Source: Algibacter pectinivorans | Lineage (GTDB): Bacteria; Bacteroidota; Bacteroidia; Flavobacteriales; Flavobacteriaceae | Assembly (NCBI RefSeq): GCF_900112595.1 | Contig: NZ_FOMI01000001.1 | Span: 186,001-250,000, forward strand | Direction of reading: 5' to 3' | DNA: 64,000 bases | In this document: piece after piece, positions 1-64,000 of the stretch | Layout: each line of letters opens with the position of its first letter | Position numbering within the stretch: position 1 is the stretch's first letter | The notes under the pieces: model-generated | The model's database searches: none | What the model was told of the DNA's origin: nothing | The model's input: the letters and a program-made list of their open reading frames with translations, nothing else | Program-made: the position numbers and the translations under genes

Positions 1-16
1 AGTGTACGTTTGCTCA

Positions 17-1639
17 TTAATTTAAAACAAATTCTAAAGGTTGACCTATTGAAAAGTTTGGAAAACTAGTTCCTAAAAGTGCAGACATGGTTGGTGCAAT
101 ATCTGTTATTTCGGTCTTTTTTAAAGTGTCTCCTTTCTTAATTCCTTTTCCGAAAAACAATAAAGGCACGTGGGTATCATAATTTAAACCACTACCATGA
201 GTTGAACCCACTTTACTATAAGAAATATATGCCGGATCGTTTAATAACAAGACATCGCCAGATGCCTTTTGGTTAAATCCTTTTTGCATAAGCGCTTCAA
301 TACCTTCAACAAAATTTACAGAACCCATGCTTGTTGCAGTATAGGCTTTATATATATTTTTGTAAGTTATTTGCTCGTTTACTATAGCTTCTTGTACATC
401 CTGCAAATTTAAATTTAAGGCTTTAATTTTTTCTCTATTTAAGAAAATTTGGTCATTGCTTATGTTTTCTAAAATCTCTGTTGTACCGTAAGTCTCAATT
501 AAAAACGCATTAAACTGCTTTTTACGTTCATCGTTATTTACGTATCCTGCAGGAATTTTTACAGATTGCAAATAAGATGGTACATCAATAGCTGCATGAT
601 CTGCTGTTAAGAAAACAGTGTATTCACCTTTACCAACCTCTGTATCTAGTGCTTGGAATAACCGCTCTAAATCCTTATCTAAACGAATATAAGTATCCTC
701 AACCTCTTTTGAGTTTACTCCAAATTTATGACCAACATAATCGGTACTTGAAAAGCTAACCGTTAAAACATCGGTAATCTCATCTTCACCTAAAGCTTCG
801 CCTTTTATGGCTGCTATGGCAAAATCTGCAACAATACTATTCCCGTAAGGCGTTCCTTTAATAATATCAAAATTTCCATTTTTATCTTTTAAAACACCTA
901 AATCATAAGGAAATGTTGCTGTTTCCTTTCCTTTAAAAGTGCCTTCAAAATCATTTAAATCAGAGCCACTTTCGGTATAAGTTGAAATATTATATAAAGT
1001 ATTCCATGGTTTTAAATACGATTCGGCAACATTAGAATCGTTAAATTTCTTAACCCACTTAGGTAAGGTATTCATATAAAAAGAGCTACTAATAAAGGAG
1101 CCTTCATCACTGCCATGAAACCAATATGCTGCATTAGCGGTATGACCAGCTGGTAAAATAGCACCTCTGTCTTTTATTGAAATACCTATTGTTTTTCCTC
1201 GCATTTGTGTAAACAATCTATTTTCATCGGCAAACGTTGTGGTTTTCATGCGGTGAGGCGACATTTTACCTGCCTTATGTTTGGTTCCCACAGGTTCTAC
1301 ATTTTCATCTCCAGCACAATACACTGTTTTTTTTATCTCTCTATCGTAAAAATTATTACCAATTATACCATGATATTTTGGCGTGGTTCCGGAATAAATA
1401 GAAGCATGCCCCGGAGCCGTGTAAGTTGGTACGTAATTATAATGATTGTTTTTACAATTAAACCCTTCGTCCATCATACGTTTAAAACCTCCATCACCAT
1501 ATTTGTTATAAAATCGGGTTAAATAATCGTAACGCATTTGGTCTACAACAATACCAACAACCAATTTAGGATTATCGTTTTGTGCTATCGTGGGGAAGCT
1601 TAATGTTAAAACAAACATTAAGAAAAATAAATATTTCAT
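17..1639 (-). CDS. pafA: PafA-like alkaline phosphatase family protein (exported)
   Basis: This is a type I phosphodiesterase/nucleotide pyrophosphatase-superfamily phosphatase of the PafA group, which removes phosphate from organic monoesters in the periplasm. Read from the ATG at 1639 (540 aa) it begins MKYLFFLMF and has a Sec signal peptide ending near IAQ. A longer frame would add 11 residues before the signal peptide, so I prefer the internal start. The metal-binding Asp sits in GIVVDQMRYDY, the candidate nucleophile Thr in the segment YTAPGHASIYSG, and later metal ligands in SSTDYVGHKFG, TADHA and STHGSG. It is divergent from mlaE. A CAAAAATA box at 1662-1669 reads TATTTTTG on the minus strand and could be its -7 element, but I see no matching TTG upstream. 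Family call is firm; substrate is inferred. Confidence 0.9.
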   Translation of the reverse strand: MKYLFFLMFVLTLSFPTIAQNDNPKLVVGIVVDQMRYDYLTRFYNKYGDGGFKRMMDEGFNCKNNHYNYVPTYTAPGHASIYSGTTPKYHGIIGNNFYDREIKKTVYCAGDENVEPVGTKHKAGKMSPHRMKTTTFADENRLFTQMRGKTIGISIKDRGAILPAGHTANAAYWFHGSDEGSFISSSFYMNTLPKWVKKFNDSNVAESYLKPWNTLYNISTYTESGSDLNDFEGTFKGKETATFPYDLGVLKDKNGNFDIIKGTPYGNSIVADFAIAAIKGEALGEDEITDVLTVSFSSTDYVGHKFGVNSKEVEDTYIRLDKDLERLFQALDTEVGKGEYTVFLTADHAAIDVPSYLQSVKIPAGYVNNDERKKQFNAFLIETYGTTEILENISNDQIFLNREKIKALNLNLQDVQEAIVNEQITYKNIYKAYTATSMGSVNFVEGIEALMQKGFNQKASGDVLLLNDPAYISYSKVGSTHGSGLNYDTHVPLLFFGKGIKKGDTLKKTEITDIAPTMSALLGTSFPNFSIGQPLEFVLN

Positions 1640-1750
1640 TCTATAATTAAATTTATAAAGCCAAAAATACATATAATTAATCCATCATTATTTTAAATTA
1701 AAGTTAAATACCAACAAGTTTTTTTTACTTTAGCATTTACAAATTTGTAT

Positions 1751-2488
1751 ATGACTTATCTGCATAACATAGGTGCTTATTTTTTAATGATAGTAGAAAT
1801 GTTTCGAAAACCGACAAAATGGACGGTAATGAAACAACTTATTCTTAAGGATATAGACGATTTAATTATTGGTTCTTTAGGAATTGCTGCTTTTATTTCC
1901 TTTTTTGTTGGAGGTGTTGTAACTATACAAACAGCGCTTAATATTGATAGCCCATTAATACCTAAATACCTGGTTGGTTTTGCAACGAGGCAATCCATTA
2001 TATTAGAATTTGCACCCACATTTATGTCTATAATTATGGCAGGAAAAGTAGGTTCGTTTATTACTTCTAGCATAGGTACCATGCGCGTTACAGAACAAAT
2101 TGACGCCTTGGAGGTTATGGGTATTAACTCGCTAAACTATTTAGTTTTTCCTAAATTTATTGCCTTGCTTTTATATCCTTTTATTATATCAATAGCTATG
2201 TTTTTAGGTATTTTAGGAGGTATGGCAGCTTGTGTTTATGGCGGCTTTAGCTCTTTAGAAGATTATATAGTAGGTATCCAAACAGATTTTGAAACTTTCC
2301 ACGTTATTTATGCGTTTATAAAAACATTTGTATTTGCTTTTATATTGGCTACCGTCCCGTCATTTCATGGTTATTTTATGAAAGGTGGCGCGCTAGAGGT
2401 AGGAAAAGCAAGTACCACATCGTTTGTATGGACTAGTGTTGTAATCATTATTTTAAATTATTTCCTAACCCAAATGTTACTAAGCTAA
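1751..2488 (+). CDS. mlaE: MlaE-family lipid ABC transporter permease
   Basis: A 245-aa polytopic inner-membrane protein of the MlaE/permease family, the membrane part of a lipid transporter that maintains outer-membrane asymmetry. About five hydrophobic segments are visible. The family signature lies around EFAPTFMSIIMAGKVGSFITSSIGTM, followed by RVTEQIDALEVMGI, which resembles the cytoplasmic coupling helix contacting the ATPase. I chose the ATG at 1751; a TTG two codons upstream is possible. Its stop overlaps the start of the ATPase gene by one base (TAATG), so the two are translationally coupled. No MCE-domain (MlaD) gene follows in this locus, so the substrate-binding subunit must lie elsewhere. 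Confidence 0.92.
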   Translation: MTYLHNIGAYFLMIVEMFRKPTKWTVMKQLILKDIDDLIIGSLGIAAFISFFVGGVVTIQTALNIDSPLIPKYLVGFATRQSIILEFAPTFMSIIMAGKVGSFITSSIGTMRVTEQIDALEVMGINSLNYLVFPKFIALLLYPFIISIAMFLGILGGMAACVYGGFSSLEDYIVGIQTDFETFHVIYAFIKTFVFAFILATVPSFHGYFMKGGALEVGKASTTSFVWTSVVIIILNYFLTQMLLS

Positions 2489-3255
2489 TGATAGAAGTTT
2501 CTAATTTACATAAGTCGTTTGGAGACGTTGAAGTTTTAAAAGGCATTAGCACTACTTTTGAAAAAGGCAAAACAAACCTCATTATTGGACAAAGTGGTTC
2601 GGGTAAAACTGTATTTTTAAAATGCTTATTAGGCTTATTTAACTACGAGAAAGGTTCCATAGCTTATGATGGTAAAATTTTTGCAAAACTTACGGAAGAC
2701 GAAAAGCGAAATATACGTGCTGAAATAGGTATGGTATTTCAAGGTAGCGCCTTATTTGATTCCATGACTATTGCCGAAAACGTTATGTTTCCGCTTAAAA
2801 TGTTTACCAAACAAAGTAAAAGCGAAATGGAAGACCGTGTGAACTTTGTATTAAAACGCGTTAACCTTGAAACTGCGCATAATAAAATGCCTAGCGAAGC
2901 TTCTGGAGGTATGCAAAAACGTGTTGCTATTGCTCGTGCAATAGTAAATAATCCTAAATATTTATTTTGCGATGAACCTAACTCGGGTTTAGATCCAAAA
3001 ACAGCCATAGTAATTGACAACCTTATTCAAGAAATTACAGACGAATATCAAATTACCACAGTAATAAATTCGCATGATATGAACTCGGTTATGGAAATTG
3101 GAGAAAAGATTGTTTTCCTAAGAAATGGACTAAAAGCATGGGAAGGATCTAACAAAACCATTTTTAAAACAGATAACGAAGTGGTTACCGATTTTGTTTA
3201 CTCTTCAAACCTATTTAAAAAAGTACGTAAAATGTACATAGAAGAAAATGAATAA
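2488..3255 (+). CDS. mlaF: MlaF-family ABC transporter ATP-binding protein
   Basis: A 255-aa ABC ATPase partnering the MlaE-type permease encoded just upstream. The Walker A motif GQSGSGKT is at residues 34-41, the ABC signature is EASGGMQKRVAIARA, and Walker B is YLFCDEPNSGLDP with the catalytic Glu, followed by the H-loop in INSHDMN. Length and motif order are normal for MlaF. The start codon shares a base with the permease stop codon. A perfect 14-bp inverted repeat starts at the stop codon and probably ends the two-gene transcript. Which lipid is moved, and in which direction, cannot be told from sequence. Confidence 0.93.
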   Translation: MIEVSNLHKSFGDVEVLKGISTTFEKGKTNLIIGQSGSGKTVFLKCLLGLFNYEKGSIAYDGKIFAKLTEDEKRNIRAEIGMVFQGSALFDSMTIAENVMFPLKMFTKQSKSEMEDRVNFVLKRVNLETAHNKMPSEASGGMQKRVAIARAIVNNPKYLFCDEPNSGLDPKTAIVIDNLIQEITDEYQITTVINSHDMNSVMEIGEKIVFLRNGLKAWEGSNKTIFKTDNEVVTDFVYSSNLFKKVRKMYIEENE

Positions 3256-3286
3256 AACCTAATTTTTAAATAAGGTTTTATTCATT
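3247..3286. terminator. Probable bidirectional terminator after mlaF
   Basis: A perfect 14-bp inverted repeat (AATGAATAAAACCT at 3247-3260, complement at 3273-3286) with a 12-base loop. It overlaps the mlaF stop codon and lies 25 bases from the 3' end of the convergent DUF389 gene. The stem itself is AT-rich and the flanking tracts are only partly U-rich, so strength is uncertain. Confidence 0.6.
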
Positions 3287-3310
3287 AAAATTTATATCTC
3301 TATTCTAAAT

Positions 3311-4792
3311 TTATTTTAAAATTAGAACATTGGATTTGTTTAATTGTGTGCTTATCCAAGTTTTTAATTCTTCTTCCTTTTTAACTTGAATGCTGTCTGG
3401 TAAATTCGTGTTCCACTTTAAACGCACTACCGAAACCGTATCGATATTAATAAAATCTTTAGACTCTAACATATTAGAATACCCAAAGTATTCCAAATCT
3501 TTAAACCTTACCTTGGCATCGCGAGATAAACTAGAAAACGGAATGGTATTAGATATAGTTTTCGACTCTAATTGTTTATTTAAATTGGTAATATTTACCT
3601 GTAAACCTTCAATTTGATTCTGTAATCCAGTAATAATTATATCCTTTTGGTCTAAATCGCGTATGGCTCTATCGTAAGCATCAGAAATTTTATCGATACT
3701 TCTATTTTTATTCCCCTGAATTACTAAACTGTAATCTTTTATTTTTTCGTAAGTTTTAATTTCATTTTCCAAATCTGCTATGGTAGCATCTGGAACTTCA
3801 CCATTAAAATAAAGGGTAATTGTTTTTTCTTCCCAGTTTGGTACTCCCTTTTGCAACCATAACTCGTGGTTAGATTTAACCTCGGTTTCCATAAAATTAT
3901 TATAATCGCCCTCTAAACCAGATTGCGTTATAAAGTTAACAAAGGTCCAAATTGCAGGTGCCATAACCAAAATAGCAATTAAAGAAGCCAACTGTGCAAT
4001 TCTTTTTCTTTTTTTAGAATTCGCATACCTTAACATTGGGAACCTTAATATTTTTAGCACTAAAAAGGTTGCTAGAGCAATAAAAATGGTATTTATGGTA
4101 AACAAATACATGGCACCAATAAAGTAGTCCCAATTGTGCGCTAATCCATAACCGGCAGTACATAATGGTGGCATTAATGCTGTTGCAATAGCCACACCAA
4201 AAATTACCGAGGCAATCGTTCCTTTTTTAGTTCGTGCAATAATTAAGGCTGCACCACCAAAAAAGGCAATTAAAACATCTCGTAAATCGGGTTTGGTACG
4301 ACCAAAAAGCTCGGTCGTCATAATATCTGCAGTTGGAAAAAATTTAAAAAACAAAAAGGCTGTCATTAAACTTAAAACAATCATTGTTACTAAGTTTATA
4401 AGCGATTTTTTAAGTGTATCGATATCGTTTATAGCAATAGATAAGCCAATACCCAAAATAGGCCCCATTAATGGCGAAATTAACATGGCACCAATTACCA
4501 CAGCTGTAGAGTTTGCGTTTAAACCAATAGAGGCTACAAATATGGAACAAATTAAAATCCAAGCTGTAGCGCCTTTAAAAGGAATATCGCCTTTTATTGC
4601 TTGAATTGTAGCGTCTCTGTCGGTGTCATCTCTAAAATCTAAAAGCTCGCTTAAAAATTTTGAGATACTGGTAAAAAGACCTTGAGCATCCTTTTTTACA
4701 TTTTCTTTAGACTGCTCAACGCTCTGTTCCTTTTTTAAAGCTTCTGCCTTTTCCTCTTCTTCAGAGAAATTAAACTTACTCTCTTCACTCAT
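3311..4792 (-). CDS. DUF389 domain membrane protein
   Basis: A 493-aa protein with the DUF389 (TIGR00341-type) membrane domain, function unknown. Residues 1-45 are charged and helical. About six hydrophobic segments follow at roughly residues 75-280, including the glycine-rich stretches AMLISPLMGPILGIGLS and VAIATALMPPLC typical of the family. Residues about 365-425 are a heptad-rich coiled coil, and a short C-terminal domain follows, a layout common in Bacteroidota members. It is last in a run sprT-like > manC-like > DUF389 with gaps of 3 and 2 bases, so the three are probably co-transcribed, although no functional link is obvious. Confidence 0.85.
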   Translation of the reverse strand: MSEESKFNFSEEEEKAEALKKEQSVEQSKENVKKDAQGLFTSISKFLSELLDFRDDTDRDATIQAIKGDIPFKGATAWILICSIFVASIGLNANSTAVVIGAMLISPLMGPILGIGLSIAINDIDTLKKSLINLVTMIVLSLMTAFLFFKFFPTADIMTTELFGRTKPDLRDVLIAFFGGAALIIARTKKGTIASVIFGVAIATALMPPLCTAGYGLAHNWDYFIGAMYLFTINTIFIALATFLVLKILRFPMLRYANSKKRKRIAQLASLIAILVMAPAIWTFVNFITQSGLEGDYNNFMETEVKSNHELWLQKGVPNWEEKTITLYFNGEVPDATIADLENEIKTYEKIKDYSLVIQGNKNRSIDKISDAYDRAIRDLDQKDIIITGLQNQIEGLQVNITNLNKQLESKTISNTIPFSSLSRDAKVRFKDLEYFGYSNMLESKDFINIDTVSVVRLKWNTNLPDSIQVKKEEELKTWISTQLNKSNVLILK

Positions 4793-4794
4793 AA

Positions 4795-5874
4795 TTAACC
4801 GTATTGCTCTCCAAATTTATCTTTTACTTGTTGGAGTGTTTTCTTTATATCTTGTTCTTTAGACTTAGGAAAGATAAGCAAAACTTCTTCTTTATCCACA
4901 ACAATATAATCTTGTAGGCCATCAATAACAACAATTTTATCTTTTTTTGTTCTTATCATATTTCCCGAAGCATCTTCGGCCAAAGTCCTAGCATTTACCA
5001 CAGCATTGTTAGCCTCGTCCTTATCCAACTTGTCGTATAAACTTCCCCAAGTTCCTAAATCGTTCCAATCAAATTCTGCCGCAATAACATGAACATTGGT
5101 AGATTTTTCCATAATAGCATAATCCACCGATATATTTTCTGCTTTAGGATAATTATCACGAATAAAGTCGTCTTCAAATTCGGTATTATACACCGATATG
5201 CCTTTTTCGAATAACTCAAACAATTCTGGCTGATTGCTTTTAAATGCTTTAACTACACTCTTTGCGCTCCACATAAAAATACCTGCATTCCATAAAAAAT
5301 TACCTTGAGAAATAAAGTCTTTTGCTGTTTCGTAATCTGGTTTTTCTCTAAATTGATTAACCGATTTTATCGCTTTCGCGGAAGACTTATCAAACTCAAT
5401 ATAACCGTAACCTGTATTAGGAAAAGTAGGTTGAATTCCTAGAGTCATTAATGCATCATTTTCAGAACAATACTCGAAGGCTTGTTTCACATTGCTGGCA
5501 AATGTTTTTTCGTCCTCAATCCAATGGTCACTTGGTGCCACAATCATAACCGCATCTGGGTTTTCTTTCTGAATTTTTAAGGAGGCGTATAAAATACAAG
5601 GTGCTGTGTTACGCATTGCAGGTTCTAATACCACTTGACGCTGCTCAACTTCCGGTAATTGCTCTAAAACTAAATCGTTATATCGTTCGTTTGTTAAAAT
5701 AAAAATATTTTCCTTCGGAATTAAATCTGCCAAACGATGAAATGTTTTTTGTATTAGCGTATCGCCCGTTCCTAACATATCATGAAACTGCTTTGGAAAA
5801 TCCTGTGTGCTTATTGGCCAAAATCTTGATCCTACTCCTCCGGCCATTAATATGGCGTAATAGTTTTTATTCAT
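4795..5874 (-). CDS. manC: Mannose-1-phosphate guanylyltransferase
   Basis: A 359-aa nucleotidyltransferase making GDP-mannose from mannose-1-phosphate and GTP, for polysaccharide and glycoprotein sugars. The N-terminal nucleotide-binding motif is MAGGVGSRFWPIS (residues about 10-22), followed by APSDHWI, a GYGYIEF segment, and FREKPD with the conserved Lys. Length fits the single-domain form; the fused phosphomannose isomerase domain of the longer ManC/AlgA type is absent. It sits 2 bases upstream of the DUF389 gene and 3 bases downstream of the SprT-like gene. One copy of the GC-rich 13-mer described in the findings lies inside it (5371-5383). Confidence 0.93.
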   Translation of the reverse strand: MNKNYYAILMAGGVGSRFWPISTQDFPKQFHDMLGTGDTLIQKTFHRLADLIPKENIFILTNERYNDLVLEQLPEVEQRQVVLEPAMRNTAPCILYASLKIQKENPDAVMIVAPSDHWIEDEKTFASNVKQAFEYCSENDALMTLGIQPTFPNTGYGYIEFDKSSAKAIKSVNQFREKPDYETAKDFISQGNFLWNAGIFMWSAKSVVKAFKSNQPELFELFEKGISVYNTEFEDDFIRDNYPKAENISVDYAIMEKSTNVHVIAAEFDWNDLGTWGSLYDKLDKDEANNAVVNARTLAEDASGNMIRTKKDKIVVIDGLQDYIVVDKEEVLLIFPKSKEQDIKKTLQQVKDKFGEQYG

Positions 5875-5877
5875 ATT

Positions 5878-6474
5878 TTATTTTATTAATTCTACTTCTG
5901 CATTTGGATTAAAAAGGTATAAACGTCCTGTTTTAATTTCAATGCACTCATAACGTTTAACACGCTTTTTACCCATTTTAAAAACCTTACCATTATAAAG
6001 TTTAAAACTTACACCCAAAGGTACTTCAAAAATAAAGGTTTTATTATTAGGTTCGTCAAATTGCTTTAAAGCTAAGGCCAATGGCGCATCTGTATCGCTA
6101 GACGCTTTAGGGTTTTTAAAATGTTTTGCCAATAAAGGCAGTAAGGCATCTGGAAATATCTCTGGGTTTAAAAACGGTAGCATTAAATGCTGAAATGTTT
6201 GTTTCCACTCCAAACCATGCGGTTTTATAAAGGCCCCATAAGCTTTATAGGCCTCCAAATGAGCAATTTCATGAACAAGCGTTATTAAAAAACGATAAGT
6301 GTTTAAATTTGAGTTTATTGTAATTTGATGCTTCCCGCTTGGTAATTTTCTATAATCACCATGCCTTGTTTTACGCTCGTTTTTAACTTTTACCAACAAA
6401 TCGTCGCGTTTTAAAAGCTTTAAAACTGGAGTAACAGCATTTGTAGGTATATATTTTTGGAGCTCACTTTGCAT
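5878..6474 (-). CDS. SprT-like zinc metalloprotein
   Basis: A 198-aa SprT-like domain protein read from the ATG at 6474 (MQSELQKYIP); an upstream in-frame Met would add 12 residues without domain content. The zinc-binding and catalytic motif HEIAH is visible at about residues 79-83, with a third ligand candidate in KPHGLEWKQ. The C-terminal third has the look of a small OB-like or zinc-ribbon-less tail rich in Lys. SprT/Spartan-like proteins are soluble and in eukaryotes cleave DNA-protein crosslinks; the bacterial role is not established. It is first gene of a minus-strand operon and divergent from the YdeI/CDGSH gene. Confidence 0.85.
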   Translation of the reverse strand: MQSELQKYIPTNAVTPVLKLLKRDDLLVKVKNERKTRHGDYRKLPSGKHQITINSNLNTYRFLITLVHEIAHLEAYKAYGAFIKPHGLEWKQTFQHLMLPFLNPEIFPDALLPLLAKHFKNPKASSDTDAPLALALKQFDEPNNKTFIFEVPLGVSFKLYNGKVFKMGKKRVKRYECIEIKTGRLYLFNPNAEVELIK

Positions 6475-6595
6475 TATAGCTAAAATAAAAGAATTCCTGA
6501 AAAGAACCACTTGGCAGGATAGACTTTTATGTAAAAAATTATAATTTAGTAATTAATTGCTTTTAACTCTTTTGCAATTACAGATACCTTAAAAT

Positions 6596-7240
6596 ATGAA
6601 CCCAAAAGTTGACAAATATTTAGAGCAGGTAAAACTTTGGAAACCAGAATTAGAACTTTTAAGAGGTATTATAACAAGTTGCGGACTTACCGAAGAATTT
6701 AAATGGCGAAACCCGTGTTATTCTTTTAAAGGTAAAAACATTGTAATAATTGGAGGTTTTAAAGCCTTTTGCTCATTAAGTTTTTTTAAAGGCGCTTTAC
6801 TAAAAGACCCAGAAGGTGTCCTAAAGAAACCAGGTCCAAATTCAAGATCAACAAAGCTTATTCCGTTAACAAGCACAAAAGCAATTTTAGCTTTAGAACC
6901 TATATTGAAACGTTATATTTACGAAGCTATCGCCATTGAAGCATCAGAAATACAGGTTAAAATTGATAAAACCGATGAGTTAAACTATCCCGAAGAATTA
7001 AGAGCTGTATTTTTAGAAAAGCCGGAATTTGAAACTGCTTTTAAAAAACTAACTACGGGTAGGCAACGTGGTTATATTTTGCATTTTACCAGTGCCAAAC
7101 AATCGAAAACACGAACTACAAGAATACTTAAATGTGAATCGCGAATTTTAAAGGGATTTGGTTTTAATGATTGTACTTGCGGACTATCAAAACGAAAACC
7201 AAATTGCGATGGTTCCCACAAACAGTTGGAAAACAAATAG
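6596..7240 (+). CDS. YdeI-type DUF1801 protein with C-terminal CDGSH iron-sulfur motif
   Basis: A 214-aa protein with a DUF1801/iron-chaperone-like domain (about residues 15-115), a YdeI/OmdA-like C-terminal domain with YPEELRAVFLEKPEFETAF and RQRGYILHFTSAKQSKTR (about 130-185), and then a tail with C193, C195, C204 and H208. The tail matches the C-x-C-x2-S-x3-P-x-C-D-G-S-H pattern of mitoNEET-type CDGSH domains, including the exact spacing of all four [2Fe-2S] ligands. The three pieces are one uninterrupted frame. The gene stands alone, convergent with the HAD gene. Role unknown; the motif predicts a redox-active or cluster-transferring protein. Confidence 0.8.
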   Translation: MNPKVDKYLEQVKLWKPELELLRGIITSCGLTEEFKWRNPCYSFKGKNIVIIGGFKAFCSLSFFKGALLKDPEGVLKKPGPNSRSTKLIPLTSTKAILALEPILKRYIYEAIAIEASEIQVKIDKTDELNYPEELRAVFLEKPEFETAFKKLTTGRQRGYILHFTSAKQSKTRTTRILKCESRILKGFGFNDCTCGLSKRKPNCDGSHKQLENK

Positions 7241-7261
7241 GCTTTAACTAACAGTAGCGAA

Positions 7262-7897
7262 TTATAACATTTTTAAAAACTTATCCATGCTATTAAATGT
7301 CTTTGTAGCTTCTTTACTTAGCGCATTACTATAGTCGTGCTCTGTATAACCAAAAACATCAAAACCGCCTGTATTAGCTGCTCTAACTCCCGACAGACTA
7401 TCCTCAACCACCAAACAGTCTTCTGGTTTAAACCCCATAGTTTCTGCTGCCCATAGAAAAACATCGGGCTCTGGTTTCCATTTTTGTATCGCATAACAAC
7501 TAAAGATATGCCCTTCAAAAAAAGGAAGTAGCCCCGTAAGCTCTAAGTTTAACCGAATTTTATTTTCGGGTCCACTTGATGCTACACAAAACGGGACGTT
7601 TATGTTTTCGAGAACTGCTTTTATACCTTTTATTGGTTGAATATTTTTCCGGAAGGCTTCAAACGTATTAATACGATAATCTTGTTCAAAATGAATAGGT
7701 AATGGTTTTTCAATACGTTGCGAAATATAATTAGTACAGTATTTAAAAGATTTCCCTTTTAATGCCATCATAGCAGCATCAAGCTCCATGTTAGCTCCTA
7801 AATAATTAGCCATTTCAACCAAAACACCTATAGCAATAGGCTCACTATCTATTAAAACGCCATCGCAATCGAAAATTACACATTTATATTTACTCAT
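7262..7897 (-). CDS. HAD-family phosphatase/phosphomutase
   Basis: A 211-aa haloacid dehalogenase-superfamily hydrolase of the beta-phosphoglucomutase-like subgroup. Motif I is FDCDGVLIDSE with the nucleophile Asp near residue 9, motif II is VASSG, the Lys of motif III is in QKWKPEPDVFL, and motif IV is VVEDSLSGVRAA. A helical cap domain spans about residues 15-80. These proteins dephosphorylate small sugar or nucleotide phosphates; the substrate cannot be assigned here. It lies 3 bases downstream of the SDR gene, suggesting co-transcription with the M28 peptidase and SDR genes. Confidence 0.9.
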   Translation of the reverse strand: MSKYKCVIFDCDGVLIDSEPIAIGVLVEMANYLGANMELDAAMMALKGKSFKYCTNYISQRIEKPLPIHFEQDYRINTFEAFRKNIQPIKGIKAVLENINVPFCVASSGPENKIRLNLELTGLLPFFEGHIFSCYAIQKWKPEPDVFLWAAETMGFKPEDCLVVEDSLSGVRAANTGGFDVFGYTEHDYSNALSKEATKTFNSMDKFLKML

Positions 7898-7900
7898 AAA

Positions 7901-8584
7901 TTAAGGCGTAGAATTAGAAACCTGCAACAGTTTACCATTATAATATTTATTCCCGGTTAATGAAAAATCAAGAATATATTCAGCCATTTCTAAAGCTGTT
8001 GTAGGTGCTTGATAGCCTGGAAAAGCTTCTTCTAACATTTCGGTTTGTACAGCACCTAAGGCTAAAACATTAAATGCTATTCCAGATTCTTTATACTCTT
8101 CGGCTAGTAACTCGGTTAAAGTAATTACCGCAGCTTTACTAGAACTATAGGCCGCTAACCCTGGAAACTTCATACTACCTTGTACACCGCCCATTGAGCT
8201 AATGGTAACAACATGACTATTATTAACCATAAACGGAATTACTTTTCGTGTTAATTCTGCTACTCCAAAAACATTGGTTTTATAAACAGCCTCAAACTCA
8301 TCCATAGTAATTTCTGCAAACGGCTTATTCAATAATGTACCGGCGTTATTTATTAATACATCTACATGCTTCCATTCTTTGGCTATAAAATCTTCAACAT
8401 GACTATAAGCCTTAGCATCATTCAAGTTGAACGAAAATGCAGTAACATTATCTAATTTCAAGCTTTGAACCGGCTTCTCATTCCGCGAAAGCGCTAAAAC
8501 TTTATGTCCTGCTTTTGCAAAGAGTTGCACTAGCTCGAAACCAATACCGCGGCTTGTTCCTGTTATAATTATATGCTTACTCAT
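7901..8584 (-). CDS. Short-chain dehydrogenase/reductase
   Basis: A 227-aa classical SDR with the Rossmann glycine motif TGTSRGIG (residues 8-15), the NNAG motif, the catalytic Ser in TISSMGG and the catalytic YSSSK pair. It is predicted to be a soluble NAD(P)-dependent oxidoreductase; substrate unknown. Its start overlaps the end of the M28 peptidase gene by 8 bases, and the HAD gene follows after 3 bases. A copy of the GC-rich 13-mer is present in its coding sequence (8481-8493), in the opposite orientation relative to coding when compared with the copy in manC. Confidence 0.9.
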   Translation of the reverse strand: MSKHIIITGTSRGIGFELVQLFAKAGHKVLALSRNEKPVQSLKLDNVTAFSFNLNDAKAYSHVEDFIAKEWKHVDVLINNAGTLLNKPFAEITMDEFEAVYKTNVFGVAELTRKVIPFMVNNSHVVTISSMGGVQGSMKFPGLAAYSSSKAAVITLTELLAEEYKESGIAFNVLALGAVQTEMLEEAFPGYQAPTTALEMAEYILDFSLTGNKYYNGKLLQVSNSTP

Positions 8585-9608
8585 TATTCATTTTTATTAC
8601 TTTGGTTGGTGCATTTATCATGCCTTCTAAGGCCGGAACCATTTTATTTATAAAATTTGTCATGTGATTAAAATCCATTTTATCAGCTTCATCATCTACA
8701 TGATGGTAGTATTCAAAATTAGTAAAATCGAAGGTAGAAATAGCGTGTGCAGGTACTTTAAAAGCGTTATAAAACGGGTAGTTATCCGAGCGTTGAAATA
8801 AATTAAATTCTTTAGCTTTTGGAAAGAACCCTATCAATTCAGACCCGCCATAAACATTAAGTTGTTCTGCTAAATTAGATTTTTCGTACCCAGACATATA
8901 TGCCATAATTTCGGTTGTTGCTCTTGGTACGCCTATCATTTCGAAATTAATCATGGTATATAGGTCCATTTGCTTTTCTTTTAAACGTTCTGCTAAATGC
9001 TCTGACCCTTTAAGCCCCATTTCTTCGGCGGCATACAACGTGAATAAAACACTACGTTTATTACTTTTGGTTTTTGCAAAGTATTTTGCCCATTCTAAAA
9101 CGGCAACTGTTCCGGAGGCATCATCGTTAGCGCCATTGGCAATAACATCGCCATTTACCGCTTTTGCTGTTCCAATATGATCGTAATGCGCACCAAGAAT
9201 TACAAACTCATTTTTAAGTTTTGGGTCGTTACCTTCTAAATACCCAACTACGTTATATCCTATTATTGTTTCAATATTAAAACTATCGCGATAGGTTTCA
9301 AAATAAGGTTTAATATGATTTGCTTTGAAATGATTTTCAATAAAAACAGCTGCTTTTTCAATGCCTTTAGAGCCTGTATTTCTTCCTTCTAATTCATCTG
9401 AAGCTAAATACTCTAGACTCGACTTTATAGCTTCTAAAGAAATAGCCTTAGAAACCGCACTACCAGAGTATAAAACGGATTTACTTATAGATTCCTCTGT
9501 AGTTTGAGCTACTGGTTTATTAGCATCAGGATTGGTTTCGATAATTTTTTTTTGTCCGCCGCAACTTAAAATAAGCACTAGTACTAAAAGACTAACTATT
9601 TTTTTCAT
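8577..9608 (-). CDS. M28-family zinc peptidase lipoprotein
   Basis: A 343-aa exported M28 aminopeptidase-type enzyme. The N-terminus has a lipoprotein signal ending in LILSCGG, so the mature protein would be lipid-anchored. Zinc ligands of the co-catalytic site are visible in LGAHYDHIG, ANDDASGT and AAEEMGLKGSEH, with a late His in YYHHVDDEAD. A region rich in Thr/Ser links the lipobox to the catalytic domain, which starts near residue 60. It likely digests peptides in the periplasm or at the cell surface. It is first in a run with the overlapping SDR and HAD genes. Confidence 0.9.
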   Translation of the reverse strand: MKKIVSLLVLVLILSCGGQKKIIETNPDANKPVAQTTEESISKSVLYSGSAVSKAISLEAIKSSLEYLASDELEGRNTGSKGIEKAAVFIENHFKANHIKPYFETYRDSFNIETIIGYNVVGYLEGNDPKLKNEFVILGAHYDHIGTAKAVNGDVIANGANDDASGTVAVLEWAKYFAKTKSNKRSVLFTLYAAEEMGLKGSEHLAERLKEKQMDLYTMINFEMIGVPRATTEIMAYMSGYEKSNLAEQLNVYGGSELIGFFPKAKEFNLFQRSDNYPFYNAFKVPAHAISTFDFTNFEYYHHVDDEADKMDFNHMTNFINKMVPALEGMINAPTKVIKMNNE

Positions 9609-9633
9609 GGTGTGTTTATTAAAATTTAAAGAT

Positions 9634-9673
9634 AAAAAAAACCTGTATCAAACTAATGATACAGGTTTTTTTT
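9634..9673 (-). terminator. Rho-independent terminator of the pdhA-pdhC transcript
   Basis: Inverted repeat ACCTGTATCA / TGATACAGGT flanked by A and T tracts (AAAAAAA on the left, TTTTTTTT on the right), so it can stop transcription on either strand. It lies 25-60 bases past the E2 stop codon and just ahead of the M28 gene start, separating the two minus-strand units. Confidence 0.85.
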
Positions 9674-9697
9674 ATCTTTAAATTAAAAACTTAATAT

Positions 9698-11341
9698 CTA
9701 TGCTATCATAGTTACAGGGTTTTCAATATACGTTTTTAATGTTTGTAAAAATTGTGCTCCCACAGCTCCATCTACTGTTCTGTGATCGCATGCCAATGTA
9801 AGCATCATAGTATTACCAACAACTATTTGACCATCTTTAACTACAGGCTTTTGCACAATAGCTCCTACCGATAAAATTGCAGAATTTGGTTGGTTAATAA
9901 TTGATGTGAAACTCTGAATACCAAACATTCCTAAGTTAGAAACCGTAAATGTACTTCCAGACATTTCATCTGGCTTAATTTTTTTGTTTCTAGCTTTACC
10001 GGCTAAATCTCTTACCGACGATCCAATTTGTGTTAAACTTAACGCATTGGTATGCTTAATTACTGGCACAACTAAACCATCATCTACAGCTACTGCTACA
10101 CCTACGTGAATGTGGCTGTGTATTTTAGTTACATTATCACTCCAAGTTGTATTAACTTGAGGGTGTTTTAATAAAGCCATAGCACAAGCTTTAACCACCA
10201 TATCATTAAATGACACTTTTGTATCTGGAATGGCATTTATTATTTTACGAGAAGCCATAGCATTATCCATATCGACTTCGATATTTAGATAGAAATGCGG
10301 TGCCGTAAACTTAGAGGTTCCTAAAGCTTTTGCAATAGCTTTACGCATTGAAGAATTTTTAACTTCTTCTGTGCTCTCTTCTCCTGCTACAGCAAAATTT
10401 GTAACAGCAGCAGAACCAGCTGGTGCTGCGGCAGCAGGTTCGTAATTTTCGATATCGCGTTTAACGATACGTCCATTTTCTCCTGAGCCTTGAACTTTAG
10501 TTAAGTTGATTCCTTTATCTTCTGCTAATTTCTTAGCTAAAGGAGACACAAACACACGTCCATTTTCTGTAACCGGTGTTGGTGCCGGAGCACTTGCTTT
10601 TTTAGGAGCCGATGCTGCAGCAGGCGCTGCTTTTGGAGCTTCCTTTTTAGCTTCGGCTTTTGGAGCTTCTTTTGCAGGAGCTGCCGATGCTGAAAAACTA
10701 GAAGCCACTCCAGAAACATCTGTTCCAGCAGGACCTATAATTGCTAATAAAGCATCTACTTTTGCAGATTCTCCTTCTTGTAATCCTATTTCTAATAACG
10801 TACCAGATTGGAAAGATTCAAATTCCATGGTTGCTTTATCTGTTTCAATTTCGGCTAAAATATCGCCTTCTTCAACAGTGTCTCCCACTTTCTTTAACCA
10901 TGTTGCCACAGTTCCTTCTTCCATAGTATCACTTAAACGTGGCATAGTTACAACTATAACACCTTCAGGTAATGCGGCACTTGCAGCAGGAGCCACAGCT
11001 GTTTCGGCAGGAGCTTCTTGAGTAGATTCAGCTTCTGCTGTTTCTTCTTTTGCTTCCGTGGAAGCGTTACCACCACCATTTAAAAGGCCAGATATATCTT
11101 CACCTTCGTTACCAATTATAGCTAAAAGCTCATCTACCTTTGTAGTTTCACCCTCTTGAACACCAATATGAAGTAGTGTACCTTCGTTAAAAGATTCGAA
11201 TTCCATGGTCGCTTTATCGGTTTCGATTTCAGCTAAAATATCTCCTTCTTCTATCTTATCTCCTACTTTTTTTAACCATGTAGCCACGGTACCTTCTTCC
11301 ATGGTATCGCTTAAACGGGGCATATTAACAACTATTGCCAT
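9698..11341 (-). CDS. pdhC: Pyruvate dehydrogenase E2, dihydrolipoamide acetyltransferase
   Basis: A 547-aa E2 subunit of pyruvate dehydrogenase, which passes the acetyl group from lipoyl-lysine to CoA. Two N-terminal lipoyl domains carry the ETDKATME motif with the lipoyl Lys at K43 and K169; the two domains are near copies of each other. Ala/Pro/Glu/Lys-rich linkers separate them and lead to the peripheral subunit-binding domain (about residues 262-300, VSPLAKKLAEDKG) and the catalytic domain, whose DHRTVDGAVGA motif near residue 518 holds the active-site His. It follows E1-alpha after 3 bases and ends at a strong terminator. E1-beta and E3 are not in the window. Confidence 0.95.
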   Translation of the reverse strand: MAIVVNMPRLSDTMEEGTVATWLKKVGDKIEEGDILAEIETDKATMEFESFNEGTLLHIGVQEGETTKVDELLAIIGNEGEDISGLLNGGGNASTEAKEETAEAESTQEAPAETAVAPAASAALPEGVIVVTMPRLSDTMEEGTVATWLKKVGDTVEEGDILAEIETDKATMEFESFQSGTLLEIGLQEGESAKVDALLAIIGPAGTDVSGVASSFSASAAPAKEAPKAEAKKEAPKAAPAAASAPKKASAPAPTPVTENGRVFVSPLAKKLAEDKGINLTKVQGSGENGRIVKRDIENYEPAAAAPAGSAAVTNFAVAGEESTEEVKNSSMRKAIAKALGTSKFTAPHFYLNIEVDMDNAMASRKIINAIPDTKVSFNDMVVKACAMALLKHPQVNTTWSDNVTKIHSHIHVGVAVAVDDGLVVPVIKHTNALSLTQIGSSVRDLAGKARNKKIKPDEMSGSTFTVSNLGMFGIQSFTSIINQPNSAILSVGAIVQKPVVKDGQIVVGNTMMLTLACDHRTVDGAVGAQFLQTLKTYIENPVTMIA

Positions 11342-11344
11342 ATC

Positions 11345-12343
11345 TTATATTTTGTGTTGAATAAATGGATAATCCTCTTGCTCGTAAACCATATCGTATA
11401 GTTGTTGCTTTTCTGGGAAAGGCGATTCTTCAGCGAATTTCTCACATTCTGCAACACGTTCTTTTACGCGCTTATCAATTACTTTAATATCGTCTTCTGT
11501 AGCATATTTCTTTTCAAGAATAACATCCTTAACTTGCGTAATTGGATCTATTTTCTTGTACTCTTCAACCTCATCTTTGGTTCTATAATGCTGTGCATCG
11601 GACATAGAGTGTCCTCTATAACGGTATGTTTTTAACTCTAAAAATGTTGGTCCGCCACCTTTACGTGCTCTTGTTATAGCCTCATCGAAAGCTTCGGCAA
11701 CTTTAATTGGGTTCATTCCATCAACAGGTCCACAAGGCATATCGTAGCCTAAACCTAATTTCCATATTTCGGTATGGTTTGCTGTTCTTTCTACCGAAGT
11801 TCCCATAGCGTATCCATTGTTTTCACAAACAAATACTACAGGTAAATTCCATAACATAGCTAAGTTAAACGTTTCGTGAAGTGACCCTTGACGCGCAGCG
11901 CCATCACCAAAACAACAAATGGTTACACCGTCTACACCATGATATTTGTCTCCAAAAGCAATACCAGCACCCAAAGGAATTTGGCCTCCAACAATACCAT
12001 GCCCACCATAAAATCTAAATTCTTTTGAGAAAATATGCATAGAACCACCCATACCTTTGGATGTTCCAGTTACTTTTCCAAATAACTCTGCCATAACACG
12101 TTTAGGATCAACTCCCATACCTATTGGTTGTACGTGGTTACGATAAGCGGTAATCATTTTATCTTTTGTCAAGTCCATAGCATGTAAAGCACCAGCTAAA
12201 ACAGCTTCTTGACCATTATACAAATGAAGAAATCCTCTTACTTTTTGTTGAATGTATACTGCGGCAAGTTTATCTTCAAACTTTCTCCAGAATAACATCT
12301 CTTCGTACCATTTTAGGTAAACCTCTTTTGTGATTTTTTTCAT
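11345..12343 (-). CDS. pdhA: Pyruvate dehydrogenase E1 component, alpha subunit
   Basis: A 332-aa E1-alpha subunit of the alpha2beta2-type pyruvate dehydrogenase, carrying out TPP-dependent decarboxylation of pyruvate. The ATG at 12343 (MKKITKEVYLKWY) gives the family start; the longer frame would add 31 hydrophobic residues read from the promoter region. The TPP motif runs from GDGAARQG to CENN, and the regulated-type loop RYRGHSMSDAQHYRTK is conserved. A consensus promoter ends about 40 bases upstream. E2 follows immediately; the E1-beta partner must be encoded elsewhere, as is usual in Bacteroidota where pdhB is unlinked. Confidence 0.95.
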   Translation of the reverse strand: MKKITKEVYLKWYEEMLFWRKFEDKLAAVYIQQKVRGFLHLYNGQEAVLAGALHAMDLTKDKMITAYRNHVQPIGMGVDPKRVMAELFGKVTGTSKGMGGSMHIFSKEFRFYGGHGIVGGQIPLGAGIAFGDKYHGVDGVTICCFGDGAARQGSLHETFNLAMLWNLPVVFVCENNGYAMGTSVERTANHTEIWKLGLGYDMPCGPVDGMNPIKVAEAFDEAITRARKGGGPTFLELKTYRYRGHSMSDAQHYRTKDEVEEYKKIDPITQVKDVILEKKYATEDDIKVIDKRVKERVAECEKFAEESPFPEKQQLYDMVYEQEDYPFIQHKI

Positions 12344-12383
12344 TGAATACTTTTTGAGTACTATTATTATAATTAGCGGAACA

Positions 12384-12412
12384 CAAAAGTAACACTTTGT
12401 GCTGTATTGCAA
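12384..12412 (-). promoter_or_regulatory. Bacteroidota-type promoter of pdhA
   Basis: On the minus strand TTG (12412-12410) is followed after 18 bases by TACTTTTG (12391-12384). This matches the TTG-N17-23-TAnnTTTG pattern recognised by the primary sigma factor of Bacteroidota. The predicted start site lies about 35 bases before the pdhA ATG, leaving a short leader and supporting the internal start chosen for pdhA. Confidence 0.75.
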
Positions 12413-12528
12413 AAACACAATATGACTAAAATACAAAAAAAATGAAAAAATGGGATTGTAAGCTAATTTAGTTTCACTAATTATTATAATTTATGGATAA
12501 AAACTAAAATATCTTAAATTAAAAACAG

Positions 12529-13011
12529 TTATAACACTGATTTATCAAACATTAAAGGCAGTAAATTTGCTAGCGAGTTTGATTTAGCTATAGCACCGGT
12601 TTCGCCCATAAAATAGATTTCTATTGGCATATCTTGTTTTATTTCGTATTCGGCTATAGCTTGCCTACATGCGCCACAAGGCGGAATGGGCTTTGTAGTT
12701 TTGTTAAGTTTAGATCCGGCAGTAATTGCCATGCGAACTATTTTAGCTTCTGGAAACTGTGACCCTGCATAATATATTGCTGTACGCTCTGCACATAAGC
12801 CCGAGGGATAAGATGCATTTTCTTGATTACTTCCTAATACAATCTCGTTATTATCTAAAAGTATAGCCGCACCTACATTAAAGTTGGAATATGGTGCATA
12901 GGCTTTTTCTCTTGCTTGAACAGCCTTCTCCATTAGTGCCACTGCCTCTTGAGGAAGCTCTTGCACGTTTTTAAAAACGAATAACGTAGACTCTATTTTT
13001 ATTTCCTTCAT
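12529..13011 (-). CDS. cdd: Cytidine deaminase
   Basis: A 160-aa cytidine deaminase of the homotetrameric type, converting (deoxy)cytidine to uridine for pyrimidine salvage. The catalytic Glu and first zinc Cys are in CAERTAI and the other two zinc Cys residues in PCGACRQ. AYAPYSNFNVGAA is the family substrate-binding segment. I take the ATG at 13011 (MKEIKIE); the extra 19 residues of a longer frame overlap the porV terminator and look non-coding. A short N-terminal extension of about 20 residues precedes the conserved domain, which is common in this phylum. Confidence 0.93.
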   Translation of the reverse strand: MKEIKIESTLFVFKNVQELPQEAVALMEKAVQAREKAYAPYSNFNVGAAILLDNNEIVLGSNQENASYPSGLCAERTAIYYAGSQFPEAKIVRMAITAGSKLNKTTKPIPPCGACRQAIAEYEIKQDMPIEIYFMGETGAIAKSNSLANLLPLMFDKSVL

Positions 13012-13045
13012 AATCAACTGTAATTTAAGACTTGCTTTTAGAAAC

Positions 13046-13077
13046 AAAAAACTATTGCCTTTAAGCAATAGTTTTTT
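13046..13077 (-). terminator. Rho-independent terminator after porV
   Basis: A 13-bp inverted repeat, AAAAAACTATTGC at 13046-13058 and its complement at 13065-13077, with a 6-base loop. The U-tract on each strand makes it work in both directions. It lies 26 bases past the porV stop codon and 35 bases before the cdd start. Confidence 0.85.
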
Positions 13078-13102
13078 AAATTTTATTTTGTTTTTAATGG
13101 TA

Positions 13103-14365
13103 CTAATACTCTACGTATTCTCCTGCGCCAAAGTTAAAGGTTAAAGAGAAACGCAAGGTGTTTTCTAGTGGACTTTGCACTTTTGATGCCGAGAATAAGT
13201 ATGATAAATCTATATTAACCACGTTTGCTTTAAATCCAGCACCTAAAGCCAAAAATTTTCTAGCTCCTTTTTCTTCACTTTCATTAAAATAACCTGTTCT
13301 AAACGCAAATGAATCTTGATATACATATTCTGCTCCTAAAGCCCAAGTAAACTCCTTTAACTCTTCGCTAAACCCGCCAGGTGCATCGCCAAAAGATTGA
13401 AATATTCCTGATAAAAAGTTAACATCGGGGTCTTTACCTCCTATAATTACATCTTCCCGAACTATAGACCCTAATTCGTCTGTATCGTCTTCATCTGTAC
13501 CATTTTCAGGATCATATATACCATTTCCATTATTATCGGTATAATTAAACTCATTTCCTAAAGCAGGAGGCGTTGGCACCAATAACTTAGCAACTTCTGC
13601 TGTTACAGATATTTTATTGTAATCGTCGAAAATAAAATCGAAACCTGCTCCTAAACGTAAATTAGTTGGCTGAAAATTTTCTTCGCCTCCTTCATCATAT
13701 TTAAACTTAGGGCCAATATTTTGAATCGCAAAACCTGCTCTCCAACGTCCATTAAAATCGGAATACGCTTCTTCTTCACTTTGGTAATACCCTGAAAGAT
13801 CGACACCAAATGTACTTGCAGGTGTAATATCTCCTCCAACGCCTTGAATTCTTAAATCTGAACGTAAATAACGCATAAGTACCGACATTGAAAACTGATC
13901 GGATAAACGTAAAGCATATGATGCATCCAATGAAAATTCATTTGGTTTTTGCTCTCTTGGTGTATCATCTGGCCCGTCAACAAACTCAATAGAACCTAAA
14001 GAGAAGTACCTTAAACTTGCTGCAAAAGCACTACGATCGTCTAAACGGTTAAAGTATGTAAAATTTCCTAAAAAGATATCGTTAACCAATTTACTTAAAT
14101 ATGGCGTATAACTAACACCTACACCAGATTTAGCTTCTGAAAATGCGTATTTTGATGCATTCCATTGTTGTGAAAAAGCATCAACAGAGGTTGCCACCCC
14201 CATATCTCCCATACCTGCAGCACGAGCATCTGATGCAATAAGTAAAAATGGAATTCCTGTAGTAATCACCCTTGAACTTTCGTCTGGTATAATAACTGTT
14301 GTATCTTGTGTATAGCCTTTAAAAACAAAAATAAAGGCTATTAATAGCAATAATCTATTTTTCAT
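13103..14365 (-). CDS. porV: Type IX secretion system outer-membrane protein PorV
   Basis: A 420-aa outer-membrane beta-barrel of the PorV/LptO family. PorV shuttles type IX cargo from the SprA translocon to the attachment complex and works with the PorU sortase encoded directly upstream. A signal peptide ends near GYTQD, the family hallmark SRVITTGIPFLLIASDARAAGMGDMG follows, with AASKYAF-like TonB-independent FadL-family features, and the C-terminus ends in aromatic beta strands (LRFSLTFNFG). An Asp-rich loop at about residues 275-300 may bind calcium. CAAATATA at 14385-14392 (TATATTTG on the minus strand) could give porV its own promoter, but no TTG lies at the right distance. Confidence 0.93.
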   Translation of the reverse strand: MKNRLLLLIAFIFVFKGYTQDTTVIIPDESSRVITTGIPFLLIASDARAAGMGDMGVATSVDAFSQQWNASKYAFSEAKSGVGVSYTPYLSKLVNDIFLGNFTYFNRLDDRSAFAASLRYFSLGSIEFVDGPDDTPREQKPNEFSLDASYALRLSDQFSMSVLMRYLRSDLRIQGVGGDITPASTFGVDLSGYYQSEEEAYSDFNGRWRAGFAIQNIGPKFKYDEGGEENFQPTNLRLGAGFDFIFDDYNKISVTAEVAKLLVPTPPALGNEFNYTDNNGNGIYDPENGTDEDDTDELGSIVREDVIIGGKDPDVNFLSGIFQSFGDAPGGFSEELKEFTWALGAEYVYQDSFAFRTGYFNESEEKGARKFLALGAGFKANVVNIDLSYLFSASKVQSPLENTLRFSLTFNFGAGEYVEY

Positions 14366-14399
14366 GAAATCTTATTTAGTTTAGCAAATATAATTTTTT

Positions 14400-17300
14400 T
14401 TATAATATGACTAGTTTTTCAATTTTTTCGACCGTTTTGTTCAATAAATTAGAATGTACTTTTAGTTTATAAATATAAACGCCTTTACCTATTTTATCAC
14501 CAAAATCGTCTCTTCCATCCCAAACTATATCTCGAGATAACGAACTTGTTGCGTTTATTCCTCCAGTTGTTTGACCGTTAAGGGTCCTAATAATTTTCCC
14601 GGAAACGGTGAATATCTGTATAGAAACGTCTAAAGGTTCCGAACTATTGTGATTGAACCAAAATTCTGTGTAATTTACAAACGGATTTGGGTAATTAAGA
14701 ACGTTATTAATTACCAAACCTTCGTCTTTATCAAACACGATAAACTGAATTTCGGATATTGAAGAGTTATTATAAACATCCCAAGCTTTTACAGTTAAGG
14801 TATGTAAACCTGGTTCTAAATCTTTAAACGGGAAACTTACGGTACCTTTGGTATAATCATCTACTTCGGTTTGATAATAATCGTTTAAAATTACAGGATT
14901 TGTTTCATCGCCATCTAAAACACCTACAATATCATGCCCAATACCACTGGCTGTATTAATTCCGTTAGCATCTTCTAATTTAGCTAGTAATGTAGGCGAC
15001 TCGTTTGTAATTCCGCCGGTAACAAAATTTTCGTCGTTCATGTATAGTGTTACTACAGGACCGGTATTATCTTCGGGCGCATCTTCGTTTAAACCACCTA
15101 TTCTTATTGTATTAACGCTTGCACCTGTTTTATCTTCGGTTAGGGCTTCATTTTTTACATAAAAACTCGCTTTACCAAAGCCTACAGGGATTCCAATATC
15201 TTTAGGTACCACAAAATCGAATTCAAACAACCCGTTAGTAACCGATGCTTGCCCCCTAAAAATAATTTCGCCTAGGGTTTTAAAATCCATTATTATAACT
15301 CCATTACTATCGGAAATGCCATCGTTACCTAAGGTTTTCCTGTTCACTTCTTTATCGTAAATAGTTGTGGACAAAGTACCATTATATGCGGTTAATAAAT
15401 TTCCTGCCACATCTGTTACCTCACCTGCTAATTTAACATAGCTTAAACCTTTAAGTGTATCGGTAGCTGTTGCAATAGGCACATCGTTAATTTTAGTAAG
15501 CCTGATATTTGGTTTCGGGAAAGCCAATTTCATTGCCGGATCTCCAATAAAAAACACTAAACTTTTTTGACCATTACTAGTAACAGCTGGATCATTTTTG
15601 GTTAACCTTAAAGCTTCGGCCATGGATGGATATTCATAGTCTTCGTAAATGTCCGTATCACTATAAGAATATAGGTATTGACCTAACTCTCTGTTAAATC
15701 TAATTCCAAAATTAACAAAAACTTGACGCGTGGTAGTTATTAAACCAATAGCTCCGGTTTCCTTATTCCAAAAGGTAAATTCCCCTGCGGTTTCCCTAAA
15801 CGGATTATCAAAACGTGTAAATTCACAAGTTACTGTTACAAAACAATTTAATTTAAACACATTGCGTAGATCTGTTATGTCGTTTTTTAAAAAAAATCGT
15901 TCTTCTGCCAAACCATCTTCGCCTCCATGACCAAAATAGTTTACCACCAAGGCACCATTATCCATAGCACTAACTATTTCTGAAGTAACCACAGGATACC
16001 TGTCTCCTCCTGCCGACGATTCTTGATTATAAGCATCGGCGTGAATTTTAACAACATTAACAAAAGGCTTTTCTTCTGCTACTAAGTCTCCTATTTCATC
16101 TGTAGTAGCCTGTAAAGTTCCTTTTAAATCTGAATCATTATCGTCTGATATTACTACAAAATTATTTCTCCAGCTCCCAAAAGTTTGTTTGGAGTAATAG
16201 GATTCAATTTTATTAACCAATTCTAATGCGCGTTGTGGTGTATCTGCTAAAATTCTACCAACAGCAATATCTAACTTATCGTTAGCACTCATGTTACCTT
16301 CATTATCATCCATCATACCATAAAAATCATCAGACACAAAAGAAGTTGCTAAGCTAAAACTATTGTATGAATACCACGACGGAACAATATTGGTGTTACC
16401 CGAAACCCTATCTTTATAATCGTATGAACCATCTCCAAACAAACACAAATACTTAATTCTGTTTTCTGGCGTACTAGCATTGTCATAAACATACTTTACC
16501 ATATTTCTTATCGCACCAATATCTTGATTTCCCGAACTAAACTCATTATAAATCTCCTCTAGTTTGAGCACTTTAACATTTAACCCATATTGTTCTCTAT
16601 TTATTTGCGCTAAACGTTCAGCCTGAACAAACATATTACTAGGTGCTATAATGATATAATCCACATCTTGAAACACTCCTTGACTATTTTCAAAAATAGT
16701 ACCTTTAATATTCTGATTTACTATTGTGGTTTTTGAGTCTATTTTGGGGTCTAAATAATTAGAAGCAACGGCTACGTATGATTTTAGACTCCCTAATATT
16801 GAAGTAAAGCTAAATGTAGTGTTCTTATTACTGTTAGCAACGCTTGACACATTGTAAATATCTGTAACATCCCACACTTGTAGTAAATTTGATGCATTTG
16901 TTATATTGTACTGCCCTATGCCTGACAATGTAGAAACTAAATTATTTTTAAATAAAAATTGACTACCATCAAAATTTAAGGCGCGCTTAGCTTCTACAGA
17001 AATATAATCTAAATAACCTACTACGCTAGGATTCCCCAAATTATTAAAATCTAAACTTACTTTTATGGAAGGCGAATCTACATTTATACGACCAGAATAA
17101 TTATCTCCATTTGCTAATGAAGGCGATCTTACTCCTGAAATATCAAGGCTTGACACCTCATTATCATTTACACTTACTTTCATTTGGGCAGGACTCATTG
17201 AAGCCGTTGCCACAACCACCTCTAAATTAACCGGTTCTGAAGTTATCAGACCTTTAAAATCAAATACAAATTCCTTACTATTTTCAATATCAAATTTATC

Positions 17301-18281
17301 ACCAAACCAACGGCGGCCTAAGGAAATAAGGTTATAATCGTCAACCTCATGATATTGATAATCATCATAAGTGTCGATAACCATGTCAACACTACCAACA
17401 GGTTCATTAAAAGGTTGAATACGCTTACCAATACCCGAACTTACATTAATATAATAATACGTTTTATCGGTATAGCAATTAATATGGCTTTTCTCGCTAA
17501 AATACTCATAGCCTGCCGGCCCTTGCCCGTAAAATAAAATATAATCATTGTCATTTAGAACACCATCATCTTCTCCAATAAATTGTATAGCATTCTCAGG
17601 AACATCAAAAGGGTAATCTACCGAGTTTTGATAAGGAATCATTTTACCACCATGTCCAAACACTTTGATAGTTCTGGGGTCAACAGTATTAACATTAACC
17701 CCCAAGGATTTCAAAAAGCCTTTAGTTAACTTAAATACCCCCGTGGTATCAATATAAAATCGATACCATTCACCAGAGCTTAAAACGGAATTAGAAACAG
17801 CTTTTGTTGCTTTATACTTCCTTGATAACTTTTTATTTAAATTATTTCCCTCCTTATAACTTAATTGAAAGGAAATAATTTTTTTATACATTCCATTACC
17901 ATCCCTTATAATTGGTGAACACTCAAATGCAATATATTTATCGTTTCTAGCTGTAGAATTTTTTAAAGTAAAATTTAATTCTGAAGGAATTTTAGAACTA
18001 TCTAAATCTATTAATTCTGTTTTAGATACTGTTTCATAAACAATATTGCTAATACTAGCGGAAGCTTCATTAATTTCGACGTTGGTTTTCCACTGGTGAT
18101 TAAATAACAGACCTTTATCAAAATCATAATTAAAGTATTCCTTATTAAACGCAGGCACTTCAATAGTAAAATCGGCTACGGATAAAACTTGAGAGCCTTC
18201 CCAAGTAATACTATATTTTTTTTGTTGTGCAAATGTTACTGCTGAAAAAACAAATAGCAAAAATAAAATAGACTTTTTCAT
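14400..18281 (-). CDS. porU: Type IX secretion system sortase PorU
   Basis: A 1293-aa gingipain-like (C25) cysteine peptidase acting as the type IX sortase, which cleaves the C-terminal signal of cargo proteins and attaches them at the cell surface. Read from MKKSILFLLF (ATG at 18281) it has a Sec signal peptide ending at FAQ. The catalytic dyad candidates are H785 in NYFGHGGEDG and C819 in VTVTCEFTRFD. The last 85 residues resemble a type IX sorting domain (NYPNPF motif, KGVYIYKLKV). porV follows after 34 bases and gldJ is divergent, an arrangement widely conserved in Flavobacteriia. Needed for secretion of adhesins used in gliding. Confidence 0.95.
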   Translation of the reverse strand: MKKSILFLLFVFSAVTFAQQKKYSITWEGSQVLSVADFTIEVPAFNKEYFNYDFDKGLLFNHQWKTNVEINEASASISNIVYETVSKTELIDLDSSKIPSELNFTLKNSTARNDKYIAFECSPIIRDGNGMYKKIISFQLSYKEGNNLNKKLSRKYKATKAVSNSVLSSGEWYRFYIDTTGVFKLTKGFLKSLGVNVNTVDPRTIKVFGHGGKMIPYQNSVDYPFDVPENAIQFIGEDDGVLNDNDYILFYGQGPAGYEYFSEKSHINCYTDKTYYYINVSSGIGKRIQPFNEPVGSVDMVIDTYDDYQYHEVDDYNLISLGRRWFGDKFDIENSKEFVFDFKGLITSEPVNLEVVVATASMSPAQMKVSVNDNEVSSLDISGVRSPSLANGDNYSGRINVDSPSIKVSLDFNNLGNPSVVGYLDYISVEAKRALNFDGSQFLFKNNLVSTLSGIGQYNITNASNLLQVWDVTDIYNVSSVANSNKNTTFSFTSILGSLKSYVAVASNYLDPKIDSKTTIVNQNIKGTIFENSQGVFQDVDYIIIAPSNMFVQAERLAQINREQYGLNVKVLKLEEIYNEFSSGNQDIGAIRNMVKYVYDNASTPENRIKYLCLFGDGSYDYKDRVSGNTNIVPSWYSYNSFSLATSFVSDDFYGMMDDNEGNMSANDKLDIAVGRILADTPQRALELVNKIESYYSKQTFGSWRNNFVVISDDNDSDLKGTLQATTDEIGDLVAEEKPFVNVVKIHADAYNQESSAGGDRYPVVTSEIVSAMDNGALVVNYFGHGGEDGLAEERFFLKNDITDLRNVFKLNCFVTVTCEFTRFDNPFRETAGEFTFWNKETGAIGLITTTRQVFVNFGIRFNRELGQYLYSYSDTDIYEDYEYPSMAEALRLTKNDPAVTSNGQKSLVFFIGDPAMKLAFPKPNIRLTKINDVPIATATDTLKGLSYVKLAGEVTDVAGNLLTAYNGTLSTTIYDKEVNRKTLGNDGISDSNGVIIMDFKTLGEIIFRGQASVTNGLFEFDFVVPKDIGIPVGFGKASFYVKNEALTEDKTGASVNTIRIGGLNEDAPEDNTGPVVTLYMNDENFVTGGITNESPTLLAKLEDANGINTASGIGHDIVGVLDGDETNPVILNDYYQTEVDDYTKGTVSFPFKDLEPGLHTLTVKAWDVYNNSSISEIQFIVFDKDEGLVINNVLNYPNPFVNYTEFWFNHNSSEPLDVSIQIFTVSGKIIRTLNGQTTGGINATSSLSRDIVWDGRDDFGDKIGKGVYIYKLKVHSNLLNKTVEKIEKLVIL

Positions 18282-18305
18282 TGTTAGAATAACGTAGTTA
18301 GGCAT

Positions 18306-18545
18306 TTGTTATTATTTAAAAAAACAACAATTTTAAAAACGAATTCAAAAATACAATAATAAATTAGTAAATCACGCGTTAATTAAACAGAAAACTATGG
18401 TTAACATTTATTAAATCATCGTTATAATACATAAAAAACAGGACGAAATACCTGCTTTTTTGGTTAAAATGCAAAAAACAGCTTGCGATATTAGGTTAAA
18501 TTCTTATATTGCAGCACCAAAATTATTATTAGCTTACTTAAAGGT
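18306..18545. other. porU-gldJ divergent intergenic region with hairpin
   Basis: This 240-base region separates the divergent porU and gldJ genes and must hold both promoters. On the minus strand TATTTTTG (18353-18346) fits the -7 consensus for porU, about 58 bases before its ATG, but the upstream TTG is not at the usual spacing. A terminator-like hairpin occupies 18433-18461. No clear consensus -7 box precedes gldJ; TATATTGC near 18506 is the nearest candidate. Confidence 0.5.
18433..18461. terminator. Orphan terminator-like hairpin upstream of gldJ
   Basis: AAAAAACAGG (18433-18442), an 8-base loop, then CCTGCTTTTTT (18451-18461): a short GC stem flanked by A and T tracts on both sides, as in a bidirectional terminator. 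No annotated gene ends here, so it may end a small transcript or attenuate one of the two divergent leaders. Confidence 0.45.
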
Positions 18546-20240
18546 ATGAATATGAAAAAAGTAGTAGCATTCAAGGTTTTGTTAGTTTTAGCACTAGCAG
18601 TAGCTTCAACAAGTTGCAAAAAATCTTCGAGTTCAAAAAATAGCTCCAGAGCTACTGGATGGAATATCAACGACAGAGACGGTGGTTTCCAATACAATAC
18701 AGACTTTAAAGAACAGGAAACCTCCCCAGGTTTAGTGTTTGTAGAAGGCGGTACATTTACTAAAGGTCGTGTGCAGGATGATGTTATGCATGATTGGAAC
18801 AATAGCCCTAATCAACAGCATGTTCAATCATTTTATATGGATGAGACCGAAGTTACCAATGCTATGTATATGGAATACTTAGATTGGATTAAACGTGTTT
18901 ATCCTCCATCTGACGAAAATTTTAGAGCCATTTATCATGGTGCTTTACCTGATACATTAGTATGGAGAAATCGTTTAGGTTTTAACGAAGTTATGACCGA
19001 CAACTATTTGCGTCACCCTGGATATGGAGAATATCCTGTTGTTGGTGTAAGCTGGATTCAAGCAGTTGAATTTGCTAATTGGCGTTCAGACCGTGTTAAT
19101 GAGTACAATTTAGAAAAAGCAGGATACATTAAACGAGGCGCTAAAATAACCGACGTGGATTCTGAGCAAACTTTTAGCACAGACACCTATATTAATGCAC
19201 CAACACTTACCTATGGTGGTAATGAAGAAATTATAAATGGAGATGGTAGAAGTAAAAGAAATACAAGAACTGATGCCGATGGTAATGAAACTGGTATTTA
19301 TGCCACACGTGAAACTGGAATTATTTCTCCAAAATACAGACTACCTACCGAAACAGAATGGGAATACGCTGCATTAGGTTTAAGTGAAATTAGAAGTTAT
19401 AACTTATACCGTGGCCGCAAAAAATACCCATGGGACGGACAATATACCCGTTCTGGAAAACGAAAAATTAGAGGAGACCAAATGGCAAACTTTAAGCAAG
19501 GTAAAGGTGATTACGGAGGAATTGCAGGATGGTCTGATGATGGTGCGGATATTACCAATGAAGTTAAGTCCTACGACCCAAATGACTTTGGCTTGTACGA
19601 TATGGCTGGTAATGTTGCTGAATGGGTTGCAGATGTTTACAGACCAATAGTAGACGATGAATTTAATGACTTTAACTACTATCGTGGAAACGTATACACC
19701 AAAAACGCTTTAAACGAAGATGGCACTGTAAAAATTGTAACATCTGACGATATCGTTTATGACACCTTATCTAATGGAAAAGTAATTGCTCGTAATTTAC
19801 CTGGTGAAATTCTACAAGTCCCTGTTGATGAGAACGAAACCTATTTGAGAACTAATTTTGATAAAAGTAACGAAATAAACTTTAGAGATGGTGACAGGCG
19901 CTCATCTAGAAACTACGAAAGTTTTAATGATGATGAGGGTGTTGATGGTGAAGAAGTTTCTACAACAAGACAAATGTATAACTCGCCTAAACATACCATA
20001 ACAAGAGATTCTTTAGGTAACATTGTTAGAGAATACGATAAAGGAAACAACAGAACATCTTTAATAAACGATGAAGTAAGAGTTTATAAAGGTGGTTCTT
20101 GGAAAGACCGAGAGTACTGGTTAGACCCTGCTCAACGTCGTTACTTTCCACAAGATATGGCTACAGATTACATTGGTTTTAGATGTGCTATGTCTAGAGT
20201 TGGATCTAAAAGTAAAGGAAAACAAAAAAAGAAAAACTAA
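18546..20240 (+). CDS. gldJ: Gliding motility lipoprotein GldJ
   Basis: A 564-aa lipoprotein of the GldJ family with an FGE-sulfatase (formylglycine-generating enzyme-like) fold. The signal peptide ends in VASTSCKK, placing the lipid-anchored Cys near residue 24. FVEGGTFTKGRVQDD and DETEVTNAMYMEYL open the domain; FGLYDMAGNVAEWVADVY and VRVYKGGSWKDREYW with GFRCAMSR close it. GldJ is needed for gliding and for stability of the GldK-type outer-membrane ring of type IX secretion; it is not expected to be an active sulfatase-modifying enzyme. The tail ends in a Lys-rich stretch. Either the first Met or Met3 could start it. Confidence 0.94.
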   Translation: MNMKKVVAFKVLLVLALAVASTSCKKSSSSKNSSRATGWNINDRDGGFQYNTDFKEQETSPGLVFVEGGTFTKGRVQDDVMHDWNNSPNQQHVQSFYMDETEVTNAMYMEYLDWIKRVYPPSDENFRAIYHGALPDTLVWRNRLGFNEVMTDNYLRHPGYGEYPVVGVSWIQAVEFANWRSDRVNEYNLEKAGYIKRGAKITDVDSEQTFSTDTYINAPTLTYGGNEEIINGDGRSKRNTRTDADGNETGIYATRETGIISPKYRLPTETEWEYAALGLSEIRSYNLYRGRKKYPWDGQYTRSGKRKIRGDQMANFKQGKGDYGGIAGWSDDGADITNEVKSYDPNDFGLYDMAGNVAEWVADVYRPIVDDEFNDFNYYRGNVYTKNALNEDGTVKIVTSDDIVYDTLSNGKVIARNLPGEILQVPVDENETYLRTNFDKSNEINFRDGDRRSSRNYESFNDDEGVDGEEVSTTRQMYNSPKHTITRDSLGNIVREYDKGNNRTSLINDEVRVYKGGSWKDREYWLDPAQRRYFPQDMATDYIGFRCAMSRVGSKSKGKQKKKN

Positions 20241-20261
20241 ATTTTAGTTTTATAAAATAAC

Positions 20262-20293
20262 AAAAAAGTCCTAGCGCGAGTTAGGACTTTTTT
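20262..20293 (+). terminator. Rho-independent terminator after gldJ
   Basis: A perfect 12-bp stem (AAAAAAGTCCTA at 20262-20273, complement at 20282-20293) with an 8-base GC-rich loop, followed by a T-rich tail. It lies 22 bases after the gldJ stop codon and separates it from murF. Confidence 0.88.
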
Positions 20294-20329
20294 ATTTAAA
20301 TTTATTTAGAATATTAAAAACACCTTTTT

Positions 20330-21613
20330 TTGAAACTAGCAGATTTACACACCCTATTTTTAGAATGCAATGCCGTTTGCACAGATACTAGAAAAATTAA
20401 GTTGAATGATTTATTTTTTGCTTTAAAAGGCGATAATTTTAACGGTAATAGTTATGCCGATGCTGCTATTAAAAGTGGCGCCAAATATGCTATAATTGAC
20501 GAGGAGCAATACAACACCTCTAGCCAAACAATTTTAGTAAACAACGTATTAAAAACATTGCAAGAGCTAGCTGCTTTTCATAGAAACTATTTAAAAACTC
20601 CTATTGTAGCTTTAACAGGTAGCAACGGAAAAACGACTACCAAGGAATTAATTAACACCGTACTATCTAAAAAATATAAAACAACAGCTACTATTGGCAA
20701 CCTAAACAACCACATTGGAGTGCCGCTTACACTCTTATCCATGACAGAAGAAACGGAAATAGGTATTGTAGAGATGGGCGCTAATCACTTAAAAGAAATT
20801 GAGTTTTTATGCACTATAGCCCAACCAGATTATGGTTACATTACAAATTTTGGAAAGGCGCATTTAGAGGGCTTTGGAGGAGTAGAAGGTGTTATAAAAG
20901 GTAAAAGTGAAATGTATAATTATTTAACTACGCATAACAAAACAATATTTGTTAACCTTAATGATAATATCCAGAACAAAAAAACTAAAGAAACTAATAG
21001 GTTTACCTTCGGAAATACAACAGATAACACAGATGTTTCTATACGTTTTATAGACGCCCAACCCTTTGTAACCTGCCAATATAACGCCTTGGAAATTAAA
21101 AGTCAGCTTATTGGCGACTACAATTTTAATAATATAGCAGCAGCTATAACTATAGGCCAATTTTTTAAAGTTGACGCCTTAGATATTAAAGATGCTATTG
21201 AAAATTATATACCTACAAACAACCGATCTCAAATAATACAACAAGCTACAAACAAAATTATTTTAGATGCTTACAATGCTAATCCTACAAGCATGCACGC
21301 CGCTCTATTAAATTTTGAAAAGCAAAATGGACAAAAAATAGCTATTCTTGGAGATATGTTTGAACTTGGAGACTCTGCTAGCGAAGAACATCAAAGTATA
21401 GCAAATTTAGCGCAATCGTTACATATAGATCAAATTATACTTATTGGAGAAAACTTTAATCGTACAACGATAAACACGCCAAAAACTGTACAATTTAAAT
21501 CATTTAACGCCTTTACAGAAGGGTTTGATATAAAGACTGTAGAACACGCCACTATTTTAATAAAAGGCTCTAGAGGCATGGCTTTAGAACGCACATTAAA
21601 ATTATTACCATAA
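20330..21613 (+). CDS. murF: UDP-N-acetylmuramoyl-tripeptide--D-alanyl-D-alanine ligase
   Basis: A 427-aa Mur ligase that adds D-Ala-D-Ala to the UDP-MurNAc-tripeptide in the cytoplasm, completing the peptidoglycan precursor. The ATP-binding P-loop is ALTGSNGKTTTKE (GSNGKTT at residues 97-103), the carbamylated-Lys region and EMGANHLKEIEFL follow, and the C-terminal domain has LDAYNANPTSM and ILGDMFELGD. The start is a TTG at 20330: the family N-terminus (substrate-binding STDTRKI-like segment at residues 18-23) fits only this start and no ATG precedes it in frame after the gldJ terminator. Confidence 0.93.
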   Translation: MKLADLHTLFLECNAVCTDTRKIKLNDLFFALKGDNFNGNSYADAAIKSGAKYAIIDEEQYNTSSQTILVNNVLKTLQELAAFHRNYLKTPIVALTGSNGKTTTKELINTVLSKKYKTTATIGNLNNHIGVPLTLLSMTEETEIGIVEMGANHLKEIEFLCTIAQPDYGYITNFGKAHLEGFGGVEGVIKGKSEMYNYLTTHNKTIFVNLNDNIQNKKTKETNRFTFGNTTDNTDVSIRFIDAQPFVTCQYNALEIKSQLIGDYNFNNIAAAITIGQFFKVDALDIKDAIENYIPTNNRSQIIQQATNKIILDAYNANPTSMHAALLNFEKQNGQKIAILGDMFELGDSASEEHQSIANLAQSLHIDQIILIGENFNRTTINTPKTVQFKSFNAFTEGFDIKTVEHATILIKGSRGMALERTLKLLP

Positions 21614-21617
21614 AGTA

Positions 21618-21652
21618 AAAGTGCCAGTTTGAAAATTCCAAACTGACACTTT
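21618..21652 (+). terminator. Probable terminator after murF
   Basis: Stem AAAGTG-C-CAGTTTG / CAAACTG-A-CACTTT with a single mismatch and a 7-base loop, followed by TATTT. It begins 5 bases past the murF stop codon. The convergent luxR-type gene may share it. Confidence 0.75.
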
Positions 21653-21747
21653 ATTTAATATAATTCTCCCTAAGAACTAATTAATAGCACTGTAAAGATG
21701 CATATTAAAACACTACTGCACAATACTCAATTTGAGTAGTCCAAGTA

Positions 21748-22518
21748 TTAAATAAGATTTTTATTCATTTTAAGCATACCAATAAGCTCTCCGGTTGATG
21801 CTATATTTAATTTTCTTAAAATATTTCTTCGGTGTGTATCCACCGTATTAGCAGTAATACCGAGACTTTCCCCTATTGCTTTACTAGAATAATTTAATAT
21901 TAAAAGCCTTATAATATCCCGCTCTCTATTACTTATATTATCTGATAATAATTTTTGAGAAAAATTATTAAAATAAATAGTTTCATATTCGTTATTAGCA
22001 TTTAATAATTTAGCCGAAGCACAAACCTGCATTTCAATTTGATGCGACAACACGGTATAATGCGCTAATCCTATAATAGGCTTATTCTCGCTATCAAATT
22101 CTAGTGGCGTGGTATTTTGAATAATGTTTACATAATTATCATTAGCATCCTTAAATCGATAATTCCATGTATAACTAGCTCTCGTTCGCTCTTCATTAGA
22201 AATTTCTTTTAGAGTAAACGTCATTAAAGCATTTAAAGCATTAAGCCATATTTCTAAATCATCTGGGTGAATTCTACTCCAAAAATAGCGCATACCTAAC
22301 GATTTAAGATCATTACTATCGATACCCAAACAGGCTTTCATATTTTTACTAATATACTCGAAAGATAGGTTTTGAGTATTAGTTATACAGAAAAACGTTG
22401 AGCTATACGGCAGGTAAACATCTAGTTCAATTATTTTTTCAATATGCTTTTCTAGGGTTGGATTATCGTGCGATTTAAATATTTCCTTATATGCATGTTT
22501 AATATTTAGTGTATCCAT
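21748..22518 (-). CDS. PAS domain LuxR-type transcriptional regulator
   Basis: A 256-aa regulator with an N-terminal PAS-like sensory domain (about residues 40-165, including FFCITNTQNLSFEYIS and a PAC-like LWNYRFKDANDNYVNI region) and a C-terminal LuxR/FixJ helix-turn-helix (about residues 192-250: SNRERDIIRLLILNYSSKAIG, then TANTVDTHRRNILRKLNI). There is no receiver domain, so it is not a classical response regulator; it could sense a ligand or redox state. It is a single gene between murF and tRNA-Val. Targets unknown. A 15-base palindrome sits just past its stop codon. Confidence 0.88.
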   Translation of the reverse strand: MDTLNIKHAYKEIFKSHDNPTLEKHIEKIIELDVYLPYSSTFFCITNTQNLSFEYISKNMKACLGIDSNDLKSLGMRYFWSRIHPDDLEIWLNALNALMTFTLKEISNEERTRASYTWNYRFKDANDNYVNIIQNTTPLEFDSENKPIIGLAHYTVLSHQIEMQVCASAKLLNANNEYETIYFNNFSQKLLSDNISNRERDIIRLLILNYSSKAIGESLGITANTVDTHRRNILRKLNIASTGELIGMLKMNKNLI

Positions 22519-22777
22519 AAGCCGAGAGATTTCCTTAAAAGTAAAAAAAAACTTGAAACCCCCTTTAGATATCCCCTATAAAACGATATTAATTTTAAAG
22601 ATTGTATATTATTGATTAGTAATTCGAGATAAAAAAACAGTATCACAATAAACCAGTAATATTATTAAAAATGATAAAGACCATACAATTAAATCCTATT
22701 GATTTAATAAGCATTAAACCATTAGAACTTTGTAACAAAATATATCTAGAATTTCATTAGGAAAGTAATAAAATAAG
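22519..22777. other. AT-rich intergenic region upstream of the PAS-LuxR gene
   Basis: About 260 bases between the start of the PAS-LuxR gene and the tRNA-Val terminator. It must carry the regulator's promoter on the minus strand, but I see no CAAAnnTA box. I found no open reading frame, repeat or RNA structure that I can support. Confidence 0.4.
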
Positions 22778-22805
22778 AAATCCTGATAATTTCTTATCAG
22801 GATTT
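22778..22805 (-). terminator. Terminator of the tRNA-Val transcript
   Basis: A perfect 12-bp stem (AAATCCTGATAA at 22778-22789, complement at 22794-22805) with a 4-base loop, ending 6 bases from the tRNA 3' end; on the minus strand it is followed by a T-rich run (TTATTTTATT). Confidence 0.85.
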
Positions 22806-22810
22806 TTATG

Positions 22811-22885
22811 TGGGCGCGAAGGGATTCGAACCCCTGACCCCTTGGGTGTAAACCAAGTGCTCTGAACCAACTGAGCTACGCGCCC
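22811..22885 (-). tRNA. tRNA-Val (anticodon TAC)
   Basis: The minus strand folds as a 75-base cloverleaf: acceptor GGGCGCG pairs with CGCGCCC, the D-arm has AGCTCAGTTGGTTCAGAGC, the anticodon stem is CTTGG/CCAAG with loop TTTACAC (anticodon TAC, reading GTA and other Val codons), and the T-arm is GGGGTTCGAATCCC. The discriminator is A and CCA is not encoded. It is a single gene with its own promoter and terminator. Confidence 0.97.
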
Positions 22886-22921
22886 GATTATAAAAAGCTA
22901 TGTGGCTTTGTTATCGGTGTG

Positions 22922-22950
22922 CAAATATAAACTAGTTTTTAACATTGCAA
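22922..22950 (-). promoter_or_regulatory. Consensus promoter of tRNA-Val
   Basis: On the minus strand TTG (22950-22948), an 18-base spacer, then TATATTTG (22929-22922), a full match to the Bacteroidota promoter TTG-N17-23-TAnnTTTG. The predicted start lies about 30 bases before the tRNA 5' end. Confidence 0.82.
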
Positions 22951-22970
22951 AAACTTTTTTTAAAAAATTT

Positions 22971-24188
22971 TTAAATTATTTCTGCAACAACAAAAGTACT
23001 ACCACCTATAAAAATAAAATCTTCTTTTTTCGCAGCTTTTAAGGCAAACTTATAAGCTTCATTAACAGAACCATAAGCGTCGCCATCCAAACCATACTCC
23101 GCCATTCTCTGCTTTAAAACCTCCGCACTTAATCCGCGAGAAATATTTGGTTTACAAAAGTAATATCTTGAATTTTTTGGTAATAAATCTACAATTGAAC
23201 TTAAATCTTTATCATTTACTACTCCAAAAACAATATGCAGAGTATTGAAAACTTCATTTTTAAGCTGATTCATAACATAAGTTAAACCTTCTTTATTATG
23301 ACCAGTATCGCAAACTACCTTGGGACTTGTACTTAAAATTTGCCAACGCCCAAGCAACCCTGTATTACTAACAACGCGAAGTAAACCTTCTTTTAAATAT
23401 TTATTTGTTATACCATACCCAATACTTTTAAGCTCGTTTACCGTTTGGATAACCGTTTTTATATTCTTTGCTTGATAAATTCCTATTAAATCGGATGGTA
23501 ACACCTCTACTTCTACCTGATCTGCGAATACAATTTTAGATTGATTTTTTTGCGCCAAATCTTTAAAAACCTGCTCTGTTTCTTGTTGTGTTTCGCCAAT
23601 AACCACCGGAACATGTTTTTTAATAATACCACCTTTTTCAAAAGCGATGGCTTCTAAGGTATTTCCTAAAAACTGAGTATGATCTAAACCTATGTTTGTA
23701 ATTACAGAAACTTCAGGAGTTATGATATTAGTGGAATCTAATCGACCTCCTAAACCAACCTCAATAACAGCAATATCCACATGTTCTTGCGAAAAATATT
23801 GGAATGCCATACCCACTGTCATTTCAAAAAAAGATAAGCTATTAACCTCGAAAAACCCTTTATTTTGTTTTATAAAATCGACAACAAATTCCTCGCTAAC
23901 TTCCTCCCCATTTATTTTAATACGCTCTCTAAAATCCTTTAAATGCGGAGAGGTGTACAAACCAACCTTATAACCCGATTCTTGAAGAACAGACGCTAAC
24001 ATGTGACTAGTAGAACCTTTTCCGTTAGTTCCGGCTACGTGAACGGACTTAAAATTATGGTGCGGATTATTTAAATGATTTATTAGCAAAACCGTGTTGG
24101 ATAAATCTACTTTATAAGCAGAGGCTCCCTGGCGTTGATACATTGGAAGTTGAGAAAACATCCAATTAAGTGTATCTTGATATGTCAT
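22971..24188 (-). CDS. folC: Bifunctional folylpolyglutamate/dihydrofolate synthase
   Basis: A 405-aa Mur-ligase-fold enzyme that adds glutamate to dihydropteroate and extends the folate polyglutamate tail. The P-loop is HVAGTNGKGSTSH (residues 50-62), followed by LYTSPHLKDFRERI, the omega-loop region, EVGLGGRLDSTN and ITNIGLDHTQFLG, with the C-terminal domain containing CDTGHNKEGL. The length is normal. It is the last gene of exbB-exbD-tonB-folC, starting 3 bases after tonB, a gene order repeated in many Flavobacteriia although folate synthesis has no obvious link to TonB. Confidence 0.95.
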   Translation of the reverse strand: MTYQDTLNWMFSQLPMYQRQGASAYKVDLSNTVLLINHLNNPHHNFKSVHVAGTNGKGSTSHMLASVLQESGYKVGLYTSPHLKDFRERIKINGEEVSEEFVVDFIKQNKGFFEVNSLSFFEMTVGMAFQYFSQEHVDIAVIEVGLGGRLDSTNIITPEVSVITNIGLDHTQFLGNTLEAIAFEKGGIIKKHVPVVIGETQQETEQVFKDLAQKNQSKIVFADQVEVEVLPSDLIGIYQAKNIKTVIQTVNELKSIGYGITNKYLKEGLLRVVSNTGLLGRWQILSTSPKVVCDTGHNKEGLTYVMNQLKNEVFNTLHIVFGVVNDKDLSSIVDLLPKNSRYYFCKPNISRGLSAEVLKQRMAEYGLDGDAYGSVNEAYKFALKAAKKEDFIFIGGSTFVVAEII

Positions 24189-24191
24189 GTA

Positions 24192-25091
24192 CTATTGACT
24201 TAATTTGAAATTAACACTAACAAAACCATACTGACGCGTTGGCGCTTTAGGATCTGAGGGCCATTTATGAGACATGGCTATTTTTTTTGCTGGCTCTAAT
24301 AAACATGGTGCAGTATTTGTTGTACCTCGTTGCCCTGGTTCGGCAGAAACCACATTTCCACTTTGATTTACAATAATTTTAACGATTACCATCCCAGACT
24401 CATTACAATCTTGTTGTAATCTTTTAAAAGATGCTTTACCTCTACCATTTAATCCGTAACCTACGCCTCCACTGCCTGTACCTTGACCACCAAAATAACT
24501 TGGCGCATAAGGATCACCATCTAATTGACCTTTATCTCCTGGTTTATTATCATTTCCTTCACTTCCACTTTCGGAACCTTCAGATTTACTAACACCTCCT
24601 ATTAAAGCATCTAACTTTTTCTTTTTCTCTTCTTGTTCGCGCTTTTCCTTTGCTATTCTATCAGCTTCAGCTTTTGCCTTAGCATCTGCAACCGCTTTTG
24701 CTTTTGCTTCGGCCTTAGCTTTAGCATCTTCAATAGCTTTAGCCTTTGCATCGGCTTCTTTTTGCTTTTTAATAGCAATATCCTCTGCATTTTCTTGGGT
24801 AAGCACTTCTTCTTTAACTTCAGATGTTTTTGCCGGAGCTGCAGGTTCTGGTTCTGCCTTAGAAACATCCGGTTGTGGCGGCTCTGGAATATCTAGAGGC
24901 TCGGATTTTACAGGTTTTAAAGGCTGTACATTGCCCATACCTGTATTGGAATAACCAAAATTAACAGCTACACCGTACTCTTCTGGCGGATCCATATATT
25001 TTGTACCAACCACAAAAAGTAACAACACAATTATAATCGCTATTAAAGCGGTTAATTTGGCTGAATTTTTTTCATGTTTGGTTTTAAGCAT
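24192..25091 (-). CDS. tonB: TonB-type energy transducer
   Basis: A 299-aa TonB-family protein that couples the ExbB/ExbD proton channel to outer-membrane receptors. It has one N-terminal membrane anchor (about residues 12-30), a Pro/Glu-rich periplasmic linker (residues 55-95), a long Ala-Lys repeat helix (about 105-165), a Gly/Ser/Asp stretch, and a C-terminal TonB domain with GMVIVKIIVNQSGNV and an AMSHKWPSD end. The helical AK-rich stem resembles TolA as much as TonB. It sits 10 bases after exbD. The SusC-type receptor at 33889 would depend on a system of this kind. Confidence 0.9.
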   Translation of the reverse strand: MLKTKHEKNSAKLTALIAIIIVLLLFVVGTKYMDPPEEYGVAVNFGYSNTGMGNVQPLKPVKSEPLDIPEPPQPDVSKAEPEPAAPAKTSEVKEEVLTQENAEDIAIKKQKEADAKAKAIEDAKAKAEAKAKAVADAKAKAEADRIAKEKREQEEKKKKLDALIGGVSKSEGSESGSEGNDNKPGDKGQLDGDPYAPSYFGGQGTGSGGVGYGLNGRGKASFKRLQQDCNESGMVIVKIIVNQSGNVVSAEPGQRGTTNTAPCLLEPAKKIAMSHKWPSDPKAPTRQYGFVSVNFKLSQ

Positions 25092-25101
25092 TCTATTTAA
25101 T

Positions 25102-25491
25102 TTATGGTTTTACGGCCAATACAACTTTAAACTTATTTCTATTGGCAATATCCATGACTTTAACCACATTTTTTACCGGCACAGATTCCTCTGCCCTAAG
25201 CACAATTGTTGGTTGGTCTTGAGCTGATAAAGCTGCTAGTAACTCGTTCTCTAAAACACTTTCGCCAACACGTTTTTGGTCTATATAATAGGTTAAATCT
25301 TTTTTTATACTCACTGCAACAGATTTTTTATTTTCTGTTTTACCACTTGCTTTTGGTAATAAAATATCGATAGCATTTGTGGTAACTAAAGTTGAAGCAA
25401 TCATAAAAAAGATAAGCAATAGAAAGACAATATCCGTCATAGACGACATATTGAATTCGGGTGTAACCTTATTTCTTCCTCTAAAGTTCAT
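25102..25491 (-). CDS. exbD: ExbD/TolR-family biopolymer transport protein
   Basis: A 129-aa protein with one membrane helix (about residues 17-37, TDIVFLLLIFFMIAST, with the conserved proton-path Asp at its start) and a periplasmic domain with KDLTYYIDQKRV and PVKNVVKVMDIANR. It forms the proton channel with ExbB, whose stop codon lies 1 base upstream of the exbD start. Confidence 0.93.
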   Translation of the reverse strand: MNFRGRNKVTPEFNMSSMTDIVFLLLIFFMIASTLVTTNAIDILLPKASGKTENKKSVAVSIKKDLTYYIDQKRVGESVLENELLAALSAQDQPTIVLRAEESVPVKNVVKVMDIANRNKFKVVLAVKP

Positions 25492-25492
25492 A

Positions 25493-26185
25493 CTAAGTAG
25501 GTTCGTTTAAGTGATCTAAAAACTCTAATGAATTGGCTTCCATTTGATATACCACTTTATCTGTTTTCACTACGAGATGATTATATGCCATATATGCCAC
25601 AATACCTACTATTAAACCAGCAACAGTTGTGGTCATTGCGGTATATAATCCACTTGCAAGGACGTCCATTTGAATAGTGCCTCCTGCATTGGCTAATTCG
25701 AATATGGCTAATATCATTCCAACTACGGTACCAAGAAATCCAATCATTGGAGCGGCTCCAGAAATAGTTGCTAACACACTAACGTTCTTTTCTAGACCGT
25801 AAATTTCTAATCGGCCTGCGTTTTCTAGCGCTGTATTAATATCGGCTAATGGTTTTCCTATTCTAGTAATACCTTTACCAATTAATCTAGATACTGGCGT
25901 GTTTTGTTGCGCACATAGCATTTGTGCCGAATCTATTTTACCATTGCTAACGTGGTCTTTAATTTGATTCATGAAATTAGAATCGACTTGAGACGCCGCT
26001 TTTATAGCAAAAATACGTTCGAAGTATATATAAATGGCCGCTATAAGCAACAGAAATAAAATGGCAATTATAAGTTGTCCGGCAACACCACCACTACTTA
26101 TTAATTCTATTATTGAAAGTGTTTTTTCCACAGATTCACCATCTGCTAGCGCTTCTGCACTATTTTCAATGTCTTGATACAACAT
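25493..26185 (-). CDS. exbB: ExbB/TolQ/MotA-family proton channel protein
   Basis: A 230-aa inner-membrane protein with three membrane segments (about residues 35-57, 140-165 and 185-208). The MotA/TolQ/ExbB signature covers SVLATISGAAPMIGFLGTVVGMI and the later LYTAMTTTVAGLIVGIVAYMAYN. It is the first gene of exbB-exbD-tonB-folC; a 45-base gap separates it from nhaB upstream, where I see no promoter box, so read-through from nhaB is possible. Confidence 0.92.
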   Translation of the reverse strand: MLYQDIENSAEALADGESVEKTLSIIELISSGGVAGQLIIAILFLLLIAAIYIYFERIFAIKAASQVDSNFMNQIKDHVSNGKIDSAQMLCAQQNTPVSRLIGKGITRIGKPLADINTALENAGRLEIYGLEKNVSVLATISGAAPMIGFLGTVVGMILAIFELANAGGTIQMDVLASGLYTAMTTTVAGLIVGIVAYMAYNHLVVKTDKVVYQMEANSLEFLDHLNEPT

Positions 26186-26230
26186 AAAGTTAATTTTACT
26201 TAATTAGGTAACGGAAAATTATGAATTAAA

Positions 26231-27703
26231 TTATGATAAAACCATTTTTACCATAATATAACCTAAACCTCCTAATACAATTGTATATGGAAAAGCCATC
26301 TTTACCATTTTACCGTACGATAAATTAATTAATGGCGCTAAGGCAGATGTTAACAAGAACAAGAATGCTGCTTGACCATTTGGAGTTGCTACACTTGGTA
26401 AGTTAGTTCCGGTATTAACGGCAATGGCTAATTTCTCGAAATGTTCTCTATCAATAGCTCCACTTTGGAATGCGGCTTGAATTTCTCCAATATAAACCGT
26501 TGCCACGAACACATTATCACTAATAGCAGATAGTGCTCCATTTGCAATATAAAATAATCCTGGTTGAGATGCTGGATCTTGCTCTAGTGCCCAATGAATT
26601 ATTGGACTAAATAAATGCTGATCGTGAATCATAGCTACAATTACAAAAAACACAACTAACAACCCTGTAAATGGTAAAGCTTCCTCAAAGGCATGCCCTA
26701 GTTGATGCTCATCAATTATACCAATAAAAGCAGTTTGCACAATAATTAATGCTAAACCTATAAATCCTACCGGAGCTAAGTGTAGCGCCAAACTAATTAT
26801 TAAAAGTATTGCTGCAACACCCTGAACAATAAGCGCATATTTTTCTTTATCAGTTCTATTATTATCCTGCTCTTCGGTATAGCTCGCTATAATCTCTGCA
26901 ACAGAATCTGGTAATTTAGCTCCAAAACCAAAAGTACCTGTTAACTCCAACACTACTGTAGTAACCATACCAGCAATTAAAACAGGAATTGTTATTGGTG
27001 CCATTTTTAAGAAAAATTGAATAAAATCCCACCCTAAACGTTCTCCAATCAATAAGTTTTGTGGCTCACCTACAAGTGTACAAACACCACCTAATGCAGT
27101 ACCTACTACACCGTGCATAATTAAACTTCTTAAAAAACTACGGAATTGCTCTAAGGTTTCTCCGCTTAATTCTTTTCTATCCTTTACACCACTATCATCA
27201 TAATCAGACTCTCCTGAATGAATTTTATGGTAAACCCCATAAAAACCAACAGCTACACTAATTAATACTGCGGTTACCGTTAACGCATCTAAAAACGCAG
27301 ATAATACCGCTGCTAAAACCACAAATAATAAAGACAGGACAACTTTAGACCTTATTTTAGTAAAAACTTTACTAAAAATAAACATCAATAATGGTTTCAT
27401 AAAATAAATACCAGCAACCATAAATACTAAAAGTAAAACAACCTCTAGGTTTTGATCTACTTCATGGTATGCATTTTTTGCCGTGGTTAATCCTAAAACC
27501 ACAACTTGAATAGCTAATAGCCCTCCAGATTGTAAAGGATAACACTTTAATGCCATGGCTAAAGTGAAGATAAACTCAGCTATAAATAGCCACGATGTTA
27601 CAGTTGCTCCTAAAACGTAGTAGGAAAAAACATTAAAAATTAAAAAACCTATCATGGTTAACTTAAACCATTTTGGACTATTACCTAAAAAATATTTCAA
27701 CAT
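26231..27703 (-). CDS. nhaB: NhaB-type sodium/proton antiporter
   Basis: A 490-aa polytopic protein with about 11-12 hydrophobic segments. The segment ALGGVCTLVGEPQNLLIGERLGWDF and the later GTNLPSVATPNGQAAFLFLLTSA mark the NhaB branch of the ion transporter superfamily, which exchanges internal Na+ for external H+. Length agrees with NhaB. It lies 11 bases downstream of the amino-acid dehydrogenase gene. A sodium antiporter fits a marine lifestyle, and the sodium:solute symporter at 38544 would use the resulting gradient. Confidence 0.9.
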   Translation of the reverse strand: MLKYFLGNSPKWFKLTMIGFLIFNVFSYYVLGATVTSWLFIAEFIFTLAMALKCYPLQSGGLLAIQVVVLGLTTAKNAYHEVDQNLEVVLLLVFMVAGIYFMKPLLMFIFSKVFTKIRSKVVLSLLFVVLAAVLSAFLDALTVTAVLISVAVGFYGVYHKIHSGESDYDDSGVKDRKELSGETLEQFRSFLRSLIMHGVVGTALGGVCTLVGEPQNLLIGERLGWDFIQFFLKMAPITIPVLIAGMVTTVVLELTGTFGFGAKLPDSVAEIIASYTEEQDNNRTDKEKYALIVQGVAAILLIISLALHLAPVGFIGLALIIVQTAFIGIIDEHQLGHAFEEALPFTGLLVVFFVIVAMIHDQHLFSPIIHWALEQDPASQPGLFYIANGALSAISDNVFVATVYIGEIQAAFQSGAIDREHFEKLAIAVNTGTNLPSVATPNGQAAFLFLLTSALAPLINLSYGKMVKMAFPYTIVLGGLGYIMVKMVLS

Positions 27704-27714
27704 AGTTAATAATT

Positions 27715-28941
27715 TTATATTAGTTGTTTAAGTGCAATTTCGAATGCGGTAGCACTAATTTCCGTTTTTGATGTATTACTGTTATAAACTTTTTGAATGG
27801 CTTCTTTTATTCTGTTTGATGTATCATTAAAAATAGCTTCGTCTGTCATTTGTACTTTACGCTCCATAAAATAAGCAAAAACCCTGGCCATACCACAGTT
27901 TGAAATAAAATCTGGAATTAAACTCACTTTATAATCGGTGTGTTCCATAATAGGACCAAAGAAAATCTCTTTATCTGCAAAAGGCACATTTGCGCCACAA
28001 GATATAACTTCTAATCCACTATCTATCATTTCATCTATTTGATGTATAGTAATAAGTCTTGACGCTGCACAAGGTGCAAATATTTCGGTTTTTAACGACC
28101 ATATTTCTTTATTAATTTCCTCAAAAGGAATTAAATTACTGGCTACCAAAGTGTTTCCTTTTTTTGCTAAAAACAATTCGGTTATTTCTTCGAAAGTAAA
28201 CCCTTCTTCATTTATTAATCCGCCTGCAATATCTATAATTCCAACAATTTTTGCACCCATTTGCGACAAATAAAATGCGGCTGCTGCTCCAACATTACCA
28301 AAACCTTGAATTACGGCCCGTTTTCCTTTAACCGACCCACCGTAAATGTTGTAGTATTGTTTTACAGCCTCGGCCACTCCAAAGCCCGTTATCATATCGG
28401 CAACAGTATATTTTCTAGCTACGCTTGGAGAGTATTCTGGGTTTTCAATAACTTTTATTACACCTTGGCGCAATTGTCCTATTCTATTTATTTTATCGGC
28501 TTCGGTTGGTTTAAAATGTCCGTTAAAAACACCTTCTTGCGGATGCCATACACCACTTTCTTCGGTAATAGGAATTACTTCGTGGATTTCATCTACATTT
28601 AAATCGCCACCAGTACCGTAATAACTTTTAAGTAATGGCGATACAACGGCATACCAACGCTCTAAAACGCCTTTTTTTCTAGCGTCGTTAGGATCAAAAT
28701 TTATTCCCGATTTTGCGCCACCAATAGCAGGACCAGAAACCGTAAATTTAATTTCCATTGTTTTTGCTAAAGATAAAACTTCGTTCATATCTAGGCCTTT
28801 GCGCATTCGTGTACCACCGCCTGCCGCTCCGCCTCGTAGTGAGTTAATAACTACCCAGCCTTCTGCTTCGGTTTCAGAGTCTTTCCAGTTAAAGATTATT
28901 TCTGGAGATTTATTTTCGTATTTTTTTAGTAATTTTTTCAT
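27715..28941 (-). CDS. Glu/Leu/Phe/Val dehydrogenase family protein
   Basis: A 408-aa NAD(P)-dependent amino-acid dehydrogenase. The catalytic lysine motif GPAIGGAKSGINFDP has the Lys at residue 77; the substrate loop YGTGGDLNVDEIHEV and the Rossmann motif IQGFGNVGAAAAFYL are clear, as is PCAASRLIT. The branch includes glutamate and leucine dehydrogenases and specificity cannot be settled by eye. CAAATATA at 29049-29056 (TATATTTG on the minus strand) is a possible -7 box about 100 bases upstream, without an obvious TTG at the usual distance. nhaB follows after 11 bases. Confidence 0.88.
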   Translation of the reverse strand: MKKLLKKYENKSPEIIFNWKDSETEAEGWVVINSLRGGAAGGGTRMRKGLDMNEVLSLAKTMEIKFTVSGPAIGGAKSGINFDPNDARKKGVLERWYAVVSPLLKSYYGTGGDLNVDEIHEVIPITEESGVWHPQEGVFNGHFKPTEADKINRIGQLRQGVIKVIENPEYSPSVARKYTVADMITGFGVAEAVKQYYNIYGGSVKGKRAVIQGFGNVGAAAAFYLSQMGAKIVGIIDIAGGLINEEGFTFEEITELFLAKKGNTLVASNLIPFEEINKEIWSLKTEIFAPCAASRLITIHQIDEMIDSGLEVISCGANVPFADKEIFFGPIMEHTDYKVSLIPDFISNCGMARVFAYFMERKVQMTDEAIFNDTSNRIKEAIQKVYNSNTSKTEISATAFEIALKQLI

Positions 28942-29095
28942 TTAGTTTTTTAGCATATTCATTAATACAGATGTCTTGCTTAAATAGTAAGGTGTATTAG
29001 CGTAGCTATAATTGATTCATAAAAAAATTGGTTAAAAAAATAATGTAACAAATATAAAAAACTAAAAATCCTTTAAGATTAATTTTATATTATTT

Positions 29096-30154
29096 TTAAG
29101 ATAGAAATATTTTGCCCGAACTATGGTCTTTTATAGCGCCAGTAACGCTGCTTAAACAATTTACTTCATTTCTAAGTTTTAGTATGCCTAAAAATGCAAA
29201 AATAAGCGCCTCTTTAAACTCTATTAATTCTGGTTCTGGAATAATAATATCAATGTGTTTAATCGATTTTATTTTAGAAATAATGTAATCATTATAAGCG
29301 CCGCCTCCCGTAACCAAAACTTTGGAATCTTTTTTTAACACCCGAGCAATTTGATGTGCAATATGATTGGAAAATGTTTTTAAAACATCCTTTTCCTCTA
29401 GCTTTACAGCATCCAAAAGCGGAAAAATAGTTTTGTTTACCCACTCTAAGCCCAAGGACTTTGGCGATTTTGCTGTGTAAAATTCTAAAGCATTTAATAG
29501 GTTGCTTAAGGCTACCGATTCGGTTCCAGAGTCTGCTATTTGCCCACCATCATCATAATCGAAACCCAATTGTTTGGCATATTTATTAAGCACAATATTA
29601 ACAGGGCAAATATCGTAAGCAATACGCGCGCCTTCCAATGCCATCGATATATTGGCAAAACCTCCTAAGTTTAAACAGTAGTCGTATTTAGAGAATAATA
29701 ATTGATCGCCAATAGGCACCAACGGAGCACCTTGCCCCCCTAAAGCGACGTCTTGCACTCTAAAATCGCAAACTACCGTTTCCTTTAATATATCTGCTAG
29801 AATAGGCAGATTACCAATTTGATAGGTCAATTTATGTTCTGGCTGATGTAAGGCTGTATGCCCGTGCGAACAAACAGCATCAATAGTACTTATTTGGTGT
29901 TTGGTTATAAAGTTTTGTATCACCTCGCCTAAATACGCAGTATAATCAACATCAATATTTTTTAATTCGTCTAAAGACTTATTAATTAAATCTTTTAATA
30001 CAGTATACCAATACGATGTATACGCTACCGTTTCAGCCTTCAACACTTTAAAACCCCAACCATTGTTATAACTAAAAGCAGCATAAACCAGGTCTATACC
30101 ATCTAACGATGTGCCAGACATTACCCCAATTACATAATATTCATCCTTTATCAT
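29096..30154 (-). CDS. anmK: Anhydro-N-acetylmuramic acid kinase
   Basis: A 352-aa sugar kinase that phosphorylates and opens 1,6-anhydro-MurNAc recovered from cell-wall turnover. The N-terminal phosphate-binding motif VMSGTSLDGIDLVY (residues about 11-24), CDFRVQDVALGGQGAPLVP with the catalytic Asp region, NLGGFANIS and VTGGGAYNDYI are all family hallmarks. It is a single gene divergent from the acyl-CoA dehydrogenase gene. Together with murF it points to an ordinary peptidoglycan-recycling bacterium. Confidence 0.95.
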   Translation of the reverse strand: MIKDEYYVIGVMSGTSLDGIDLVYAAFSYNNGWGFKVLKAETVAYTSYWYTVLKDLINKSLDELKNIDVDYTAYLGEVIQNFITKHQISTIDAVCSHGHTALHQPEHKLTYQIGNLPILADILKETVVCDFRVQDVALGGQGAPLVPIGDQLLFSKYDYCLNLGGFANISMALEGARIAYDICPVNIVLNKYAKQLGFDYDDGGQIADSGTESVALSNLLNALEFYTAKSPKSLGLEWVNKTIFPLLDAVKLEEKDVLKTFSNHIAHQIARVLKKDSKVLVTGGGAYNDYIISKIKSIKHIDIIIPEPELIEFKEALIFAFLGILKLRNEVNCLSSVTGAIKDHSSGKIFLS

Positions 30155-30293
30155 AGTAGGTAAAAATAATCATCTTAAATAAATATATAAAAGATTAAAC
30201 CATCGAAATTGAACTAATAATTTTTAAGTATCGATAATAAAAACACTATATTTACAAACAATTTTTACAAAAACAACACTATAATTACGAAAT

Positions 30294-31436
30294 ATGAATT
30301 TTAGTCTTTCAGAAGAACATATAATGATTCGCGATGCAGCTCGCGATTTTGCAAAAACAGAATTATTACCAGGAGTTATTGAACGCGATAACAAACAGGA
30401 ATTCCCGCAAGAACTCGTAAAAAAAATGGGCGACTTGGGTTTTCTAGGCATTATGGTAGATCCTAAATATGGAGGCAGCGGGATGGATGCAATTTCTTAC
30501 GTACTTATTATGGAAGAATTATCGAAAGTAGATGCATCAGCCTCTGTTATTGTTTCGGTAAACAATTCCTTAGTTTGCTACGGACTAGAAGCTTACGGCA
30601 CCGAAGAGCAAAAACAAAAATACCTAACAAAATTGGCAACAGGAGAATCTGTAGGCGCCTTTTGCCTAAGCGAACCCGAAGCAGGAAGCGATGCCACCTC
30701 GCAACGCACAACAGCCATAGATAAAGGTGACCACTATATAATAAACGGTACAAAAAACTGGATAACAAACGGTGGTCGTGCCGATGTTTACTTGGTTATT
30801 GCACAAACCGATAGAGATAAAGGCTCTCATGGTATAAACGCTTTTATAGTCGAAAAAGGCACAAAAGGGTTCGATATTGGCCCTAAGGAAGACAAGTTAG
30901 GCATTCGCGGTAGCGACACCCACACCCTTCAATTTAACGATGTAAAAGTTCCTAAAGAAAATAGAATAGGTACCAATGGTTCAGGGTTCCGTTTCGCCAT
31001 GAAAACACTTTCTGGTGGCCGCATTGGTATAGCCGCACAAGCCTTAGGCATTGCTTCTGGCGCCTACGAGCTAGCACTAAAATACTCTAAAGAGCGAAAA
31101 GCCTTTGGTACCGAAATTTGCAACCACCAAGCCATAGCCTTTAAATTAGCAGACATGTATACCGATATTGAAGCCGCTCGCATGTTAGTAATGAAAGCCG
31201 CTTGGGAAAAAGACCAAGGCAAAAACTACGACAAATCTAGCGCCATGGCAAAACTTTACGCCTCTAAAGTCGCTATGGAACACACCGTAGAAGCCGTACA
31301 AATACACGGTGGTAACGGGTTTGTAAAAGAATACCATGTAGAACGCCTTATGCGCGATGCAAAAATTACACAGATATACGAGGGCACATCAGAAATTCAA
31401 AAAATAGTAATTTCCAGAAGCCTAATAAAAGCATAA
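30294..31436 (+). CDS. Acyl-CoA dehydrogenase
   Basis: A 380-aa FAD-dependent acyl-CoA dehydrogenase of the short/branched-chain type, doing the first dehydrogenation of beta-oxidation. The flavin-binding segment GAFCLSEPEAGSDATS, the ITNGG motif, RERKAFG-like KERKAFGTEICNHQ and the C-terminal QIYEGTSEIQKIVISR with the catalytic Glu are present. It is a single gene that ends in a strong terminator, so it is separate from the arsenosugar locus that follows. Confidence 0.94.
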   Translation: MNFSLSEEHIMIRDAARDFAKTELLPGVIERDNKQEFPQELVKKMGDLGFLGIMVDPKYGGSGMDAISYVLIMEELSKVDASASVIVSVNNSLVCYGLEAYGTEEQKQKYLTKLATGESVGAFCLSEPEAGSDATSQRTTAIDKGDHYIINGTKNWITNGGRADVYLVIAQTDRDKGSHGINAFIVEKGTKGFDIGPKEDKLGIRGSDTHTLQFNDVKVPKENRIGTNGSGFRFAMKTLSGGRIGIAAQALGIASGAYELALKYSKERKAFGTEICNHQAIAFKLADMYTDIEAARMLVMKAAWEKDQGKNYDKSSAMAKLYASKVAMEHTVEAVQIHGGNGFVKEYHVERLMRDAKITQIYEGTSEIQKIVISRSLIKA

Positions 31437-31465
31437 ATACCAAAACAAACCAAATCTATTAAAAG

Positions 31466-31504
31466 CGCCAAAAAGTATGATTTATATTTTTGGCGTTTTT
31501 TTTG
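31466..31504 (+). terminator. Rho-independent terminator after the acyl-CoA dehydrogenase gene
   Basis: Stem CGCCAAAAA (31466-31474) with its complement TTTTTGGCG (31487-31495) and a nine-T tail; a 12-base loop. It lies 30 bases past the stop codon and isolates the downstream locus. Confidence 0.88.
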
Positions 31505-31567
31505 TTAAGTTAGCCCAAATCTTCCGACTTAATAAATTAGATTTCTATCTTTAGGCAAAAATATTAT

Positions 31568-31903
31568 ATGAGTAAAACATATTACGATCCCGCAGACCTT
31601 AGGAAATTTGGAAAAATCACCGAATGGAATGAAGAACTAGGAAATAAATTTTTCGAGTATTATGGTAAAGTTTTTGAAGACGGTGCTCTTACCGCTCGCG
31701 AAAAATCCCTAATTGCATTAGCCGTAGCCCACACCGAGCAATGTCCGTATTGCATAGACGCGTACACCAAAGACGGCCTGCAGCGTGGTGTTACCAAAGA
31801 AGAAATGATGGAAGCCATACACGTAGGCGCAGCCATAAAAAGTGGCGCAACCTTAGTTCACGGCGTTCAAATGATGAATAAGGTAAACAAATTAGACGGG
31901 TAA
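31568..31903 (+). CDS. Arsenosugar biosynthesis-associated peroxidase-like protein
   Basis: A 111-aa carboxymuconolactone decarboxylase/AhpD-fold protein of the kind that accompanies ArsS (TIGR04169-type). The redox motif CPYC lies at residues 59-62 in the AhpD position, followed by IDAYTKDGL instead of the His-containing AhpD sequence. TAREKSLIALAVAHTEQ is the family helix. In some bacteria this family carries selenocysteine; here both positions are Cys. It is the first gene of the locus; arsS starts 154 bases later, with a structured repeat in between. Its role is presumed redox, not proven. Confidence 0.88.
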   Translation: MSKTYYDPADLRKFGKITEWNEELGNKFFEYYGKVFEDGALTAREKSLIALAVAHTEQCPYCIDAYTKDGLQRGVTKEEMMEAIHVGAAIKSGATLVHGVQMMNKVNKLDG

Positions 31904-31910
31904 AGTATTT

Positions 31911-31997
31911 TGGCGCTACCACAAGGGTCGGGCTTTCACTACTCGCTCCCTTCCGTTGGTCGGGGAGCTCAAACAAACCGTTCAATCCCTAGCGCAA
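31911..31997 (+). repeat. Structured intergenic repeat, copy 1
   Basis: Starts 7 bases after the peroxidase-like stop codon. The left end GGCGCTACCACAAGGGTCGG and right end CAATCCCTAGCGCAA are shared with the copies at 42726 and 57084. GCGCTA (31913-31918) pairs with TAGCGC (31990-31995). The middle holds a different hairpin, GCTCCC with GGGGAGC. No coding potential is apparent. Confidence 0.8.
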
Positions 31998-32057
31998 CTA
32001 TCAAACAAGTGCTATTTTCAAAAAGGAAACAGTATCTTAATTAATAAAAACGTATTA

Positions 32058-33113
32058 ATGGCAACAAAGTCCCTAAAAAAACGCGAAAGCGACTTAGCAA
32101 ATAGCAACAGGCAGCTAGATATTCTATCTAACGGTATATTTAAAAACGGCGAATTACCAACCTTTAAAGATAAAATTTCCGAGACTAGCCAATTTCCGCT
32201 TAAAGCGAAAAAACTAGAAATTCTGCAAATAAATGTAGGCTACATGTGTAATCAAGTTTGCGATCACTGCCATGTCGATGCAGGTCCAGACCGTAAAGAA
32301 ATCATGACTCGCGATACCATGCGCCAATGTTTAGAGGTTATAAAAAACACAGGTGCACACACCTTAGATTTAACAGGTGGCGCCCCAGAAATGAATCCAG
32401 ATTTCCGTTGGTTTGTCGAGGAAGCCGCCAAAGCAGGTATAACAGATTTTATTGTACGATCCAACCTAACAATAATTCGTGCAAACAAAAAATATTACGA
32501 TTTACCAGAGTTTTTTAAAAAGCACAATGTACATGTAGTTAGTTCTATGCCACACTGGACTCGCGGAAAAACCGATAAACAACGTGGTGACGGTGTTTTC
32601 GATAAATCTATACGAGCCTTACAAGATTTAAATGCCATTGGTTATGGTATGCCAGATAGCAAACTCAAACTCGATTTAGTGTATAACCCTTCGGGTGCCT
32701 TTTTACCGGGCGACCAAGCTGCCATGGAAAAAGATTTTAAAAAGGCTTTATTAGAAGATTTTGATATTAAATTTCATAACCTTTTTGCCATAACAAATTT
32801 ACCAATAGCTCGGTTTTTAGACTATCTAATAGCCTCAGAAAACTACGAAGATTATATGTATGCTCTAGTAGAAGCCTACAACCCAATGGCCGTAAAAAAT
32901 GTTATGTGTACCAACACACTATCTGTAAGCTGGGATGGTTATTTATTTGATTGCGATTTTAATCAAATGTTAGGCTTACCAGTAAATAGTAAAGCCAAAC
33001 ACATTTCAAAATATAACGCAGAGCTACTCGAAGGTCGAAACATTGTAATTTCGCAACACTGCTACGGCTGTACCGCTGGTGCGGGTAGTAGTTGCCAAGG
33101 TGTAGTGGCATAA
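32058..33113 (+). CDS. arsS: Arsenosugar biosynthesis radical SAM protein ArsS
   Basis: A 351-aa radical SAM enzyme of the ArsS (TIGR04167) family, which transfers the 5'-deoxyadenosyl group of SAM to methylated arsenic to give the precursor of arsenosugars. The [4Fe-4S] motif is C64-x3-C68-x2-C71 in GYMCNQVCDHCHVDAGP, and LDLTGGAPEMNPDFRWFV is the SAM-binding GGE-like region. The C-terminal Cys-rich motif CYGCTAGAGSSCQG has C335, C338 and C346. All are ordinary Cys codons. The start is the ATG at 32058 (MATKSLKKRE); an upstream TTG frame would read through the repeat. The next gene starts 26 bases on. Confidence 0.93.
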   Translation: MATKSLKKRESDLANSNRQLDILSNGIFKNGELPTFKDKISETSQFPLKAKKLEILQINVGYMCNQVCDHCHVDAGPDRKEIMTRDTMRQCLEVIKNTGAHTLDLTGGAPEMNPDFRWFVEEAAKAGITDFIVRSNLTIIRANKKYYDLPEFFKKHNVHVVSSMPHWTRGKTDKQRGDGVFDKSIRALQDLNAIGYGMPDSKLKLDLVYNPSGAFLPGDQAAMEKDFKKALLEDFDIKFHNLFAITNLPIARFLDYLIASENYEDYMYALVEAYNPMAVKNVMCTNTLSVSWDGYLFDCDFNQMLGLPVNSKAKHISKYNAELLEGRNIVISQHCYGCTAGAGSSCQGVVA

Positions 33114-33138
33114 CTTAAAATAATAACCCTACTAAGGA

Positions 33139-33819
33139 TTGAGAAACAAAACAGCCATATTAATTTTTGCTAATTCTGCCGAAAAAGAAATTATTTCAAA
33201 ATCTTTTTTGGCAAAACAATTGTTTGAGACTTTAAACGCTCAAACCATAAAAATTGCAAAAAAAACAGGCCTGCCATATTTTGTATACTCAGAACATGAG
33301 CAAGTTGGGTTTTCATTTGGAGAGCGCTTTACAAATGCTATTCAATCGGTTTACAATAAAGGCTTCGACCAAATAATCACAATAGGTAATGACACCCCCC
33401 ACTTAACAACCAAGCACTTATTAAAAACAGCAAAAAAACTAGAAACAAGCGCTATAGTTTTAGGGCCGTCAACCGATGGAGGCTTTTACTTAATGGGGCT
33501 TAAAAAAACTCTTTTTCATAAAAACACCTTTTTAAAATTACCCTGGCAAACTTCAAGTCTAAATAGAAGCATTTCAAAAATATCGGCTTCAAAACAAATT
33601 AAAATTTACTATTTAGAGGTTTTAACAGATATCGATACTGTATCAGATATATCAATAGTTTTAAACAACTTTAAAGCTATATCAAAAACAATAAAATCCT
33701 TTCTAATACAATCGTTATATATAAAACAAGGTATTTCTACTTTTCAAAATATAACGTTCATAAATCATATACTACAGCTATTCTTTAATAAAGGATCACC
33801 TGCATTGCTTCACTTTTAG
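33139..33819 (+). CDS. DUF2064 (TIGR04282-like) protein, divergent copy
   Basis: A 226-aa GT-A-fold protein related to the rSAM-associated transferase family TIGR04282/DUF2064. Conserved parts are ITIGNDTPHLTTKHL and LGPSTDGGFYLMGL followed by LPWQTSSL and LTDIDTVSD. The N-terminal motif that is GKVKTRLAKTIG in the second copy (41209) is here EKEIISKSFLAKQLF, so the basic nucleotide-binding signature is lost. The start must be the TTG at 33139: an in-frame stop lies two codons upstream (33133-33135) and no ATG occurs before the conserved region. A 25-residue C-terminal tail is extra. It may be regulatory, or an enzyme of changed specificity. Confidence 0.78.
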   Translation: MRNKTAILIFANSAEKEIISKSFLAKQLFETLNAQTIKIAKKTGLPYFVYSEHEQVGFSFGERFTNAIQSVYNKGFDQIITIGNDTPHLTTKHLLKTAKKLETSAIVLGPSTDGGFYLMGLKKTLFHKNTFLKLPWQTSSLNRSISKISASKQIKIYYLEVLTDIDTVSDISIVLNNFKAISKTIKSFLIQSLYIKQGISTFQNITFINHILQLFFNKGSPALLHF

Positions 33820-33834
33820 TAACACCAATTTTTC

Positions 33835-33854
33835 TTAAGACCTAACTGTCTTAA
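33835..33854. promoter_or_regulatory. Inverted repeat upstream of the SusC gene
   Basis: TTAAGAC (33835-33841), six bases, GTCTTAA (33848-33854): a perfect 7-bp inverted repeat 35 bases before the SusC start and 16 bases after the DUF2064 stop. There is no U-tract, so an operator is as likely as a weak terminator. Confidence 0.35.
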
Positions 33855-33888
33855 TAATTAACAACATACATTTTACAAAACAATTAAA

Positions 33889-36800
33889 ATGAAGCAAATC
33901 ATACAACTTTGTATGTTACTAGCCTTAATTGGTAGTACACATGCACAAAAAACCATTTCGGGTCGCGTTACAGATGCAATAACTAATAGCCCGATAGCCT
34001 TTGTAAACATCCAAAACGGTAACAATGGCACTATTACCAGCGAAGATGGCACATACCAAATAAACATAACGCAAAACACTAATAAATTAACATTTTCTTA
34101 CTTAGGTTATAAAACACAAATAATAACCATAGGAAATCAACCTATTATAAATGTTGCTTTAAGCGAAGATGCATCAAAGTTAGGAGAAATAGTAATAACA
34201 GCTTTAGGTTTAAGTAGAGACACTAAAGAATTAGGTTATGCAGTACAAGCAATAAACTCCAAAAGCTTAAACCAGGTAAAAACTGTTAATTTTCTAGACA
34301 ACCTTCAAGGTAAATTAGCTGGTGTTACAGTAACTCAAGGAGCAACTGGCGTTGGATCTTCGTCAAAAATAACCATTAGAGGTGAGTCGTCCTTTTCTAA
34401 TAATAACCCTCTATTTGTAGTAGATGGCATACCAATTAATAACGAAACCGTTTTTAACTTTACTAATGAGGCCGCAGCTGGTTTTCAAGAAATAGATTTT
34501 GGTAACGGTGCTATGGAAGTTAATCCAGACGACATAGAATCTGTAACCGTATTAAAAGGAGCTAATGCAGCAGCGCTTTATGGCACACGAGCATCAAATG
34601 GAGTCATAGTAATAAAAACCAAAGATGGTAGTAATAAAAAAGGGTTTAGTGTTAGTCTTAGTACAGCTATAACTGTGGATTCTGCATTTAAACTACCAGA
34701 TTTTCAGAATACGTACGGACAAGGGCAATCTGGACAGTTTGAGTATGTTGACGGTTTAGGAGGAGGAACTAGTGATAATATTACCTATTCTTGGGGTCCA
34801 CGCTTAGATGTTGGCAATTTAATTCCGCAGTTTGACAGTCCGGTTCAATTAGCCGATGGATCGTTTGTTAGAGGTGCAGATACTGCATTATACAACAATT
34901 TACCAATATTAGCTACTCCTTTTAACTCTAACCCTAACAACTTAAAAGACTTTTACAGAACAGGAGTTACCACAACAAACAACATAGCAATCTCCAATGG
35001 TTTTGATTCCGGAAACTACAGACTATCCTTCACCGATTTAAGAAGTGAATCCATTATACCAGGCGTAAATTTAAACAGGCAAACGGTTGCAGCTAAACTT
35101 AATTTTAAACCTTCAAGTAAAACAGAAATAAATACATCGTTTAATTACGTAAACTCCAGTAGCGACAACAGGCCATCAAACGGTTATGGTAGCGAAAATG
35201 TTAATTACTCGCTAGTGGCTTGGGGACCGCGTTCTTTAAACATTAATAATTTAAAAAATTATTGGCAACCAGGTTTAGAGGGAATACAGCAATATTCGTT
35301 CAATTATACGTTTTTTGATAACCCATATTTTATTCTTTTAGAAAACAGAAACGCATTTAATCGAGACAGAATATTTGGAAACATCTCATTTAAACAAAAC
35401 ATCACCCAACACTTAAGTATATCCTTAAGAACAGGAATGGATTACAGCACAGAAACGCGCAAATTACAACGAAATTATAGTAGTAACCGTTTTCAAAATG
35501 GCGCATATGCCGAACATGATGTTTTATATAGAGAAATTAACACAGATTTTTTAGTTAATTACCAAAACACGTTTAAAGATTTTTCATTGGATATTTCGGC
35601 AGGTGGTAATCGTTTTAACCAAACAGCATCCACAAAACAATCTCAAACTGTAAATTTAGCACAACCTGGTATTTTTAGTTTAAACAATGCGGCATCCCCT
35701 ATTGAAGTATTTCAATTTGAAAGTGAAAAACAAATCAACTCACTTTACGGTATAGCTAAACTAGGATATAAAAACTATTTATATTTAGACATTACAGGAC
35801 GAAACGACTGGTCTAGCGCCCTAGCAACACCCTTTTCGGTAGGTGAAACCTCGTTTTTTTACCCATCTATTTCGACCAGTTTTATATTATCAAATAGCGC
35901 CAACTTACCAAGTGCGTTTTCATTTGCAAAACTGCGTGCCGGAATAGCGCAAGTTGGAAACGACACAAGTGCCTACCAAACTTCCGGAGCTTTTGTTTCG
36001 CAAACCACCTTTAATGGAGAACCCACTTTTAGCGACCAAAACTTTATTCCAAACACAAACTTAAAACCAGAACAAACTACAAGTTACGAGTTTGGTGCCG
36101 ACTTACGTTTTTTTAAAGACCGCTTAAATTTTGATTTTACCTACTATAATTCAAAAACAAAAGACCAAATTATTTCGCTACCAGTAGCCATATCATCAGG
36201 CTATAACCAACAAGTTATTAATGGCGGTGAGGTAAACACAAAAGGAGTCGAACTGGTACTAGGTATAACACCAATAAAAAACAGTAATCTAAAATGGAAC
36301 ACTACTTTTAATTTTGCAAGTAATAGATCCACCATTACCAATTTGCCACAAAACAACGGCCGACTTACTTTAGCCTTTAGCCGAATTTACGATAGCGCAA
36401 ACCAAACAGTATGGTTTCAAGTCGAAGAAGGTGGACGTATTGGAGACCTATATGGTACTGGATATTTAAAAAACGAAAACAACGAATTTATTATTGATGA
36501 TAATGGCAGGTTCATAGCAGACAATACTCTAAAAAAAATAGGGAATTACAACCCAGATTTCACCTTGGGATGGAACAATAATTTTAGTTACAAAAACTGG
36601 AATTTAAACTTTTTATTTGACTGGCGACAAGGCGGCGAAATAGTATCCAGAACGCGTGCATTAGGAAACGTTGGTGGCCAATTGGCTGAAACGGCATATA
36701 GACCAGAAGAAGGTATTATTGCGCAAGGTGTTAACCAAACTTCTGGACTACCTAATACTATTGCTGTAACCGCAGAGAGTTACTACCGCCAGTTTTACGA

Positions 36801-37083
36801 CAGAAATCACGAAGAAAACAATGTTTACGACGCTTCCTTTTTAAAGCTCCGCCAATTTGCAATTGGATATAACTTCAAGTTAAACGATGGATTTTTAGGA
36901 ATACAGAACGGAGCCGATTTAAGCATCTCTATTACAGGAAACAATTTGTTTGCAATAACCGAAAACCCACATTTTGACCCCGAACAAATTGCTGTACAAG
37001 GTAACAATTTTGTAAGCGGTGTCGAAGACTTAAGTTACGCAACTTCCCGAAGTTTTGGGTTTAAGGCTGCTATTAATTTTTAA
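33889..37083 (+). CDS. SusC/RagA-family TonB-linked outer-membrane protein
   Basis: A 1064-aa TonB-dependent transporter of the SusC family. A signal peptide ends near THAQ. A carboxypeptidase-regulatory-like domain follows (about residues 20-95, ISGRVTDAITNSPIAFVNI), then the plug with LQGKLAGVTVTQ, ITIRGESSFSNNNPLFVVDGIPI and GANAAALYGTRASNGVIVIKTK, and a 22-strand barrel ending in FGFKAAINF. The partner SusD gene starts 11 bases later. SusC/D pairs usually import oligosaccharides, but no glycanase lies nearby. Instead the pair is inside an arsenosugar locus and next to a sodium symporter, so its cargo could be a small molecule such as an organoarsenical, nucleoside or sugar derivative. Confidence 0.94.
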   Translation: MKQIIQLCMLLALIGSTHAQKTISGRVTDAITNSPIAFVNIQNGNNGTITSEDGTYQINITQNTNKLTFSYLGYKTQIITIGNQPIINVALSEDASKLGEIVITALGLSRDTKELGYAVQAINSKSLNQVKTVNFLDNLQGKLAGVTVTQGATGVGSSSKITIRGESSFSNNNPLFVVDGIPINNETVFNFTNEAAAGFQEIDFGNGAMEVNPDDIESVTVLKGANAAALYGTRASNGVIVIKTKDGSNKKGFSVSLSTAITVDSAFKLPDFQNTYGQGQSGQFEYVDGLGGGTSDNITYSWGPRLDVGNLIPQFDSPVQLADGSFVRGADTALYNNLPILATPFNSNPNNLKDFYRTGVTTTNNIAISNGFDSGNYRLSFTDLRSESIIPGVNLNRQTVAAKLNFKPSSKTEINTSFNYVNSSSDNRPSNGYGSENVNYSLVAWGPRSLNINNLKNYWQPGLEGIQQYSFNYTFFDNPYFILLENRNAFNRDRIFGNISFKQNITQHLSISLRTGMDYSTETRKLQRNYSSNRFQNGAYAEHDVLYREINTDFLVNYQNTFKDFSLDISAGGNRFNQTASTKQSQTVNLAQPGIFSLNNAASPIEVFQFESEKQINSLYGIAKLGYKNYLYLDITGRNDWSSALATPFSVGETSFFYPSISTSFILSNSANLPSAFSFAKLRAGIAQVGNDTSAYQTSGAFVSQTTFNGEPTFSDQNFIPNTNLKPEQTTSYEFGADLRFFKDRLNFDFTYYNSKTKDQIISLPVAISSGYNQQVINGGEVNTKGVELVLGITPIKNSNLKWNTTFNFASNRSTITNLPQNNGRLTLAFSRIYDSANQTVWFQVEEGGRIGDLYGTGYLKNENNEFIIDDNGRFIADNTLKKIGNYNPDFTLGWNNNFSYKNWNLNFLFDWRQGGEIVSRTRALGNVGGQLAETAYRPEEGIIAQGVNQTSGLPNTIAVTAESYYRQFYDRNHEENNVYDASFLKLRQFAIGYNFKLNDGFLGIQNGADLSISITGNNLFAITENPHFDPEQIAVQGNNFVSGVEDLSYATSRSFGFKAAINF

Positions 37084-37093
37084 AAAATAAAAC

Positions 37094-38536
37094 ATGAAAA
37101 AACTTATATATATCCTAACAACCTTAACACTTTTTACTGCATTTAGCTGTACAAAAGACTTTGAATCTATAAATACAAACCCTAATGCACCAGTAACCGT
37201 GCAACCAAGCCTGTTATTAAGGCAAGTTATTTATAATTTTGGCGAAGAAATGAGTTATGAAGGCTTTGTAGCCGGCGATTTACTAGCACAACATCGAACG
37301 GCTTTAGATTTTAATTTATTTGATAGGCATGCTTTAAAATCACCACAACTGGGTGGAAATCCATGGCCTATATTTTATACCAACTTGCGCGATAACGACA
37401 TTATTTTAAAGCAATCGCAAACTACCGAAGCTTTTAAAGTATATGAAGGTCCTGCTTTAATTTTAAAAGCTTACCTAACAGCTAACTTAACCGATTTGTA
37501 TGGAGACGTCCCTTATTTTGAAGCCTTTAATGGTGTAAGTGGTACAGTAACTCCTAAATACGATTCGCAAGAATCCATATACCTTAACCAAGGTGGCATT
37601 TTAGATAATCTAGACAAAGGTATTTTAGCTATTGAAAATTATAATGATGCCATTGCCTTGGAAGGCGACATTTTATTTAATGGCGATTTACAAGCATGGA
37701 TTCGTTTTGCAAATGCAGTAAAAATTAAAAGTTTGCTTAGAATTTCTAATAAAATAGATGTTTCAGAAGATTTACAAGCACTTTTTGATGCAGACAATTA
37801 CATAAAAACAAACGCTCAAAATGCCGTTTTCGACTTTACAAATTCAGACCCAAATAGTTTTAGATTAGCGCAATTACGAATTGGCGACTTTAACAATTTC
37901 GTGCTTTCTGAAACTATGGAAGACATTCTTGTTAACTTAGATGACCCTAGAATAAGCACCTTTTTCAAACCTTTTTCTAATGCCACATCCAATGCATTTA
38001 ATGGCTTACTAAATGGTATTGATGCCACATCAACATCTGTTACATTAGCTGATTATTCATTGGCAGGCAGCATGTTTAGAGAAGACACCTCAACATTAGA
38101 CGCGAATTTTATAACCGCTTGGGAGGTCCATTTTGCCTTAGCCGAAGCCGCCGAAAAGAATTTAATTATCGCAGACCCAGAGCAACTTTACAATAAAGGT
38201 GTAGCTTTAGCTTTTGAGTATTGGAATACAACATTACCTAGCAACTATTTAACAGGTAACGCCGCTTTAAATGCACCAAACACAACGCCACTAGAACAAA
38301 TAATAACACAAAAATGGATTGCAAATATAATTAACGGCTATGAAGGTTGGACGGAATACAGACGCACTGGATTCCCTGCTCTAAAACCAATTGCTGCAAG
38401 TTTAAACAACAACTTAATTCCGGTAAGAATGCCATACCCCGAAGAAGAAGCCACATTAAACGCCGAAAATTATAATGAAGCAGCAAGCGCGACAAATAAC
38501 AACAGCATAAATAGTCCCGTATGGTGGAATAAATGA
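37094..38536 (+). CDS. SusD/RagB-family (SusD-like) lipoprotein
   Basis: A 480-aa surface lipoprotein of the SusD-like_2 type, the lid that captures substrate for the SusC barrel. The lipobox is LFTAFSCTK with Cys near residue 19, followed by ESINTNPNAPVTVQPS, a typical start for this branch. TPR-like helices span most of the rest, with YEGWTEYRRTGFPAL near the C-terminus as the family signature. The gap to SusC is 10 bases and to the symporter 7 bases, so all three are one operon. Confidence 0.92.
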   Translation: MKKLIYILTTLTLFTAFSCTKDFESINTNPNAPVTVQPSLLLRQVIYNFGEEMSYEGFVAGDLLAQHRTALDFNLFDRHALKSPQLGGNPWPIFYTNLRDNDIILKQSQTTEAFKVYEGPALILKAYLTANLTDLYGDVPYFEAFNGVSGTVTPKYDSQESIYLNQGGILDNLDKGILAIENYNDAIALEGDILFNGDLQAWIRFANAVKIKSLLRISNKIDVSEDLQALFDADNYIKTNAQNAVFDFTNSDPNSFRLAQLRIGDFNNFVLSETMEDILVNLDDPRISTFFKPFSNATSNAFNGLLNGIDATSTSVTLADYSLAGSMFREDTSTLDANFITAWEVHFALAEAAEKNLIIADPEQLYNKGVALAFEYWNTTLPSNYLTGNAALNAPNTTPLEQIITQKWIANIINGYEGWTEYRRTGFPALKPIAASLNNNLIPVRMPYPEEEATLNAENYNEAASATNNNSINSPVWWNK

Positions 38537-38543
38537 AATAACT

Positions 38544-39878
38544 ATGGAAACAATTAAAATTCAGTGGTTATTAATTATTATATCTAGTTTAATATTATTT
38601 ATTATTTCGCCATTTGCAAAATCTACAAACCAGTTTTTTAGAGCAACTAAAGTTAAAAAGTCTCCAAACACACTCGTGTTAACAGGGAGTCTTATAATTT
38701 CTTGGATTTTTGCCAAAAGCATTACCAATGCCGCAAACCTTGGGCTAGACTATGGTATTGTTGGCGGCGTAGCCTATGCTGGTTACTACTTATCTTTTGC
38801 TGTGGCAGGTTTAATAATTTATAAATTACGCACCAAAGGCGGTTTTACAAGTATCCACGAGTTCTTAACTACTAAGTTTGGAAAAGGCGCCATGGCCTTA
38901 TTTTCCATATTAATAGCCATTCGCTTATTCAACGAGGTTTGGAGTAATACCATGGTTATAGGCAGTTACTTTGGAGAAACTGGTAGCACACCCTATTATT
39001 GGTCTATTATTTTATTCACAATCTTAACTTTAGCTTACGCTATTAAAGGCGGATTAAGCAGTTCTATTTTTACCGACATTATTCAAATGGGGTTATTTTC
39101 AGTACTATTAATTATTATTTTAAGTACTGTTTTTTCAGTAGATAATTTCAGAACTCAAGAAGTTATATCCTCAGGAACATGGAGCTTTGAGCTTGGTTTA
39201 AACTTATTTTTTGCTGCCATAATTCAATCGTTTAGCTACCCATTTCACGACCCAGTTCTAACCGATAGAGCATTTATTAGCACACCCAAAATAACCCGAA
39301 AAAGTTTTCTTCTTGCTAGTGTATTAGGTGCTATTTGTATCATTCTATTTTCAATTATTGGTATATACGCCCAAACGCAAGGTTTAAAAGGACAAGCTGC
39401 TGTAGAGGTAGGAAAAGCGTTTGGTGTGGTTATTTTACTAGCTATTAATTTTATTATGATAACCTCGGCAGCATCAACCTTAGACTCTACCTTTTCGTCA
39501 TTTTCAAAATTATTATCTGTCGATTTAAACCTAGGAAAAAATTTAACTTTTGGCAGAGCCTCAATGGTTGCCATTGCCATATTAGGTACGCTTCCTGTTT
39601 TTTTAAACGCCGAAATATTATCGGCCACAACAATTTCAGGAACAATGGTTATTGGTTTAACTCCCGTTTTTATGTTTTGGAATATTAAGGTTCCAAAAAT
39701 CAGTTTTTATTTAAGTATCATTTGTGGAATAATTTTTGGTTTTGTTTTAGTGTTTAAACTATTTCCAGAAGCACTCATTTTCACAAAAGGAAAATATGCC
39801 GATTTACTATGGGTAAATGTTTGGGGTATTTTAAGTTGTATCATTTTATATTTAGCACCCAAATGGATAAAAAAATAG
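38544..39878 (+). CDS. Sodium:solute symporter family protein
   Basis: A 444-aa transporter of the SSS family with about 12-13 hydrophobic segments. LIISWIFAKSITNAANLGLDYG, YKLRTKGGFTSIHEFLTTKFG and ITSAASTLDSTFSSFSKLLSVDL (the sodium-site Ser/Thr region) identify it. It is slightly shorter than most members. It follows SusD after 7 bases and its end overlaps the metallophosphoesterase start by 16 bases, so it would take the SusC/D cargo across the inner membrane using the sodium gradient. The substrate is unknown. Confidence 0.87.
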   Translation: METIKIQWLLIIISSLILFIISPFAKSTNQFFRATKVKKSPNTLVLTGSLIISWIFAKSITNAANLGLDYGIVGGVAYAGYYLSFAVAGLIIYKLRTKGGFTSIHEFLTTKFGKGAMALFSILIAIRLFNEVWSNTMVIGSYFGETGSTPYYWSIILFTILTLAYAIKGGLSSSIFTDIIQMGLFSVLLIIILSTVFSVDNFRTQEVISSGTWSFELGLNLFFAAIIQSFSYPFHDPVLTDRAFISTPKITRKSFLLASVLGAICIILFSIIGIYAQTQGLKGQAAVEVGKAFGVVILLAINFIMITSAASTLDSTFSSFSKLLSVDLNLGKNLTFGRASMVAIAILGTLPVFLNAEILSATTISGTMVIGLTPVFMFWNIKVPKISFYLSIICGIIFGFVLVFKLFPEALIFTKGKYADLLWVNVWGILSCIILYLAPKWIKK

Positions 39879-40690
39879 AACATCTAGGACAGCTATCTGG
39901 CAAAACGTTGCTATTTGGTGGCGTTTATAGCAACTTGCAAGCCTTAGAAGCTTTAAAGCAAGTGGCCGAAGCCGAAAATATTAGTCCAGAAAATTGTATT
40001 TGCACGGGCGATATTGTTGGTTACTGCGCCCAACCAGAAGAAACCGTGCAATTATTTAAAATTTGGAACCCTAGAAGTATAGCTGGTAACGTAGAAATTC
40101 AATTAAGCGAAGGTGCCCAAGATTGCGGCTGCGATTTTAAAAAAGGCTCTAGATGCGACGGGTTTTCACAACAATGGTACCCCTACGCTCAAAGCCTACT
40201 ATCCCAAGATTCTTTAGCTTTTATAAAACAATTACCAGACCACTATACCTTTAATTACGCAGACAAAAAAGTAATGGTTGTTCATGGTTCGTATTTTAAC
40301 ACCTCCGAGTTTATTTTTAAATCCACACCCTGGGAAACCAAGGCTATAAATTTTAAGGTAGACCAAAGCGATGTTATTATAGCTGGCCATTGCGGATTAC
40401 CATTTAACGATGCACAAAACAACAAACTATGGTTAAATCCCGGCGTAATTGGCATGCCTGCAAACGATGGTAACCAAACCGTTTGGTATGCTATTTTAAA
40501 CGATTTAAATGGTAAACTAGAATATAAACACCACTCGTTAAACTACAATTACAGATTAACTAATACATTAATGCAAAACGGCTTGCTTCCTGAAGAATAT
40601 GCTAGAACCATAGTTACAGGCATTTGGGATAATACCGAAATTTTACCAGCCGTAGAAAGTGGATTGCAAGGATTCGGAATAAATCTGTAA
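39863..40690 (+). CDS. Cys-rich variant metallophosphoesterase-fold protein
   Basis: A 275-aa protein with the calcineurin-like phosphoesterase fold in which several metal ligands are replaced. Motif I, normally DxHGN, reads GVYSN (residues 20-24); GD at 49-50 is kept (CTGDIVGYC); GNHD is GNVE (75-78); VHG is kept near residue 141; GHTH is GHCG (175-178). A Cys-rich insertion DCGCDFKKGSRCDGF adds C88, C90 and C98, with C45, C47 and C55 nearby. I start it at the ATG at 39863, overlapping the symporter end by 16 bases. It may be a metal- or arsenic-binding relative and not a phosphatase. Confidence 0.8.
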   Translation: MDKKIEHLGQLSGKTLLFGGVYSNLQALEALKQVAEAENISPENCICTGDIVGYCAQPEETVQLFKIWNPRSIAGNVEIQLSEGAQDCGCDFKKGSRCDGFSQQWYPYAQSLLSQDSLAFIKQLPDHYTFNYADKKVMVVHGSYFNTSEFIFKSTPWETKAINFKVDQSDVIIAGHCGLPFNDAQNNKLWLNPGVIGMPANDGNQTVWYAILNDLNGKLEYKHHSLNYNYRLTNTLMQNGLLPEEYARTIVTGIWDNTEILPAVESGLQGFGINL

Positions 40691-40721
40691 TTTTATTAAA
40701 TCTATTAAGACTAAAAAACAA

Positions 40722-41216
40722 ATGAAAAACACCCTTTTATTTTTAGTATTACTATGTAGCAGTCTATTATTTGCGCAAAAATCAATTGATAAGCTACTAG
40801 CAAAACATAATGATAATAGCGTGCCCTATATTACACCTCAAGAACTAGCAATACCTAAAACAGACTTGGTATTATTGGATTCTAGAGAATTAAAAGAATA
40901 TAAAACCAGTCATTTAAAAAACGCCATTCATGTAGGGTACGATCACTTTAAAATACATAAAGTTGAAACACTAATACCAGATAAAAACGCAGAAATAGTG
41001 GTGTATTGCTCAGTTGGTATTCGATCAGAATCTATTGGAGATAGCCTTAAAAAAGCTGGATATTCTAACGTAAAAAATCTTTATGGTGGTATTTTCGAGT
41101 GGAAAAGCAACAACTTTCCTGTTTATAACGCCATTGAAAAAGAAACAGACAGCATTCATACCTTTAATAAAGTATGGAGTAAATGGCTAAAAAAAGGCAT
41201 AAAAGTTTATGAATAA
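40722..41216 (+). CDS. Exported rhodanese-like domain protein
   Basis: A 164-aa periplasmic protein with a signal peptide ending near LLFAQ and one rhodanese domain (about residues 45-140). The active-site loop YCSVGIRS contains the catalytic Cys and the CxxGxRS pattern of sulfur-transfer or arsenate-reductase-like rhodaneses, and LDSRELKEYKTSHLKNAIHVGY is the domain start. Its last 8 bases overlap the start of the TIGR04282 gene. In this setting a role in thiol-arsenic chemistry is conceivable, but that is inference. Confidence 0.88.
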   Translation: MKNTLLFLVLLCSSLLFAQKSIDKLLAKHNDNSVPYITPQELAIPKTDLVLLDSRELKEYKTSHLKNAIHVGYDHFKIHKVETLIPDKNAEIVVYCSVGIRSESIGDSLKKAGYSNVKNLYGGIFEWKSNNFPVYNAIEKETDSIHTFNKVWSKWLKKGIKVYE

Positions 41217-41838
41217 AGAATTAGTAATTGTTTTTGTAAAAAACATAAAATTAGGCAAGGTAAAAACAAGGCTTGCCAAAACTATTGGCAACCAAGGCGC
41301 TTTCGATGTTTATACAGAGTTAGTCGGCGTAACCGAAAAAGCAACACAAAAACTAAAGGCCAATAAACGCATTTATTTTTCCGAATCTATTGTAGAAAAC
41401 CAATGGAATTCCCATCAAAAATTTGTTCAAGAAGGCGCAGATTTAGGCGAACGCATGAAAAACGCGTTTATAAAAGGCTTTAAAGACGGCTACAATCGTA
41501 TTGTTTTAATTGGTTCAGATTTACCAGACATTACAGCAAACCATATTAACAAAGGACTCGAAGCCTTAACACAACACGACATTGTTTTTGGACCAGCCGA
41601 AGATGGTGGCTATTATCTAGTTGGCTTATCAAAAGCACACAATTTTATTTTTAATAATAAACCGTGGAGCCAAACACATTTACTGCAAGAAACCTTAAAC
41701 GAAATAAAGGAAAAACAAGTAACATTTACTACCTTAGATACTTTAAACGACATTGATAATTTTGAAGATTTAATAGCTTCAGAATTTTATAAAACTAACA
41801 TAGAATTACAAAAAAAAATCAAACAATTACAAGGTTAA
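41209..41838 (+). CDS. TIGR04282-family arsenosugar biosynthesis glycosyltransferase
   Basis: A 209-aa DUF2064 GT-A-fold protein of the family annotated as arsenosugar-associated transferase 1. The N-terminal motif VKNIKLGKVKTRLAKTIG carries the nucleotide-binding basic residues; LIGSDLPDITANHI, FGPAEDGGYYLVGL and NDIDNFEDL follow. Compared with the divergent copy at 33139 all signature residues are present, so this is the likely active enzyme. It overlaps the rhodanese gene by 8 bases. A weak terminator-like hairpin lies downstream, before the phosphorylase gene. Confidence 0.88.
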   Translation: MNKELVIVFVKNIKLGKVKTRLAKTIGNQGAFDVYTELVGVTEKATQKLKANKRIYFSESIVENQWNSHQKFVQEGADLGERMKNAFIKGFKDGYNRIVLIGSDLPDITANHINKGLEALTQHDIVFGPAEDGGYYLVGLSKAHNFIFNNKPWSQTHLLQETLNEIKEKQVTFTTLDTLNDIDNFEDLIASEFYKTNIELQKKIKQLQG

Positions 41839-41858
41839 ATAAATGCTTTCAAATTAAG

Positions 41859-41884
41859 AAAACCTAGCTAAAATATAGGTTTTT
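41859..41884 (+). terminator. Weak terminator-like hairpin before the purine phosphorylase gene
   Basis: Stem AAAACCTA (41859-41866) with TAGGTTTT (41876-41883) and a 9-base loop; the T-tail is only five bases. It could reduce read-through from the upstream operon into the phosphorylase gene. Confidence 0.5.
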
Positions 41885-41909
41885 AAACATTCTATTTAAA
41901 AAAATAAAC

Positions 41910-42722
41910 ATGATGCAATTTATAGAAGAAACAGTAGACTACTTAATAAATAAAGGATTCGATAAACCAGAAATAGGTATTATTTTAGGCACCGGTTTAG
42001 GGCAATTAATTGAAGATGTAGAAATAATTAGGGAGGCAAGTTATAATCACATTCCAAATTTCCCAACAGCCACAGTCGAGTTCCACAAAGGAAAACTTAT
42101 TTACGGTATTATGGGCGGTAAAAAAGTAATAGTTATGCAAGGGCGTTTTCACCTTTACGAAGGCTATTCCCTGCAAGATGTCACCTACCCTGTTCGCGTT
42201 ATGGAAAAACTAGGTATTCACACCTTATTAGTTTCTAATGCATCTGGCGCCATAAACCCTAACTTTAAAAAAGGCGAACTAATGCTTATTGAAGATCATA
42301 TAAATCTTCAAGGTAGCTCGCCACTTGCCTTTAAAGGTGTGGAACTTTTAGGTGAGCGCTTCGCAGATATGAGCGCGCCTTACAATGCCGCTATAAATAC
42401 TAAATTTAAATCCATAGCAGCGCAACATGATATAACATTGCACGAAGGCGTATACGCTAGCGTTGTTGGGCCTCAATTAGAAACCAGAGCCGAATATCGC
42501 ATGTTAAAAATTATAGGAGCAGATGCTGTTGGCATGAGCACAGTTCCAGAAATTATAGTTGCCAATCATTTAAATTTAAAAGCAGCCGCGGTTTCTGTAC
42601 TAACAGACGAGTGCGATCCAGATAACCTAGCCCCCGTAGATATTGCCGAAATTATAGCAATGGCCGAAAAAGCAGAACCCAATATGGTTACACTTTTTAA
42701 AGAATTGATACTTAGCTTATAA
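41910..42722 (+). CDS. Purine-nucleoside phosphorylase (trimeric type)
   Basis: A 270-aa trimeric purine nucleoside phosphorylase, cleaving the base from (deoxy)ribonucleosides with phosphate. GIILGTGLGQLIEDV is the phosphate loop, QGRFHLYEGYSLQDVTYPVRVM and NASGAINPNFKKGELMLIEDHIN follow, then GVYASVVGPQLETRAEYRML and GADAVGMSTVPE. The base-contact region reads SVLTDECDPDN, where Asp stands at the position that is Asn in 6-oxopurine-specific enzymes. It starts 71 bases after the TIGR04282 gene. It could be the housekeeping enzyme or the one that frees adenine from the ArsS product. Confidence 0.92.
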   Translation: MMQFIEETVDYLINKGFDKPEIGIILGTGLGQLIEDVEIIREASYNHIPNFPTATVEFHKGKLIYGIMGGKKVIVMQGRFHLYEGYSLQDVTYPVRVMEKLGIHTLLVSNASGAINPNFKKGELMLIEDHINLQGSSPLAFKGVELLGERFADMSAPYNAAINTKFKSIAAQHDITLHEGVYASVVGPQLETRAEYRMLKIIGADAVGMSTVPEIIVANHLNLKAAAVSVLTDECDPDNLAPVDIAEIIAMAEKAEPNMVTLFKELILSL

Positions 42723-42725
42723 CAT

Positions 42726-42818
42726 TTGGGCGTTACCACAAGGGTCGCGCTTTCCATTATATCTTTTTTTGCCACTTATAAAAGCAAAAAAAGGATGCCA
42801 CTACAATCGCTAACGCAA
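42726..42818 (+). repeat. Structured intergenic repeat, copy 2
   Basis: Starts 4 bases after the phosphorylase stop codon. GCGTTA (42730-42735) pairs with TAACGC (42811-42816), where copy 1 has GCGCTA/TAGCGC, a compensatory change. ACCACAAGGGTCG follows the left end and CACTACAATCGC precedes the right end. The middle is a different hairpin, ATCTTTTTTTGC (42761-42772) with GCAAAAAAAGGAT (42784-42796). Confidence 0.82.
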
Positions 42819-42898
42819 CGTAGAACTAGTAAATATAATTAGTACTCAAATAAAGCCCTTTAGGTTTACAAAACCTGATGGGTTAAAACTCCAAACCC

Positions 42899-43807
42899 AT
42901 GGAAACCTATATAGAACTCATAAAAAAATCCTATTCTGGGTATTGGAACTACCTAAAATACGAATTATTAGACCTTAACCATTGGGATAATTATTTTTAT
43001 GGACTAATTGTTATATCCATTGCCGTATGGTTACTAGAAATTATTTTCCCCTGGCGAAAAAACCAATCTATATTCAGGAAAGACTTTTGGTTAGACACCT
43101 TTTACATGTTTTTCAACTTCTTTCTTTTAAACCTTATTATATTAATTGCACTATCTAACACCGTTGCTCATTTTTTTAATTCGTTATTACAAAATATAGG
43201 ATTGTCGCTAGAAAGCTTTCAGCTTTTCGATGTTAATAATTTACCTAAATGGCTCGGTTTACTGGTATTCTTTGTAGTTTCAGATTTTGTACAATGGAAT
43301 ACGCATAGACTTTTACATAGATTCACTTTTTTATGGAATTTCCATAAAGTACACCACTCTGTTAAAGAAATGGGGTTTGCCGCTCACTTAAGGTACCACT
43401 GGATGGAACCTGTAGTTTATAAATCCCTGCTTTACATTCCTATTGCTATTATTGGTAATTACAATGCTAACGATGTGGCAATCGTTTACTTTTTTGCCAT
43501 TACCATTGGGCATTTAAACCACGCCAATTTAGGTTGGGATTACGGCATTTTTAAATACATTTTTAATAACCCGAAAATGCATATTTGGCACCATGTAAAA
43601 ACCTTACCCAACCATGTTAGGTTTGGTGTTAATTACGGACTAACCTTAAGCATTTGGGATTATTTATTTAAAACAAATTACATCCCGCACAATGGAAAAG
43701 ATATTGAACTTGGGTTTCCGGGCGACGAATATTTCCCAAAGGACTTTATAAAACAAGAACTTTACCCCATGTTCTCAAAAAAATCGGAATCTGATTCCAA
43801 TCGTTAA
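42899..43807 (+). CDS. Sterol desaturase/fatty-acid hydroxylase family protein
   Basis: A 302-aa integral membrane di-iron oxygenase of the fatty-acid hydroxylase superfamily. The histidine boxes are HRLLH in NTHRLLHRF, HKVHH, HLNH in GHLNHANL, and HIWHH near residue 230. About four to five hydrophobic segments surround them. Members hydroxylate or desaturate sterols, sphingoid bases or alkyl-glycerols; the substrate here is unknown. It lies between the arsenosugar phosphorylase/transferase genes and the DUF547 gene, 10 bases before the latter, which suggests that a lipid is part of this pathway's product. Confidence 0.88.
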   Translation: METYIELIKKSYSGYWNYLKYELLDLNHWDNYFYGLIVISIAVWLLEIIFPWRKNQSIFRKDFWLDTFYMFFNFFLLNLIILIALSNTVAHFFNSLLQNIGLSLESFQLFDVNNLPKWLGLLVFFVVSDFVQWNTHRLLHRFTFLWNFHKVHHSVKEMGFAAHLRYHWMEPVVYKSLLYIPIAIIGNYNANDVAIVYFFAITIGHLNHANLGWDYGIFKYIFNNPKMHIWHHVKTLPNHVRFGVNYGLTLSIWDYLFKTNYIPHNGKDIELGFPGDEYFPKDFIKQELYPMFSKKSESDSNR

Positions 43808-43817
43808 AACACTCGAT

Positions 43818-44684
43818 ATGAAACACCTATTTGCTATTACACTAGTTCTGCTATTAGCCGCTTGCGCTGGAACAAAAAACATCCCCGAGCAACCAACAGC
43901 AGAACCCCAACCCATAGAAAAAACAGAACAGGTGGTTATAAAGCAAACCATACCTACTGAAACTACCCAAAAAACACCTGTAACCAAAGTACCAGAACCT
44001 ACAAAAAACATAGAACAAGAAACGACTGAAGTAGAAGTAAGCACCTTTAATCATAACGATTGGGATAGATTACTACAAAAACATGTTTCAGATCAAGGAA
44101 ACGTAAATTATAAAGCCTTAAAAACAAACAGAAAAGCCCTTACAGCATATATTATAAAATTAGGTAACCATGTACCAGATAACACTTGGTTAAAAGAAGA
44201 TAAACTAGCCTATTGGATTAATGCGTATAATGCCTTAACGGTCGATTTAATTCTGCGTCATTACCCAATAAAAAGCATAAAAGACATAAAAGATCCGTGG
44301 GACCAACGGTTCTGGAAACTAGGTAATAAATGGTATAATCTTAATGAAATTGAACATGATATTTTAAGAAAAATGGACGATCCTAGAATTCATTTCGCCA
44401 TTGTATGTGCTTCTTATTCGTGCCCTAAATTACAAAACGAAGCCTTTACAACTCAAACCATAAACAGTCAATTAAATGCGGCTACTAAAGCGTTTTTAAG
44501 TGATCCTGCTCGTAATGAGATTTCAGAAAACAGCATTAACATATCAAAGATTTTTCAGTGGTTTTCAAAGGATTTTAAACAACATGGTAGTTTAATAGAT
44601 TTTCTAAACAAGTATTCTGCTATTACCATTTCCGCGAAAGCGAAAAAAAGTTATAAAGATTATAATTGGGATTTAAATGAATAA
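43818..44684 (+). CDS. DUF547 domain lipoprotein
   Basis: A 288-aa lipoprotein with signal LVLLLAACAGT (Cys near residue 16), a Pro/Thr/Glu-rich linker (about 20-75), and a DUF547 domain. Conserved segments are KLAYWINAYNALTVDLIL, YNLNEIEHDILR and IHFAIVCASYSCPKL, with a Cys in the last two of the family's conserved positions. DUF547 proteins are found next to arsenosugar and redox genes but have no assigned activity. A copy of the GC-rich 13-mer lies at 44630-44642, encoding SAKA as in manC. A related protein is encoded at 50428. The TIGR04283 glycosyltransferase gene follows after 33 bases. Confidence 0.87.
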   Translation: MKHLFAITLVLLLAACAGTKNIPEQPTAEPQPIEKTEQVVIKQTIPTETTQKTPVTKVPEPTKNIEQETTEVEVSTFNHNDWDRLLQKHVSDQGNVNYKALKTNRKALTAYIIKLGNHVPDNTWLKEDKLAYWINAYNALTVDLILRHYPIKSIKDIKDPWDQRFWKLGNKWYNLNEIEHDILRKMDDPRIHFAIVCASYSCPKLQNEAFTTQTINSQLNAATKAFLSDPARNEISENSINISKIFQWFSKDFKQHGSLIDFLNKYSAITISAKAKKSYKDYNWDLNE

Positions 44685-44717
44685 AACTGAATCTAGTATT
44701 TTTTCGTAAGCATTACC

Positions 44718-45497
44718 ATGATAAGCATTATTATTCCAACCTTAAACGAAGAAGCCCAAATTGGCAAATTACTAGAGCATTTACTAGCAAATTCATTGGT
44801 TAAAATAACCAGAGAAATTATTATTGTTGATGGTGGTAGTCAAGATAATACAAAACGTATTGTTCAAGATTTCTCAAATTTCACCAATACCACAAACAAA
44901 AAGGCCTTTAATTATATTGACAACTCGGTTATAGATAAAAATGCCTCTACCGACGAAAAAACAGAAACGGCCATCTTACTTTTAAATTCTGAAAAAGGCA
45001 GAGCAAAACAAATGAATTTAGGAGCAAAAATGGCATCGGGAGATATTCTGTACTTTTTACATGCCGATTCGTTTCCTCCTAAAAAATTCGACCAACACAT
45101 TTTAAGTCAGGTAAAAAAAGGTAATGAAGCAGGCTGTTTTAGGATGCAATTCGATAGCTCACACTGGTGGTTACGTTTAGCTAGTTGGTTTACTAAATTT
45201 AACTGGCGCGTTTGCAGAGGTGGGGACCAAAGTCAATTTATAACAAAAGAGCTTTTTAACTCCATTGGACAATTTAATGAGAGCTACAGTGTTTACGAAG
45301 ATAATATTTTAATAAATGAATTATACGCTAGAAAACAATTTGTGGTGATAAATAAAAAACTTAAATCCTCGGCCAGAATGTATAGAAAACACGGCGTTTG
45401 GAAACTGCAATATTTCTATTGGAACATCTATTTAAAAAAGTGGCTTGGTGCCAGTGCCAATGATATTTATAGTTATTATAAGAAAAACGTTGGCTAG
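44718..45497 (+). CDS. TIGR04283-family arsenosugar biosynthesis glycosyltransferase
   Basis: A 259-aa family-2 glycosyltransferase of the TIGR04283 type (rSAM-associated transferase 2). ISIIIPTLNEEAQIGKLL opens the GT-A domain, IIVDGGSQDNT is the nucleotide-sugar loop, KGRAKQMNLGAKMASGDILYFLHADS carries the DxD-like HAD motif, and GGDQSQFITKELFNSIGQFNE is the acceptor region. An insertion of about 25 residues rich in Asn and Thr separates the first motifs. It is the last gene of the locus and ends 3 bases before the end of the convergent phosphatase gene. Confidence 0.9.
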   Translation: MISIIIPTLNEEAQIGKLLEHLLANSLVKITREIIIVDGGSQDNTKRIVQDFSNFTNTTNKKAFNYIDNSVIDKNASTDEKTETAILLLNSEKGRAKQMNLGAKMASGDILYFLHADSFPPKKFDQHILSQVKKGNEAGCFRMQFDSSHWWLRLASWFTKFNWRVCRGGDQSQFITKELFNSIGQFNESYSVYEDNILINELYARKQFVVINKKLKSSARMYRKHGVWKLQYFYWNIYLKKWLGASANDIYSYYKKNVG

Positions 45498-45500
45498 TTT

Positions 45501-46229
45501 TTACTTATTTCTACCCGTTTCATTTGGATATAATCCTGGTAAATTATCACTCTGAAAGACTTCTTTAGTATCTATATTAACGGCAGCTATTTTTCCTTTA
45601 AAAGCTGCACCGGTATCTATATTCCATACGTTTGCAGCGTTCATAGGCACATCACAATCAAAATTAGTGGTGGGTGTATGGCCAATAAAAATTTCTTTAT
45701 AGTGTTTTAATCTATTTGGATAAATTTTAGAATCTTTATCAATACTTTTATCTAAGGTTAGCACCATTTCCCATAAGGTTCTATCAAAGTACAGAGTGCT
45801 TTTAAACACTTCTTTCGTAACGCCATGCATGGACGTAAATCCAGCGTGTAAAAATAATCTATTTTCCTCATCTAAGTAATACAACGGCATACTTTCAAAC
45901 AACTCTAAATGTGTTTTCTTCTCTGCATCAGAAAACCCCTCGTAACTATCCATAGTTTCTTTTCCGCCATGAATATACCAGGTTTGATTTACCTCACCGC
46001 TTCGCAACCACGCTTCACACCAAACATCATGATTTCCTTTTATAAAAATGCAATTTATTTTTTGCGAAAGCTCTATTAAAAACTGGATAACTTGGGCGGA
46101 TTCACTCCATCCATCTACATAATCGCCAACAAAGATTAAAGTATCCTCATCCTTAACCTCAATTTTATTTAATACTTGAATTAAAGCTTTTAACCCGCCA
46201 TGAATGTCTCCAATTGCAAATGTTCGCAT
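45501..46229 (-). CDS. PPP-type metallophosphoesterase (Ser/Thr phosphatase-like)
   Basis: A 242-aa calcineurin-like phosphatase with the complete metal-binding set: GDIHGG (residues 7-12), GDYVDGW, GNHDVW, LHAG and IGHTPTT. It belongs to the PPP-like bacterial group that includes protein phosphatases and diadenosine tetraphosphatases. Unlike the protein at 39863 all ligands are intact. Convergent with the arsenosugar glycosyltransferase gene and probably unrelated to that pathway. It is a single gene with a 209-base upstream gap in which I found no consensus promoter. Confidence 0.9.
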   Translation of the reverse strand: MRTFAIGDIHGGLKALIQVLNKIEVKDEDTLIFVGDYVDGWSESAQVIQFLIELSQKINCIFIKGNHDVWCEAWLRSGEVNQTWYIHGGKETMDSYEGFSDAEKKTHLELFESMPLYYLDEENRLFLHAGFTSMHGVTKEVFKSTLYFDRTLWEMVLTLDKSIDKDSKIYPNRLKHYKEIFIGHTPTTNFDCDVPMNAANVWNIDTGAAFKGKIAAVNIDTKEVFQSDNLPGLYPNETGRNK

Positions 46230-46438
46230 AAGTATATTATTTTATTTAAAAATTTAAGATATTACTTTTAATAGAGTTACAGATTAAGCTAATGTAAGAT
46301 TAAAGTTATTTCTTTCTATATTAATTAAAACAAAAAACATTACATGGAGTTAATAAGTAAATCAACTCACAGCTCCTAAGGTTTTAACTTTTAGTTTTAT
46401 TTTAAAATAATTTTCAAAATATTATATTTTTGCAATGT

Positions 46439-47698
46439 TTAAAAGTATTGACCTATACCAAAAACTAAACCGTTTGTTGCGTTTTTAGAAACTCCATACC
46501 CATAATCAATTCTAAAAATAGCATTATATATCTTTTTATGTATAAAACGAAATCCTAAACCAGGATAGACCTTTACATTTTCGGAACTAGCAAAATCACT
46601 AACATTGCTACCAGGGTTTCTCCATGTGCCAGCATCTACAAAGGCATTTCCTTGTAAAACAAACCATCCTTTTTCAATAAGTGTCTGTCTATATTCTGTA
46701 TTTAATACTATTACACCGGTACCTCTATCTATGGTATTACCAACTCCTCTAACATTTAAATTATTATCTACAGAAAAGGGAGCAAAGGGGGTGTCGTTAT
46801 TTGTAGCTAAGCCCATACGTAATCTATTTGCCCAATTCCCTTTTTCACCTAATCGTTTAAACCAAAAGAAATCGTTCCAACCTATAAAAAATTCGGTTAA
46901 AATATCGTTAGTTGATGTAACATATTGAAAGTTAAACTGACTTTTAAAACCTGAAATGTATTGATAACAGTAGTCTAATTTATTGTACTCATAGATACCT
47001 TTAAAAAGCCACTTATTTACGTTTAATTCGGGCCTATCATTTATATTATCTCCTTTAAACCTATAGTCTTCAACAAAATAATTTAAACCAAATTCTAATC
47101 TATTTGTAAAATTAAACTGGTATAAACCTAAGGCTTCTATAGATTTATTATTGTATTTATAATTAGCGGTTTCATCTTCAAAAAACACCGGCTCTTGGGT
47201 AGTTAAATCCTGCAGATTTATTGCAAAACCCATTTTATTAGAAAACAAAAAAGGCGCTCTAAAGTTTATAGCATAACTCTCATATATATCATTTTGATAA
47301 AACCCTCCAAAAGTCATAGCTTGTCCTAATAAATTAAATTCATATAATCCTAGTCTATAGGCAAACTCATTATCGCTAGTTGTATAAATATTGGCTGATG
47401 GAATTAGCGTAAAATTTTCTTCAATATTATAAAACACATTATAATGATTGTCTTCGGCAAGAAAGACTTGAAAATAAACATGAGATACAACAGGTAATCT
47501 CTTTAAACGAATAATATCGTTTTTAATAACTGCAGAATCTAAAGCAACGCCTGGCTTAATTGAAGAAATATGTTTTACAAAGGATGTTTTTAGTCTTTTA
47601 TTACCTTGCACCTTTAAATCTCGAACCAAAAGCTCTTGTGCGCAAGTATTTAATGCAACACACCACAATAACACAAATAAAAACAGCTTTTTTATCAT
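46439..47698 (-). CDS. BamA/TamA-like outer-membrane protein with POTRA domain
   Basis: A 419-aa exported protein with signal peptide (ending near NTCAQ), one POTRA-like domain (about residues 20-100: VRDLKVQGNKRLKTSFVKHI, then VIKNDIIRLKRLPVVSHVYFQV) and a 16-strand-like barrel ending in GLVFGIGQYF. RGVGNTIDRGTGVIVLNTEYRQTL matches the RGx strand/lid-loop region of the Omp85 superfamily. With only one POTRA it is much shorter than BamA. It is encoded with two lipoproteins, overlapping the upstream lipoprotein gene by 4 bases. It may insert or export a surface protein or lipid. Confidence 0.85.
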   Translation of the reverse strand: MIKKLFLFVLLWCVALNTCAQELLVRDLKVQGNKRLKTSFVKHISSIKPGVALDSAVIKNDIIRLKRLPVVSHVYFQVFLAEDNHYNVFYNIEENFTLIPSANIYTTSDNEFAYRLGLYEFNLLGQAMTFGGFYQNDIYESYAINFRAPFLFSNKMGFAINLQDLTTQEPVFFEDETANYKYNNKSIEALGLYQFNFTNRLEFGLNYFVEDYRFKGDNINDRPELNVNKWLFKGIYEYNKLDYCYQYISGFKSQFNFQYVTSTNDILTEFFIGWNDFFWFKRLGEKGNWANRLRMGLATNNDTPFAPFSVDNNLNVRGVGNTIDRGTGVIVLNTEYRQTLIEKGWFVLQGNAFVDAGTWRNPGSNVSDFASSENVKVYPGLGFRFIHKKIYNAIFRIDYGYGVSKNATNGLVFGIGQYF

Positions 47699-48423
47699 TT
47701 AGCAATAAAAGGTTTTTGAGCGACCCAATTTACCCAATTATCTAGACTTACGTCCATTAAAGTGAAATTATAATTTTCATTTACATTTAAATTTGTTGGC
47801 GTTGTTGTAGTTATATTTAAAACAACATTACTGGTATCATAGTATTGAAAGTGATTCTCGTAGGTATATGTTCCAGATAATAAATCGTTATTAACTGTAG
47901 AAATCACTTGAAAATATATGGCATTTTCTCCTTCTGGATTATCATCCCAACTAAAACTAGGCATTCCAGAATTGTTTTGATTTATCATAACATTGTCATT
48001 CCATACTGTGGGTTTAGATATTTGTTTAGTACGAATTGGATTAGATAATTTTATTTCGTTATCTAGCTCAAAAGTTATAATTATAAATTTTTCTGTAGCA
48101 GAATTTTGAACAAAACGTTTTAAATAACCATTAAACACAGGTTCGTCATCTATTTCTATTTTTGTGTAATTACCAAAATCATTTTGATTAACTGCAGAAT
48201 TTAAAGTTTGGTAAAACCCTACATTTGTAGCGCCTTGTTTTGCATAATAAAAAGCTAGAATATTTCCAGTGTCCTTATCACTAGCAGCACAGGCAATAAC
48301 AGCTCCTTGTTCAATAACTCTACCTTGTATATATGTTGCTAAGGTAGATAAAGCTTTATCGGTATCTTTAGTACAGGAAACCAAAAACATAACATAAATT
48401 ACAATATATTTTATTTTATTCAT
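47695..48423 (-). CDS. Hypothetical lipoprotein
   Basis: A 242-aa lipoprotein of no recognised family. The signal peptide ends in VMFLVSCTK with the lipidated Cys at about residue 17. The mature part is predicted to be beta-rich with many Asn and Thr residues, and includes IACAASDKDTGN, FNGYLKRFVQN and a C-terminal WVNWVAQKPF. It overlaps the Omp85-like gene by 4 bases and the GH113-like gene by 8 bases, so the three are translated together. It may be a surface-exposed partner of either. Confidence 0.75.
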   Translation of the reverse strand: MNKIKYIVIYVMFLVSCTKDTDKALSTLATYIQGRVIEQGAVIACAASDKDTGNILAFYYAKQGATNVGFYQTLNSAVNQNDFGNYTKIEIDDEPVFNGYLKRFVQNSATEKFIIITFELDNEIKLSNPIRTKQISKPTVWNDNVMINQNNSGMPSFSWDDNPEGENAIYFQVISTVNNDLLSGTYTYENHFQYYDTSNVVLNITTTTPTNLNVNENYNFTLMDVSLDNWVNWVAQKPFIAK

Positions 48424-49423
48424 AGACTCTATAATGTTTACGTATTATTGCTTCTACGGGTTTGTTTTGAGGTGTAAATCGAGAATCGTTGTCGCCTCCA
48501 GATGTGTCGTGGTTATGAAACCATTTCCATATAAAACCACCAGCAAACCAATTTTCATGCCAAAAGACACTAAATAAAGCTTTAGTGGCGTTAGTTTGAG
48601 CTTCAAAGTTAACTTGATTCAGGCTTCTATCACTTAACCAAGGCTCCCTTCCTGTATAATCTACACTTCTATATCCATACTCCGTAAACAGTACTGGCTT
48701 TTTATTAGCTTTCTGTACCTTTAAAATATACCGCTTATGCTTTTCCCACCCCAATATACATTCTGCAACAGTTGGTGTTTTACTTGAGCTAACAGGAAAA
48801 TAGGCATCTATACCAATAAAATCTAGTTCGCTCCAAAATGGTGTTCTATTAAACTCATCCCAATTTGCAGCATAGGTTAATTTACCTTTATAAATTCCCT
48901 TAATTTCTTTTATAAGTTTAAACCAATAATCTGGTCTATTGTTTATAAAATCTTCTAATTCTGTACCTATACAGAAAACTTTAACATTCATTTTTGATGC
49001 TAAACGGGCGTATTCTAAGATAAATTTAGAGTAAGACTCTTCAAATATTTTCCAATTGGCCTCGTTAGCCATTTTTATATAGCCAGTAAACTGACCATGC
49101 CCAACCCATAATTGAGGTTTTAGCATGATGTTTAGTTGTTGTTTATTTAATTCTGTAATGTACTGTACCACCCCTTCTCCTTTTTCTCCATACCATTGGT
49201 TTTCCATATTATACTTAACATTTGGTAAACTTAAGTCTTTAATAAAACCAAAAGGCATTACAGCAACATAATTGGCGCCTAAATTAACAACAGGCCTCGT
49301 ATGGGTTTGATCTATAGGCTGTCGAGAAGCAACAAAACTCACACCATTAATTTTATTGGTATGAGTTTTGCAAGATTGTATAGCTAAAATTGATAAAAGA
49401 AATAAAAGTTTAAATGGCGCCAT
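48416..49423 (-). CDS. GH113-like glycoside hydrolase lipoprotein
   Basis: A 335-aa TIM-barrel protein similar to glycoside hydrolase family 113 and related GTA-type barrels. The lipobox is ILAIQSCKT with C18. The two catalytic carboxylates are probably E155 in CIGTELEDF and E248 in LFTEYGYRS, at the ends of strands 4 and 7. NIMLKPQLWVGHG, FIGIDAYFPVS and GGFIWKWFHNHD are further barrel motifs. GH113 enzymes cut beta-mannan; here no other glycan genes are close, so it may act on an envelope polymer. It overlaps the lipoprotein gene downstream by 8 bases and follows the barrel-protein gene after 33 bases. Confidence 0.83.
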   Translation of the reverse strand: MAPFKLLFLLSILAIQSCKTHTNKINGVSFVASRQPIDQTHTRPVVNLGANYVAVMPFGFIKDLSLPNVKYNMENQWYGEKGEGVVQYITELNKQQLNIMLKPQLWVGHGQFTGYIKMANEANWKIFEESYSKFILEYARLASKMNVKVFCIGTELEDFINNRPDYWFKLIKEIKGIYKGKLTYAANWDEFNRTPFWSELDFIGIDAYFPVSSSKTPTVAECILGWEKHKRYILKVQKANKKPVLFTEYGYRSVDYTGREPWLSDRSLNQVNFEAQTNATKALFSVFWHENWFAGGFIWKWFHNHDTSGGDNDSRFTPQNKPVEAIIRKHYRVYE

Positions 49424-49456
49424 AAGATATTTTAAACTTCTAATTTAATATTAATA

Positions 49457-50371
49457 TTATAATAATGCTCTTAAACCAATACTAAAAGTTTGACCTAAAC
49501 CTTGAAAATTATTCCCTCGAATAAATTTTCCGTAAGAGGCTTCAACATTTAATACATTTGTTAGTTGATATTTTCCTCCAAATCCTAATTGTGTATAATT
49601 TTGCTCAAAGTTGTTCCCTAAATCTACTAAAAAGGCTTGTTGAGCATTTACAAATATTGTTGATTTACTAGATGGAAAATAACTTAAAAACGCACTTAAT
49701 GGTAAAAACAGACTGTTATTAGCAAAACGTTCTCCACTATTTTCCGTTAAAGGATCTGCATCTGCTTGACTTTCTCCAAAGTTAAATCCAAAATCGGCTT
49801 CGGTAAAAATTTGCCAATCACCACCACCAAAAGTTTTATCATAGAAAAATTTAGTTTCCCAAAACGTGCTTCGCTTATCTAAGTAAGCTGGTACAGCTTC
49901 GTCTTTAAAAACAGGTAAATAAAGTGAACTTGTAAAGGAAAAATTAGGTATGCTTGCAAATGGTTGTACTCTAATAGATGGTGCAATGGTTGTTAAACCG
50001 CTTCTAGAATCAACTCCATTGTTCTCAAAATTAAACACACTAAGCGCATTTTGGCCTCCATAGTTGTTTGCTCTTACTTGAAAAACAAAACCTATATTAA
50101 TTCTAGAATTATTACTTACACCTGTATAAATTTCTGTAGTGTTAGTAAAAAAGTTTTGTCTATCAATATCAAAAGATTCTCCAGTACCTCCACCAGTTTG
50201 TTTTGTTTGGGTATACAAGCTATTAAAAAATTTAATATCCCATTGTCCTTTTTTTAATAGTTTTGAAGGTGTAAATTCTTGTACATTACTTCTTTTTACG
50301 GTTTCATCCTCTTGAGCATATCCTGTAAAAATACCTGTTATTAAAGCTAATATTACTAATGTTTTTTTCAT
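49457..50371 (-). CDS. Outer-membrane beta-barrel protein of unknown function
   Basis: A 304-aa exported protein with signal peptide MKKTLVILAL...GYAQE and about 12 alternating amphipathic strands, ending in FSIGLRALL with a terminal hydrophobic residue typical of barrel insertion. FTPSKLLKKGQWDIKFFNSLYTQT is a typical start of transporter-like barrels in Bacteroidota. It lies 56 bases downstream of the DUF547 gene and 33 bases upstream of the GH113-like gene. The channel specificity cannot be predicted. Confidence 0.78.
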   Translation of the reverse strand: MKKTLVILALITGIFTGYAQEDETVKRSNVQEFTPSKLLKKGQWDIKFFNSLYTQTKQTGGGTGESFDIDRQNFFTNTTEIYTGVSNNSRINIGFVFQVRANNYGGQNALSVFNFENNGVDSRSGLTTIAPSIRVQPFASIPNFSFTSSLYLPVFKDEAVPAYLDKRSTFWETKFFYDKTFGGGDWQIFTEADFGFNFGESQADADPLTENSGERFANNSLFLPLSAFLSYFPSSKSTIFVNAQQAFLVDLGNNFEQNYTQLGFGGKYQLTNVLNVEASYGKFIRGNNFQGLGQTFSIGLRALL

Positions 50372-50427
50372 AATTATTTTTTTTAAGTTTAGAAAATTGG
50401 AAAATTAATTTTTCCGGTTAGTTATTT

Positions 50428-51141
50428 TTATTGTTTATTTACATTCCAGTTGTAAGGGAAGTAGCTAAGTTTAGATTTACTATCTAATTTTTCGTTTCTA
50501 TATGCATTTATAAAATCTATTTCGCTCTTACCATTCATGATAAAATCTTCTTTATACCATTCCATTATTTGCGATGCTTCAACTTTATTTTTTTTAGCAT
50601 TGACCTTTAAAAAAGTTCCATTTAACGCTATTTTTGTTTGCTTATCCAATTGAGAGTTTAATGTATTTGGCAAATAAGCTTTATTAATTATAGGAGGACA
50701 TCCTACAGCCCCACAAACCAGCACAAAATGAAAGCGCGCGTCTTTAAAGTTGCCACGTAAAAGCTTATGCTCAATATCATTTAAAGTAATTTGCTTTCCT
50801 CCTAAACTATAAGTTTTGGCATCAAAAAAGCCTTTAACATCCAAAGGCGAGTTTGTTGGATAGTTATCTACAATACCCTTAATTACAGTTAAGTTATAAG
50901 CATTAATCCAAAAGGCTTGGTAGCTATTAGCATCGGTTTTAGAGACAGATATGCCTTCAGCAATTTTTAAAATATCATTAAGTTCTTTTTGGTTGGCATG
51001 AATTTTTGAATATGCTACTCTTCCTTGAGATACATATTGCTTTAAAAAAGCATCTGATTTATTAAAAAAAGAATTTAAATCTTGAGAGAACCCTTTAAGA
51101 GATACTAAAACTAGAAGTGTTAAAATTATTTGTTTTTTCAT
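50428..51141 (-). CDS. DUF547 domain exported protein
   Basis: A 237-aa protein with a signal peptide (ends near GFSQD) and a full DUF547 domain: YQAFWINAYNLTVIKGIV, ITLNDIEHKLLRG, ARFHFVLVCGAVGCPPIINKAY and the C-terminal YKEDFIMNGKSEIDF, then YFPYNWNVN. It is a paralogue of the DUF547 lipoprotein at 43818 but is soluble periplasmic and lacks the linker. It is first in the minus-strand envelope cluster and divergent from the FAD oxidoreductase gene at 51424, so it may share regulation with that redox operon. Confidence 0.88.
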   Translation of the reverse strand: MKKQIILTLLVLVSLKGFSQDLNSFFNKSDAFLKQYVSQGRVAYSKIHANQKELNDILKIAEGISVSKTDANSYQAFWINAYNLTVIKGIVDNYPTNSPLDVKGFFDAKTYSLGGKQITLNDIEHKLLRGNFKDARFHFVLVCGAVGCPPIINKAYLPNTLNSQLDKQTKIALNGTFLKVNAKKNKVEASQIMEWYKEDFIMNGKSEIDFINAYRNEKLDSKSKLSYFPYNWNVNKQ

Positions 51142-51423
51142 TTTTACGGTTTTTAATTTTTTTAAAAGTAACTGCCATTGGGTCGCACTAAAAATGAGAT
51201 AATTACATAAAAACGAAAAAAAAATAGCGTCTAAAATCGCGTTTAAACCTTACAAATTATTAGCAATTTAAACTTATTATAAATAAAGTAATCGTGTTAA
51301 GTTATTACTTTTATATTCGACAAAAACCTCATTAAAACTTTAATTTGCACAGCATAATATATTAGTTTTTATTTAGAAACCTATTAATAGGTCATCGAAA
51401 CAAATCAACCTAACAACTTAAAC

Positions 51424-52731
51424 ATGGAAGAACATATTGTTATAATAGGAAATGGAATTTCTGGAGTTACTGCTGCCAGACACATTAGAAAACTATCGGA
51501 CAAACGAATTACTATAATATCTGCAGAAACCGAATATTTCTTTTCTAGAACCGCATTAATGTACATTTATATGGGGCATATGAAGTTTGAGCATACGCAA
51601 CCTTATGAGAATTGGTTTTGGAAAAAAAATAGAATTGAATTAAAAAAAGGTTATGTTAAAAACGTAGACACAAGTGCAAAAACGCTTCATTTTGCAGAAG
51701 GCGAACCTTTAACTTACGACAAGCTTATTATTGCTTCAGGAAGTAAGCCAAATAAATTTGGATGGCCTGGTCAAGACCTAGATGGTGTTATGGGCATGTA
51801 CCATAAACAAGATTTGGAAAACCTTGAGAAATATGCACCTAACAACAAAGTTTGTAAAAGAGCTGTAATAGTAGGTGGCGGATTAATAGGTATTGAACTT
51901 GCAGAAATGCTTAATTCTAGAAATATACCTGTAACCTTTTTAGTAAGAGAAGATAGCTTCTGGAATGGTGTTTTACCTATTGGCGAAAGCCAAATGATTA
52001 ACAGACATATTAAAAACCATCATATCGATTTACGCCTTGCAAATAATTTAAAAGAAATCAAGGCAGATAAAAACGGTAAGGTAAAATCTATCGTTATTCA
52101 AGAAACCGAAGAAGAGATTGAATGCGATGTGGTAGGTTTAACAGCTGGTGTAACGCCAAATATTAACTTTTTAAAAGAGTCTAATATAGAACTTGGTAGA
52201 GGTATAAAAGTAAATCCTTACCTAGAAACCAACATACAAGATGTTTACGCCATTGGTGATTGTGCCGAACAACATGAAGGTATAAATGGTAGAAGACCAA
52301 TTGAAGCCGTATGGTATACTGGACGAATGATGGGAGAAACATTAGCTCAAACCATTTGTGGAAACAGAATAAAATACAACCCTGGACATTGGTTTAATTC
52401 TGCTAAATTTCTAGATATTGAATACCAAACTTATGGTTGGGTTTTTAGCGAACGTAGTTGTCCTGATTATGAAAAACACTTTCATTGGAAACACGAAGAC
52501 GATACTAAGTGTATTACCGTAGCCTACAATAAAGATACAAGAGCGTTTTTAGGCATTAACACATTTGGAATTAGAATGCGCCATGAAACCTTTAATAAAT
52601 GGTTAACAGAAAAACGAGATGTAGACTATGTTATAAACCATCTTTCTGAAGCCAACTTCGACCCTGAATTTTACAGCCATTATGAAACCGACATTATTGC
52701 AACCTACAACAAACAACTTAAAATAGCCTAA
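51424..52731 (+). CDS. NAD(P)/FAD-dependent oxidoreductase
   Basis: A 435-aa pyridine nucleotide-disulfide-type flavoprotein. The FAD GxGxxG motif is IVIIGNGISGVTAARHIR (residues about 5-22), the NAD(P) motif AVIVGGGLIGIELAEML is near residue 155, and TAGVTPNINFL with VYAIGDCAEQ is the second FAD motif. There is no redox-active CxxC near the FAD motif, so it is more like a ferredoxin/rubredoxin or nitrite reductase-type reductase than a disulfide reductase. A 90-residue C-terminal domain (WFNSAKFLDIEYQTYGWVF and onward) is distinctive. The 4Fe-4S membrane protein starts 3 bases later, its likely electron partner. Confidence 0.88.
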   Translation: MEEHIVIIGNGISGVTAARHIRKLSDKRITIISAETEYFFSRTALMYIYMGHMKFEHTQPYENWFWKKNRIELKKGYVKNVDTSAKTLHFAEGEPLTYDKLIIASGSKPNKFGWPGQDLDGVMGMYHKQDLENLEKYAPNNKVCKRAVIVGGGLIGIELAEMLNSRNIPVTFLVREDSFWNGVLPIGESQMINRHIKNHHIDLRLANNLKEIKADKNGKVKSIVIQETEEEIECDVVGLTAGVTPNINFLKESNIELGRGIKVNPYLETNIQDVYAIGDCAEQHEGINGRRPIEAVWYTGRMMGETLAQTICGNRIKYNPGHWFNSAKFLDIEYQTYGWVFSERSCPDYEKHFHWKHEDDTKCITVAYNKDTRAFLGINTFGIRMRHETFNKWLTEKRDVDYVINHLSEANFDPEFYSHYETDIIATYNKQLKIA

Positions 52732-52733
52732 CC

Positions 52734-54323
52734 ATGAGTAATAAAATAAATCACAGTATGTCTTTAGCTAAACCAGATGCGTTAGACATAACAACAAAAC
52801 AAAAAATAGCATTAGCCATAGGCTTTATAGGTCTATTTATTTTAGCTTTAGCACTTTTTAACACTAATTTCCCTAATGAAGGTCTATTTCTCACCATTTC
52901 TTTAGGTATGATTTCTTTAGGAATTATCATGTATTCTAGAGAGGCCTACTTAACCAAACTAGAAGGAATAAAAAACGATGGTGTTTGGTTTAAATCCATA
53001 TCATCAAAAGGTACTTGGGGTTGGATTTTAGGTGTTATTCTTACTACCTTTTACATTGTACTATATTTCTTCCCGCAATATTTAGGATTAGGTAAAGATG
53101 GTGCAGCTAACACTGGATTAATACAACTATTCGACCCACTAAGTAAGCTCCTAAGTGGAAGACCAGCAAGCCAATGGTTTGTTTATGGATCGCTATATAC
53201 TATTGCAATTTTAGCTTTTGGTTACAAATTTATACTTAAATACCGCCACAACCGCTACCAACAAATACGTACTGGATCTGTTATGTTTTTCCAATTAGGT
53301 TTTGCATTTCTTATACCAGAATTCATGTATGTTATGAACAACGATTTACCATATTACGACCTTAAAAGCGTATGGCCACTTAACTATTATATATTTGATG
53401 AATGGTCTGTAAACGGATTTCTTTCCAATGGTAATATTGGTTTAGCCTTAATAATATTTGGAATTCTTTCTACATTTGTAATCACACCTATATTAACGTA
53501 TAAATATGGAAAACGATGGTATTGCTCTTGGGTATGTGGATGTGGTGGATTAGCAGAAACTGCTGGTGATTCCTTTAGACAATTATCCTCTAAAAAAATG
53601 TCTGCTTGGAAACTAGAGCGCTGGTTAATACATACGGTTTTAGTATTTTCAGTGGTCATGACGGTTGCTATGGTATACACATACTTAGGCTACGACAAAA
53701 ATAATTTTTGGTTAACAAGAGGCCTATTCATAGCTTTTGTAATTGGATTTCTATCGCTTGTTTTTACCGGTGTAATGGTATTTAAAGCTAAAGAGTTAGG
53801 AAAAGATGCAAAATATGGAGCCATAGGTTTTTTTATAGTTATTGCGTTACTACTTATCATGCATTTTACAGGCACAACCGACAATGTTTTCTTTATAAAA
53901 GGAGCAACGCTTAGATCTGCTTACGGACTTTACATAGGCTCAATATTTTCTGGTGTTATTGGTACAGGTTTCTACCCAATTTTAGGTAGCCGTTCTTGGT
54001 GCCGTTTTGGATGCCCAATGGCTGCCATTTTAGGTTTCCAACAACGTTTATTCTCTAAATTTAGAATTACAACCAATGGTGGACAATGCATATCATGTGG
54101 AAACTGTTCTAATAGCTGTGAAATGGGAATTGATGTTCGCCATTATGCTCAAAAAGGAGAAAACATTGTACGCTCTAGTTGCGTTGGTTGTGGTGTTTGT
54201 TCTGCTGTTTGTCCTCGAGGCGTTTTAAAACTTGAAAACGACAGTATGGATGGAAGAATTAACCCTACAGAAATACTACTAGGAAACGATGTAGATTTAA
54301 TGGATTTGGTAAACAAAAAATAA
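52734..54323 (+). CDS. Membrane-bound 4Fe-4S ferredoxin-type protein (NapH/CcoG-like)
   Basis: A 529-aa polytopic iron-sulfur protein with about eight or nine membrane segments. Residues about 265-280 have CSWVCGCGG and about 420-428 CRFGCPM, the paired Cys motifs of NapH-type proteins. The C-terminal cytoplasmic part has two [4Fe-4S] motifs, CISCGNCSNSCEMG and CVGCGVCSAVCPRG. It is longer than NapH because of extra helices at the N-terminus. It follows the FAD oxidoreductase after 2 bases. The pair would move electrons between NAD(P)H and a membrane or periplasmic acceptor; the acceptor is unknown. Confidence 0.88.
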   Translation: MSNKINHSMSLAKPDALDITTKQKIALAIGFIGLFILALALFNTNFPNEGLFLTISLGMISLGIIMYSREAYLTKLEGIKNDGVWFKSISSKGTWGWILGVILTTFYIVLYFFPQYLGLGKDGAANTGLIQLFDPLSKLLSGRPASQWFVYGSLYTIAILAFGYKFILKYRHNRYQQIRTGSVMFFQLGFAFLIPEFMYVMNNDLPYYDLKSVWPLNYYIFDEWSVNGFLSNGNIGLALIIFGILSTFVITPILTYKYGKRWYCSWVCGCGGLAETAGDSFRQLSSKKMSAWKLERWLIHTVLVFSVVMTVAMVYTYLGYDKNNFWLTRGLFIAFVIGFLSLVFTGVMVFKAKELGKDAKYGAIGFFIVIALLLIMHFTGTTDNVFFIKGATLRSAYGLYIGSIFSGVIGTGFYPILGSRSWCRFGCPMAAILGFQQRLFSKFRITTNGGQCISCGNCSNSCEMGIDVRHYAQKGENIVRSSCVGCGVCSAVCPRGVLKLENDSMDGRINPTEILLGNDVDLMDLVNKK

Positions 54324-54367
54324 AGCACTTCGGTGAAATACGCTACATATTATAATTAAATAAATAT

Positions 54368-54853
54368 ATGCAAGCCATGAAGAAGTTAATTTTAGCACTA
54401 CTAATATTAATTAGTTGTAACGCTTTCGCTGAAAAAAAATACCAACGCAATTATTATGATGACGGTGCAATAAAATCAGAAGGCTGGATAGAAAACAATA
54501 AAAAAACAGCCTTCTGGAAATTTTATTTCGAAAACGGTGCTATACAAAAAGAAGGACACTTTTTACAAAACAAAGAAGTTAAATACTGGAAGTTTTACAC
54601 CAAACATGGTACAATTGAAAAAGAAGGACACTTTAAAAATGGTAAAAAAAACAGTTGGTGGTTGTTTTATGACGCACAAGAAAAAATACAACATAAGTGC
54701 CAATTACAAGACAATCAAAAAAATGGATTTTGCCTTATGTACAAAAACGAGAAACTAATTTCGGCTGCAAAATATAAAGCAGGACAAAAAATAAAAGAAT
54801 GGACTACCTTTGCTTCTTTTAAAAAAGACAATAACCTTAGCGATCTTAAATGA
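54368..54853 (+). CDS. YwqK/MORN-like repeat protein, exported
   Basis: A 161-aa protein with a signal peptide (ending near AFAEKK; LILISCNAFAE could also be a lipobox) and four to five tandem repeats of about 23 residues: YYDDGAIKSEGWIENNKKTAFWKFY, then the FENGAIQKEGHF and TKHGTIEKEGHF units. This is the MORN-like pattern often annotated as a YwqK-family antitoxin, a name with little functional weight. The gene sits between redox genes and glycosyltransferase genes and overlaps the following gene by 4 bases (ATGA), so it is part of the operon. Start is the first or third codon. Confidence 0.82.
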   Translation: MQAMKKLILALLILISCNAFAEKKYQRNYYDDGAIKSEGWIENNKKTAFWKFYFENGAIQKEGHFLQNKEVKYWKFYTKHGTIEKEGHFKNGKKNSWWLFYDAQEKIQHKCQLQDNQKNGFCLMYKNEKLISAAKYKAGQKIKEWTTFASFKKDNNLSDLK

Positions 54854-55539
54854 CACATATAAAAGTGATAATTCCTGCTTACAACGAAGCAGACTCTATA
54901 GCACACGTAATTAAAGATGTCCCTAAAACAGTAAATGAAATTATTGTAGTAAGTAATAACTCTACTGATAATACCGAAACTAATGCAAAAAAAACAGGTG
55001 CTACTGTTTTATCAGAACCCAATAGAGGGTATGGTTATGCCTGCTTAAAAGGCATGCAGTATATTGCCAATCAAGAACAAAAACCAGATATAGTAGTTTT
55101 TTTAGATGGCGATTATAGCGACTACCCAGAAGAACTTACAAAAATAGTAGCTCCAATAATAAACAACAATATCGATTTTGTAATTGGTGCCCGAACAAAA
55201 CAACTTAGAGAAAAAGGGTCCATGACAGGACCACAGATATTTGGCAATTGGCTAGCAACCAACCTAATGAAACTTTTTTTTGGTGCCAAATTTTCCGATT
55301 TAGGCCCCTTTAGAGCAATAAAATACAGTAAGTTACTCGCACTAAAAATGGAAGATAAAACCTACGGTTGGACCGTAGAAATGCAACTGAAAGCACTAAA
55401 ACAAAAACTCACATATACAGAAATACCAGTAAACTATCGTAACAGAATAGGTGTCTCAAAAGTTTCAGGTACGGTAAAAGGTGCTATATTTGCAGGCATA
55501 AAAATCTTAGGTTGGATTTTTAAATACAGTTTTAAATAA
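54850..55539 (+). CDS. Family 2 glycosyltransferase (dolichol-phosphate mannose synthase-like)
   Basis: A 229-aa soluble GT2 enzyme of the polyprenyl-phosphate sugar transferase type. IKVIIPAYNEADSIAHVI opens the domain, VVSNNSTDNTETN and VVFLDGDYSDYPEEL (DxD) follow, and FSDLGPFRAIKYSKLL and VNYRNRIGVSKVSGT complete the acceptor region. No transmembrane domain. It could charge a lipid carrier with a sugar that the GT-C enzyme at 57411 later uses. Its start overlaps the previous stop (ATGA) and its stop overlaps the next start (TAATG). Confidence 0.9.
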   Translation: MTHIKVIIPAYNEADSIAHVIKDVPKTVNEIIVVSNNSTDNTETNAKKTGATVLSEPNRGYGYACLKGMQYIANQEQKPDIVVFLDGDYSDYPEELTKIVAPIINNNIDFVIGARTKQLREKGSMTGPQIFGNWLATNLMKLFFGAKFSDLGPFRAIKYSKLLALKMEDKTYGWTVEMQLKALKQKLTYTEIPVNYRNRIGVSKVSGTVKGAIFAGIKILGWIFKYSFK

Positions 55540-57029
55540 TGATATTAGAAACCACTATAATAATTTTATACAGTATTTCGCTTTTGCTCATTTTTATGTA
55601 TGCACTAGCACAACTAAATTTACTTTTTAACTACCTATCATCAAAGAAAACCAAAGACAATTCTCCAAAATTCAATTTATCCAATCCAACCGAAATACCA
55701 TATATAACCATACAACTTCCAGTATATAACGAAATGTATGTTATGGAACGTCTGCTAGATAATATTGCAAAAATAGACTACCCAAAAAACAAATTAGAAA
55801 TTCAAGTTTTAGACGACTCTACAGACGAAACGGTAGAATCTACTCTAAAACAAATTCAAAAACTTCAAGCCCAAGGCTTAGATATAATACAAATAACAAG
55901 AACAGACCGTAAAGGTTTTAAAGCAGGAGCCTTAAAAGAAGGTTTAAAAATCGCAAAAGGCGAAATTATTGCCATTTTCGATTCCGATTTTTTACCCGAA
56001 GCAGACTGGTTAAAACGTACCGTACCTTATTTTAAAGACGAAGCCGTTGGTGTTGTGCAAACCCGTTGGGGCCATATAAACCGCAACTACTCCATACTAA
56101 CTAAAATTCAAGCCTTTGCGCTCGATGCCCACTTTACCCTAGAGCAAGTTGGCCGAAACAGTAAAGGGCATTTTATAAATTTTAATGGTACCGCAGGACT
56201 TTGGCGAAAAGCCTGTATTATCGATGCCGGAAATTGGGAAGGCGATACGCTAACCGAAGATTTAGACCTTAGTTACCGCGCACAACTTAAAAACTGGAAA
56301 TTCAAGTATTTAGAAAACGTAGAAACACCTGCCGAACTTCCAATAGTAATTAGCGCAGCGCGTTCACAACAATTCAGATGGAATAAAGGCGGTGCAGAAA
56401 ATTTCCAGAAAATGCTTGGTCGTGTTGTAAAAAGCAAAAACATTTCAGCTAAAACCAAAGTACACGGTTTGCTGCATTTATTAAACAGCACCATGTTTTT
56501 AAACGTACTTATAGTTGGTGTTTTAAGCATCCCAATGCTTTATATAAAAAACGAATATGCCCATTTACGCCCGTATTTTTACGTTATGAGTTTCTTTGTA
56601 ATGAGCACCATAATCTTTTTTGTATGTTACTGGTTTATGTACAAAAACATATATGGCGGCGGCTTTAAAAATTTTATCCGCTACATAGGTATGTTTTTTG
56701 TGTTTTTCTCAATAGCTATGGGCTTTTCGTTACATAACTCCATTGCTGTTTTAGAAGGGCATATTGGTAAAAAATCAGAATTTGTGCGTACACCAAAATT
56801 CAATATAAGTAAGTACAAAGACAACTGGAAAAACAACAAATACATAAAACCTAACATATCTGTAAACGTTATTTTCGAAGGGCTACTTATGTGTTATTTT
56901 GGTTTTGGTATGTATAGCGCCTTTATAGTTGGCAACCAAGGCGGCGATTTTGGACTCTTCCCATTTCACTTTATGCTATGTGTAGGCTTTGGCTATGTAT
57001 TTTTTAAATCGTTAGCATCCAAAGTTTAG
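55539..57029 (+). CDS. Cellulose synthase-like family 2 glycosyltransferase
   Basis: A 496-aa membrane GT2 of the processive/ceramide glucosyltransferase-like type. A first membrane segment is at residues 5-30; the GT-A domain has TIQLPVYNEMYVMERLLD, VLDDSTDETV, AIFDSDFLP (DxD), TLTEDLDLSYRA and QQFRWNKGGAEN (the QxxRW motif). Three or more membrane segments follow at about 325-415 and 440-490. The QxxRW and TEDLDLSYR motifs place it with synthases for surface or lipid-linked glycans. It overlaps the previous stop by one base. Confidence 0.9.
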   Translation: MILETTIIILYSISLLLIFMYALAQLNLLFNYLSSKKTKDNSPKFNLSNPTEIPYITIQLPVYNEMYVMERLLDNIAKIDYPKNKLEIQVLDDSTDETVESTLKQIQKLQAQGLDIIQITRTDRKGFKAGALKEGLKIAKGEIIAIFDSDFLPEADWLKRTVPYFKDEAVGVVQTRWGHINRNYSILTKIQAFALDAHFTLEQVGRNSKGHFINFNGTAGLWRKACIIDAGNWEGDTLTEDLDLSYRAQLKNWKFKYLENVETPAELPIVISAARSQQFRWNKGGAENFQKMLGRVVKSKNISAKTKVHGLLHLLNSTMFLNVLIVGVLSIPMLYIKNEYAHLRPYFYVMSFFVMSTIIFFVCYWFMYKNIYGGGFKNFIRYIGMFFVFFSIAMGFSLHNSIAVLEGHIGKKSEFVRTPKFNISKYKDNWKNNKYIKPNISVNVIFEGLLMCYFGFGMYSAFIVGNQGGDFGLFPFHFMLCVGFGYVFFKSLASKV

Positions 57030-57041
57030 CGTATACTTTTC

Positions 57042-57061
57042 ATTCCCTTGTAAAAGGGAAT
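57042..57061. repeat. Small perfect hairpin downstream of the GT2 gene
   Basis: ATTCCCTT, 4 bases, AAGGGAAT: an 8-bp stem 13 bases after the glycosyltransferase stop codon. There is no U-tract, so it is more likely an RNA-processing or stability element than a terminator. Confidence 0.4.
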
Positions 57062-57083
57062 CTCATAATCCTGATTGTATTTT

Positions 57084-57200
57084 TGGGCGTCACCACAAGG
57101 GTCGGGCTTGGAGCCTGTCTTGAGCGAGGTCGAAAGGTTACAAGTCCTCGCACCTCCTACGTCGGGCTGTGGGCTATCCACTTCAATCCCTAACGCGGGC
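57084..57200 (+). repeat. Structured intergenic repeat, copy 3
   Basis: Left end TGGGCGTCACCACAAGGGTCGGG and right end CACTTCAATCCCTAACGC match the other two copies. The outer stem has one mismatch (GCGTCA at 57087 against TAACGC at 57191-57196). The middle is longer and carries two hairpins, GCGAGG...CCTCGC and GTGG-gctat-CCAC, plus TTGAGCGAGGTCGAAAGG, which resembles a sequence often repeated in Bacteroidota intergenic DNA. The rest of the 57030-57410 gap has no gene that I can support. Confidence 0.8.
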
Positions 57201-57410
57201 CTATTTACTCGCTCTATTTTTTAATTAAAACAGGAAGGGTTTTGGAAAGGTTCGTTTAATATTCTCCAAATATGAAATCGTTTTAGTCCTGAAACAAGTC
57301 CAGCACAGGTGTTTTATATTTCACGTTACACGAAGGTAGCAGATGTTTTTACAATATCAAGTAAGCTTTTTTCACAAAATCCTACAAACAAATAGTATTA
57401 TATTTGGTCC

Positions 57411-58874
57411 ATGATTTTAAACCCATCGTTTATTAAAATAAACAAAATGCCATTACTCTTGGCTATTTCTAGCCTATTATTTTATTGGGCGTTTGCATAT
57501 AATATAGTGAGAACAGATTATATAAAACTTGTCACGCTCTACATAGCCGTGTTTATTTTATTCTATAATATTATTAAACAGTTAAAACACAACACCAAAG
57601 CGCTAACCTATTTAGCCTTTGGGTTTCGGGCTATTTTTATTCTTGCCATACCCAATTTATCGCAAGATTTTTACCGTTTTATTTGGGATGGCCGCACGAT
57701 TTTAGAAGGTATAAACCCCTACTTACACACCGTAGAATCTTTTATTAACGCAGGTAAATACCCTGTTGCGCAAGCTTTAGAACTTCGTGCAGGTATGGGC
57801 AGTTTAAACGCCAGCCATTTTACCAACTACCCGCCAATAAACCAACTTTGTTTTACTATTGCTGCCTTGTTTGCTAGTAAAAGTATTTTAGGATCGGTTA
57901 TCGTTATGCGCTTGCTTATTATTGCTGCCGATTTTGGAACACTTCACTACGGCTCTAAACTTTTAGAAAAACTTAAACTTCCGGTGCACCACATATTTTG
58001 GTATATATTAAACCCGTTTATTATAATAGAACTAACAGGCAATTTGCATTTTGAGGGTGTTATGGTGTTCTTTCTAGTTTGGAGCATATATTTACTTTAC
58101 TCGAACAAATGGGTGCTTGCAGCGGTTGTTTTTGCGCTTTCTGTGGCAACTAAACTTATTCCGCTAATGTTCTTGCCCTTATTTTATCAGTGGTTTGTTT
58201 TTGGCAATTGGAATATCATAAAAAAAACATCCCAAAAAGCACCTCAAGAGGACAGTAAAAACAAGTTAGATTTGTTGCCAACTCCTCGTTATAATTACTG
58301 GAAAGGCATTACAAAACTAATAGCTTTTTACGCCTTAGTTATACTAACTACAGTCCTACTTTTTGCACCTTTTTATTCTTCAGAATTTATAAATAATTAC
58401 AGTAAAACGGTTGCTTTGTGGTTTGGTAATTTCGAGTTTAATGCGAGTTTATATTATATAGCTAGAGAAATTGGTTATTTATTTAGAGGCTATAATGAAA
58501 TTGCAATTATTGGCAAAGCGGCCTCTATACTTGTGGTTTGTTTTGTTATAACCTTAAGTTTTTTAAGAAAAAACAAAACCATGACACAGTTAATCACAGC
58601 TATGTTAATGGTACTTTCGTTTTACTATTTTACAGCCACTACAGTGCACCCTTGGTATATTGCTATGCTTTTAATTTTATCGGTATTTACCAAGTATAAA
58701 TTTCCGTTGGTATGGAGTTTTGTTATTATTTTAAGCTATTTGGCTTATGTAAATGTAAACTCTATGGATAAATCTGAAAACCTATGGGTAATTGGCTTAG
58801 AATATCTCGTGGTTTACGGCGTATTTATTTGGGAAGTCTTTATAAAAAAGGCTCCCAGATTTCTGGAAGCCTAA
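57411..58874 (+). CDS. GT-C-type mannosyltransferase, membrane protein
   Basis: A 487-aa polytopic membrane protein with about 11 hydrophobic segments, similar to the GT87/polyprenol-phosphate mannosyltransferase group. LSQDFYRFIWDGRTILEGINPYLH has the DFxR-type catalytic Asp motif at about residues 82-90, followed by FTNYPPINQLCF and GNLHFEGVMVFFLVWS, and TKLIPLMFLPL. An insert of about 30 residues rich in Lys and Gln lies near residue 275. A TATATTTG box at 57399-57406 is only 5 bases from the ATG at 57411, so the second Met (57447) may be the real start if the box is a promoter. Confidence 0.85.
   Translation: MILNPSFIKINKMPLLLAISSLLFYWAFAYNIVRTDYIKLVTLYIAVFILFYNIIKQLKHNTKALTYLAFGFRAIFILAIPNLSQDFYRFIWDGRTILEGINPYLHTVESFINAGKYPVAQALELRAGMGSLNASHFTNYPPINQLCFTIAALFASKSILGSVIVMRLLIIAADFGTLHYGSKLLEKLKLPVHHIFWYILNPFIIIELTGNLHFEGVMVFFLVWSIYLLYSNKWVLAAVVFALSVATKLIPLMFLPLFYQWFVFGNWNIIKKTSQKAPQEDSKNKLDLLPTPRYNYWKGITKLIAFYALVILTTVLLFAPFYSSEFINNYSKTVALWFGNFEFNASLYYIAREIGYLFRGYNEIAIIGKAASILVVCFVITLSFLRKNKTMTQLITAMLMVLSFYYFTATTVHPWYIAMLLILSVFTKYKFPLVWSFVIILSYLAYVNVNSMDKSENLWVIGLEYLVVYGVFIWEVFIKKAPRFLEA
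58844..58871 (-). terminator. Terminator of the 58917-59297 gene
   Basis: GGCTCCCAG (58850-58858) and CTGGAAGCC (58863-58871), with one mismatch, then AAAAAA at 58844-58849, which is a U-tract on the minus strand. The stem overlaps the end of the convergent mannosyltransferase gene. Confidence 0.7.
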
Positions 58875-58916
58875 ATTATTTAATGGCGCTAAACACCATT
58901 TAAAACATAAACAAAT

Positions 58917-59297
58917 CTATAGCTTTTCTAACTTTGTAATGGTATTGGTTTCATCTTGATCGTCCATTCCATCTTCATCTTTTGTAAACGTAATAACACG
59001 ATTAAAGGTGATTTTAAACTTTGTACCAATTAACTTTTCGTCTGCTAAATTAAAGACTTCTAAAACCTTATCATCTACTTTTTGAAAGGTTAATGTTTTT
59101 TCTTCGCCATCTTTATCTTTAGTAATAAAGTTATAGCCATAATCTTCTTTCCCATCGAAGGTAGCATACACAAGTAAACCATCTTGATATGCAACACTTA
59201 CCAAATTGGCATGTAAATAGGCCTCACTTTTAAAGCTAGACAGCGATAAAAAAACCAATAACAAACCACTAAACACGATTAACTTTTTTGTTTTCAT
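58917..59297 (-). CDS. Small exported protein, paralogue of the 60243 gene product
   Basis: A 126-aa protein with a signal peptide (residues 1-24, LVFLSLSSFKSEA). The mature part, YGYNFITKDKDGEEKTLTFQKV and VLEVFNLADEKLIGTKFKITF, aligns by eye with most of the 73-aa protein at 60243 (YYNFWFENGEE, VLKQYDLQNDESLIDKDFRITF). The C-terminus is rich in Asp/Glu. No known family recognised. It is a separate transcript with a terminator at 58844. Confidence 0.78.
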   Translation of the reverse strand: MKTKKLIVFSGLLLVFLSLSSFKSEAYLHANLVSVAYQDGLLVYATFDGKEDYGYNFITKDKDGEEKTLTFQKVDDKVLEVFNLADEKLIGTKFKITFNRVITFTKDEDGMDDQDETNTITKLEKL

Positions 59298-59434
59298 CTT
59301 TTTTATAATTTAAAATTTAACTTAACATTTGTTTCTGGAACTGGCACAAATAAAGCGTAAACACCTTAACACAACCCACCCCAGAAACCACTGACTTGCA
59401 GTACTTTAATATACGATTTATTCTTATAACTAGA

Positions 59435-60220
59435 TTAAAATAAACCGGACAATTTTGCTATAAATAAATCTATAACCTCAATAACAATTAGGATAATAAT
59501 AATCCACTCTAAGCGACTACTTTCCTTATGATCCATAATATCTTTAAAGAGCTCTAGATTCTCTTTAATAATCTCTATACGGTCGTGAATTAGGCGGTAT
59601 CTATCCTGTAAATCGAAGGTGCGTTTTAAATCTTGATTAAGCTTGTTAAGCTGCTCGTTTTCCCAGGTTATTTCGGGCGAATCGAAAATATACAGGTTCT
59701 CTAAAATTTTATTTTTTATGTTGAGAATCTTACCTATAAAACGCTTTAACTTATTACCAGAAATATCCAGTTTCCCGTTTTCTTCAAGAAATAAGGTGTG
59801 CTTATTGGTTTCAATAAGTAATTCTTCCGTAATTTCAGAAAAACGATCTAAGGCTACAGATTGTGAAATGTTTAATAATACCAAACGAATCATTTCTTCA
59901 TCAATACTTGGTAATATAACACTATCAAATTGGACTTGCTGTGTATTGGGTTGAATAAGAATCTCAACCGAATCTGATAACTTTTCAGTAAAATAATTAG
60001 TGCAAAAAGGTTTTATTTCTTGTAATACGCCAGCAATTTCAACATCGGTCATGTTGAAAAAACTAACCATACCATACTGAAAAATGTAAACAAATTGATT
60101 TTCCGAACTTTTATAATAAAGTTCGTCGCTATCTTGAAACACTAATTGCCACGGCAACTGGTGTTTACTAGTTTTTATATTGATAGCACTAGCTACTTGG
60201 TAAGCAACTACGGTATACAT
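59435..60220 (-). CDS. RMD1/YagE (DUF155) family protein
   Basis: A 261-aa protein of the DUF155 family that includes yeast RMD1 and human RMND1, a mitochondrial translation factor. QFVYIFQYGMVSFFNMTDVEI is the conserved DUF155 core, a long helical segment with heptads runs from about residue 175 to 235 (NQDLKRTFDLQDRYRLIHDRIEIIKENLELF), and a single C-terminal membrane helix follows (LEWIIIILIVIEVIDLFIA). The bacterial role is unknown; the family is membrane-anchored and could form ring-like assemblies. It lies between two small genes that encode the paralogous proteins at 58917 and 60243. Confidence 0.86.
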   Translation of the reverse strand: MYTVVAYQVASAINIKTSKHQLPWQLVFQDSDELYYKSSENQFVYIFQYGMVSFFNMTDVEIAGVLQEIKPFCTNYFTEKLSDSVEILIQPNTQQVQFDSVILPSIDEEMIRLVLLNISQSVALDRFSEITEELLIETNKHTLFLEENGKLDISGNKLKRFIGKILNIKNKILENLYIFDSPEITWENEQLNKLNQDLKRTFDLQDRYRLIHDRIEIIKENLELFKDIMDHKESSRLEWIIIILIVIEVIDLFIAKLSGLF

Positions 60221-60242
60221 TGTATGCTATAAACTATGTGTA

Positions 60243-60464
60243 TTAAATGGGTTTTAAACTTTGAACTACGTAAATAGGATTATCGTCATCACCTGCTTCT
60301 ATAAAGGTAATTCTAAAATCCTTATCAATTAAAGATTCGTCATTTTGTAAATCATATTGCTTTAAAACGCGAGGGTGCACCTCTTCGAAGGCTAGCTCCT
60401 CACCGTTTTCAAACCAAAAATTGTAATAACCGTTTTTGTAAGATTTAAAAGCGGCAGTTCTCAT
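60243..60464 (-). CDS. Small acidic cytosolic protein, unknown
   Basis: A 73-aa protein with no signal peptide, MRTAAFKSYKNGYYNFWFENGEE at the N-terminus and FRITFIEAGDDDNPIYVV near the C-terminus. It is related to residues about 50-126 of the exported 58917 protein. It lies 22 bases upstream of the RMD1-like gene and 11 bases downstream of the 60476 gene, so it is probably co-transcribed with both. No known family recognised. Confidence 0.7.
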   Translation of the reverse strand: MRTAAFKSYKNGYYNFWFENGEELAFEEVHPRVLKQYDLQNDESLIDKDFRITFIEAGDDDNPIYVVQSLKPI

Positions 60465-60475
60465 AATAATTATAT

Positions 60476-60799
60476 TTAATCGTTGTCTTCTGTATCTTCG
60501 TCTGTTAAATCTGGAGGTTGTACAGCTTCAGGATCGTTATTATCAAAATCTTCATAATCATCCTCATCATAATTCTCCATAGTTACCGATAATTTGGTAC
60601 TTACTTTTACCAAATACTTAGTATCTTCTGTAATAACCTCGACTGCTTCAACAAGTTCGTTATGTTGGTTTTTAAACGAGATTACATCATCGTCATCATA
60701 TCCATCGGGATAACGCTCTACGAGCAAAGCTAAAATTTCTGGAGTCAATTTTTTAAAATCGACTATAACACGTTTTAAGTTACTATTTCTATTTTTCAT
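60476..60799 (-). CDS. Hypothetical acidic protein
   Basis: A 107-aa protein, basic at its N-terminus (KNRNSNLKRVIVDFKKL) and strongly acidic at its C-terminus (about residues 78-107 are mostly Asp/Glu). The central part, LLVERYPDGYDDDDVISFKN and LVEAVEVITEDTKYLVKVS, is conserved in other Flavobacteriia as far as I can judge from its style, but I cannot name the family. It is first of a run 60476 > 60243 > RMD1-like. Confidence 0.75.
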   Translation of the reverse strand: MKNRNSNLKRVIVDFKKLTPEILALLVERYPDGYDDDDVISFKNQHNELVEAVEVITEDTKYLVKVSTKLSVTMENYDEDDYEDFDNNDPEAVQPPDLTDEDTEDND

Positions 60800-60847
60800 T
60801 TTTCTTAAAGTTGGGGTTTCTTGATGTTATAAATATACTATTTATCA

Positions 60848-62374
60848 TTATTTAACACGAATAACATCATAAAAATCTTTTCTTCTGTCTTTTAAATTTT
60901 TAACGGCACCAAACGAATGTAGCTCTCTAAGCAAGCTTAAATCTACATCGGCAACCAATATCATTTCTGTATTTGGTGTGGCTTCTGCTTTTATACCATT
61001 ACTTGGAAACGAAAAGTCGCATGGCGTAAATACGGCCGATTGCGCGTATTGAATATCCATGTTATTTACATTTGGTAAATTCCCTACACTTCCTGCAATA
61101 GCCACATAACATTCATTTTCTACGGCTCTAGCTTGCGCGCATAAACGCACACGAGAATAGCCGTTTTGAGTATCGGTTAAAAACGGTACAAACAATATAT
61201 CCATACCTTCGTCTGAAAGTAAGCGCGATAGTTCTGGAAACTCAGAATCGTAACAAATTAAAATTCCTATTTTACCACAATCGGTATCGTAGGTTTTTAA
61301 TGAATTACCACGTTGCATACCCCAAACTTTAGCCTCGTCTGGCGTAACATGAATTTTTTCGTAACGCTCAAAACTACCATCTCGTCTGCACAAATAACCT
61401 ACGTTATATAGCTTATCGCCAACAACTTCTGGCATACTTCCAGAAATAATATTAATGTTATACGATATAGATAGCTGCTTTAGTTTATTAACTATAACCT
61501 CTGTAAATTCTGCAAGTTTTCTAATGGCTTCGGGTTCGTGTAAATGGTTAAACTCTGCCATTAGTGGTGCATTAAAAAACTCTGGAAATACTGCAAAATC
61601 TGATCTGTAGGCTGCTACACTATCAATAAAATATTCCACCTGCTGCATTAAATCTTCCAAGGCTTTGTATGGTCGCATTTGCCATTGGATTAAGCCCAAG
61701 CGCACTACCGTTTTTACCGAAGCCGCTTTTCGTGTTGGTTTGGTATAGTAAATATTATCCCACTCCATTAATACGGCATATTCATTTGATGCTGTATCGC
61801 CTTCCAAATAGCCTTTTAAAACTCTTACCGGATGAAAATCGTTAGAAATTTGAAAATTTAAAACAGGATCATGAATTTCCTTGCGCTTTACTTTTTCAAT
61901 ATAATCTTTAGGCGAAAACTCCTTGTGTTTATGGTAATTTGGCATTCTACCACCAAAAATGATGCTTTTTAAATTCAGGTTTTCACAGATTTCTTTTCTG
62001 TAATCGTACAAGCGTCTGCCTAAACGCAAACCTCTATACTCTGGTTTTATAAAAACATCAATACCATATAACACATCGCCTTCTGGATCGTGATTTTTAA
62101 AAGATTCTCCTGCAATAATATCGGCGTAGGTATGGTTATCATCAATCTTATCGTAATCTACAATAAGAGATAATGCACAACCTGCAATATCGCCATCAAT
62201 TTTGATAACCACTTGCCCTTCTGGGAACATGGAGGTTAATTGAATAATATGATCTTTTTTCCAATACGAATCTAGCACTCCTGCATAAGACTCTAATGTG
62301 GCTTCTTTTAACTCTTGATAATCATCAACAGTTAAATACTTAAGCTCGATATTTTCTATTTTTTTTGCGTCCAT
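60848..62374 (-). CDS. GNAT acetyltransferase fused to carbon-nitrogen hydrolase
   Basis: A 508-aa bifunctional protein. Residues about 10-190 are a GNAT N-acetyltransferase domain with the acetyl-CoA loop PEYRGLRLGRRLYDYR. Residues about 225-485 are a nitrilase/CN-hydrolase domain with the Glu-Lys-Cys triad E265 (VFPEFFN), K340 (RYEKIHV) and C374 (LICYDSEFPE). This fusion is found in several bacterial phyla. The nitrilase part resembles the omega-amidase/N-carbamoylputrescine amidase group. It starts 2 bases after the deoxyhypusine synthase-like gene, itself overlapping agmatinase, so a role in polyamine processing is likely. Confidence 0.9.
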   Translation of the reverse strand: MDAKKIENIELKYLTVDDYQELKEATLESYAGVLDSYWKKDHIIQLTSMFPEGQVVIKIDGDIAGCALSLIVDYDKIDDNHTYADIIAGESFKNHDPEGDVLYGIDVFIKPEYRGLRLGRRLYDYRKEICENLNLKSIIFGGRMPNYHKHKEFSPKDYIEKVKRKEIHDPVLNFQISNDFHPVRVLKGYLEGDTASNEYAVLMEWDNIYYTKPTRKAASVKTVVRLGLIQWQMRPYKALEDLMQQVEYFIDSVAAYRSDFAVFPEFFNAPLMAEFNHLHEPEAIRKLAEFTEVIVNKLKQLSISYNINIISGSMPEVVGDKLYNVGYLCRRDGSFERYEKIHVTPDEAKVWGMQRGNSLKTYDTDCGKIGILICYDSEFPELSRLLSDEGMDILFVPFLTDTQNGYSRVRLCAQARAVENECYVAIAGSVGNLPNVNNMDIQYAQSAVFTPCDFSFPSNGIKAEATPNTEMILVADVDLSLLRELHSFGAVKNLKDRRKDFYDVIRVK

Positions 62375-62376
62375 GA

Positions 62377-63354
62377 TTACTGACCCAAAAGGTAAGCAAA
62401 AATTAAAGGCGCAACAATAGTAGCATCACTCTCCACAATAAATTTTGGTGTATTTATATCTAATTTACCCCAAGTAATTTTTTCGTTTGGTACAGCTCCA
62501 GAATACGAACCATAACTTGTTGTAGAATCTGAAATTTGACAAAAATAGCTCCAAAACGGTGTGTCTGTGCGCTCCATATCTTGATATAACATTGGCACAA
62601 CACAAATTGGAAAATCGCCAGCAATACCACCGCCAATTTGGAAAAACCCAATACCTTTTGATGAGTTGTTAGTATACCAATCTGCTAAAAACGTCATGTA
62701 CTCTATACCCGATTTCATGGTACTTGCCTTTAAATCGCCTTTTAAAACATAGCTAGCAAAAATATTTCCCATAGTACTATCTTCCCAACCTGGGCATACT
62801 ATTGGTAAGTTTTTTTCGGCCGCAGCATACATCCAAGAATCTTTTAAATCGATTTCGTAGTATTGCTCTAACACTCCAGACAATAACATTTTGTACATAT
62901 ACTCATGTGGTAAATAGCGTTCGCCATTAGCTTCGGCATCTTTCCATATTTTATAGATATGCTCTTGTAAACGACGGAATGCTTCGTGCTCTGGAATACA
63001 GGTATCGGTTACACGGTTTAATCCTTTTTCTAACAAATCCCACTCATCTTGAGGTGTTAAATCGCGATAATTTGGTACACGTTTATAATGTGAATGCGCT
63101 ACCAAATTCATGATATCCTCTTCTAAGTTTGCTCCTGTACAAGAAATGATATGTACTTTATCCTGACGAATCATTTCGGCAAAACTTTTACCTAATTCGG
63201 CAGTACTCATGGCACCAGCAAGCGATACTAACATTTTAGCACCAGACTCCAATTGTGCTTCATAGCCTTTGGCAGCATCTACTAAAGCAGCTGCATTAAA
63301 ATGCAAATAATGCGTTTCAATAAATTGAGAAATTGGTCCTTTAGTAGTTGTCAT
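62377..63354 (-). CDS. Deoxyhypusine synthase family protein
   Basis: A 325-aa homologue of deoxyhypusine synthase. The C-terminal WGKLD motif holds K297, matching the catalytic Lys of the WGK motif in deoxyhypusine synthase (K329 in the human enzyme), and FFQIGGGIAGDFP and the SDSTTSYGSYSGAVPNEK region follow the fold. Bacteria have no eIF5A, so the enzyme more likely makes homospermidine, or another aminobutyl transfer product. It starts 14 bases before the end of the agmatinase gene and stops 2 bases before the GNAT-nitrilase gene. Confidence 0.9.
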   Translation of the reverse strand: MTTTKGPISQFIETHYLHFNAAALVDAAKGYEAQLESGAKMLVSLAGAMSTAELGKSFAEMIRQDKVHIISCTGANLEEDIMNLVAHSHYKRVPNYRDLTPQDEWDLLEKGLNRVTDTCIPEHEAFRRLQEHIYKIWKDAEANGERYLPHEYMYKMLLSGVLEQYYEIDLKDSWMYAAAEKNLPIVCPGWEDSTMGNIFASYVLKGDLKASTMKSGIEYMTFLADWYTNNSSKGIGFFQIGGGIAGDFPICVVPMLYQDMERTDTPFWSYFCQISDSTTSYGSYSGAVPNEKITWGKLDINTPKFIVESDATIVAPLIFAYLLGQ

Positions 63355-64000
63355 CGTCAGTAAATTTTAAAGTATTCGTTTTTTGTTTTGGGTTTTCGTA
63401 ATTGTTATCGTATTCGGCTTCTACAGCTTCATTTACAAACTTATAGCTTAACATTTTATAGTAAAGTTTAGCAGCTAAAAAGTCTGATGATTTTTCTTTT
63501 TTATTCGGGCATAATTCAACAATATCAAATCCTACCACGTTTTTCTCTTCAAAAACTTGTTTTAAGAATTCTAGGGTTTCATACCATAATAATCCACCTG
63601 GTTCTGGAGTTCCTGTACTTGGTAAAATTGAAGGATCGAAAGCATCTAAATCGAAAGTAACAAACACATTTTCTGTCATTTGATCGATAGCCGAATCCAT
63701 CCAAGTATCATCTATTGCCATATCATGTGCAAAATAGGTTTTCTCCTCGTCCATTACCGTTTTTTCGATAACATCCATAGAGCGAATTCCTACCTGAATA
63801 AGGTTTGTATTCTGGCTCGCTTCGTAAACCGCACAAGCATGATTGCAAGTAGAACCATCGTACTCCTTTCTTAAATCGGCATGCGCATCAATATGCAATA
63901 CGGTTAAACTAGGATACATCTCATTAAAGGCACGAATAGTACCAATAGAAATTGAGTGCTCGCCTCCAAAAATAGTAACGAATTTATTTTTTTTAATATA
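63341..64000 (-). CDS. speB: Agmatinase/ureohydrolase, partial at window edge
   Basis: The 3' 219 codons of an ureohydrolase. The frame is open to base 64000 and continues beyond, so the visible N-terminus (YIKKNKFVTIFGGEHSISIG) is internal; an annotated Met at 63919 is not the true start. Mn-binding motifs are GGEHS (first His), HIDAHADL (two Asp and a His) and FVTFDLDAFDPS. Agmatinase cleaves agmatine to putrescine and urea. The downstream deoxyhypusine synthase-like and GNAT-nitrilase genes overlap or follow directly, consistent with a polyamine operon. An arginine decarboxylase would be expected further upstream. Confidence 0.9.
   Translation of the reverse strand, partial: YIKKNKFVTIFGGEHSISIGTIRAFNEMYPSLTVLHIDAHADLRKEYDGSTCNHACAVYEASQNTNLIQVGIRSMDVIEKTVMDEEKTYFAHDMAIDDTWMDSAIDQMTENVFVTFDLDAFDPSILPSTGTPEPGGLLWYETLEFLKQVFEEKNVVGFDIVELCPNKKEKSSDFLAAKLYYKMLSYKFVNEAVEAEYDNNYENPKQKTNTLKFTDDDNY

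Follow-up and report, generated by a model that had tools for sequence, protein, structure and literature searches.

An optional import module that depends on arsS in the arsenosugar locus of Algibacter pectinivorans and may take the place of ArsM

The known arsenosugar genes encode the methyltransferase ArsM (NF038099), the radical SAM enzyme ArsS (TIGR04167), and proteins of the TIGR04169, TIGR04282 and TIGR04283 families. Published work cited in PMC12159101 describes the adenosylation of arsenic by ArsS. Cellular uptake of methylated arsenic and of arsenosugars is poorly understood, and a review (PMC12608789) describes that of organic arsenic species as largely unknown. In SusC/SusD loci of Bacteroidota (polysaccharide utilization loci, and NanO/NanU for sialic acid), an inner-membrane symporter comes after the SusC-SusD pair. 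The locus presented here resembles the known arsenosugar genes in a core that scores over the family cut-offs and follows the operon order of relatives, but it lacks ArsM and contains an inserted import module. The module shares the gene succession of SusC/SusD loci, yet it has no glycan-degrading enzyme and its partners are arsS genes. No account of such a module was found in the CC-licensed PubMed Central papers searched.

The window, by which we mean the whole stretch of 64,000 nt that was analysed, comes from the marine bacterium Algibacter pectinivorans (GCF_900112595.1, contig NZ_FOMI01000001.1, positions 186,001 to 250,000), whose genome assembly comprises 3.65 Mb in 21 contigs and is 99.98% complete. 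Assignments were made with NCBIfam profiles at their curated cut-offs and with Pfam profiles over gathering thresholds. Every gene that the first-pass annotation had named between 31568 and 45497 is an intact open reading frame on the plus strand, with family profile matches over cut-offs apart from the case of gtA1 described below. The arsS loci of 80 relatives (two genomes of the same genus and 78 from the listed best arsS matches, a set that is not random) reveal that the locus splits in two: a core arsenosugar operon that is common in Flavobacteriaceae, and an optional module.

Core genes each recur in 31 to 80 of the 80 relatives' loci. The perox gene, for an arsenosugar biosynthesis-associated peroxidase-like protein of AhpD/CMD fold (31568..31903; TIGR04169, 192 bits, cut-off 120), adjoins arsS in 78 of them. 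The radical SAM gene arsS itself (32058..33113; TIGR04167, 438 bits, cut-off 300) more probably has its start at ATG 32058 than at TTG 31956. Beyond the module, the core continues with genes for a rhodanese-domain protein (40722..41216; NF045521, 207 bits, cut-off 145; 53/80 loci), the CofC-like TIGR04282 arsenosugar biosynthesis glycosyltransferase gtA2 (41209..41838; 193 bits, cut-off 134; 64/80), a purine-nucleoside phosphorylase (PNP; 41910..42722; PRK08202, 334 bits, cut-off 218; 64/80), a fatty acid hydroxylase superfamily protein (42899..43807; PF04116, 88 bits; 31/80), a DUF547 protein with a lipoprotein-like start (43818..44684; PF04784, 98 bits; 57/80), and the TIGR04283 arsenosugar biosynthesis glycosyltransferase (44718..45497; 224 bits, cut-off 182; 53/80). 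The N-terminus of the rhodanese has the appearance of a signal peptide. Lipid genes were part of the first-pass annotation, and a lipid function of the hydroxylase and the DUF547 protein is putative. By family assignment of ArsS, TIGR04169, TIGR04282 and TIGR04283, this is an arsenosugar biosynthesis locus, in agreement with the first-pass annotation. A profile search placed arsS over its cut-off in 215 of 299 Flavobacteriaceae genomes, and the gene is near-core in this marine-rich family.

The key fact of the locus is the absence of ArsM. Directly 3' of pnp, where 55 of the 80 relatives' loci carry arsM (NF038099), the window has a 176-bp gap (42723..42898) whose sequence was read and holds no arsM match. 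That the window lacks ArsM had been recognized before, and the absence extends to the whole 99.98% complete assembly, in which two families were searched: the best NF038099 match has an E value of 6.5e-6, and the best PRK11873 match reaches 51.5 bits against a cut-off of 263.

The inserted module, which separates arsS from the rhodanese gene, consists of gtA1, SusC, SusD, a Na+ symporter and a metallophosphoesterase (MPE). Its first gene, gtA1 (33139..33819), encodes a diverged TIGR04282-like protein. Assignment to TIGR04282 over the cut-off holds for gtA2 but not for gtA1, which scores 103 bits against 134 and has no GxxKTRLA motif. The 112 gtA1 ORFs (96 distinct) likewise miss this motif; they keep GxD, DGG and DxD and have NKGSP at the C-terminus. 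The SusC-type TonB-dependent transporter (33889..37083; TIGR04056, 608 bits, cut-off 368) and the SusD-like lipoprotein (37094..38536; SusD-like_2, 295 bits) are products of adjacent genes with 10 bases between them, and form the combination of TonB-dependent SusC and SusD lipoprotein that defines such pairs. In a PDB sequence search SusD matched many glycan binders. The sodium:solute symporter (38544..39878; SSF, 27.8 bits, gathering threshold 22.8) resembles other SSF symporters through a single PDB match of its profile, to the choline transporter CHT1 (9rws; E 8e-7; residues 11-192). Nothing else in the PDB searches pointed to a substrate, and this match is remote and allows no safe inference of substrate.

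MPE (39863..40690; Metallophos_2 over gathering threshold) is a degenerate metallophosphoesterase whose start common to orthologues is 39863, not 39809. It belongs to the same family as the metallophosphoesterase 3rqz (E 1.8e-12) and generic Metallophos_2 proteins, and it keeps metal site 2 while departing from them at metal site 1. Motifs were counted in 131 ORFs that include repeats of the same genomes, 115 of them distinct. At site 1, the ligands (DxH and the last His of GHxH) are replaced by G20, Y22 and G178 in all 115 distinct sequences, whereas five generic homologues carry D, H and H; the phosphoesterase had been called degenerate in the first pass, and rightly so. Site 2 (GD, GN, HG, GH) is intact, with D50, N76, H141 and H176 in 115/115. 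In binuclear, catalytic metallophosphoesterases of the calcineurin-like kind, the motif residues of both sites are the metal ligands. Cysteines have been added, C55 and C98 in 115/115 and C177 in 110/115 distinct module sequences, all of them absent from the five generic homologues. Furthermore, nine genomes carry in-frame fusions of MPE with the TIGR04169 peroxidase-like protein.

The module is absent from 73 of the 80 relatives' arsS loci. Conversely, MPE was found in 40/215 Flavobacteriaceae genomes with arsS and in 0/84 without it (Fisher p 8e-7). Across the class, arsS accompanies a strong MPE match (349 bits or more) in 13 of 14 genomes, compared with 53/381 of the others (p 3e-10), and the sole strong MPE genome without arsS is a fragmented assembly. 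Outside Flavobacteriaceae the module lies away from arsS in 8 of 11 evaluable genomes, so that co-occurrence is not a matter of mere linkage. Since MPE tracks arsS class-wide even when unlinked, the identification of the module as a general sugar-uptake locus was rejected. Homologues below 117 bits form a separate group in 17 genomes class-wide; arsS occurs in two of these (G441 and G575), which resembles the background of 66/395, and a distortion of the counts by weak homologues was likewise rejected. The symporter adjoins MPE in all 80 MPE loci examined (80 of 223 relatives), with arsS present in 78 and the other two at contig ends. Genera with the module include Polaribacter, Algibacter, Winogradskyella and Leeuwenhoekiella, and the examined loci of Algibacter lectus and A. 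amylolyticus have the module but no arsM. In the 40 module-bearing Flavobacteriaceae genomes, the symporter is beside MPE in every case and gtA1, SusC and SusD were recovered in 35, 36 and 37, respectively. The position relative to arsS varies, the module preceding perox in 9/40.

The module depends on arsS, and arsS does not depend on the module. The proposal that the import genes are part of the arsenosugar locus is therefore sustained in that MPE occurs almost only in arsS genomes, but the module is a frequent absentee from arsS loci. The enclosed genes, taken together in the first-pass annotation, do not behave as one set, given the recurrence of the core and the rarity of the module. That annotation had also proposed a gene-order comparison in which arsS genomes lacking enclosed genes at this position would count against it, and for the module such genomes are the majority; the rule was too strict, because dependence runs in one direction.

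Genomes were sorted by hand, with one recount, into those with NF038099 over its cut-off, those with an ArsM-like gene (about 1e-25 to 1e-32) and those without any ArsM. MPE is present in 21 of 32 arsS-bearing Flavobacteriaceae genomes without any ArsM, versus 19 of 183 with ArsM (p 8e-11). Among the 40 MPE genomes of the family, 18 keep NF038099 and a further genome carries an ArsM-like gene. PHO4 phosphate-transporter genes occur in 5/80 arsS loci, all five with ArsM and none in a genome with MPE, as expected if PHO4 transporters feed arsenate to ArsM. Association was also evaluated on a quick LG tree of arsS, a gene and not a species tree, which covers 169 of the 215 arsS genomes (G087 is not among them). 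A likelihood test on these 169 tips indicated that loss of ArsM depends on MPE (LR 29.2, p 7e-8). The result persists with the 157 tips at least 90% complete (LR 29.5, p 6e-8), and incomplete genomes were rejected as its cause. The conservative independent-pairs test on supported branches gave borderline support, with only 9 pairs (opposite in 5.0, same in 0.2; median p 0.0625). Four within-genus contrasts (g1, g45, g54 and g93) set ArsM-only against module-only genomes. Outside Flavobacteriaceae, ArsM is lacking in 6/11 arsS genomes with MPE versus 7/46 without (p 0.011), or in 9/11 versus 22/46 under the stricter count of no NF038099 ArsM (p 0.051). Eleven of the 32 ArsM-less genomes also lack MPE, six of them at least 90% complete (G046, G063, G098, G216, G257 and G268), which calls for a third source, an unknown methylation or a pathway in decay.

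The frequent absence of ArsM in module bearers suggests import of methylated arsenic instead. Retention of arsS despite loss of arsM places the entry point of the cargo between ArsM and ArsS. Our best explanation as a whole, to which we give about an even chance, is that the module replaces ArsM by acquiring a methylated organoarsenical for ArsS. The cargo may be dimethylarsinate, or some larger compound from which dimethylarsinate is formed. SusC/SusD cargo is usually larger than dimethylarsinate, which counts against the explanation, as does the choline transporter being the symporter's sole PDB match. It would cross the outer membrane via SusC/SusD and the inner membrane via the symporter, and would be handled in the cytoplasm by MPE and the TIGR04169 peroxidase-like protein, before ArsS attaches the SAM-derived adenosyl group to the methylated arsenic. 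The imported arsenical would thus substitute for methylation by the cell's own ArsM, and lineages that had putatively gained the module beforehand would often have lost ArsM, including the source genome. A more specific version is offered tentatively. The module would be a bacterial uptake system dedicated to methylated organoarsenic. MPE might have given up a catalytic site with two metals and hard ligands and become a protein with one metal and many cysteines, able to bind or reduce methylated arsenic in its trivalent form and to pass it to the peroxidase-like protein, its fusion partner in nine genomes, and to ArsS. Bacteria scavenging arsenic methylated by algae or other microbes could then drop ArsM.

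Alternatively, a finished or nearly finished algal arsenosugar or arsenolipid could be imported, cut down and rebuilt, with MPE derived from a phosphodiesterase whose substrates were phosphate-linked arsenosugars. Cargo of this size suits SusC/SusD, the module-bearing genera named above include algae-associated members, and MPE does belong to a phosphoesterase family. However, entry after ArsS predicts loss of arsS, and the family offers no MPE genome without arsS and the class just the one fragmented assembly; MPE has, in addition, lost three site 1 ligands in every distinct sequence. We consider this scenario rather unlikely, although it would be viable if the compound were degraded to dimethylated arsenic before ArsS. 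Another scenario makes the cargo arsenic-free, an acceptor, lipid precursor, phosphate or glycerol compound for the arsenosugar pathway, and explains loss of ArsM by ecology. The link between module and arsenic is indeed one of gene content only, the glycosyl- or nucleotidyltransferase-like gtA1 would suit a sugar or alcohol acceptor, and the 18 genomes with both ArsM and MPE are compatible with it. We judge it unlikely, as it would not lead one to expect that, of the pathway genes, ArsM is the one lost alongside the module.

It is much less probable that the arsS locus serves a different element or compound, with arsenosugar as no more than a family label. A near-core arsS would be odd for a rare toxic element, and we know of no arsS-locus product from any of these organisms, but a family named arsenosugar arsenite methyltransferase (NF038099) sits directly after pnp in most of the relatives' loci, and the adenosylation of arsenic introduced above argues in the same direction. 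We regard chance as very improbable; the module would then be a passenger beside arsS, and shared ancestry would account for the ArsM pattern. The independent-pairs median p is not below 0.05, and on the arsS tree the module pattern changes 23 times and the ArsM pattern 15 times, so that some clustering exists. A passenger, however, would not accompany arsS when unlinked, take up several positions relative to it, or form fusions with a protein of the pathway.

If methylated arsenic is what the module imports, as we favour, the system would supply genes and mutants for testing who makes and who recycles marine organic arsenic, and would clearly exemplify how an enzyme can be replaced by the product of another lineage. 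MPE, rebuilt as it is, offers a concrete target for structural work. Should the scavenging reading be true, arsenic would be for these bacteria a scavenged building element and not a poison for detoxification.

Every gene that the first-pass annotation had named in this plus-strand locus (31568..45497) was present and intact in the window, which corresponds to positions 186001-250000 of contig 9 in a genome (G000) of 3.65 Mb and 21 contigs. The genes lie on one strand, and neighbours overlap by a few bases or are up to 154 bases apart, with one exception, a gap of 176 bases between the purine phosphorylase gene (PNP, ending at 42722) and the hydroxylase gene (starting at 42899). The proteins of the window were searched against 80 arsS neighbourhoods of relatives, 20 kb each, with the window excluded from the counts. 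Besides arsS itself (80/80), these neighbourhoods held the gene of the peroxidase-like protein (TIGR04169) in 78 cases, the TIGR04282 transferase gtA2 and PNP in 64 each, a DUF547 gene in 57, the rhodanese and TIGR04283 genes in 53 each, and the hydroxylase gene in 31. Arsenosugar-type genes are near-core in the family: 215 of 299 Flavobacteriaceae-level genomes have arsS above the curated cut-off, versus 66 of 395 class-wide. A second type of neighbourhood has the peroxidase-like gene and arsS with no PNP nearby, then a TetR-family regulator gene (cluster c18, 15 of the 80 loci) and conserved minus-strand genes (L037, L050, L057, L062, L068, L071, L078, L085, L090, L091 and others). The rhodanese protein of the window (40722-41216) has a signal-peptide-like start, which suggests a possible role outside the cytoplasm, in contrast to its cytoplasmic-looking neighbours.

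Between arsS and the rhodanese gene the window carries a module composed of gtA1 (a diverged TIGR04282-like gene), SusC, SusD, a sodium symporter and a metallophosphoesterase (MPE). The last four were missing from 73 of the 80 neighbourhoods; the other seven all held symporter and MPE, with SusD in five and SusC in four. A profile built from eight MPEs matched 40 of the 299 family genomes, once apiece and at 435-540 bits, and these matches fell in 40 of 215 genomes with arsS versus 0 of 84 without it (Fisher p 8e-7). The symporter adjoined the MPE in all 40, arsS was found within the 20 kb fetched around it in 39 (it is unlinked in G087), and SusD, SusC and gtA1 were present in 37, 36 and 35, respectively; the three genomes without SusD (G002, G168, G121) each retain ArsM, the arsenite methyltransferase, or an ArsM-like gene. 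Nine of the 40 genomes have the module upstream of the peroxidase-like gene and the others mostly have it downstream of arsS, so that it is placed at more than one position relative to arsS. Across the genomes of 84,980 species, 223 relatives were identified, and among the best 80 of these the symporter adjoined the MPE in every locus, arsS was present in 78 (the other two being contig ends), SusD in 73, SusC in 72, gtA1 in 69 and arsM in 38. The nearest named record to the window's MPE within this set was from Algibacter amylolyticus (95%).

The association extends beyond the family. The MPE was matched at 349 bits or more in 14 of the 395 genomes of the class, the next match being at 116 bits. 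Besides the window's genome, 12 of the 13 strong-MPE genomes have arsS; the one genome lacking it, G674, is split into 840 contigs, its MPE lying on a 3.7-kb contig. Class-wide, arsS was found in 13/14 strong-MPE genomes versus 53/381 others (p 3e-10), and in 2 of 17 genomes with only weak MPE matches. SusC, SusD and the symporter accompanied the MPE in all 11 evaluable genomes outside the family and gtA1 did so in 7, with just three of them having arsS within those 20 kb; in one (G505) the MPE is on the opposite strand from its partners. G575 has an MPE homologue with a weak score (81 bits) on contig 12, some 6 kb away from arsS and close to arsM (about 541935 and 547789). Finally, the MPE and the TIGR04169 protein were joined by a linker in one reading frame in nine genomes, seven in the family (G056, G075, G164, G176, G215, G270, G286) and two outside it (G621, G653). 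These fusions tie the module to the arsenosugar pathway independently of gene neighbourhood statistics.

Residues were counted in 131 module MPE ORFs (115 distinct) and 112 gtA1 ORFs (96 distinct). In all 115 distinct MPEs, G20 and Y22 occupy the DxH positions, G178 replaces the last histidine of GHxH, and D50, N76, H141 and H176 are retained. By the usual ligand assignment, with DxH and the last GHxH histidine at metal site 1 and the four retained residues at site 2, the module MPE has lost site 1 and kept site 2. At site 1, D, H and H are found in five generic homologues taken from genomes that lack arsS. Cysteines C55, C88, C90 and C98 occur in 115/115 module sequences, C177 in 110, C47 in 107 and C45 in 104; the generic homologues share C47, C88 and C90 and lack C55, C98, C177 and C45. 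Three cysteines are thus gains of the module family, carried by most or all of its members, and could form a thiol site for arsenic. In G406, a genome without arsS, one of the generic metallophosphoesterases nearest to the module family lies next to a gene for an ArsM-like methyltransferase (L305:39-365 and 513-1262). The gtA1 proteins have lost the GxxKTRLA motif, whereas gtA2 retains it; they keep GxD, DGG and DxD and have a C-terminal NKGSP of their own.

Clustering of ORFs revealed an extra gene in 59 of the 80 arsS neighbourhoods that is missing from the window. At 563 bits versus a cut-off of 400 it matches NF038099, the arsenosugar biosynthesis arsenite methyltransferase ArsM, and is located directly after PNP in 55 of the 59 loci, where the window has its 176-base gap, and after arsS in four. 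NF038099 exceeded its cut-off in 168 of the 299 family genomes. Searches of the window's whole genome with NF038099 (best E 6.5e-6) and of this genome with PRK11873 gave no match over cut-off; it therefore has arsS without any ArsM recognised by either model. Three states coexist in Algibacter: arsM alone (G044 and G265, both over the NF038099 cut-off and counted here by same-genus assignment with the window), arsM with the module (L121, L126), and the module with no arsM in the locus (the window, L117, L120, L124). A module-bearing locus of Flavivirga jejuensis (L122) has two tandem arsM copies.

Loss of ArsM and presence of the module were associated. By the NF038099 search, 32 of the 215 arsS-bearing family genomes lack ArsM of any kind, and the MPE occurs in 21 of these versus 19 of the other 183 (Fisher p 8e-11), in 22/48 versus 18/167 (p 4e-7) when only matches over cut-off count as ArsM, and, among the ArsM-less genomes with at least 90% completeness, in 20 of 26. 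An ArsM-only genome and a module-only genome occur together in four genera (g1, g45, g54, g93), and two (g63, with G063, and g32, with G257) show ArsM loss but no module. When ArsM loss was allowed to depend on the MPE, the model outperformed independence both on an arsS tree with 169 genomes (LR 29.2, p 7e-8) and on the 157 tips with completeness of at least 90% (LR 29.5, p 6e-8; LR 31.1 with ArsM regain disallowed). The more conservative independent-pairs test gave 9 pairs, of which an average of 5.0 were opposite and 0.2 the same (p 0.0625 at the median, from 0.03 to 0.69). Outside the family, ArsM was lacking in 6/11 arsS-bearing genomes with the MPE versus 7/46 without it (p 0.011), or in 9/11 versus 22/46 under the stricter definition (p 0.051).

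Arsenosugar biosynthesis and uptake by SusC/SusD are both known. Full-text searches of an open-licence library, outside which most subscription papers fall, turned up no description of the two combined, of the link to arsS, of the MPE fusions, of the remodelled phosphoesterase or of the inverse pattern with ArsM.

ArsS takes a dimethylated substrate. That the enzyme adenosylates arsenic has been published, as a review describes (PMC12159101). Methylated arsenic is proposed as the cargo of the module chiefly because arsM was lost from module-bearing genomes while arsS was retained. Its weak link is that 11 of the 32 ArsM-less genomes have no MPE and likewise retain arsS, which can therefore persist without ArsM or the module. 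A small supporting sign comes from PHO4 phosphate transporter genes (PF01384, assigned from the L079 copy), found just 3' of arsM in 5 of the 80 arsS loci (L041, L048, L079, L082, L092), all five with ArsM and none in a genome with the MPE, a pattern consistent with arsenate uptake paired with ArsM. Since arsM is lost from module-bearing genomes while arsS stays, the module's supply would stand in for what ArsM makes, not for what ArsS makes.
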